NCBI GenBank assembly: GCA_905480575.1
Contig: CAJQQZ010000026.1
Span: 1-33,689, forward strand
Length of the DNA: 33,689 nt
Direction: 5' to 3'
Origin: an uncultured Alphaproteobacteria bacterium
Lineage (GTDB): Bacteria > Pseudomonadota > Alphaproteobacteria > UBA7985 > CAJQQZ01
Part shown: piece by piece, positions 1 through 33,689 of the stretch
Layout: each line of letters opens with the position of its first letter
Position numbering within the stretch: position 1 is the stretch's first letter
Program-made: the position numbers and the translations under genes
Notes under the pieces: generated by a model
Seen by the model: the letters and a program-made list of their open reading frames with translations, nothing else
What the model was told of the DNA's origin: nothing
The model's database searches: none

Positions 1-54
1 TTCAATGTATTGCTGAAAACGCGCCCGAAGCGCAGATGGCAATGGTGCTGGCAT
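1..54 (-). CDS. Transposase N-terminus, IS630-like (partial, runs off left edge)
   Basis: Only the first 18 codons are inside the window, reading MPAPLPSALRARFQQYIE from an ATG at 54-52. A near-ideal Shine-Dalgarno, GGGAGGA, lies 6 nt upstream, so this is a convincing gene start. The peptide resembles the opening of IS630-type transposases, which begin with a short basic stretch leading into a helix-turn-helix; that match is from memory and rests on few residues. If correct, one end of the insertion sequence lies between 55 and 135, a stretch in which I see no other gene. The IS boundary cannot be fixed without the other end. It could instead be an unrelated DNA-binding protein. Confidence 0.45.
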   Translation of the reverse strand, partial: MPAPLPSALRARFQQYIE

Positions 55-135
55 GATAGATCCTCCCAAACAGAAAGAATCATACTTTGAGGCACAAGGA
101 AACAAGAAAACGATTCCAACTAAAACAGAAACGCT

Positions 136-588
136 TTAGTCTTCATTAAGCCACGGCACGATGTGGGCTTCTAATTCAGCGTCTTTGACGTCTGTTTCTG
201 GATAAACGCGCCCACGGACGCCGACGCCCGCATCCACGACGGCCTGGCTTGAGCCGGATATGAGTGGATGCCACCATTCTAAACTCTTACCTTCAGCAAT
301 CCGGCGGTAACCGCAGGTCTTCGGCAGCCAGCCTATGTTGGCGGAAAGATCATCCGCTGTTAAATTAATACATTCCGGCACATGAAGCTTGCGTTCTGCA
401 TAGACTGAACACCCACCATTGGTGCAATCATACTTTCGGCAAACTACATCCGTAAACTCAACAATGCTTGAATCATCAGGATCTTCGAGCTTAACGAGGC
501 AACAACGGCCACAACCGTCACATAAAGATTCCCATTGTTCTTCAGTCATTTGACTAAGCGGTATTGTCTCCCAAAAGGGTTTAGTCAT
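136..588 (-). CDS. YcgN/YkgJ-type cysteine-cluster protein (UPF0260)
   Basis: A 150-residue soluble protein with a dense cysteine pattern: C23, C26, C29, C30 (CDGCGRCC), then C50, C55, C60 and C73. This is the signature of the UPF0260/YkgJ cysteine-cluster family, thought to bind zinc or an Fe-S cluster; the biochemical role is unknown. The start was placed at ATG 588 (MTKPFWE) because AAGGA sits just upstream, whereas an ATG 5 codons earlier would bury that SD inside the gene. It overlaps the end of the DUF938 gene by 8 nt, so the two are probably translationally coupled and co-transcribed with the MATE gene. Family assignment is secure, function is not. Confidence 0.88.
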   Translation of the reverse strand: MTKPFWETIPLSQMTEEQWESLCDGCGRCCLVKLEDPDDSSIVEFTDVVCRKYDCTNGGCSVYAERKLHVPECINLTADDLSANIGWLPKTCGYRRIAEGKSLEWWHPLISGSSQAVVDAGVGVRGRVYPETDVKDAELEAHIVPWLNED

Positions 589-1234
589 CTTTGGTCCTTC
601 CAAACCACAGCATTAGATTGTTCGAAGGCATCTCAATCCTGGTTCTCAAGACCAGACCGTGCCTCTCGGCCTCAATTTCGAGATTTTCTCTTGATCGAAT
701 GCCCCAATCTGGATCTCTTTCTTTAAGCGAAGCATCAAACCGATGATTTGATTCTGCAGCGTCAACATCCTGTTCAAAGAATGGGCCGTATAGACAAAGC
801 TGACCACCTTGACGCAACAAAGTTGTTGCTCCAGCGAAGAGCCGTTGGCTCACTTGCCAAGGCGAAATATGCACCATGTTGGCGTTGAAGATAAAATCGA
901 ACTCATCGTCGATCACCTCCCACCAATTGCCCACTGAGAGGTCTAGCGCCTTCGGCGGCGCTACAGAGCTCAACTCGTGAAAGGCTGTCCAAGCAGAAAT
1001 CGATTTTCGCAGTACTTCGACTGGTTCGCTCGGTTGCCACTGCCAGTGCGGAAAGCGTTCTGCAAAATAGCAAACATGCTCGCCGGTTCCGCTGGCGATC
1101 TCAAGGGCTCTGCCTTGAGCAGGTAGCATTTGTTGTAAAACATCGACGATTGCATCTTTGTTTCGACCAACGGCTGAAGCCGTTTTTCGGTCACCCGTCG
1201 TTTGCCATGAATCGACATACCCTGGACTGCTCAA
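581..1234 (-). CDS. DUF938 SAM-dependent methyltransferase-like protein
   Basis: 217 residues. The class I methyltransferase glycine motif is visible as ALEIASGTGEH (about residues 43-53), followed by an acidic strand end and, near residue 115, FIFNANMVHISPW, the post-II region typical of DUF938. The substrate is unknown. The start codon is TTG at 1234: no ATG occurs in frame before residue 36, which would remove the SAM motif's approach strand, and GGAGA lies 6 nt upstream. The TTG overlaps the MATE stop codon as TTGA, a 4-nt overlap that suggests translational coupling. It is the middle gene of a three-gene minus-strand set. Confidence 0.85.
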   Translation of the reverse strand: MSSPGYVDSWQTTGDRKTASAVGRNKDAIVDVLQQMLPAQGRALEIASGTGEHVCYFAERFPHWQWQPSEPVEVLRKSISAWTAFHELSSVAPPKALDLSVGNWWEVIDDEFDFIFNANMVHISPWQVSQRLFAGATTLLRQGGQLCLYGPFFEQDVDAAESNHRFDASLKERDPDWGIRSRENLEIEAERHGLVLRTRIEMPSNNLMLWFGRTKDD

Positions 1235-2550
1235 AGATCAATCTCCCGCCAACGACCCCGTCGCCAGATAACCACGAACGCTAGTGCTTGCAATAATCTG
1301 GAAATTCCAAAAACCACCCAGACCGCCACAATCCCAAAGCCAAAAACCGGCCCTAACAAAAAGGCCAAAGGCATAAAGATGCCCCATTGGGTAACAAGGT
1401 TAACAACCATCGGCGACCGGGTATCGCCGGCACCCTGCAAGCTGCTCATAAAAACGGATCCAAAGGCTTCCATAATGATCATGACAGCCGTCATTCGAAG
1501 CGGCCAAACTGCCAGTTCAATAACATCCAAATCGGTTAAGAAAATCGATAGAAAGAACCTCGGCGCGAACAAAAACATCAACCCCATCACACCGACTACA
1601 ACAAAAGCAACTTTAACCACATCCCAAGGCCAACGTTGAGCTCCTGTCAGATCCTTTCGGCCCAGCGCCTGGCCAACCAAAGTTGCTGAGGCCATACCCA
1701 ATCCCATCGTTGGTAGGATCGCTAACAGAACCAAACTAAGCAAGACGTTAGCCGCTGCCAATTCGTTCGTTCCTATTTGTCCAATGATCCAGAACATGGC
1801 CGTAAAACCAAGTGCGAAGAAAAACATTTGTATGCAGGACGGTAAAGAGAGCCTCCAGACCTGCAAAAGACTAGCCAACTTAGGGAGTTGTGTGCCGAAG
1901 CCCAGTCCACGTGATTTTTGATAGGCCTGCGCGAAATATAGCAACGTACCAAGGCCGGTTGCAATTGCTGTGCCCGCCCCTGCTCCCGTCACGCCTAGGG
2001 CTGGAAATCCAAAGTTCCCAAAAATCAGCATATAGTTCAGCAAGATATTAGCAACATGCATGACGATTAGCGTGCGCATGTAAACCATGCTCATGGAAAT
2101 GCCATTCCAGTAACCACGAAAGGCAAAATTCATTCCGATGAAGAATGAGCCCAGAACTCTTGCTCCGAAGTAGTCGGAAGCCTGCTCTGTTAAGGCCTGG
2201 TCGGTGGTCAACCAACCCATCAATACTTCTGAAGCAAAAAAGAGCCCCAGCGATATCGGTAGCCCAATCACCAAAGCGAGAAACAAGCCTCCGTTCAGCG
2301 CCCTAACAGCGCCGTCGGCTTGCCCTTCTCCTATCCTGCGTGCCACCAGGGCCTGAACGCCCGCGCCAAGCCCCATAACAAAGGATGCAGCAAGAAAGTT
2401 TGTGTAGGAGGCGATACCCACCGCAGCCACAGAAACCGAGCCCAAGCGACCAACCATGGCCAAATCGACTATGTTCAAAATGTTTTGGGAAATTTGCCCA
2501 CCGATGATCGGCAAGGCAAGAATGAGTATTATTTTGTAGCGTGCAAACAT
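1231..2550 (-). CDS. MATE family multidrug/metabolite efflux transporter
   Basis: 439 residues, almost wholly hydrophobic, with about 12 membrane segments arranged as two related halves, as expected for the MATE fold (usual length 440-480). It opens with ILALPIIGGQISQNILNIVDLAMVGRLG, which carries the family's early P...N..D..MVG pattern; a second copy of the theme, FGSVFMSSLQGAGDTRSPM, appears in the C-terminal half near residue 365. MATE proteins export cationic drugs or metabolites using a Na+ or H+ gradient; the substrate here cannot be inferred. The ATG at 2550 has only a weak SD. First gene of the trio with DUF938 and the cysteine-cluster protein, and divergent from the extensin-like gene across a 90-bp gap. 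Confidence 0.93.
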   Translation of the reverse strand: MFARYKIILILALPIIGGQISQNILNIVDLAMVGRLGSVSVAAVGIASYTNFLAASFVMGLGAGVQALVARRIGEGQADGAVRALNGGLFLALVIGLPISLGLFFASEVLMGWLTTDQALTEQASDYFGARVLGSFFIGMNFAFRGYWNGISMSMVYMRTLIVMHVANILLNYMLIFGNFGFPALGVTGAGAGTAIATGLGTLLYFAQAYQKSRGLGFGTQLPKLASLLQVWRLSLPSCIQMFFFALGFTAMFWIIGQIGTNELAAANVLLSLVLLAILPTMGLGMASATLVGQALGRKDLTGAQRWPWDVVKVAFVVVGVMGLMFLFAPRFFLSIFLTDLDVIELAVWPLRMTAVMIIMEAFGSVFMSSLQGAGDTRSPMVVNLVTQWGIFMPLAFLLGPVFGFGIVAVWVVFGISRLLQALAFVVIWRRGRWREIDL

Positions 2551-2640
2551 TATGCACCGAGCTTATACAAACTTTCCTCGAAAAGGCCACAAAGCTCGAC
2601 CAAATAGCTCATCAAATCAGTCACACGACCGGAGAGAGTT

Positions 2641-3330
2641 TTGAAACCTCTACATGCCATACTCATTTTTGGCGCTATCTGCTTTTTGGCAACACTCGTC
2701 ACGTGGCAAATTTTGCCAACTGCTAAGAAATCTCACATCAAAAATTTGGTCCGACCTTATGTAGAGACCGTTATCAGTTTGCGGAAAAACCGGGCAGTCA
2801 CCAACGGCCCGCTTTGTACATCTAAGCTCGCTGGCAGAAACTTAGAGTACAGCCCTATTGCGGACCGCACAAATGCAAAGGGTTGCAAGGTCTCTAACGC
2901 CATTCGATTGTCCAAAGTAGGAGACCTGGAACTTTCCAAACCGGCGGACCTAACTTGCGAAATGGCCCTCAATCTTTCGATCTGGGTAGAGAGTTTTGTG
3001 AAGCCTAAAGCCCGGTCGATTTTCAACGAAGAAATCACTAAGCTGTCCCATCTAGGATCTTACAACTGTCGACCAATGCGCGGCAAGAAAACGAGATTGA
3101 GCCAGCATGCTTTTGCCAATGCGTTCGATGTTGCTGGGTTTAGATTGGCTAGCGGTGAAAAACTCGACCTTAAGAAGGACTGGAAAGCGGGAGGCAAAAA
3201 GGAACAATTCTGGCGGTCGATCCACAAAGGTGCCTGCAAGAATTTCGACCTCGTTCTAGGTCCTGAGTTTGACAAACGCCATAAGGACCACTTCCATCTA
3301 GATGCCGGTTACTACAAATCCTGTCGGTAG
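2641..3330 (+). CDS. Membrane-anchored extensin-like C-terminal domain protein (M15-related)
   Basis: 229 residues. An N-terminal hydrophobic segment (about 5-25) acts as signal or anchor, placing the rest in the periplasm. The C-terminal domain (about 45-229) has the extensin-like family pattern: SQHAFANAFD (154-163, H156 and D163) and HKDHFHLD (214-221, D216, H217, H219). These match the zinc-ligand arrangement of M15 D-Ala-D-Ala carboxypeptidase-like enzymes, so a role in cell-wall cleavage is plausible. Cysteines at 59, 82, 106, 143, 199 and 228 could form disulfides. The start is TTG at 2641, supported by GGAGAG beginning 10 nt upstream and because it exactly precedes the hydrophobic segment. 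It converges on ccmI with a 23-bp gap. Confidence 0.82.
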   Translation: MKPLHAILIFGAICFLATLVTWQILPTAKKSHIKNLVRPYVETVISLRKNRAVTNGPLCTSKLAGRNLEYSPIADRTNAKGCKVSNAIRLSKVGDLELSKPADLTCEMALNLSIWVESFVKPKARSIFNEEITKLSHLGSYNCRPMRGKKTRLSQHAFANAFDVAGFRLASGEKLDLKKDWKAGGKKEQFWRSIHKGACKNFDLVLGPEFDKRHKDHFHLDAGYYKSCR

Positions 3331-3353
3331 CAGAAAACTCTTTATTGTAGGCT

Positions 3354-4580
3354 TTAAAGCCCTAGAGCTTCAATCTGCTTCTTGAGGGTTTGATGTTCGC
3401 TTCGATCTTCTGGAATTTGCTTTAGAACTTTTTCCCAAACAGCTTTTGCCTCGGCTAATTCGCCTCTTTCTTCATACATCCGTCCCAAAAGGAACAATCC
3501 CATCGGGTGATCTTCTTTTTGTGCAAGAAGAGAATGAATGGCTTCTTCCGCTTCTTTCTGCTGACCAAGAACCAAGTAAGAGCGAATGAGCCTCATCCAA
3601 CCATCGATGTCTGACGGATCTTCTTTCAGTTTTTCGGCCAACCGCCCAACCATGCCTTGTATCATAGCTTGCCGGTCGCCTTCTTCCATCTCTTGGGCGT
3701 TGGCGATGTCCTCGGCAGACGGTCCTGGTTGTTCTCTCAGCGCCAACCCTTTTTTGACGGCAGAGATATTAGCGTCAAGTTGTTGATTTAGATCGCCGTC
3801 AGTACTTTTGGCACGCAAAGTCTGCCAAAGAGACAAAGCTTCATCAAGCTTCCCGTCTTGTGCAAGTATGGCACCCCGATAGAACTGCAATCTTGTATCT
3901 TCGCCATTCAGCTCTGCCGCTCTTGCCAACGCCACACGAGCCACATCATTGAGCTCGCCCTGTTGCTCAGCAATTGCGGTCTCAGCGATGGCCATTTGGC
4001 TCTGGAATGGCGCGTAGTTAGCCTCAAAGGCTTGCGTAAACTTAACTCGGGCATCGGCATAACGGCCCTGTCTTCGGTGGAGGTCTCCAAGCAGATAGTA
4101 GGTTTGCCCGTCAGGGTTGCCCTCAGCGATACGTTTTTCAAGCATCGCTTTCAAATCGTTCAGTTGTTCATCAGTGGTTGCTTCCATCAATTTGATATCG
4201 AGCCGTTCATCTCGCGCTTGATCTGCATAATTGGGTTCTGCGACCCACCAAAATCCAAAAGCAACCAGAACAAAAAGAGAGGCTAACACGCAATACCCCA
4301 GAACACCCACACTGCCAGTGGCGAGAGGTTTAGTGTCCTGCTGTTGCCGCGCCGCTTTCAAAACACGACGTTTCAATTCTGTTATCGCTTGCTCTCGCTC
4401 AACCTCGCTGCCGAACTGCCCAGCCGTTGCTGCCTGCAGGTTGCTCAACTCTTCTTTGAGAAGAGACAGTTGCTTTCCTGAATCCTCGACTTGAGAACCG
4501 ATTTCTCTCTTTGCAGGCCAAAACAAAAAGAGGCCGGATAAGATCGCTATCAAAACAATGGAGGCGATAAGTACAATCAT
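3354..4580 (-). CDS. ccmI: Cytochrome c maturation protein CcmI (apocytochrome chaperone)
   Basis: 408 residues. Two membrane helices (about 1-22 and 93-113) flank a charged cytoplasmic segment with coiled-coil character; the remaining periplasmic part contains tetratricopeptide-like helices (about 150-260 and 310-400, for example DGQTYYLLGDLHRRQGRYADA... and GLFLLGRMYEERGELAEA). This is the standard CcmI layout. The periplasmic TPR domain captures the C-terminus of unfolded apocytochrome c and delivers it to the CcmF/CcmH heme ligation complex. Its ATG overlaps the ccmH stop codon as ATGA. It is the last gene of the ccmC-I operon. Confidence 0.92.
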   Translation of the reverse strand: MIVLIASIVLIAILSGLFLFWPAKREIGSQVEDSGKQLSLLKEELSNLQAATAGQFGSEVEREQAITELKRRVLKAARQQQDTKPLATGSVGVLGYCVLASLFVLVAFGFWWVAEPNYADQARDERLDIKLMEATTDEQLNDLKAMLEKRIAEGNPDGQTYYLLGDLHRRQGRYADARVKFTQAFEANYAPFQSQMAIAETAIAEQQGELNDVARVALARAAELNGEDTRLQFYRGAILAQDGKLDEALSLWQTLRAKSTDGDLNQQLDANISAVKKGLALREQPGPSAEDIANAQEMEEGDRQAMIQGMVGRLAEKLKEDPSDIDGWMRLIRSYLVLGQQKEAEEAIHSLLAQKEDHPMGLFLLGRMYEERGELAEAKAVWEKVLKQIPEDRSEHQTLKKQIEALGL

Positions 4581-5050
4581 TTAGGTTCCTCCGAGCCAAC
4601 TCTCAAGATGTCAGAAAGCTCTTGTTCTTCTTTGTCTGAGAGAGCGGACACGCCTTTTGATCGAGATCTGTAGAACCAAATCCCGCCGCCGAGCAGCAAG
4701 AACAGAACGACAAAAGGTCCAATCCAAAGCATCAAAGTATGCACCGAGAACTTCGGGCGAAACAATATGAACTCGCCATACCGGTCGACTAAGTAGGATT
4801 TGATCTGTGCTTCGCTTTGGCCCGCTAATAATTGCTCTCTTACAATCACCCTTAGGTCTTTCGCGAGGTCAGCATCAGAATCATCAATAGACTGGTTCTG
4901 ACAGACCACACATCTCAATTCTTGAGAAAGGTTGCGCGCTCTTTGCTCCAGCGCTGGGTCGTCCAACATTTCGTCCGGCGAGACACCAAACGCTAGAGAG
5001 AATTGAAACAAACCAACAGTGAGGATGAAAATGAATAGGGCACGGATCAC
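4577..5050 (-). CDS. ccmH: Cytochrome c maturation protein CcmH (CcmL/CycL type)
   Basis: 157 residues, the length of the short single-domain CcmH type. A signal peptide (about 1-20) is followed by the family motif LRCVVCQNQSI with the redox pair C47 and C50, which reduces the apocytochrome CxxCH cysteines before heme attachment. A single C-terminal membrane helix (about 103-126, LMLWIGPFVVLFLLLGGGIWF) anchors it. The start codon is GTG at 5050, overlapping the ccmG stop as GTGA; no ATG in frame would preserve the signal peptide. The CcmI portion found fused to CcmH in E. coli is a separate downstream gene here. Confidence 0.94.
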   Translation of the reverse strand: MIRALFIFILTVGLFQFSLAFGVSPDEMLDDPALEQRARNLSQELRCVVCQNQSIDDSDADLAKDLRVIVREQLLAGQSEAQIKSYLVDRYGEFILFRPKFSVHTLMLWIGPFVVLFLLLGGGIWFYRSRSKGVSALSDKEEQELSDILRVGSEEPK

Positions 5051-5583
5051 TGCTGCAATCCTTCCAACAGAGGTATGAGTTTCTTCGATAAAATATCTGG
5101 TGTTATGGGACCAGCATGACGCAAAGCAACCTTTCCCTTTCCATCAATGATGAAAGTTTCAGGAATCCCATAGACCCCCCAATCGATCCCGGTCCTGCCA
5201 GGTAAATCGTAAAGGGTTGTTCGGTAAGGATTGCCGTGCTTTTCCAACCAAGCTTTTGCCTCATCCGGCTTGTTCTTCCAGGCTATGCCAACAATTTGTA
5301 TCTCTTGTTCTTTAGCCAATCCAAACAGCAAAGGGTGCTCTGCAAGACAAGGAATGCACCAGGATGCAAAGAAGTTCACAATCTTCGGCTTGCCGTCCGT
5401 AAGAATTGAGCTGCCCACCGTCTCTTCGGTGTGGAGATCAGGGAGAGAAAATTCTGGGGTTGGCTTTCCGATCAAAGTCGACGGCAAAGCGCCAGGATCG
5501 CGTTCAGAATTCAAACCCCATAACATCGCCGCTAACAGAACAATAAATAGGACAATTGGTGCGAAGAAAAAGAAACGGCGCAT
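5047..5583 (-). CDS. ccmG: CcmG/DsbE thiol:disulfide interchange protein
   Basis: 178 residues. An N-terminal membrane anchor (about 5-24) is followed by a thioredoxin-fold domain with the active site WCIPC (W75, C76, C79) in the context FFASWCIPCLAEHP, and the cis-proline loop YGIPETF near residue 138. CcmG is the periplasmic reductant that keeps CcmH and apocytochrome cysteines reduced; it takes electrons from CcdA/DsbD, which is not in the window. The gene begins 2 nt after the ccmF stop codon and ends in a 4-nt overlap with ccmH, consistent with one transcript. Confidence 0.95.
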   Translation of the reverse strand: MRRFFFFAPIVLFIVLLAAMLWGLNSERDPGALPSTLIGKPTPEFSLPDLHTEETVGSSILTDGKPKIVNFFASWCIPCLAEHPLLFGLAKEQEIQIVGIAWKNKPDEAKAWLEKHGNPYRTTLYDLPGRTGIDWGVYGIPETFIIDGKGKVALRHAGPITPDILSKKLIPLLEGLQQ

Positions 5584-5585
5584 GA

Positions 5586-7541
5586 CTAAGTTCTCTTCCC
5601 TGCGGCTGGCGCTGCAACTCGCACCCGTCGGTCAGATAGTGAAAGCAATCCGCCTAAAACCAACAACAATGCCCCCATCCAAAGCCAAGGGATCAAGGAG
5701 CGGAAAGATATTCTCAAAACTACTCCGTCTTTTTGAACTTCTCCCAGGGTAACGTAGACATCGCCCAAGAATGTTGTCCGAATGGCTGCCTCAGTTGTGT
5801 TCTGTTTCCGCACGGGATAAAGGCGTTGTTCTGGCTTCATAACATAGCCCCCATCGTCAGAGGCATTGACTGTCACCACAGCCCGGCGCGCCTGATAGTT
5901 TGGGCCTTGAAAAGCTTCCATTTTTTCGAGTTTGAAATGGTAGCCAGCTACTTCTTGGCTATCGCCGGGCTTCATCAGACCGATGAATTCTTCTGTCCAG
6001 AAAGACGAGCCTACCATGCCGATCACAGCGACCGCTAACCCAATGTGGGCCAACGTCATACCGTAGGCCGCACGAGGCAGGCCTTTCGCTCTTTGCCACG
6101 CATTCCCGACGGAAACCTTAGGCAGGCCAACACGATTGGCGAGCTCTAAGAGTGCAGAAATTATAACCCAAGCTGCCAGGCCAATACCAAACATCGGCCA
6201 CAGTTGTTCCCTGTCTTGCCAGTAGACCAATCCCATAACGAAGAGTGTCAGCAACAAGACCAGCTTCAACCGCCCAGCTAACTTTGCCATATCTCCCCTT
6301 TTCCAGGGCAACAACGGCCCAATCCCCATCGCCACCAACAGCGGCAGCATAATTGGCACAAAGGTTTGATTGTAAAAAGGCGGTCCTATCGAGATTTTCG
6401 CACCGTTGATCGCTTCAATAATCAACGGGTACAACGTTCCTATGAAAACGGTTGCTGTGGCCGTGGCCAGTAGGAGATTGTTTAACAATAGTCCGCCTTC
6501 ACGGCTGATAGGAGCGAACAAACCGCCGCCTTTCATGTCTGGCGCACGCCAAGCAAAGAGCAGCAGCGAGCCGCCAATGGCAATGGCTAGAAGGAGTAGA
6601 ATGAAAACACCACGTTCAGGGTCAACTGCAAAAGCATGAACCGACGTCAACAGACCGGAGCGAACAATGAAAGTTCCAATCAAACTCAAACTAAAGGTCA
6701 GGATAGCCAGCAAAATGGTCCAGCTGCGCAAGGCTTCCCTTTTCTCAACCACGATAGCTGAATGCAGTAGGGCGGTTCCTGTGAGCCAAGGCATGAACGA
6801 CACGTTTTCAACAGGATCCCAGAACCACCAACCGCCCCAGCCAAGCTCATAGTAGGCCCACCAGCTGCCAAGTGAAATTCCACCGGTAAGAAAAATCCAA
6901 GCGACCAACGTCCAAGGCCGAACCCAGCGTCCCCAAGCTGCGTCAACACGACCTTCCAGCAAGGCAGCAATCGCGAAAGCAAAGGCCATCGAGAAACCAA
7001 CATAGCCTAAGTAGAGCATAGGTGGATGTATCGCTAAGCCGATGTCTTGCAACAACGGATTTAGATCGCGTCCGTCTAGCGGTGCCGGGAAAATGCGAAC
7101 AAAGGGATCGGATGTTGCAACGATGAAGGCCAAGAAACCCAACCCGATCAATCCCTGCACACCAATGACCCGGGCTTGCAATGTGGTCGGCAAGCCACGA
7201 CCAAACCGTGACACAGCTGCCCCAAACAAGGCTAAGATCAAAACCCACAAAAGAATAGAACCTTCGTGGTTACCCCAAACACCGGCGAATTTGAAGATCA
7301 ATGGTTTTGCGGAATGTGAATTCTCCGCAACCACCAGCAAAGAAAAATCGGAAACCAAAAAGGCTTTGGTTAAAGCGGCAAACGATAAAGTTAAGGCGAA
7401 AAACTGCAGGTAAGCGGCGCGGCGCCCAATCGTCATCCAAGTGAGATTGCGCTGGGCAGCACCCAAAAGGGAGAACAAAGCCTGAGCCGCGGCTAACCCG
7501 AGAGCCAGGACCAACGCGAAGTGACCAATTTCATTGATCAC
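5586..7541 (-). CDS. ccmF: Heme lyase subunit CcmF
   Basis: About 651 residues with some 14-15 membrane segments. The tryptophan-rich WWD heme-handling domain is clear as GWGGWWFWDP (about residues 234-243), followed by VENVSFMPW. Histidines expected for heme b and heme c ligation occur in membrane-flanking regions, for example IHPPMLY near 172 and LLHSAIV shortly after the WWD domain. CcmF with CcmH and CcmI attaches heme from holo-CcmE to apocytochrome c. I place the start at GTG 7541 (then INEIGHFALVLAL), because it overlaps the ccmE stop as GTGA and the protein then begins as CcmF homologues do. An ATG at 7562 would add 7 charged residues. Confidence 0.95.
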   Translation of the reverse strand: MINEIGHFALVLALGLAAAQALFSLLGAAQRNLTWMTIGRRAAYLQFFALTLSFAALTKAFLVSDFSLLVVAENSHSAKPLIFKFAGVWGNHEGSILLWVLILALFGAAVSRFGRGLPTTLQARVIGVQGLIGLGFLAFIVATSDPFVRIFPAPLDGRDLNPLLQDIGLAIHPPMLYLGYVGFSMAFAFAIAALLEGRVDAAWGRWVRPWTLVAWIFLTGGISLGSWWAYYELGWGGWWFWDPVENVSFMPWLTGTALLHSAIVVEKREALRSWTILLAILTFSLSLIGTFIVRSGLLTSVHAFAVDPERGVFILLLLAIAIGGSLLLFAWRAPDMKGGGLFAPISREGGLLLNNLLLATATATVFIGTLYPLIIEAINGAKISIGPPFYNQTFVPIMLPLLVAMGIGPLLPWKRGDMAKLAGRLKLVLLLTLFVMGLVYWQDREQLWPMFGIGLAAWVIISALLELANRVGLPKVSVGNAWQRAKGLPRAAYGMTLAHIGLAVAVIGMVGSSFWTEEFIGLMKPGDSQEVAGYHFKLEKMEAFQGPNYQARRAVVTVNASDDGGYVMKPEQRLYPVRKQNTTEAAIRTTFLGDVYVTLGEVQKDGVVLRISFRSLIPWLWMGALLLVLGGLLSLSDRRVRVAAPAAGKRT

Positions 7542-7978
7542 TGTTCTTCGCCCTCTTTCCAATGGCCAGACTTCTTCAAGGCATCTGCCACTTCTGAGGG
7601 CATGTAGTTTTCATCATGCTTCGCCAAAACTTCGCTCGCCGTGAATGCTAAATTTTGATTCAGCACGCCTTCTGCAACAATACCCTGTCCTTCACGGAAG
7701 AGGTCTGGCAGGATACCAACATAAGAGATATCAACATTCTCGCTGCCATCGGTGATGCTGAAGCTCACCTTTTCGCCAGCTTTGACGACAGACCCTTCTA
7801 CAACGAGGCCTCCGATCTTGATTCTCTTTCCGGGCTGCACTTTGCCTTCTTTGATCTCCGTCGGACCAAAGAAAAACACGATGTTATCGCGGAAGGCCAA
7901 CATAACCAGCGCAGCCGCTGCCGCAAGACACAGTGCCGACAAAGCTATAATAATCAGGCGTCTTTGTTTACGTCCCAT
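7538..7978 (-). CDS. ccmE: Periplasmic heme chaperone CcmE
   Basis: 146 residues. One N-terminal membrane helix (about 8-28) is followed by a small beta-barrel domain. The motif LAKHDENYMP contains the histidine that binds heme covalently (H121) and the conserved tyrosine (Y125). CcmE receives heme at the CcmC/CcmD complex and hands it to CcmF. It is the His-type CcmE, not the Cys-type variant seen in some archaea and sulfate reducers. The ATG lies 1 nt after the ccmD stop codon. Confidence 0.96.
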   Translation of the reverse strand: MGRKQRRLIIIALSALCLAAAAALVMLAFRDNIVFFFGPTEIKEGKVQPGKRIKIGGLVVEGSVVKAGEKVSFSITDGSENVDISYVGILPDLFREGQGIVAEGVLNQNLAFTASEVLAKHDENYMPSEVADALKKSGHWKEGEEQ

Positions 7979-7979
7979 C

Positions 7980-8156
7980 TCAGTCTTTCTTTTCTTTCAG
8001 CTGTTCCAACAGAGCTAAACGCTTCTTGAGTGATCGGCCCTTTGAAAGGCTGAGAATCAATAGCCCCGCAATCACGAGCCCTACAATCAGATAGGAAGGC
8101 CATATGAAACCGGCGTAACCACCCATTGACCAAAATGAAGAAGTCGCAATAACCAT
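7980..8156 (-). CDS. ccmD: Small membrane protein CcmD
   Basis: A 58-codon gene between ccmC and ccmE. It reads MVIATSSFWSMGGYAGFIWP and then a single membrane helix (about 20-38), followed by a basic, charged tail (KGRSLKKRLALLEQLKEKKD). The WSMGGYAGFIWPSY segment is characteristic of CcmD, which stabilises the CcmC-CcmE complex and helps release holo-CcmE. The ATG follows the ccmC stop by 4 nt and the TGA is 1 nt before the ccmE ATG, so the gene fills the gap exactly. An internal ATG at codon 11 is an alternative start. Confidence 0.9.
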   Translation of the reverse strand: MVIATSSFWSMGGYAGFIWPSYLIVGLVIAGLLILSLSKGRSLKKRLALLEQLKEKKD

Positions 8157-8160
8157 CAAA

Positions 8161-8880
8161 TCACCCTCTCGCTCGCGCAGCTGTCAAGTTTCGAACGCGT
8201 GCCGCCATCAGCTCATTTCTCATCCGAACAATCAAGAGACAAAGGTAAATAAGTTTAAAAGCCAAAGCCATGATCAGCAACGGCCACAGCATGTCTGCAT
8301 GAATTGACGGCCCACCCAATTTAAGCACTGATGCTGGTTGATGGAGTGTATTCCACCACTCAACAGAAAACTTGATGATCGGAACGTTCACAAATCCGAC
8401 CAAACACAGAATAGCTGCAGCTCGACGCCCTCTCGCAGGATCATCGAAGGCAGAAGTCAGCGCCATGTGTGCCAAATAGATAAAGAACAGAATGAGCACA
8501 GAGGTAAGCCTGGCATCCCAAACCCACCAAGTGCCCCACATGGGCTTCCCCCAAAGTGAACCCGTTACAAGAGCGCAGAATGTGAAAGCAGCGCCAATTG
8601 GTGCAGAGGCTTGTGCTGCTATCTCTGCCAGCGGATGACGCCATATAACCGCAACCAGACTTGCTATCGCCATTACACTGTAGATGAACAAAGCCATCCA
8701 GGCCGAAGGAACATGGACGTACATAATCCGAACAGTTTCACTTTGCTGGTAATCAGCGGGCGAAGCAAACAAAGAGAGATACAACCCCCAAATGAGGCAA
8801 GCGACAGTCAGCAATGCCAACCAAGGGAGGCAAGGATTAGCAATAGCCATGAACCGGCTGGGGTTTGCGAATTTTTGCAT
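8161..8880 (-). CDS. ccmC: Heme handling/export protein CcmC
   Basis: 239 residues with six membrane helices. The tryptophan-rich motif reads WGTWWVWDARLT (about 115-126) and is flanked by the two heme-ligand histidines of the family, in MYVHVPSAW (H56) and NTLHQPAS (near residue 180). CcmC binds heme and loads it onto CcmE. The ATG at 8880 is chosen over a TTG one codon earlier. It is the first gene of the ccm operon here; its usual partners ccmA and ccmB, the ATP-binding and second membrane subunits, are not upstream because a divergent gene starts at 8989. The 108-bp gap should hold the operon promoter, but I could not identify one with confidence. Confidence 0.94.
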   Translation of the reverse strand: MQKFANPSRFMAIANPCLPWLALLTVACLIWGLYLSLFASPADYQQSETVRIMYVHVPSAWMALFIYSVMAIASLVAVIWRHPLAEIAAQASAPIGAAFTFCALVTGSLWGKPMWGTWWVWDARLTSVLILFFIYLAHMALTSAFDDPARGRRAAAILCLVGFVNVPIIKFSVEWWNTLHQPASVLKLGGPSIHADMLWPLLIMALAFKLIYLCLLIVRMRNELMAARVRNLTAARARG

Positions 8881-8988
8881 CAAACCATTTCATAAAAAGG
8901 TCTGTGGACAGCCTGGGCCGAAAACAGATAGAAATTGAAACAAAGCCCGTAAAACCCCATCTATTACTCTAAACAGGGAAAGCTCTTT

Positions 8989-10425
8989 ATGCCCTCAGTG
9001 GGTCGCCGTACATTCTATGCTATTGATAAGCTAATTGACAACATAGAGACTGTCGCAGGGTCTGTCACATCTGCGTTTCATGATCAAACAGTTAGAATCG
9101 GTGTCACTGGCCTGGCTGGAGCGGGGAAAACAGTGTTCATAACATCCCTGGTTCATAATTTGTTGACCCAAAAACGCTTGCCGCTGTTCTCGCCTTTAGT
9201 CGGTGGTCAAATCGAGGCGGTCATGCTGACCCCACAAAGCGATCAGACTATCCCGCGGTTCGCATTGGAAAGGCACCTGGATGATCTAACCGCCAAAGAT
9301 CCACGATGGCCTGAGAGTACAAGCCAACTGAGCCAAATTCGCGTCACCTTGAAGTATCGACCTAGCCGTTTGGTGACACGTAACCTGACTTCCACCAGAC
9401 TATTACACCTTGATTTTGTTGATTATCCCGGGGAATGGCTGCTTGATCTGCCGTTGATGGATATGAGTTATGAGGAATGGTGCAAACAGATCCAGCAGCT
9501 AATCACAGAAGAACCGAGAAAGTCTTATGCCGAGAATTGGATCCAAGCCTGTAAGCAATTGCAGGCGGCTTCTCGCTTTGATGAACGCGCCGTTGAAGCC
9601 CTCGCTGACAAATTCCGCTCTTTCCTACTCAAATGTAAAACAAGCGAACACCGCCTTTCTAATCTGCAGCCTGGACGTTTCATATTGCCTGGCGACATGG
9701 CGGGATCGCCTGCCCTAACCTTCAGTCCCCTGCTAGATTTCGAAAAGCAAAAAGGCGACGATGTTTGGTCCTATCGCCGAATCATGAAAGACCGCTTCGA
9801 AAGCTACAAAAAGAACGTTGTAAAACCCTTCTTTAAGAATCACTTCGCAAATCTTGATCGCCAATTCGTTTTGGTCGATCTATTGGGTGCCATAGAAGCA
9901 GGGAGTTCTTCAGTTAAAGAGCTAGAAGGAACCCTCGATCAAGTTATGCAGGCCTACCGACCGGGCAAACTTTCTTGGCTATCATCATTGCTCCTCGGCA
10001 AACGCATTAGCCATCTTTATTTCGCAGCGTCGAAAGCCGACCTCTTACCAAGGGACCAACAACAAAAGTTAGGTTCACTGCTTAGGTCATTCGCACGCGC
10101 GAAAGGCGATCGATCACTCTACCTGGGTGCTCAGATTGATTTTGGTGCTCTGGCGGCCATTCGCGCAACGGAAGCTGCTGAAATCAAACAAAATGGCCAA
10201 GTCATCGATGCGATCGTCGGTCGTTCAAAGGACAAGGCAGAAAAGTCCGTAATTTTCCCCGGCGATATCCCAACTGATCTTCGTGACCTTCGCAACTATG
10301 AGGCTGGAGATTTTACGCTTCCCCGCCTGGCACCACCAACGTTGACTGCAATTGACCAAGGTGGAATCCCTCATATTGGATTGGACCGGGCGCTTGATTT
10401 CCTTTTGAAGGACGCCATCACATGA
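8989..10425 (+). CDS. ycjX: YcjX-family (DUF463) P-loop NTPase
   Basis: 478 residues, normal for YcjX. The Walker A motif is GLAGAGKT (41-48); the acidic strand DFVDYPGEW (about 144-152) fits the Walker B/switch region, and YFAASKADLL (about 346) looks like the [NT]KxD-type guanine-recognition element in the form SKAD. YcjX proteins are GTP-binding, of unclear cellular role, sometimes stress induced. The ATG is preceded by AGGGA. It overlaps the next gene by 4 nt (ATGA), the standard ycjX-ycjF pairing. The promoter must lie in the 108-bp gap shared with ccmC. Confidence 0.92.
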   Translation: MPSVGRRTFYAIDKLIDNIETVAGSVTSAFHDQTVRIGVTGLAGAGKTVFITSLVHNLLTQKRLPLFSPLVGGQIEAVMLTPQSDQTIPRFALERHLDDLTAKDPRWPESTSQLSQIRVTLKYRPSRLVTRNLTSTRLLHLDFVDYPGEWLLDLPLMDMSYEEWCKQIQQLITEEPRKSYAENWIQACKQLQAASRFDERAVEALADKFRSFLLKCKTSEHRLSNLQPGRFILPGDMAGSPALTFSPLLDFEKQKGDDVWSYRRIMKDRFESYKKNVVKPFFKNHFANLDRQFVLVDLLGAIEAGSSSVKELEGTLDQVMQAYRPGKLSWLSSLLLGKRISHLYFAASKADLLPRDQQQKLGSLLRSFARAKGDRSLYLGAQIDFGALAAIRATEAAEIKQNGQVIDAIVGRSKDKAEKSVIFPGDIPTDLRDLRNYEAGDFTLPRLAPPTLTAIDQGGIPHIGLDRALDFLLKDAIT

Positions 10426-11402
10426 CCAGCACACGCAGAAAACCACTTTCCGTTCCCTTGGTTGATGTCGAAAGTGCGGTTGTTATTAAAGAGGAAGATT
10501 CGGAGCAGGTCTCAACGCCAACACAGCTCCCCCGCCGGACATCAAAAAGGCGGTCTGTGTTTACTTGGTTTTGTCTTTCAGTCTTAGGTGTGATCGCCTT
10601 CATTTTAGGCTTTGATCTTTGGTTGTTTACCAACGAGCTGGTCGAGATTCACCCTGTCCTGGGATACAGCGTTTTGGCTTTAGCAATCAGCGCAACACTC
10701 TGTCTGTTATACATGATTGGTAAAGAGTTTTTTGCCCTCAGAAAGCTAGCCGCCATGACTGCCGTACGGGAACAAGCCGAACAGGCTTTTGCTTTTGATG
10801 ACGAGAAACTAGCGCAGAAGAGTTTCAGGCAGCTGCAAGTCCACTATGGCAAAGTTCCCGAGTTAGCTGTCGCTAATGCAGAGCTCAGAAAACACCAAAA
10901 CGAAGGTTACAGCGGCATTGAATTACTTACTATTGCTGAACGTAGCCTCCTTGAGGCCATCGACAAGAAAGCGGTTAGTTTAATCAATGCTCAGGCCAGG
11001 AACACTGCCCTACTGACAACAATCAGTCCCTATGCCATTTTGGACGTGCTAATCACAGCTTGGCGGAATCTACGGCTTATCCGGCAACTTTCAGAGCTAT
11101 ATGGCGCAAAACCTAGTTTCTTTGGCTCCATGAAACTCATGGAGCAAGTCGTTGCTCATATCGCTGTCACAGGCGGTATGGAAGCCGGTGACAGTTTGAT
11201 CAGTGAGCTGTTCGGCGGATCATTCCTAACTAAGCTGTCCACCAAACTTGGTGAAGCCTTGATCAACGGATTATTGACTGCGCGTGTCGGACTGACAGCG
11301 ATGTCACAGGTTCGCCCTCTGCCTTTCAACGCACTGCCTAAGCCCTCTGTCAAACACGTTGCTAAAGACATCGTGAAGGAGTTCAAAGACCGATTGGTTT
11401 AA
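10422..11402 (+). CDS. ycjF: YcjF-family (DUF697/TIGR01620) inner-membrane protein
   Basis: 326 residues. A charged N-terminus (1-43) precedes two membrane helices (about 44-69 and 78-101), then a soluble, helical middle region and a C-terminal DUF697 domain (about 190-310) containing weakly hydrophobic helices (SPYAILDVLITAWRNLRLIRQLSELYG). It is always found with YcjX and the pair may work together at the membrane, but the function is unknown. Its ATG lies inside the ycjX stop (ATGA), so translation is probably coupled. The gene ends 9 bp before the convergent ptrB stop, with no visible terminator between them. Confidence 0.9.
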   Translation: MTSTRRKPLSVPLVDVESAVVIKEEDSEQVSTPTQLPRRTSKRRSVFTWFCLSVLGVIAFILGFDLWLFTNELVEIHPVLGYSVLALAISATLCLLYMIGKEFFALRKLAAMTAVREQAEQAFAFDDEKLAQKSFRQLQVHYGKVPELAVANAELRKHQNEGYSGIELLTIAERSLLEAIDKKAVSLINAQARNTALLTTISPYAILDVLITAWRNLRLIRQLSELYGAKPSFFGSMKLMEQVVAHIAVTGGMEAGDSLISELFGGSFLTKLSTKLGEALINGLLTARVGLTAMSQVRPLPFNALPKPSVKHVAKDIVKEFKDRLV

Positions 11403-11411
11403 ACAAGTCAG

Positions 11412-13493
11412 TTAGTCTGAAAACACTTTCAGCAAAAAGGCATAGATCAACGCTGATTCCTTGAGGCTATCAAACCGACCTGAGGCACCTCCATGTCCTG
11501 AATCCATGTTAGTTTTAAGCAAAAGAAGATTGTTATCCGTTTTGAGCTCTCTTAGTTTCGCAACCCATTTGGCTGGTTCCCAATAGGTCACACGCGGGTC
11601 TGTCAATCCAGCCGTCACCATAATGTGCGGGTAATCTTTCGCCTCAACATTATCTATCGGTGAGTAGGAGGCAATCCTGTCATAGGTTTCTTGGTCCACT
11701 AGAGGATTACCCCATTCTGGCCATTCCATAGGCGTCAACGGCAAGCTCTCATCACACATTGTTGTCAAAACATCCACGAAAGGGACTTGGGCAACAATTG
11801 CCTTGAAAAGATCCGGCCTCATGTTTGCAACGGCCCCGACGAGCATTCCCCCGGCACTTCCGCCGAAGGCTGCTATCCCGCCTTTATGGCTATAGCCCGC
11901 GTCGATCAGATGCTCAGCACAGCGAATAAAATCTGTGAATGTGTTGAGCTTATTGATAGTTTTACCTTCCCGATACCAATGATAGCCCATCTCCATGCCC
12001 CCGCGGATATGGGCCACAGCATAGATAACACCACGATCAACAAGGCTCAGCCTTGTTGTTGAGAAAGAAGCTGGCATTGAAAGGCCGTAAGAGCCGTAGC
12101 CGTACAGTAACAAAGGCGCTGAACCGTCCAACTTGGTTCCGGCTTTGTACAGCAGCGTAATAGGAACCTGGCGGCCGTCACTTGCTTTAGCAAAGACCCG
12201 TTCTGTTACATAGTCCAACGGGTCATGACCGCTGGGAATCTCTTGCTCTTTCTTCAGAACACGGCTTCGATCAGCCATATTATAATCGTAAACCTGAGAG
12301 GGTGTGGTCGGAGAGGAGTAAGAAAATCTCATTTCTGTGGTATCGAATTCATATCCGCCCCCCATACCGAGTCCGTAACATTGCTCTTCAAAAGCAATCT
12401 CGTGTTCCGCACCATTCGAAAGCTCGTGAACCACGATCCTCGGCAAACCCTTGACCCGCTCCAAACGGACAAAGAAATTCTTGAAAACCTGAATAGCAGA
12501 GATCAGATGCCCTTGTTTGTGCGGCACAAAATCTTTCCAGTTTTCCGGACTTGGATTGCCCAAAGGCGCTTCAACAAGTTTAAAGTCCTCAGCATCACCA
12601 CGGTTTGTTAAAATCAGCCATTTATCGCCGCAATCGGTGGCGGAATACTCGACACCGACAGAGCGAGCCGCGATAAGTTGTGGTTCGGCATCTTTGTCAG
12701 AGAGAAAGTAGGCTTCTGAAGTTTGATGGTCGCCCGCACCAATCAAAATGAAGCGCTCGCTTTCAGTCTTTGAAACACCAGCGAAAAACCCAGGGTCTTT
12801 TTCTTCAAACACCAATTTGTCGCTCGATTGATCGTTCCCCAGATCATGGCGGTAAACTCGGTACGGCCGATGATTGTCATCAAGAAGAGAATAAAAGAAC
12901 GATTGACTATCGTTTGTCCAAACGATTCCACCTGAACAGTTAGTGATTTTGTCTGACAATTCGACACCGGTTTCAAGGTTACGAATGGTGACCTCGTAAT
13001 ACTCGGAACCTTTAGTATCCAAAGTGTAGGCCAAAAGTTTGTGGTTTGGGCTGTGCGAGCAATCCCCCAGATTGAAGAAGTCGAAAGGTTTTGCTTCTTT
13101 GTCAGCGTGATAGATGATTTCCTCAACGTCGCTGCCAACAGGCTTACGGCAATATATGGGATGCTGTCCGCCCTCCTCATAACGAGCATAGTATTCATAA
13201 GGGCCATCTTTGGAGGGCACGGATGATTCGTCTTCCTTGATGCGGCCTTTGATCTCGTCAAACAACTGACTTTGAATCGATTCTTCACTCGCCAATTCTT
13301 GTTTTGTAAAAGCATTCTCCGCCTCAAGGTATTCACGAATGTCAGCCTGCAACGTTTCAGGCGCTTGCATCACCTGCTGCCAGTTCTCGTCTTTCAGCCA
13401 CGCGTAGTTGTCCGTTCTTTGCCGCCCATGCAATTCAATCGTCGTTGGGATCTTTTTTGCAACTGGTGGTAAGAGTTTTTCATTCGATGTCAT
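11412..13493 (-). CDS. ptrB: Oligopeptidase B (S9A serine peptidase)
   Basis: 693 residues from the chosen start. The N-terminal two thirds form the beta-propeller that filters large substrates; the C-terminal alpha/beta-hydrolase domain carries the catalytic serine in GGSAGG (S546), the aspartate in GLTDPRV (D632) and the histidine in DSGHGG (H667). Oligopeptidase B cleaves short peptides after Arg or Lys in the cytoplasm. The ATG at 13493 (MTSNEKLLPP) has AAGG about 8 nt upstream; an upstream in-frame TTG at 13547 would add an 18-residue extension that reads poorly and would run into the divergent thioesterase leader. No signal peptide is seen. Confidence 0.93.
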   Translation of the reverse strand: MTSNEKLLPPVAKKIPTTIELHGRQRTDNYAWLKDENWQQVMQAPETLQADIREYLEAENAFTKQELASEESIQSQLFDEIKGRIKEDESSVPSKDGPYEYYARYEEGGQHPIYCRKPVGSDVEEIIYHADKEAKPFDFFNLGDCSHSPNHKLLAYTLDTKGSEYYEVTIRNLETGVELSDKITNCSGGIVWTNDSQSFFYSLLDDNHRPYRVYRHDLGNDQSSDKLVFEEKDPGFFAGVSKTESERFILIGAGDHQTSEAYFLSDKDAEPQLIAARSVGVEYSATDCGDKWLILTNRGDAEDFKLVEAPLGNPSPENWKDFVPHKQGHLISAIQVFKNFFVRLERVKGLPRIVVHELSNGAEHEIAFEEQCYGLGMGGGYEFDTTEMRFSYSSPTTPSQVYDYNMADRSRVLKKEQEIPSGHDPLDYVTERVFAKASDGRQVPITLLYKAGTKLDGSAPLLLYGYGSYGLSMPASFSTTRLSLVDRGVIYAVAHIRGGMEMGYHWYREGKTINKLNTFTDFIRCAEHLIDAGYSHKGGIAAFGGSAGGMLVGAVANMRPDLFKAIVAQVPFVDVLTTMCDESLPLTPMEWPEWGNPLVDQETYDRIASYSPIDNVEAKDYPHIMVTAGLTDPRVTYWEPAKWVAKLRELKTDNNLLLLKTNMDSGHGGASGRFDSLKESALIYAFLLKVFSD

Positions 13494-13559
13494 CAGGTTA
13501 GCCTTGTGTTCGAGACGATGGCTCCTATGTAATACCTGGGCAATCAATTGGGAACCACC

Positions 13560-14003
13560 ATGACGAACACAGCAGATAAAACTGGTTTAGAAATAATGAC
13601 GGCCATCAAAAACGGCACCTTGCCGCGTGCGCCAATCGCCAATGTATTGGATTTCGATTTGACGGAAGTCAGTAAAGGCTTTTGTCGGTTCGAAGGCGAC
13701 CTTAAGCCAGAATATGAGAATCCCATGGGAACAATCCATGGTGGCTACACCGCCACACTCTTAGATTCTGCGATGGCTTGTGCGGTCATGACTGCTCTTC
13801 CCAAAGGCGCGGGTTACACCACACTCGAGATCAAGATCAACTACGTGAAAGGTTTCACGGGTCAGGACGGAAGAGTAGCGGCTGAAGGAAAGACACTTCA
13901 CGTTGGGCGAAGGACAGCGACCGCGGAAGGCTACCTTTATAATGAGGACGGCAAAATGTTAGCGCACGGTACTACAACCTGCATAGTTTTCCCACCAGCA
14001 TAA
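13560..14003 (+). CDS. PaaI-family hotdog thioesterase
   Basis: 147 residues, the size of a single hotdog domain. The motif NPMGTIHGGYTATLLDSAMACAV contains HGG (60-62) and the acidic residue D69 used by PaaI/4HBT-II acyl-CoA thioesterases on the long central helix. The likely reaction is hydrolysis of a small or aromatic acyl-CoA; the substrate is not evident. The start is ATG 13560 (MTNTADKTG), preceded by GGGAA; a TTG 12 nt earlier is less likely. It is divergent from ptrB across a 66-bp gap. The downstream membrane protein, 67 bp away, may be on the same transcript. Confidence 0.9.
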   Translation: MTNTADKTGLEIMTAIKNGTLPRAPIANVLDFDLTEVSKGFCRFEGDLKPEYENPMGTIHGGYTATLLDSAMACAVMTALPKGAGYTTLEIKINYVKGFTGQDGRVAAEGKTLHVGRRTATAEGYLYNEDGKMLAHGTTTCIVFPPA

Positions 14004-14070
14004 AACTATATGCGACTCCGTAGCCCAATTCTGCTAAAATAGTTTCAATTTCAAAATAAGGAATCTGAAC

Positions 14071-14484
14071 ATGACAACTCTATTGATCATTTGCGCGCTT
14101 GCGGCATTAGGATTGTTAACAGCTTCTAACGCTGTTCTTGAAAAACTGCCCAGTGCGAAAGGTGTGATAAGCTTCATCCGACCTTTCGAAGAAATTGTCG
14201 GCGTATGCTCTTTTCTCCTTGGCGCTTGGTTGTTCTTTTGGTGGGGTATTCGGATCATCAATGTTCTTAACATTTTCTCCCCTACCTATTTGTTCAACAT
14301 GTTTTCCTATATGGTGATGATTGGGCTTGGGGCGTATTTGTCAAAAGGAACCCTGTCTAGAATTCTACCTTTCGCAGCAAATCTAATCGAACGCATTACG
14401 GCATTTGTCACAAGCAAAGGCCAATTGATCGGTATCATTGCCTTGGTGCTTGCTGCTATCCACTTGTTCTTTTTGCTCACCTAG
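14071..14484 (+). CDS. Uncharacterised four-helix membrane protein
   Basis: 137 residues. About four hydrophobic segments are visible (roughly 2-20, 42-68, 74-92 and 115-136). A conserved-looking loop between the first two reads SAKGVISFIRPFEEIVGVCSF. I do not recognise the family. The ATG has AAGGA about 8 nt upstream and base use matches its neighbours, so it is probably a real gene. Its stop codon TAG overlaps the first two bases of an inverted-repeat element at 14483, which may mean the last codons were supplied by that insertion. Confidence 0.75.
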   Translation: MTTLLIICALAALGLLTASNAVLEKLPSAKGVISFIRPFEEIVGVCSFLLGAWLFFWWGIRIINVLNIFSPTYLFNMFSYMVMIGLGAYLSKGTLSRILPFAANLIERITAFVTSKGQLIGIIALVLAAIHLFFLLT

Positions 14485-14595
14485 AGCGAATTGCATTCTA
14501 AAGGATTCAGTTTATTTATATCAAACCCCAAGGCAGCCTTTGTTTACAAAGGTGTTCAGCTGAAGAGATGAATTCAATTGAACGCAACTTGCTCT
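14483..14595. repeat. Imperfect inverted-repeat element, MITE-like (113 bp)
   Basis: The left arm, 14483-14509, begins AGAGCGAATTGCATTC; the right arm, 14569-14595, read on the opposite strand begins AGAGCAAGTTGCGTTC. The 27-nt arms match at 20 positions by my alignment, with identical outer pentamers (AGAGC) and inner ends (ATTCA). A smaller perfect hairpin, CCTTTG-TTTA-CAAAGG, sits at 14537-14552 between them. There is no coding capacity. This architecture fits a non-autonomous miniature element or a REP-type palindrome. No second copy is visible in the window, and I could not define a target-site duplication. Confidence 0.5.
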
Positions 14596-14614
14596 AAGTT
14601 TGATTCAGACAAGC

Positions 14615-14651
14615 AAAAAAAGGCGTTTGAGCATTTCTCAAGCGCCTTTTT
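14615..14651. terminator. Bidirectional rho-independent terminator
   Basis: A 10-bp stem with one G-U wobble, GGCGTTTGAG (14622-14631) and CTCAAGCGCC (14637-14646), closes a CATTT loop. It is flanked by a run of seven A on the left (14615-14621) and five T on the right (14647-14651). Read leftward it terminates the lipoprotein gene ending at 14675 with seven U after the stem; read rightward it can stop transcripts from the membrane-protein gene. Confidence 0.88.
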
Positions 14652-14674
14652 CTTATCTTTAACTGCGGTCGCTC

Positions 14675-15133
14675 TTAAGGAACGCGCTGCAATCTCGCGG
14701 GTAACAATAGAACGATCTGACCGTTCTCGTCGTAAATCACACATTCAAGATCACCAGGCTTGAGATCTTGGGCACACTTAGCAAGCGCTGAGTTTTTCGC
14801 GGATTGGAGATCCTGATAACCAAATGCTACGCCAAACGCGCCGCCCGGAGCCGCTGCAAAAGCTTTGTTCTGTGGGTCACGTGAATATTGACCGAGATAG
14901 TCTTCCGCGCCCTGCGGGCTTAGATTAAAATCGGAAATCGATTCACCGGATTCAACAACCGGTGTGTCTTCGATAAGCGGCGCAACCTCATCTGAAGTGT
15001 CACCATTTCCTGAAAATAGATTTTTTGTACCTTGCCAAGCACTGGAGGATGTTTCCGTAATGTAACTACAGCCCGTAAGCAGTGAACCCGCTACGATGAT
15101 ACCAGCCAAGGCCTTGAGAGATTGATTGGTCAT
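14675..15133 (-). CDS. Putative lipoprotein with a DUF4189-like C-terminal region
   Basis: 152 residues. A short lipoprotein signal peptide ends in the lipobox LLTGC, with the lipidated cysteine at residue 22. A low-complexity acidic linker follows, then a C-terminal segment with the pattern AFAAAPGGAFGVAFGYQDLQSA...AL..C....C, which resembles DUF4189-type domains; I hold that match loosely. The protein is probably outer-membrane anchored. The ATG at 15133 (MTNQSLKALAG) has AAGGGA upstream; a longer reading from 15184 would put 17 basic residues before the signal peptide. The 273-bp stretch upstream (15134-15406) is AT-rich next to this gene, should contain its promoter, and holds no gene I can support. 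Confidence 0.75.
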   Translation of the reverse strand: MTNQSLKALAGIIVAGSLLTGCSYITETSSSAWQGTKNLFSGNGDTSDEVAPLIEDTPVVESGESISDFNLSPQGAEDYLGQYSRDPQNKAFAAAPGGAFGVAFGYQDLQSAKNSALAKCAQDLKPGDLECVIYDENGQIVLLLPARLQRVP

Positions 15134-15406
15134 TGGTCCCTTAAATTTCCCTGTAATCGTCGGTCGGCCTTTTAAGCGCAACAATAAAATAAAAAAACAA
15201 ATTAATATTTGTACTCAATGCACCCTGCTTACACGATGCCCCCTAAGAATCAAGAGGCTCGAAGAGTCGACCTACCAAAGAAAAAGCATTCTAGTAATGA
15301 TTATGCCAACAAAATGGCTAGATTAAGGAGTCTCTCAAAACAAATCCGATCCTACTGTACGAAACTAAAAAGGAACATGTGAAAACAATTCTGCTCTTCA
15401 ACTACC

Positions 15407-17059
15407 CTATTGGCCACCTTGTCCGGGCCTTGCTGTGCGAATAGCTCTCGCCAAAAACAAAACCGGCAATAGCCCTGCGATCACAATAAACAAGGCTGCA
15501 AGTGCGCTTTCTTCTAAGAGTTCATCAGAAGCATATTGGTACACGTAAGTGGCAAGCGTATCGACATTGAAGGGACGAAGCAGCAGTGTTGCTGGCAACT
15601 CCTTCATGCAATCAACAAAAACGAGTAAGATCGAAGTCAACAATCCTACTTTGATGACCGGGATATGAACCCGCCACAATGTCACAAAAGGCCCGTTGCC
15701 CAAGGTTCGAGACACAGCGTCAAGGTTCTCCGTCACACGTTCAAGTGACGACTCAACTGTACCAAAGGCAATCGGCAAAAATCTCACCAAATAGGCAAAA
15801 GCTATGGCGAAGAGACTGCCACTCAAAAACAGCCCTACGTCGATACCGTAGCTGTGTTCAATCAAACCATCAAACCAGCGATCAAAAGCCGCAAAGGGGA
15901 CAAGCACTCCCAGCGCGACGACCGCACCTGGCAAGGCATAGCCCATAGTCGAAACCCGAATAAACGCCTTAAGCAGAGCACTTGGCCTCAATCGATTAGC
16001 ATAGGCTAAGATGAGAGCACAGATCGCAGCAACAATCGCGACTGAAGTTGAAAGCTTCAGTGAAGTGAAAAGGCTTGAAACAAACTTGCTCGTCCAAGCT
16101 TGCTCCCAATAGGACAAAGAAAAATTCAACAATATTATTGCGGGTAACAGGAAACCCAAGAGCAGCGGGAGGAAACAAACAAAACTGGCGATCATCCCCT
16201 GCAGCGGCCTTAGGCGTGGATGAACCAACTCATCAAATCGCGCTCGTCTATCGGCGGTTGTCAGTTCCCGGCGGAAGTACCGTTCCAAAAACAAGAGTGT
16301 CAGGACAACGGTTAGCATTAATAGTGCAAGTTGCGCAGCCCCTGCGCTGCTCTGCTTATTCAACCATACGTCAAAGACACCTGCTGATAAAGTTTGAACG
16401 CCAAAATAGCTAATCGTTCCATAGTCGGCGATTGTTTCCATCGATACTAGCGCTAGACCCACGACCAACGCTGGTCTGACTAAAGGCAAAGCCGTTGAGA
16501 AGAACGAGGATACAGGCCCCCTGCCCAACAAACGCGATGCGTCAAGGTAGCAACGAGCCTGCTTCACAAACGAGCTGCGCGTCAACAGGTAAACATAAGG
16601 GTAGAGCACAAGGATCAACATACATGCCGCACCTGGCAATGATCTTATTTCAGGAAACCAATAGTCTCTTTTTGTCTGCCAACCGAACATTTCTCGTAAT
16701 CCAGTCTGGATTGGGCCGGAATAGTCCAGGAGATCTGTATAAACGTAAGCTACGACATAAGCGGGCATTGCCATAGGCAACAACAAAGCCCATTCAAATA
16801 CCCGGTGTCCCGGGAAAGAAAAATTAGTCACCAACCAGGCAGTGCTAGTCCCGATTATTCCGGCCCCTATCCCCACAATAACAACCAACAACGCCGTATT
16901 CGTTAAATAAGGGAATAGGACGGTGGCAAAGAGATGTGCCCAAATAGCGTCTGTATTATCAAAGGCCAAATAAGCGATTGAGATCAAAGGCAGCAGGATC
17001 AAGGAAGCGATCGCAATCACAAGCGATAGAAACCAAAAATTCGTTTGCCTAGCTTTCAT
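15407..17059 (-). CDS. Iron(III)-type ABC transporter permease (FbpB/SfuB family)
   Basis: 550 residues with about 12 membrane segments in two fused permease halves. Each half carries an EAA-type loop that docks the ATPase: DASRLLGRGPVSSFFSTALPLVRPAL in the first and SRTLGNGPFVTLWRVHIPVIKVG in the second. The two-halves-in-one form and the sequence style are those of ferric-iron permeases (FbpB, SfuB, AfuB). The related ThiP is a less likely alternative. Neither the substrate-binding protein nor the ATPase is next to it, so the gene is an orphan in this window. The 163-bp gap upstream to the rodA stop could hold an iron-responsive promoter; I see no clear Fur or Irr box. Confidence 0.87.
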   Translation of the reverse strand: MKARQTNFWFLSLVIAIASLILLPLISIAYLAFDNTDAIWAHLFATVLFPYLTNTALLVVIVGIGAGIIGTSTAWLVTNFSFPGHRVFEWALLLPMAMPAYVVAYVYTDLLDYSGPIQTGLREMFGWQTKRDYWFPEIRSLPGAACMLILVLYPYVYLLTRSSFVKQARCYLDASRLLGRGPVSSFFSTALPLVRPALVVGLALVSMETIADYGTISYFGVQTLSAGVFDVWLNKQSSAGAAQLALLMLTVVLTLLFLERYFRRELTTADRRARFDELVHPRLRPLQGMIASFVCFLPLLLGFLLPAIILLNFSLSYWEQAWTSKFVSSLFTSLKLSTSVAIVAAICALILAYANRLRPSALLKAFIRVSTMGYALPGAVVALGVLVPFAAFDRWFDGLIEHSYGIDVGLFLSGSLFAIAFAYLVRFLPIAFGTVESSLERVTENLDAVSRTLGNGPFVTLWRVHIPVIKVGLLTSILLVFVDCMKELPATLLLRPFNVDTLATYVYQYASDELLEESALAALFIVIAGLLPVLFLARAIRTARPGQGGQ

Positions 17060-17222
17060 GCCTATTACTAATCCACAGCATTAAACAATACTAAGATCCG
17101 GCACAGCAGCTTTCAGCTTGCCTCTCTTAAAGCAACTAAGGCTCTAATACTTTTTTCATCAAATAGGAACCGAATTGGTGCTGCATTAATGTCTCAGGTT
17201 AGAATGCTTAGTTACCAAGAAA

Positions 17223-18368
17223 TCATCCGTCATTATGAAGACCCAGGACAACCTTCCGGAAGATGTATGCGTTCATGACGAACCCCATTGAAATCATGGT
17301 CGCTATCATGACTGTCCCACCCCAAGAGATAAGGGGCAAAGGTACGCCAACAACAGGCAGCAACCCAGTCACCATGCCCATGTTAGCAAAGACGTAGAAG
17401 AACATGTTTGCGCTAAAGCCAATGGCCAGCAGGCGTCCAAATTGACTGCGAGAACGCATGGATACCCAGAGACAATAAAAAATGATCACCATGTAGAGCC
17501 CCAGAATAACCAAGGCTCCCAACATCCCCCACTCTTCTGCAATCAATGCGAAGATAAAATCCGTTTGCGTTTCGGGTAAAAAACTGAGCTGCGATTGCGT
17601 ACCTTGAGTAAAGCCTTTGCCAAACAAACCGCCGGAGCCAAAGGCAATTTTCGACTGAATAATGTGATAGCCCGTACCAAGAGGATCATTTTCTGGATTT
17701 AGAAAAGTTAAAACACGGTTCTTTTGATATGTCGCTAAGAAAGGCCAAGCCAAAGGGATAGTTCCTGCCACAACTGTAAGCACCAACAGGATTTTCCACC
17801 AACGGACACCAGCACAGAAGAAAACAATTCCGCCAACTGCAACAACCATTATCGAAGTGCCGAGATCAGGTTGTTCAAAAATCAAAATAGCTGGTAGCAG
17901 AACAAGACCAAGCGGTACGAGTAGGGTCGTGATCTTGCCCATTTCTTCCAAGGTTTTACCGTTGAAATAGCGGGCCAGGGCAACAATAAGTGCAATTTTC
18001 ATCAACTCACTGGGCTGTAATCGCATCACACCGAGATCGATCCAGCGCTGTGCGCCACCACCCAAAGTACCAAAAAACACAACAAAAAGAAGCAACAGAA
18101 TACCGACGACATAACCTGGATAGGCCAACCGTAACCAGATCCTAATGTCGACAAGGGCTATGCCGAACAAGAAGGTAGCCGTTAAAAGATAACGATAGCC
18201 GTGGTTTGCTGCCCAGGGAGAAAAGCTTGCGCCCGCTGCAGAGTATAGCATCACAACACCGATTGCGGCCGTTAGCGATAACAATGCAAAAAGCCCCCAC
18301 CTTATTGATCGTAAACGTTCAACAATGGGGATGTAGGTGACAGCACGCTTACCTGGTGGTCGCGCCAC
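17223..18368 (-). CDS. rodA: Rod-shape peptidoglycan polymerase RodA
   Basis: 381 residues with about 10 membrane helices, typical of SEDS glycosyltransferases. Recognisable segments include PGYVVGILLLLFVVFFG, the loop GGAQRWIDLGVMRLQPSELMKIA and the C-terminal GVPLPLISWGGT, all hallmarks of the RodA/FtsW/SpoVE family. RodA polymerises lipid II into glycan strands in the elongation complex with PBP2. The start is GTG at 18368, 2 nt after the mrdA stop codon, with GAGGA 9 nt upstream; the first in-frame ATG would delete part of the first helix. Last gene of the mre-mrd block. Confidence 0.94.
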   Translation of the reverse strand: MARPPGKRAVTYIPIVERLRSIRWGLFALLSLTAAIGVVMLYSAAGASFSPWAANHGYRYLLTATFLFGIALVDIRIWLRLAYPGYVVGILLLLFVVFFGTLGGGAQRWIDLGVMRLQPSELMKIALIVALARYFNGKTLEEMGKITTLLVPLGLVLLPAILIFEQPDLGTSIMVVAVGGIVFFCAGVRWWKILLVLTVVAGTIPLAWPFLATYQKNRVLTFLNPENDPLGTGYHIIQSKIAFGSGGLFGKGFTQGTQSQLSFLPETQTDFIFALIAEEWGMLGALVILGLYMVIIFYCLWVSMRSRSQFGRLLAIGFSANMFFYVFANMGMVTGLLPVVGVPLPLISWGGTVMIATMISMGFVMNAYIFRKVVLGLHNDG

Positions 18369-18370
18369 GT

Positions 18371-20260
18371 CTAAATGTCCTCTGTTTTGCTGGCAACCAT
18401 ATTGGCAATCTCTTCAGGCTTTGGAACAGGAAGACGATGCGGCGCTTTACCAATGGGATCAATGAATTGCGTTGCAGTCAGAATATCTCTCGCGATTGGT
18501 GCTGCAGCTGATGAACCGCTGCCGCCGTGTTCAACGACAACAGAACAGACATATTTTGGATTTCGATAAGGGGCATAACCGACAAACAGCGCGTGGTCAC
18601 GAAGCCGCCAAGGTAGATCTTCATTTTTTATCACACCTTTCTTACGTTCGGCGGTGGTAATACGTCTAACCTGTGAAGTCCCGGTTTTCCCTCCCATGGC
18701 GAGGTTTTTATCTTTGATACGCGCGTTGTAAGCTGTGCCTTTTTCCTCATTGGCGACGGCAAAAGCAGCGTCTTTGACAATGTCTAAGTAGTTTTCGTGA
18801 ATTCCCAATCGCTCACGCAGCTCTCCGCCTTTTTGAGACAACAAATGGGCATTAACAGCCCAGCCCCCGTTCACAATTCGGCTCATCATCACCGCAATCT
18901 GGATCGGTGTCGCTAGCACAAATCCCTGACCAATAGACGCCTGCAAACTATCACCAATGCGCCATGGATCATCGCGATTATCCAGTTTCCATTGTCGATC
19001 TGGGACCAACCCTGTGCTTTCGCCGTACAGTTCTGGTAGATGTTTTTCGCCAAAGCCCAATCGCCGAGCCATGGCCGCCATTTTCTTAATGCCAACTTTT
19101 TGGGCCAGTTCATAATAATAAACATCGCAAGAATACTTGATTGAGTTGCGCATTGAAACGCGACCATGCCCGTAGCGATTCCAGCAGTGGAACTTCTGAG
19201 GCCCTACTTCAACATGACCTTCACATTTAACGGACCAGTCTGGAGAAACGCCGGACTCGAGTGCTGCCAATGCGAGCACAAATTTGAATGTGGATCCTGG
19301 AGCGTAGGCACCAGCGACGGCTTTGTTTCGGAAAGGTGCCCGCTCGTCATTGACCAGCTTCTTCCATTTTTTCTGCGAGAACCCTAAGACAAAGTCATTA
19401 GCGTCATAGGCAGGGTAAGAGCCCAGTGCCAAAATCTCACCGTTATGAACGTTCATGACGACGGCAGAAGCGGCCTCGGCCTGACGCAAACGGTCTTGAA
19501 CGTAAAACTGGAGCGGCGTGTCGATGGTGAGATGAACGTCATTTCCCGGATCACCCAGGTAGTTCTTCAGCTCCCTAACGGTTCTACCTCTCGCGTTGAC
19601 CTCAACACGTCTGATTGAGGCCTTACCTCTCAAGGTTTTCTCTCTGCTTCGCTCGATCCCACTTTTCCCGATGCGGAAGCCGGGAATGAGCAAAGCTGGA
19701 TCATTACTCTTTTGCTGATCTTTCTCGGATACGCGACCAACATAGCCCACCACGTGGGACATGTACTCGCCCATTGGGTAACGGCGCAGTAGCCCTTCCC
19801 TGATATGAACACCTGGCAGATCGGGAGAGTTCACCTCAATCTTGTTTACTTGTTCCCAAGTAATACGATCCGCAATGTGAACGGGTCTACGACTGAAACG
19901 ATCAAGGGACTTCAGAATTCGCTCAATGTCGTAATCCGGAAGTTCCAAGATATCGTTCAACAACAAAACCGTTTTCTCAACGTCCTTGTTACCAGCCGTT
20001 GAAAGTGAAACCGAGTAGCTGCGATCATTGATCGCTAGCTGTTCTCCCCGTCTGTCAAAGATCACACCCCGAACTGGTGGTTCCAATTCGACGTGAACTC
20101 TGTTCTCATCTGCCAGCGTTTTGAATTTTTCTGCTTGTGCAACCTGCAGGTAATAGATCCGAGAAAATATTGCTGCAAAGCCTGCTGTTTGCAGTCCACC
20201 TAAGATCAAAGCTCTTCGGCTAAATGATCCTCTACGGGCGACTTCGATTTTTTTCTTCAT
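18371..20260 (-). CDS. mrdA: Penicillin-binding protein 2 (elongation transpeptidase)
   Basis: 629 residues. A single membrane anchor (about 17-40) is followed by a dimerisation/pedestal domain with RGVIFDRRG (64-72), then the transpeptidase domain: STFK with catalytic S323, SCD (377-379) standing for the SxN motif, and KTG (525-527) in GGKTGTSQV. It cross-links peptidoglycan made by RodA during lateral wall growth. The ATG at 20260 is preceded by AAGGTGG and lies 12 nt after the mreD stop. Position between mreD and rodA supports PBP2 rather than division-type PBP3. Confidence 0.96.
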   Translation of the reverse strand: MKKKIEVARRGSFSRRALILGGLQTAGFAAIFSRIYYLQVAQAEKFKTLADENRVHVELEPPVRGVIFDRRGEQLAINDRSYSVSLSTAGNKDVEKTVLLLNDILELPDYDIERILKSLDRFSRRPVHIADRITWEQVNKIEVNSPDLPGVHIREGLLRRYPMGEYMSHVVGYVGRVSEKDQQKSNDPALLIPGFRIGKSGIERSREKTLRGKASIRRVEVNARGRTVRELKNYLGDPGNDVHLTIDTPLQFYVQDRLRQAEAASAVVMNVHNGEILALGSYPAYDANDFVLGFSQKKWKKLVNDERAPFRNKAVAGAYAPGSTFKFVLALAALESGVSPDWSVKCEGHVEVGPQKFHCWNRYGHGRVSMRNSIKYSCDVYYYELAQKVGIKKMAAMARRLGFGEKHLPELYGESTGLVPDRQWKLDNRDDPWRIGDSLQASIGQGFVLATPIQIAVMMSRIVNGGWAVNAHLLSQKGGELRERLGIHENYLDIVKDAAFAVANEEKGTAYNARIKDKNLAMGGKTGTSQVRRITTAERKKGVIKNEDLPWRLRDHALFVGYAPYRNPKYVCSVVVEHGGSGSSAAAPIARDILTATQFIDPIGKAPHRLPVPKPEEIANMVASKTEDI

Positions 20261-20272
20261 CTCGAGCCCACC

Positions 20273-20782
20273 TTATGAAACGATGGTTCTGTCGACTTTG
20301 GCCAACAGCCAATGAACAACCGGATAAAAGATCATCGTCATTGCCGCCTTCACCAACAAAGTCATGAAATCCCAAAGTTCCCAAGCGAAGAGCGAATTAA
20401 CAAGCCAATTCACCCCTAAGCCCGCAGTCACGACCAAAATGAATGTTGAGAAAATGTAACCAAATGGCGCGAAGGTAAAAAAGTGTCGCTGAGTAGAAAC
20501 GGTATAAGCCACCAAAACCAATACAATAGCCTGAATGCCCAATGGCCCGCCGACGAGGACATCCTCAATCAAGCCTAAAATAAAGACAGAATAGAGTGGT
20601 AGGAGTTCAGGGCGCGAGATCGACCAGTAATAAACCGATATAATGGTCATTGAGGGCGCCACTTTGACAAAGCCAGGAATGCCAGTAGAAGTCAGAAAAA
20701 CCAACAACAGCAGTAACGAGAGCAGAAATGGTATCAGCCCGCGTGCAATTTGATTAATCCGGCCCCAAAATTCGTAGCCCAA
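20273..20782 (-). CDS. mreD: Rod-shape membrane protein MreD
   Basis: 169 residues with five to six membrane helices, the usual MreD size. The C-terminal half (LGLIEDVLVGGPLGIQAIVLVLVAY and the following helices) has the family's D-x-x-x-G-x-P-L-G pattern. I chose TTG at 20782 (then GYEFWGRINQIARG): AGGA lies 8 nt upstream, and the next helix then starts near residue 15. A longer reading from 20926 would run 48 codons back into mreC and add non-homologous sequence. The gap to the mreC stop is 40 nt. MreD bridges MreC and the PBP2/RodA enzymes. Confidence 0.9.
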   Translation of the reverse strand: MGYEFWGRINQIARGLIPFLLSLLLLLVFLTSTGIPGFVKVAPSMTIISVYYWSISRPELLPLYSVFILGLIEDVLVGGPLGIQAIVLVLVAYTVSTQRHFFTFAPFGYIFSTFILVVTAGLGVNWLVNSLFAWELWDFMTLLVKAAMTMIFYPVVHWLLAKVDRTIVS

Positions 20783-20822
20783 TTCAGTTTTCCTATCGCA
20801 AAACAGCCCACTGCCGTTTTGG

Positions 20823-21698
20823 CTATTGTAAGGTTTCAAACGCGCTGTCTGGCAAAAGATCAGGGTGCTCATAATTAACAACCGTAGCAAATTCCAATCG
20901 ATCCCAATTGATGTTAGAAACAACAATCACCTGATCACCGACAGTTTCTTGCACAATACCAATTTCAAAGCCCGCAGGGAAGACTCCTCCGGCTCCTGAT
21001 GTCACAACTCTGTCACCCAAAGAGATATCTCTAATCTCATCAGGTGTCAGTCGGATGAGACGCACCCCATTTTGATTATCCCCAACGGCAATCGCCGGAA
21101 CGCCGGTTCTTTCCAGAATACAAGGGATACGACTGTTGATATCGGTCACAAGCAACACTCGGGAAGACCCTTGCCCGACATCTAAGATCCGGCCAGCCAA
21201 GCTGTAGGAAGACAGTACTGCCTGACCTTTGCGAACACCGTCCGCACGTCCAGCATTGATGAGAACGCTTTGCACATAAGAGCTACCGCGATCTCGGATA
21301 ACTCGCGCCGAAACAAAATCCGTTCTCAGGTCCTGAGTGACATGCAGCTGGCTCCACAAACGACGGTTCTCTGCTTCCAATCGACGCGCAACTTGTTCCC
21401 ATCTTTCCGTAAAACGCAGTTTATCCCGTAATTCCAAAACCTCCGCCCGCAACGAACCATAGGATCGGACGTTGTTATACAGCTCTCGGCCAGCAGCGAC
21501 CGGCGTTGTCATAGCGGTTAGAACAGGCGAGAATGTATCGACGACGACAACTCGAATGATTTGGGTGGCATTTGGATTAATACGCTCAATAATAAGCAAG
21601 CCGCCAGCCGTCAGTATCATCAGAGTCAACGCAAAACGTTGAAACCATGATTTCAAGGGGGTGGTTACCCGAGCAAATGTACCCGAACGCCGTCTCAT
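20823..21698 (-). CDS. mreC: Rod-shape periplasmic scaffold MreC
   Basis: 291 residues. A basic cytoplasmic tail (1-20), one membrane helix (about 22-41), a coiled coil (about 75-118, LRAEVLELRDKLRF...RRLEAENRRLW) and a two-barrel beta domain (about 120-280) follow in order. Within the latter, SSYVQSVLINAGRADGVRKGQAV and SLGDRVVTSGAGGVFPAGFEIG are strong MreC signatures. MreC links the MreB filament to PBP2. It lies 251 bp after mreB, an unusually long gap that contains two hairpins. Confidence 0.95.
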   Translation of the reverse strand: MRRRSGTFARVTTPLKSWFQRFALTLMILTAGGLLIIERINPNATQIIRVVVVDTFSPVLTAMTTPVAAGRELYNNVRSYGSLRAEVLELRDKLRFTERWEQVARRLEAENRRLWSQLHVTQDLRTDFVSARVIRDRGSSYVQSVLINAGRADGVRKGQAVLSSYSLAGRILDVGQGSSRVLLVTDINSRIPCILERTGVPAIAVGDNQNGVRLIRLTPDEIRDISLGDRVVTSGAGGVFPAGFEIGIVQETVGDQVIVVSNINWDRLEFATVVNYEHPDLLPDSAFETLQ

Positions 21699-21776
21699 TA
21701 AAGGCTAACTTACAAAAAAAGGTCTTTGGTAATCAGGAAATAGAATGTCTTCAATGCTCCCCCTATAGCCTCTGGC

Positions 21777-21833
21777 AAAACGGGTGACTAGCACCCCGCG
21801 GAGTCATCATGAGAGCTTCCCCTCATCGACTCT
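21777..21833 (-). terminator. Two hairpins in the mreB-mreC gap, possible partial terminator
   Basis: Read in the direction of transcription (leftward), the first hairpin pairs GAGTC..ATGAG with its complement across 21833-21801, with a small internal loop. The second pairs GGGTG and CACCC around a five-base loop (21782-21796), with one bulged base, and is followed by four U (21780-21777). The stems are short, so full termination is doubtful; partial termination lowering mreCD relative to mreB is plausible. The first hairpin is followed by a T-run on the plus strand instead. The rest of the gap, 21699-21949, shows no gene. Confidence 0.4.
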
Positions 21834-21949
21834 AACTTTTTTGAGAGACCCTGGAGTCATCTCTTTCCCGAACAAGGATTGGTTTAGGAGCCGATTCTGT
21901 CTACAGCAAGGCAATTCGTGTGACAAACCAAACAATTAGTGAATGGATT

Positions 21950-22990
<1,041 letters not shown>

Positions 22991-23061
22991 TCAATATCCT
23001 GAGAGAGGCGGTCTAAAATAAATTCCCGTGTTGCACTTAGCGACCCACGCTAGAATTTGCA

Positions 23062-23090
23062 AGAGGTGCAAGCCATTTGCTCACGCCTCT
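23062..23090. repeat. Hairpin between leuA and mreB
   Basis: Inverted repeat with 12-nt arms (23062-23073 and 23079-23090) around a CATTT loop; on the minus strand 11 of 12 positions pair, two of them as G-U wobbles. It lies 72 nt upstream of the mreB start and 41 nt downstream of the leuA stop. On the minus strand it is not followed by a U-run, so it is not a canonical terminator for leuA; it may be an mRNA 3'-end stabiliser or part of the mreB leader. Confidence 0.45.
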
Positions 23091-23130
23091 CTAGATTTTC
23101 TTTCGTCTAATTGCGAAAATTTTCGAAAAA

Positions 23131-24702
23131 TCAGGCCGTCATTGCTTCTGGCGCTGTTTTTTCACGTTTAACGATCAATTTGTTCAAGGCGTTGATGTAA
23201 GCGCGAGCTGAAGCCACCAATGTGTCATGGTCGGCCCCCTGCCCGTTAACTGTCTTGCCATCTTCTTCCAACCGAACGGTCACTTCTGCCTGAGCATCAG
23301 TCCCGCCAGTCACGGCATGAACCTGGTACAATTGCATCCGGGCATTCTGTGGAACCATTTCCTTAATCGCTTTGAAGATTGCATCGACAGGGCCGTTTCC
23401 TTCGGATTTACAGCGCTTTTCTTCGCCATCAATCGTGATGGTTAAATCCGCTGTTTGAGGACCTTCTGAACCACAAACAATCTGCACAGACTTGAACTTG
23501 ATGTGATCGTTTTGGCGCAAAGCAGAATCATCAACCAAAGCAATCAAATCTTCGTCGAATACCTCTTTTTTATGGTCGGCCAAGTCCTTGAAACGAACAA
23601 AGGCGTCATCCAACGAATTAGCGCCCAGGTCGTCAAAGCCCAACTCCGCCAACTTATTTTTAAACGCTGCACGACCAGAGTGCTTGCCTAAGACCAAATT
23701 CGATTCAACCAAGCCAACTGAAGCCGGCGTCATGATCTCGTAAGTTTCAGCATTCTTCAACATGCCGTCCTGGTGGATGCCTGATTCGTGGGCAAAAGCA
23801 TTGGCACCGACGATGGCTTTGTTGGGCTGAACAGTGAAACCTGTCACACCCGACAAAGTGCGAGAAGCCTTGGTAATGACGGTGGCATCCAAGTCGGTGT
23901 GGTACGGCATCACATCACCGCGGACTTGCATCGCCATGACGATTTCTTCCAATGAAGCGTTACCGGCGCGCTCGCCGATACCGTTAATCGTGCATTCGAT
24001 CTGGCGTGCACCAGCTTCAACAGCGGCCAGCGAATTGGCAACGGCCAAGCCCAAATCGTTGTGACAATGCACAGAGATCGTTGCTTTATCGATGTTCGGC
24101 ACTTTGTTGAACAACATCTCGATCAAAGCCGCATATTCCTCTGGGACTGCGTAGCCAACCGTATCAGGAATATTGATCGTTGTGGCACCCGCTTTAATCG
24201 CAGACTCTACACAGCGGCAAAGAAATTCGTGCTCTGTTCTGGAGCCATCTTCCGCGGACCATTCAACGTCATCACATAAGTTGCGAGCGTGGGTCACTGA
24301 ATCGACGACCATCTGGTGAACGACGTCTGGTTCCTTCTGCAATTTGAATTTCATATGCAAAGGAGACGTGGACAAAAATGTGTGAATGCGTGAAGATTTC
24401 GCATGCTTGACCGCTTCCCAGGCGCGATCGATGTCCTTCTTTGAGGCACGGGCAAGTCCAGCGATCGTCGCTTTCTGTGCCTGTTTTGCAATTGCTGCAA
24501 CGGCTTCAAAATCACCATTAGAGGCGATAGGGAAGCCTGCTTCGATGATATCGACGTTCAATTCTTCAAGAACAGCAGCGACCTTTAACTTCTCTTCCAA
24601 GTTCATTGAGCAACCTGGTGATTGTTCGCCGTCGCGCAAAGTAGTGTCGAAAATTTTGACCTTTTCGGTGTTCACGGTAACAGTTTGAGATGATGTAGAC
24701 AT
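23131..24702 (-). CDS. leuA: 2-isopropylmalate synthase
   Basis: 523 residues, full length for the LeuA1 type. The TIM-barrel catalytic domain begins with the signature DTTLRDGEQSPG (19-30), which supplies the metal-binding Asp and catalytic Arg; the second signature is VHCHNDLGLAVANSLAAVEAGA with the metal-binding HxH. The C-terminal region (about 395-510) is the leucine-binding regulatory domain. The enzyme condenses acetyl-CoA with 2-oxoisovalerate, the first committed step of leucine synthesis, and is normally feedback-inhibited by leucine. The ATG has AAGG 10 nt upstream. A leucine-rich leader peptide precedes it, indicating attenuation as well. None of the other leu genes is in the window. 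Confidence 0.97.
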   Translation of the reverse strand: MSTSSQTVTVNTEKVKIFDTTLRDGEQSPGCSMNLEEKLKVAAVLEELNVDIIEAGFPIASNGDFEAVAAIAKQAQKATIAGLARASKKDIDRAWEAVKHAKSSRIHTFLSTSPLHMKFKLQKEPDVVHQMVVDSVTHARNLCDDVEWSAEDGSRTEHEFLCRCVESAIKAGATTINIPDTVGYAVPEEYAALIEMLFNKVPNIDKATISVHCHNDLGLAVANSLAAVEAGARQIECTINGIGERAGNASLEEIVMAMQVRGDVMPYHTDLDATVITKASRTLSGVTGFTVQPNKAIVGANAFAHESGIHQDGMLKNAETYEIMTPASVGLVESNLVLGKHSGRAAFKNKLAELGFDDLGANSLDDAFVRFKDLADHKKEVFDEDLIALVDDSALRQNDHIKFKSVQIVCGSEGPQTADLTITIDGEEKRCKSEGNGPVDAIFKAIKEMVPQNARMQLYQVHAVTGGTDAQAEVTVRLEEDGKTVNGQGADHDTLVASARAYINALNKLIVKREKTAPEAMTA

Positions 24703-24712
24703 AGCAGAATAA

Positions 24713-24845
24713 CCTTAGCAAAAAAATTCGTTTGTGAAGTTGGTTGACCTAGTTTTTCCCCTGCTCGCTTGCTGTCGTACAGCTGTAGCGCTCAGGGGTG
24801 GCTAAGGAGTAGTAGGTCGAGGCCGAGGAGGCCTGAGTGCGCAGC
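24713..24845 (-). promoter_or_regulatory. Leucine attenuator: alternative hairpins in the leuA leader RNA
   Basis: Four pairings can be drawn in the RNA. (1:2) the leader-peptide segment 24845-24832 pairs with 24796-24782 through CTCAGG/CCTGAG and flanking GC pairs. (2:3) a strong composite hairpin spans 24798-24758: CCCCTG/CAGGGG, CGCT/AGCG and GCTGT/ACAGC stacked with small internal loops. Both use CCCTG...CGCT, so they exclude each other. (a:a') GACCTA at 24818-24813 complements TAGGTC at 24751-24746. (b:b') CCTTAGC at 24807-24801 complements GCTAAGG at 24719-24713, the leuA ribosome binding site. A run of seven U lies at 24726-24720, but no stem directly abuts it. Pairings are seen in sequence; the mechanism is inferred. 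Confidence 0.7.
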
Positions 24846-24911
24846 AGGAAGGGTTTCAGAAACCGGAGCTCCGAAACCATCGAATTGAATATGCAACTGC
24901 GTCTTTGTCAT
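24792..24911 (-). CDS. leuL: leuA leader peptide (39 codons, Leu-rich)
   Basis: An open reading frame from ATG 24911 to TGA 24792 ends in GLLGLDLLLLSHP: seven Leu codons within nine (positions 28-36; CTC, CTC, CTC, CTA, CTA, CTC, CTT), nine Leu in 39 residues overall. It lies 89 nt upstream of leuA on the same strand, and its Leu run overlaps one arm of mutually exclusive RNA hairpins. This is the classic sensor of an amino-acid attenuator: ribosomes stall on Leu codons when leucyl-tRNA is scarce. No clear SD precedes the ATG, so the transcript may be leaderless or weakly initiated. An in-frame TAG a few codons upstream limits the start choice. Confidence 0.85.
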   Translation of the reverse strand: MTKTQLHIQFDGFGAPVSETLPAAHSGLLGLDLLLLSHP

Positions 24912-25005
24912 AGCGAGAGAAAGTCTAGCCTAATTTTTTGAAATTGATAGTCTTTCTTGTATTTTTTTTTGCGGAGGTTCAACACTAGCCATCAAAGGAC
25001 AAGCA

Positions 25006-26241
25006 ATGATTGATGAAATCCTAGTCGAAATAGCCGATGAGCCCTCTCATCGTTCGCCCGCGGCCTTCGAGCTTCTGCTTGCTAGGCAGGCCCGCGTAAA
25101 ATCGGTGATGAAGGAACAATCAATCCCAGTCATCTGTATTACACACCCAATCAATGTGCAATACGCAACGGGTGCCAGAAACATGACCGTGTTCTCACTC
25201 ATGAACACTTCACGCTATCTCTTGATGTTCGCAGAGGGTCCCACGATCCTCTTTGATTTCTGGGGTTGTTCTCATTTGTCAGAAGGCTTGCCCACCATAG
25301 ACGAGATTCGGGTTGCCACTGGTGTTTCTTACGTTGCTGCGGGATTAGGCCTTGAGTCTCAAGCCGTGAAGTGGGCAGACGAGATCGCCTCCTATATCCT
25401 AGAGCATGTTGGTGAAGGCGCAATTGTTGGCGTTGATCGTTTCCACTTCGCAGCACTAGACGCCTTGAGGGAAAGAGGCTTTAACATCACCGACTCAGAT
25501 CAAGTCATGGCCAAAACACGGTCAATCAAGATGTCGATTGAAATGCCGTACATCAAAGAAGCGATGCTTCGTACAGAAAAAGCTACAGAGGAACTGTGCC
25601 TTTCCTTAGAAGCTGGCGCTTTAGAAGTCGAAGTATGGGCTGAATTCTACCGAGGTCTCATCGCCAGAGAAGGCGAGTACATTTCCACCCGCCTGCTTCA
25701 AAGTGGCCAACGTACTTTCCCTTATTTTCAAGAAGCAGGACCAAAGAGAATCGAAAACGGGGAATTGTTATGTTTCGATACAGACGCCATCGGCTATCAC
25801 GGCTACGCCGTTGATTTTTCGCGCACTTTTCTCTGCGGTACCGACAGGGCCGCTGATCAACAAAAACATCTCTATCGGTTGGCCTATGATCAATTAAACC
25901 ACAACGTTGATCTTTTCCAACCAGGCGCGGAGTTTGAAGAGATTGCCGACAAGGCTTGGCCAATCCCAGAAGAACACCGCCCCTACTCCTATTATTGCCT
26001 GGCCCATGGTCTCGGCATGTCAGGCGAGTACCCTAATATCCCTCACAAGCAACCCGGCGTACCCTACCCTCTCAAAGGCAGGCTAGAGCCCGGTATGATT
26101 GTTTGCGCAGAATCCTATGTCGGGTCAGCAACCAGCCAAGAAGGTGTAAAACTAGAAGATCAACTATTGATCACTGAGAACGGTCCAGAACGCCTATCCC
26201 ATTTCCCATTCGACGACCGGTTGTTGATGAAACACTTATAA
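25006..26241 (+). CDS. M24-family metallohydrolase, DddP-like (DMSP lyase relative)
   Basis: 411 residues: an N-terminal creatinase-type domain (about 20-170) and a C-terminal pita-bread domain (about 180-400). Candidate metal ligands are D258, D260, D270, H334, E369 and E384. The FDTD pattern and all spacings coincide, with a constant offset of 37, with the ligands I recall for the DMSP lyase DddP (D295, D297, D307, H371, E406, E421). Canonical Xaa-Pro peptidases lack that extra Asp. However, the position of the proposed DddP catalytic base D377 is G340 here (HGLGMSGEYP). So it is a DddP-clade protein that may not cleave DMSP; it could act on another small molecule or peptide. The ATG has AAGGA 7 nt upstream. 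It stands alone, divergent from leuA. Confidence 0.8.
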   Translation: MIDEILVEIADEPSHRSPAAFELLLARQARVKSVMKEQSIPVICITHPINVQYATGARNMTVFSLMNTSRYLLMFAEGPTILFDFWGCSHLSEGLPTIDEIRVATGVSYVAAGLGLESQAVKWADEIASYILEHVGEGAIVGVDRFHFAALDALRERGFNITDSDQVMAKTRSIKMSIEMPYIKEAMLRTEKATEELCLSLEAGALEVEVWAEFYRGLIAREGEYISTRLLQSGQRTFPYFQEAGPKRIENGELLCFDTDAIGYHGYAVDFSRTFLCGTDRAADQQKHLYRLAYDQLNHNVDLFQPGAEFEEIADKAWPIPEEHRPYSYYCLAHGLGMSGEYPNIPHKQPGVPYPLKGRLEPGMIVCAESYVGSATSQEGVKLEDQLLITENGPERLSHFPFDDRLLMKHL

Positions 26242-26341
26242 GTCGCGATTTCGTGTCAAATTTGAAACAGCGCAGACCCAACCTGCTGTCACTCCACTAA
26301 ACAGCTTGCCACAATTGCCTGCCTTGTCTAAGTCGGCGCGC

Positions 26342-26878
26342 ATGAACAGTAAAATAGTAAAAACAAGCAAATTTCTCTCCCTAATTCTAAGACACAAACC
26401 AGAGACTATCGCCGCCAAACTCGATTCCGAAGGATGGCTTTCAATCGACGAGCTGATCGCAAAGTCCAAGACGCCACTCACTCGTGAATTGATTGAAGAG
26501 GTTGTCGTTACCAACGACAAGAAACGTTTCACCATTTCTGAAGATGGCAACTTTATCAGAGCTTCACAAGGCCACTCGATCAACGTTGACCTCCAGTTTA
26601 AAGCAATCGAACCGCCTTCAATTCTCTACCATGGGACAGCTACGCGGTTTCTCGCATCAATCCTCAAAGAAGGCCTAACGCCCCAAAACAGGCAACATGT
26701 TCATCTCTCCGCGACGAAAACCACAGCTGTCGCTGTCGGGAAAAGACATGGAAAACCTGTCATTCTAACCATTGACGCAGCGAGCCTCTTCAAAGGCGGA
26801 CAGGAAATTTACCTATCCGAAAACTCAGTCTGGCTAACAAATGCTGTTCCGGTTTCTGCCATTAAGGTTGAAAGTTAG
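26342..26878 (+). CDS. kptA: RNA 2'-phosphotransferase, KptA/Tpt1 family
   Basis: 178 residues from ATG 26342 (MNSKIVKTSKFLSLILRHKPE). The N-terminal winged-helix lobe has the LRH motif (R17, H18); the C-terminal ADP-ribosyltransferase-like lobe has HGT (97-99), and basic residues at R73 (IRASQGHS) and R135 (GKRHGKP) match the expected catalytic set. The enzyme moves a 2'-phosphate from RNA to NAD+, giving ADP-ribose 1'',2''-cyclic phosphate. Eukaryotes use it in tRNA splicing; its bacterial substrate is unclear. A TTG 36 nt upstream would add a non-homologous extension. It converges on the nuclease-like gene with a 63-bp gap. Confidence 0.92.
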   Translation: MNSKIVKTSKFLSLILRHKPETIAAKLDSEGWLSIDELIAKSKTPLTRELIEEVVVTNDKKRFTISEDGNFIRASQGHSINVDLQFKAIEPPSILYHGTATRFLASILKEGLTPQNRQHVHLSATKTTAVAVGKRHGKPVILTIDAASLFKGGQEIYLSENSVWLTNAVPVSAIKVES

Positions 26879-26941
26879 TACACCTCTCTTGCTATCCGGT
26901 ATCGATTGTTTAAAGGATTCACCCAGAAAATAGCGCTTCAA

Positions 26942-28189
26942 CTAAACGAGTTTTGAAGCACGTGCATCACTCAATAAGTTGATCGCTAGGTTCTCCAACG
27001 AGTCAATAAACTGCTTCCTGCTTTTGAATTTCCTAACGTCTTGAAATACTCGAACAAGTCTAATCTCATTAGGCGCGTCCTTTTTCCCCTCAAAAAACTC
27101 TTCTTCATACTGCCGGAAATGATCAAGCTCAAGATTAGTATCGTTTGTTCTGCCCGGCCATTTTGCAATTATCCGAAAGTTACTGCCATCAATTTCTTCC
27201 AATGACTTAAGCAACCAGGTAGCACAGGCTTTCGCTTTCTTATTCTCGGGCGGGAGAAATTTAAACTGGCAAGAAATTGAACAAGCTTTCAAATCAGCAG
27301 TCACCTCTAATTCATGCTTAGGCACTGGCAAACTATACTTAGCAGACATTTGATAATCTTTTGTCAGGCTGTCACGATCTACTTTGGTACGTTCCTTTAA
27401 GTCCTTTTTTAGTTTAGTAGACAGTTTCAGAGGAACTCGTTCACCGCACACATGACCAAGTTTCAAACTCAAATCTCTTGTTTCCTGCTGCCAAGCATTA
27501 ACCACCTCAGCCACACCTTTTGTGTTGGCGTTGAATCCGGTTGTAGTTTTCGAGAATTCAACGAACTCGGGCCACATTTTTGGCATTTGGTCAAACGTCG
27601 AAACGCCACTATCGCTTTCAGAAAAGAACCTTAGCAACTCACTGATCAATGCCGTTTCAGCGTCGTTTAGGCTCTCCTCATTTTCTAAAAACAAGTGAGT
27701 CTCTGCTACAATATACGCCCACGGAAAATGATAAACCTGCCGACCTTTTCGTCGATTTGATGCAGCATGATAAGTCAGTTCGTGCGGGTTCGACGTGAAT
27801 TCGTTGGAAATAGAGAGAACAGCGTCAATACCCAGATTCTGTGCCAATGACATATAGTCTTGCATTTGGTCGGCTCTGACAACACTGGAACCGCATTTAG
27901 CTTCAATGAACATTGACCACTTTGTTGTGCCCCGTTCACAAATGACCAAACCATCCGGTCGTCCAACATGCTCTCGCCCGAGCTCAAACACAGGCTCCAT
28001 AAAGCTAGAATATTTAGAAATCTTTCCTGTATTGTAATTCACATTTTTAAGAATGAAGCCACGGTAACTAGGAACGAGCTCAAGCGCCGCCATAAAAACG
28101 GACAACAATCGTCGTTCTGGTTTCTTAAACGATGGGATTAATTGGGCCTTGTTTCCCTTGTTCTTCAATTTTTTGAGTATGTCTTCCAT
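26942..28189 (-). CDS. PD-(D/E)XK nuclease-like protein of unknown role
   Basis: 415 residues. The N-terminal half contains a likely PD-(D/E)XK core: E65, then RPDG (D79), then MFIEAKCG (E96, K98) and a following helix with Q108/Q110 (ADQMQDYMSLA). This is the arrangement of restriction-type endonucleases. The C-terminal half (about 200-415) is charged and not recognised. The ATG at 28189 has GAGAGG 5 nt upstream; a reading from 28240 adds 17 unlikely residues. It stands alone, with no partner methylase, helicase or toxin partner. The coding style looks more AT-rich and lysine-rich than its neighbours, which fits acquisition by transfer. Function unassigned; a defence role is possible. Confidence 0.7.
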   Translation of the reverse strand: MEDILKKLKNKGNKAQLIPSFKKPERRLLSVFMAALELVPSYRGFILKNVNYNTGKISKYSSFMEPVFELGREHVGRPDGLVICERGTTKWSMFIEAKCGSSVVRADQMQDYMSLAQNLGIDAVLSISNEFTSNPHELTYHAASNRRKGRQVYHFPWAYIVAETHLFLENEESLNDAETALISELLRFFSESDSGVSTFDQMPKMWPEFVEFSKTTTGFNANTKGVAEVVNAWQQETRDLSLKLGHVCGERVPLKLSTKLKKDLKERTKVDRDSLTKDYQMSAKYSLPVPKHELEVTADLKACSISCQFKFLPPENKKAKACATWLLKSLEEIDGSNFRIIAKWPGRTNDTNLELDHFRQYEEEFFEGKKDAPNEIRLVRVFQDVRKFKSRKQFIDSLENLAINLLSDARASKLV

Positions 28190-28255
28190 TTTCGCCTCTC
28201 TCGTTTTTAAGAGAAAAAGACAAATCTGAAAATTTTTCAACTATAAACAGTCAAA

Positions 28256-28271
28256 TAGCCAATCTTGGCTA
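28256..28271. terminator. Short palindromic hairpin after the duplicated secreted-protein gene
   Basis: TAGCCAATCTTGGCTA forms a 6-bp stem with a four-base loop, and includes the TAG stop codon of the gene ending at 28269 (minus strand). In the leftward direction it is followed by ATTTGACTGTTT, only weakly U-rich, so it is at best a modest terminator. It also lies in the upstream region of the nuclease-like gene and could instead be an operator. Confidence 0.35.
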
Positions 28272-28955
28272 CTTATTAATCAGTTGATCCCCTGCCAGCA
28301 CCTTTGCGGGATAGCGGTCACCGCGGTCTTTGCCAACCCAGACGATGCCTTCGTCGGTTTGATAGACCTCATAACAAGACCAGGCACCGTTGTCCCATTC
28401 CGAGCAATAGTTCAGGCCTTGCACATTCCATAAACCGTAAGATGTCGGGCGTTGACCGTCAGCGTAGGCCGTTGTGCCGTCCGCCAGAAACAGCTGGCGA
28501 AACGGAGGTTTACTGGCCGTGCCAACGGCAGTGTTTCCGGTTAAGGCTTGTTTAATTTCCTCGCCGGTCATGCGGCGTTCTTGCAAAAGTCGCTCACCTT
28601 TAAGAACGCGGGCGGGATAGCGCACTTCGTTGAGTTCCGCGGCCCAAACAATGCCTTCATTGTTTCGAAAGACCTTGTAACATTCCCACTCACCGGCGGC
28701 CCAAAGTGAACAATAGAGATCGTCGCCAGTTTTCCAATTGCCGAGGGAAGACCGCTTCCCCTTCTCGGCATAGACAGTTTCAAAATCTCGGCCGAAATAC
28801 TGTCGATAAGGCCATTCGGGGTCCCAGGAGACTGCCGTATTTCCAATCAGGACCTCTTTGATTTCCTGATTGTTGAGGCGAACTTCCTCTGCTGCCTGCG
28901 CCAAAGAAATGAACGTCGAAACCAGAAAGAAAAAACTAAGTGTTAGCAGCCTCAC
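28269..28955 (-). CDS. Secreted protein with two tandem ~95-residue repeats (DUF995-like)
   Basis: 228 residues with a clear signal peptide (1-21, ending AQA). The mature protein is two copies of one domain, about 27-125 and 128-226. Each has GNTAV, then R-Q-x-F, a G-x-W segment, YCS.W followed by W.CY, then NEGIVW or DEGIVW, RYPA.VL.G and a closing L. Each repeat thus carries a Cys pair likely to form a disulfide. The pattern resembles DUF995-type domains; I am not certain. Start is GTG at 28955, with GAGGG upstream, overlapping the preceding MaoC-like gene by 20 nt, so it is probably co-transcribed with pepF and that gene. Confidence 0.75.
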   Translation of the reverse strand: MRLLTLSFFFLVSTFISLAQAAEEVRLNNQEIKEVLIGNTAVSWDPEWPYRQYFGRDFETVYAEKGKRSSLGNWKTGDDLYCSLWAAGEWECYKVFRNNEGIVWAAELNEVRYPARVLKGERLLQERRMTGEEIKQALTGNTAVGTASKPPFRQLFLADGTTAYADGQRPTSYGLWNVQGLNYCSEWDNGAWSCYEVYQTDEGIVWVGKDRGDRYPAKVLAGDQLINK

Positions 28956-29409
28956 GTGCGCCCTCGTTGGTCAGTATTATGACTGTCCAATCCATCGAAA
29001 TGGTTGGCTCGCCATTAACTGCTGCTTCAAGGGAAAAGGCAAGATAGCCGCGATCACGTCTCTTTGATGAAGATCGCTTTTCAGTCAAAGTGACCGTCCC
29101 TTTCAGATCTTCGCCAGGATGCCAAGGTCTGAGCCAGCGTAAGTTTTCAATGCCAGGCGCTCCAACGGCCCAAGATTTCAGCAAGACGCTATTACAAAAC
29201 TCAAGGAAACAAAGCACTTGCGTCTGAAAGCCAGACGCTATCAAACCACCGAAGTGGGTTTTGGCCGCTTCTTCCTCATTCAGATGAAAACGTTGCGGGT
29301 CGAATTCTTTCGCAAATGCTTTGATTGCTTCGTTGGTCAATCCGGGCACGTCAAAAGGAAAGACATAGCCCTCTTCAAAATCCTCAAAGGTCTTCTTACC
29401 GTCGATCAT
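28936..29409 (-). CDS. MaoC-family hotdog hydratase-like protein
   Basis: 157 residues. The hotdog-fold hydratase-2 signature is visible as AFAKEFDPQRFHLNEEEA, with the catalytic pair D37 and H42 five residues apart, followed by the glycine-rich FGGLIASGFQTQ. MaoC-type enzymes hydrate 2-enoyl-CoA thioesters, though many single-domain members have unknown substrates. The ATG overlaps the pepF stop by 1 nt (TGATG), and its end overlaps the next gene by 20 nt, so the three form one operon. A link to the acyl-CoA synthetase across the divergent pepF start is possible but only positional. Confidence 0.88.
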   Translation of the reverse strand: MIDGKKTFEDFEEGYVFPFDVPGLTNEAIKAFAKEFDPQRFHLNEEEAAKTHFGGLIASGFQTQVLCFLEFCNSVLLKSWAVGAPGIENLRWLRPWHPGEDLKGTVTLTEKRSSSKRRDRGYLAFSLEAAVNGEPTISMDWTVIILTNEGAREAANT

Positions 29410-31238
29410 CAGTCCATCTCTTCCAGTTCATCAATGAAGCGAGAAAGCAGAGACAAGCCTTGATCCCAAAAGTTCGGATCGCTGGCATCAAGGCCAAAGG
29501 GTGCAAGAAGCTCTTTATGTCCTTTTGAGCCACCGGCTCTCAACATATCGAGGTACTTTTCGGCAAAACCCTCCTCAGCATTCTCATAGACTGCATAAAG
29601 AGAATTCACCAAACAGTCGCCGAACGCATAAGCATAAACATAAAACGGAGAGTGGATGAAGTGAGGTATGTATGACCAAAAGTTCTTATACTCATCATCC
29701 CAACGGATGGCTGGCCCAAGGCTGTCTTCCTGAACCTTCAGCCAAATCGAACCAATGTCCTCTGGCAGAAGCTCTGATTCTTTGCGGGCGTCATGCAGAG
29801 CCGTTTCGAACTGATGGAAAGCGATCTGGCGGACTACCGTGTTGATCATGTCCTCCACTTTCCCTGCCAACATGATTTTACGATTTACGGGATCTGTTTG
29901 CTCTGCCAGCAATTTACGGAATGTCAGCATTTCACCGAACACCGAAGCAGTTTCGGCCAAGGTCAACGGCGTGCCCGCCATCAATGCTCCCTGTTCGCCT
30001 GCGAGCACCTGATGAACACCGTGCCCGAGTTCGTGAGCCAACGTCATCACATCTCTTGTTTTGCCTTGATAGTTCAATAGCAAATAAGGGTGCGCCGAGG
30101 GCACGGTCGGGTGGGCGAAGGCACCTGGCGATTTACCAGGACGTGTTGGAACATCAATCCAAGCATTGTCAAAGAACAGTTTACCAACGTCTCCTAAATC
30201 AGGAGAGAATGCATAGTAAGCATCGAGCACTTTTTCTTTAGCTTGCCCCCAGGGAACCAGCGTCTCGTTCGCTGTAGGCAAAGGCGCGTTACGGTCCCAA
30301 TACTCCAACTGTTCTTTGCCCATCCACTTGGCCTTGAGAGCGTAATAGCGATGGGCCGTCTTTGAGTAACCGTCACTCACAGATTTCGCCAAAGCGTCTA
30401 CTACCTCATCTTCAACTTGGTTATCCAGGTTCTTCGACGACACCGGGCGTTCAAACTTACGCCAGCGGTTAGCGATTTCTTTGTCTTTGGCGAGCGTATT
30501 GGTGATCAAAGTGAAGAGATTAATATTGTCACCCAAAACTTTGCCAACCGACTTAGCGGCTTCTTTGCGAACCTTCTCATCAGTGTCACTGAGTTTGCTC
30601 AGGACGACAGCTGACGTTAGCTCTTCCCCTTGGAATGGAAAACGTAGACTCGCCATGGTCTCATCGAAGAGGCGGACCCACGCACCCCGTCCAGAAACTG
30701 ACTGCTCAAGCAGAAAAGCCTCTAGCTCGTCAGAAAGCTGATGATCTTTGTAGGAGCGAACCTCAGACAACCAAGGTTTGTAATGTGCCAACTCTGGTAC
30801 TTGTAGCTTTTCTTGGTATTTGGCTTCGTCCAGGCGATTGAGTTCCAAAGTGAAGAACAAGGTTTCAGATGAAATCACCGTAGCGCGCTCTTTCATTGTT
30901 TGGAAGAACTGACTGATTTCCGGGTCCGTCATGTTTCCTGCGTGTAACAAACCAGCGAAAGACATGATTTTGCCAAGGCCGTCACTCAGAACCTCATAAT
31001 CACGCACGGCTTTGGCAATTCTCTCGCCCCTCGCCCGTTTCAGCTTGCCCTCAAAGCGCTTGCGAAACTTGGCCGCTTCCGTCTCCAGTTTGACGAGATC
31101 GCGCTCCAATTTCTTATCATTCATTCCCTTGTAGAGATCTTTCAAATCCCAAACCGGAAGAGTACCGAGATCAGGATCTTCAACGGCTTTAGGCTTAGCC
31201 GGTGCAAAAGAACGAACGGATTTGGAAACAGGAAGCAT
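29409..31238 (-). CDS. pepF: Oligoendopeptidase F (M3 metallopeptidase)
   Basis: 609 residues, typical of the PepF/M3 subfamily. The zinc motif is AHELGHGVHQVL (HELGH 402-406), with the third ligand glutamate in LAETASVFGE (E429). The preceding LLLNYQGKTRDVMTL and the C-terminal SPFYVYAYAFGDCLVNSLYAVYE are also family-like. It degrades oligopeptides in the cytoplasm; no signal peptide is seen. The ATG at 31238 has only a weak SD. First gene of the pepF, MaoC-like, secreted-protein operon; it is divergent from the acyl-CoA synthetase across 115 bp that contain several TTGAC/GATC-rich words. Confidence 0.92.
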   Translation of the reverse strand: MLPVSKSVRSFAPAKPKAVEDPDLGTLPVWDLKDLYKGMNDKKLERDLVKLETEAAKFRKRFEGKLKRARGERIAKAVRDYEVLSDGLGKIMSFAGLLHAGNMTDPEISQFFQTMKERATVISSETLFFTLELNRLDEAKYQEKLQVPELAHYKPWLSEVRSYKDHQLSDELEAFLLEQSVSGRGAWVRLFDETMASLRFPFQGEELTSAVVLSKLSDTDEKVRKEAAKSVGKVLGDNINLFTLITNTLAKDKEIANRWRKFERPVSSKNLDNQVEDEVVDALAKSVSDGYSKTAHRYYALKAKWMGKEQLEYWDRNAPLPTANETLVPWGQAKEKVLDAYYAFSPDLGDVGKLFFDNAWIDVPTRPGKSPGAFAHPTVPSAHPYLLLNYQGKTRDVMTLAHELGHGVHQVLAGEQGALMAGTPLTLAETASVFGEMLTFRKLLAEQTDPVNRKIMLAGKVEDMINTVVRQIAFHQFETALHDARKESELLPEDIGSIWLKVQEDSLGPAIRWDDEYKNFWSYIPHFIHSPFYVYAYAFGDCLVNSLYAVYENAEEGFAEKYLDMLRAGGSKGHKELLAPFGLDASDPNFWDQGLSLLSRFIDELEEMD

Positions 31239-31353
31239 GGATTTTCTTTCATTGCCTTGTCAAATTGAGCCCTTATATGTCAACTAAGCCTTAACTTGAC
31301 AATGATCGAATGATCAAGATCGGTACAAAGAGTTGTGAAACGGGGAGAGCAAC

Positions 31354-33165
31354 ATGGTCGCTATCAACTATTCAACCGTGGCAAGCTTGCCAGCGATGTT
31401 TTTTGAACAAGCAGACGACAAAGGTGAAGCGCCTTTTTTGTGGGCTAAGGAAAATAAGAAGTTTCAGCCGATCAGCTGGCGCGAAGGCGCTGAAACAGTC
31501 CTGCAATTGGCGGCTGGCTTACAGGAACTTGGCATCAAAGCTGGTGACCGCGTTGTACTCGTTTCTGAGAACCGCCCAGAGTGGTGCCTTGCAGATCTAG
31601 CCATTATGGCCACGGGTGCCATCACTGTTCCAGGATACACCACCAACACAGTGCAAGATCACACGCACATTCTGAACAATTCCGGCGCTGTGGCAGCCAT
31701 TGTTTCAACAACAGCGCTTTCCAAACGAGTCTTGCCAGCGGCTTTACAGGCCAAAGCCTGCAAAACAGTAATCTCGATAGAGGAGCCTTACGAAACCAAG
31801 AACCTTCGCGGGCTAAAGCTTGAAGATTGGTCAGAGGTCATTGAGAATGGGAAGGGTGCGGAATCGGCTATTCGAGAACAGCTTGATCGCTTAGAGAGAA
31901 CCAACACAGCCTGTATTATCTATACGTCTGGCACAGGTGGTACTCCCAAAGGCGTCATGCTTAGCCATGGTGCCATCATTTGCAACTGTATGGGTGCTCA
32001 CGACGTGTTGGAAGAAGTTGGTCTCGACCAAGAAGTCTTCCTCTCATTCCTCCCCTTGTCACATGCCTATGAGCACTCCGGTGGTCAGTTTTTCCCAATC
32101 TCCATTGGCGCAGAAATCTACTACGCTGAAAGCATTGAAAAACTGCTCGACAACCTAGCCGAAGTTCGCCCGACAGTGATGTTCTCGGTCCCTAGGCTGT
32201 TTGAAGCCATCCGCACAAGAGTCCTTAGAGGCCTGAAGGATCAATCCAGCTTCAAACAAGGACTGTTTGAGAAGACCCTTTCACTTGGCAAGAAACGTTA
32301 CGAGCAAGGCGGACGGTTGGGCCCAATTGATGGTTTAGCCGACGGCATTCTGGAACGCCTGGTCCGATCCAAAGTGAAAGATCGCTTTGGCGGGCGGCTC
32401 AAGGCTTTCGTCGCTGGCGGCGCAGCTCTGAACTATGAAATTGGCCTTTTCTTTGAAGCACTGGGTCTTCCCCTCCTGCAAGGCTATGGTCAAACAGAAG
32501 CAGCCCCGGTCATTTCCGTCAACCGGTTGGGTAAAGTTAAACTCCACACTGTTGGTCCCGCCTTAAAAGGTGTCGATCTCAAGATCGCCAATGACGGGGA
32601 AATCTTAGTCCGTGGCGAACTGTTGATGCAGGGCTATTGGGGCAACGACGAAGCGACGAGACAGACACTCTCGAAAGATGGCTGGCTTCATACCGGCGAC
32701 ATCGGCCAGTTGGATGAAGATGGCTACTTGGAGATCACCGATAGAAAGAAAGATATCATAGTGAACGCAGGCGGTGATAACATTTCGCCAGCACGTGTTG
32801 AAGGACTGGTCTCGTTGCAGGAAGAGATCGGCCAGATCATGGTATATGGCGACAAGAAACCGAACCTAGTGGCGGTGATCATCCCAGACCCCGAGTGGTT
32901 AGCAGCCTGGTGTAAAGAAGAGGGCCTCGAAAACACCCTCACTGACTTGGCCAAAGAAGAGAGGCTACACAAAGTAGTTGGGGCAGCCATCTCCGCTTCT
33001 AATCAAGATCTCTCCAACATTGAAAAAGTGCGGAAATTCATCATCGGTACGGAAGAGTTCACAACAGACAACGAGCTCATGACGCCGTCAATGAAGATCA
33101 GACGGCACAAAATCAAAGAAATCTACCAAGACCAGTTGGAAGCGCTCTACAAGAAAGGACGTTAA
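31354..33165 (+). CDS. Long-chain fatty acid-CoA ligase (AMP-forming)
   Basis: 603 residues, the size of the FadD15/LACS-like group. The adenylate-forming P-loop is YTSGTGGTPKG (190-200); GYGQTEAAPV lies in the middle of the protein, and the hinge motif DGWLHTGDIGQLDEDGYLEITDRKKDIIV leads into the C-terminal lid, with the likely catalytic lysine in MTPSMKIRR near the end. It activates fatty acids through an acyl-AMP to acyl-CoA for beta-oxidation or lipid synthesis; no membrane segment is obvious. The ATG has GGGGAGAG 5 nt upstream. It stands alone on the plus strand. I give no symbol because fadD paralogues are many. Confidence 0.92.
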   Translation: MVAINYSTVASLPAMFFEQADDKGEAPFLWAKENKKFQPISWREGAETVLQLAAGLQELGIKAGDRVVLVSENRPEWCLADLAIMATGAITVPGYTTNTVQDHTHILNNSGAVAAIVSTTALSKRVLPAALQAKACKTVISIEEPYETKNLRGLKLEDWSEVIENGKGAESAIREQLDRLERTNTACIIYTSGTGGTPKGVMLSHGAIICNCMGAHDVLEEVGLDQEVFLSFLPLSHAYEHSGGQFFPISIGAEIYYAESIEKLLDNLAEVRPTVMFSVPRLFEAIRTRVLRGLKDQSSFKQGLFEKTLSLGKKRYEQGGRLGPIDGLADGILERLVRSKVKDRFGGRLKAFVAGGAALNYEIGLFFEALGLPLLQGYGQTEAAPVISVNRLGKVKLHTVGPALKGVDLKIANDGEILVRGELLMQGYWGNDEATRQTLSKDGWLHTGDIGQLDEDGYLEITDRKKDIIVNAGGDNISPARVEGLVSLQEEIGQIMVYGDKKPNLVAVIIPDPEWLAAWCKEEGLENTLTDLAKEERLHKVVGAAISASNQDLSNIEKVRKFIIGTEEFTTDNELMTPSMKIRRHKIKEIYQDQLEALYKKGR

Positions 33166-33191
33166 CGGCTTTGTGAGACGGCTTTGATTTC

Positions 33192-33211
33192 CTGTCTAGT
33201 TTTTGAGACAG
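33192..33211. repeat. Hairpin downstream of the acyl-CoA ligase gene
   Basis: CTGTCT and AGACAG form a perfect 6-bp stem around AGTTTTTG. It lies between the ligase stop at 33165 and the next start at 33240. There is no U-run after it, so it is not a standard terminator. Confidence 0.35.
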
Positions 33212-33239
33212 TAAGCTGTGTTCAACAAAAGGAACTCAA

Positions 33240-33551
33240 ATGCTTAACTTCCGTCTGATTTTCGCGTCGTTCACGATTTTGCTGCTGGCTTCAACGAATC
33301 CTGGCATGGCTGATGAAGCAGGTATCGATAAACACGCTGGCTATTACTACCCCAGTCCTGAAGTATCATCCGAGTACCTATCAAGAGGGGCACCTATCCC
33401 AGAAGTTGGTCGCACGGGCCGCATCGCCTTTATCGTCGGCTTCGCAACGGGTGAAGAAAAGCTAGGCTATGAGCGCCCTTGGGACATCTTCGTTAAAGGG
33501 TCTGAGGCTGAAAAACTCATCATTGTCGCGAAAGAAGATGGACGCCTCAAT
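33240..33551 (+). pseudogene. Secreted protein gene, 5' fragment interrupted by an insertion sequence
   Basis: The first 104 codons encode a signal peptide (about 1-24, cleaved after GMA) and a mature start DEAGIDKHAGYYYP. The segment resembles a roughly 170-residue secreted family of alphaproteobacteria that is often labelled, probably wrongly, as molybdopterin-guanine dinucleotide biosynthesis protein A; in that family KLIIVA-x-x-DGR is followed by a conserved YRARALLAML-type helix. Here similarity stops after KLIIVAKEDGRLN (N104), and an IS481-like end begins at the next base. The frame then runs 7 more IS-derived codons to a TGA at 33575. AAAGGAACTC precedes the ATG. The family match is from memory. 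Confidence 0.6.
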
Positions 33552-33689
33552 TGTAGAAGTTCAGACCTGATCTGACAGTTTCCGGATTTTGATGCGGTGT
33601 CTGTCGGATCAAATTCAGTTTATGAACTTGGCCTTCCAGATTTCTTTGCCCTCTATCATTGTCTCAAATGGCGTTCTTCCGCAACATCT
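33552..33689 (-). mobile_element. Right end of an IS481-like insertion sequence (partial)
   Basis: The element is proposed to start with TGT at 33552 (TGTAGAAGTTCAG...CTGACAGTT), where the host gene loses similarity. IS481-family ends typically begin TGT. About 63 bp of noncoding end sequence precede the transposase stop codon at 33615, and the transposase runs off the window on the minus strand. The other end and the target duplication lie outside. The boundary could be off by a few bases. Confidence 0.6.
33615..33689 (-). CDS. IS481-like transposase, C-terminal fragment (partial)
   Basis: The last 24 codons are inside the window: CCGRTPFETMIEGKEIWK and then AKFIN before TGA. IS481-type DDE transposases commonly end with a GRTP..T..DGK..W.EK-like sequence after the catalytic core, and this peptide matches that pattern closely. 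The catalytic residues lie outside the window. Identification rests on the short tail and on its position at the break in the neighbouring gene. Confidence 0.6.
   Translation of the reverse strand, partial: RCCGRTPFETMIEGKEIWKAKFIN

Follow-up and report, generated by a model that had tools for sequence, protein, structure and literature searches.

The leuA gene of this uncultured alphaproteobacterium is probably controlled by a leucine-sensing translational switch, operated by ribosomes on a short leader reading frame just upstream. The analysed stretch of DNA (33,689 nt, referred to here as the window) carries leuA, encoding 2-isopropylmalate synthase, at 23131-24702 on the minus strand (NCBIfam NF002087 and TIGR00973, both above cut-off). 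The leader lies in the 303-nt gap that separates leuA, with its ATG at 24702, from a divergently oriented M24 peptidase gene. As originally predicted, a 39-codon frame lies exactly at 24792-24911 on the minus strand. It starts with ATG, encodes MTKTQLHIQFDGFGAPVSETLPAAHSGLLGLDLLLLSHP and ends 89 nt before the leuA start codon. The conserved feature is larger than this frame: it also includes a hairpin that contains the leader stop codon and, at the leuA Shine-Dalgarno sequence, a segment complementary to the leader, and reaches 24713. Among the surrounding genes, mreB (21953-22990, minus strand) is directly 3' of leuA on the same strand. The top NCBIfam match of the M24 peptidase gene (25006-26238, plus strand) is the DMSP lyase DddP, with a score of 272 bits, far under the 600-bit cut-off.

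The 3' codons of the leader are GGC CTC CTC GGC CTC GAC CTA CTA CTC CTT AGC CAC CCC TGA. Codon reading of the frame bears out the predicted seven Leu residues in nine codons near its end: the stretch LLGLDLLLL, from the first CTC to CTT, occupies 24804-24830 on the minus strand and is the presumed stalling site. None of its Leu codons is CTG. A six-frame scan of the window for at least seven Leu in nine codons found one further stretch, at about 20725-20728 on the minus strand within the 20273-20926 ORF. Such a run occurred once in 20 first-order Markov copies of the window. When the intergenic region was copied 3000 times in this way, 12 copies contained one.

The leader is conserved in relatives. 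The congener, the sole other genome of the family, has a 39-codon leader at the same distance to leuA. Its product, MKKTQPHRDFRALRANASDAGSAARLGLLGLDLLLLSHP, is identical to the window leader over the final 13 residues, and the N-terminus has drifted. A scan of the region before leuA, covering 80 named alphaproteobacterial loci and 11 genomes from the same order, yielded Leu-rich frames that end in LLLLSRP, LLLLIRP, LLLLRLTRP, LLRLSRP and similar sequences. Alignment of 61 leaders revealed the signature CTNCNNCTTANNNGCCCCTGA...TCAGGGG. The same arrangement is present in 143 distinct alphaproteobacterial loci, where the end of the frame approximates CTN-(CGA/CTN)-CTT-ANN-NNN-CCC-stop. Across these loci, Leu frequencies in the leader frame range from 22% to 100% at most codons between -13 and -4 before the stop, while the other two frames are at about background, apart from individual columns that the conserved motif holds constant. 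The leader frame is open for at least 16 codons in 99% of the loci. The relatives were checked for loss of the Leu codons or of the frame, on which the original prediction depends. Both are kept, and the Leu enrichment is confined to the leader frame throughout the class. A chance frame without function could explain why the ORF is short, lacks a Shine-Dalgarno sequence and is absent from Rfam. The class-wide conservation, the covariation described below and the link to leuA already refute this explanation, and its probability is negligible.

The leader stop codon is located in the 5' arm of a hairpin, P2 (CCCCUG...CAGGGG, 24758-24798, minus strand), identified by RNA folding, covariation and a covariance model that matches the window at 24754-24828 with an E value of 2e-10. 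The family consensus is a covarying CCCCUGA:UCAGGGG pairing with the stop codon within the 5' arm. Where this arm is CCCTTAG (in sphingomonads) or CCCCTAA, the 3' arm alters to match, and the stop codon alters together with the arm among UGA, UAG and UAA. Standard pairs account for 97.3% of 480 cells. Changes on both sides were observed in 43 cells, compared with 10 expected from shuffles, and five of the eight pairs show such two-sided changes. The covariation score of 0.339 (0.188 when shuffled) was not reached in any of 500 shuffles and is lower when the partners are slid. In four loci with degenerate versions of the element, the stop codon lies outside the hairpin arm and the Leu codons and both arms are kept.

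A Leu-rich leader followed immediately by a hairpin is the layout of known leu attenuators (PMC6123439). It is conceivable that this one works by classical transcription attenuation, in which the leader and alternative hairpins would govern an intrinsic terminator before leuA, like in E. coli leuL. However, a terminator scan of the window found no terminator-like site, and such sites precede leuA in only 3 of the 143 loci, compared with one or two in shuffles. A U-tract is also lacking after P2: at least five T in nine positions were found in only 5 of the 143 loci. Classical attenuation is therefore improbable. The leucine-responsive control of leuA in the original prediction is supported by comparative sequence analysis, with a qualification as to the classical attenuation that it cites. 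Since neither the window nor its relatives have an intrinsic terminator, the output of the proposed switch is more likely on leuA translation.

A second pairing, P1, joins the last part of the Leu run to the region around the leuA Shine-Dalgarno sequence. In the window it consists of seven base pairs between exact complements, CCUUAGC (24801-24807, minus strand) and GCUAAGG (24713-24719, minus strand). The latter holds the leuA Shine-Dalgarno AAGG and is identical in the congener. RNA folding gives P1 a pair probability of 0.75. P1 was compared across species because CU-rich Leu codons always look like an anti-Shine-Dalgarno sequence. The 18 nt preceding P2 were paired with the downstream stretch of the same or of other species, a test that had given a z score of -5 in an earlier version with 62 loci and was rerun with redundancy removal and controls. 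The mean duplex energy is -13.8 kcal/mol for own pairs and -11.0 kcal/mol across species (z -11 with row and column effects removed). The controls gave z scores of -1.2 for leuA codons, -1.0 for a segment further upstream and -2.2 for the reversed sequence. A species' own leader also beats the leaders of its three nearest LeuA relatives by 2.4 kcal/mol (P 5e-8; 0.25 for a control segment). For the window alone the support for P1 is modest, its leader ranking at 22% among cross-species leaders, and it is the comparison across the family that argues for the pairing.

In several loci, the P1 partner is located further upstream, 25-40 nt or more from the start codon and off the Shine-Dalgarno sequence, which counts against a translational switch. 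This position would suit a Rho-dependent mechanism, in which leader translation and the P1/P2 fold determine whether Rho can reach the stretch that separates the hairpin from leuA and that is C-rich and poorer in G. Leader-peptide attenuators that depend on Rho are known, which counts in favour of such a mechanism, and the stretch after the hairpin has a C content of 0.31 and a G content of 0.25, compared with a G content of 0.30 within leuA. However, this composition bias is mild, and the P1 covariation does extend into the Shine-Dalgarno region (z -7.2). Rho-dependent attenuation is thus unlikely, although a better candidate than the classical form, above all for the loci whose P1 partner is upstream of the Shine-Dalgarno sequence.

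The element has two features of leader-peptide attenuators of amino-acid biosynthesis genes. Its short ORF just before leuA is rich in codons for leucine, the product of the pathway, and this ORF overlaps the RNA structure, with the stop codon inside P2 and Leu codons inside P1, so that the position of a ribosome would alter the fold. From the sequences we infer that the leader is translated, that ribosomes stall in it, in which direction leuA responds, and that the output is translational rather than transcriptional. The transcript would start at the leader ORF or a few nucleotides before it. With ample leucyl-tRNA, ribosomes would pass the Leu codons, terminate at the UGA within P2 and leave. 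P2 would then re-form and the Leu-codon segment would pair with the leuA Shine-Dalgarno stretch through P1, resulting in poor translation of leuA. When leucyl-tRNA is scarce, a ribosome waiting on the Leu codons would cover the P1 5' strand, leaving the leuA Shine-Dalgarno sequence free and allowing the synthase to be made.

Folding models with a stalled ribosome show a gain in Shine-Dalgarno accessibility of 0.125, compared with 0.061 in chimeras (P 7e-5). In the window, the unpaired fraction of AAGG rises from 8% to 37-45% upon a modelled stall. Only this core responds: over the wider 17-nt region from -20 to -3, mean accessibility does not rise with the stall (0.52 vs 0.48). In the model a terminating ribosome likewise frees the leuA Shine-Dalgarno sequence, suggesting that the OFF state depends on re-folding after the ribosome is released.

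At codon -4, the last Leu codon of the run, CTT is found in 130 of the 143 loci and CTA in the other 13, with no CTG or CTC, even though the leuA genes of the same genomes use CTG more often than any other Leu codon. In 64 loci codon -5 reads CGA. Enterobacterial leu leaders are known to use slow or rare codons at a sensing position. At the RNA level, the CUUA/CUWA sequence ahead of P2 (24802-24807 in the window, the codon -4 region) is nearly invariant, yet few positions of P1 are paired less often than its UA. P1 accounts for neither the role of P2 nor the near-invariant CUUA. Possible reasons for the latter are the speed of decoding, a junction at which the two helices meet, and recognition by some other factor. 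Such conservation of P2 and CUUA/CUWA beyond what P1 pairing needs could also be expected of a structured RNA whose ligand is a protein or leucine itself, with the ORF being incidental or merely keeping the RNA translated. This explanation is hard to reconcile with a Leu enrichment that tracks the reading frame and runs past P1, or with a frame that stays open for at least 16 codons almost everywhere, and we consider it as improbable as classical attenuation.

The original prediction also proposed that the leader has a leaderless start. Shine-Dalgarno sequences are rare before the leaders (8 of 123), and the window leader is without one. A -10-like hexamer, TAGACT, is located 10 nt before its ATG (24922-24927, minus strand), a candidate for a near-leaderless start. 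Counted from the leader ATG, the relatives show a TTG peak at -34 to -36 and a TAnnnT peak at -12. In this position-specific analysis paired promoter-like boxes precede 9 leaders, compared with 3.5 ± 1.9 expected, which is weak support from a subset of relatives. Scoring of E. coli-type promoter consensus sequences upstream of the leader ATGs gave no excess over shuffles. The hexamer and the promoter-like spacing in some relatives are consistent with a leaderless start, although they are not proof of the start site.

The distribution of the element was examined with a covariance model of the leader end and P2, at a threshold of E <= 0.01. It matches 129 of 385 sampled alphaproteobacterial genomes, and the element is present in 116 of the 194 genomes that have a LeuA orthologue as opposed to 13 of the 191 that lack one; these genome counts are lower bounds because few candidates per genome get scored. 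Of the 110 loci examined, 106 have a LeuA-like gene next after the element. A sample drawn from across the phylum gave 87 genomes with a match. All except one belong to Alphaproteobacteria, and the single match outside the class is the terminator of a cold-shock gene. Four weak matches are not before leuA and were treated as chance. No Rfam family matched this part of the window when E values of up to 5 were allowed, and in 17 related loci the only match at gathering scores was a tRNA.

Some carriers without the orthologue have the element before the other isopropylmalate synthase family (PRK03739/TIGR00970), which is about 30% identical to the window LeuA. The presence of the element before this second, distantly related synthase family suggests that it follows function and not one gene lineage. 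Six loci with this arrangement were noted. In two loci of another family, the element precedes a cupin gene that is followed by leuA. There the Shine-Dalgarno sequence in P1 belongs to the cupin gene, and the cupin may be a partner that is regulated together with leuA.

Taken together, the comparisons tip the balance slightly towards a broader proposal. The element would represent an undescribed, class-wide alphaproteobacterial RNA family, in which the sensing codons of a leaderless or near-leaderless leader are themselves the anti-Shine-Dalgarno strand, closed over a stop-codon hairpin. It would have stayed with the isopropylmalate synthase function in two synthase families that are only distantly related, and in a cupin-leuA operon, and translational attenuation would be the standard leucine control of the class. 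If so, a large class, for which the sources searched contain no leucine-specific control of leuA, has a simple leuA switch that can be tested. Pairing of sensing codons with the ribosome-binding site of their target, so far suggested for actinobacterial leuA, would extend to a second class. At least one third of the sampled Alphaproteobacteria would also gain a findable RNA family and, in each genome, a small gene that has escaped annotation. Priority is uncertain: we found no alphaproteobacterial leuA leader in the open literature, and older attenuator surveys (Vitreschak 2004; Lopatovskaya 2010) could contain one.

Several known systems share parts of this arrangement. The leuL leader of E. 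coli and Salmonella also places adjacent Leu codons in a leader peptide ahead of a leu gene, but it works with an intrinsic terminator and an antiterminator, and the alphaproteobacterial element has neither. In Sinorhizobium meliloti, trpL/rnTrpL is likewise an alphaproteobacterial leader peptide (PMC10117765). Its transcript begins at the AUG, a proven leaderless start that is only plausible for the leuA element, and unlike the latter it responds to tryptophan and is a transcription attenuator. The ilvB-II motif of Corynebacterium has a conserved upstream ORF rich in branched-chain residues and covarying stems; in contrast to the leuA element, it ends in a terminator with a U-tract and controls ilvB (PMC10272879). 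The closest of these systems is the LEU element of actinobacterial leuA, for which pairing of a run of Leu codons with the Shine-Dalgarno box has been proposed (PMC1262725). Both elements have an upstream ORF rich in Leu codons before leuA, in both these codons would pair with the Shine-Dalgarno sequence at the base of the structure, and no terminator was reported for the LEU element, just as the alphaproteobacterial element has no intrinsic one. By description they are set apart by their cores: that of the LEU element is a pseudoknot (PMC1262725), whereas that of the alphaproteobacterial element, modelled as a nested hairpin, is a plain hairpin with the stop codon in one arm and the signature CUUA-N4-CCCCUGA. 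They also differ in distribution, the LEU element being found in Actinobacteria and the element described here, among the genomes sampled, only in Alphaproteobacteria.
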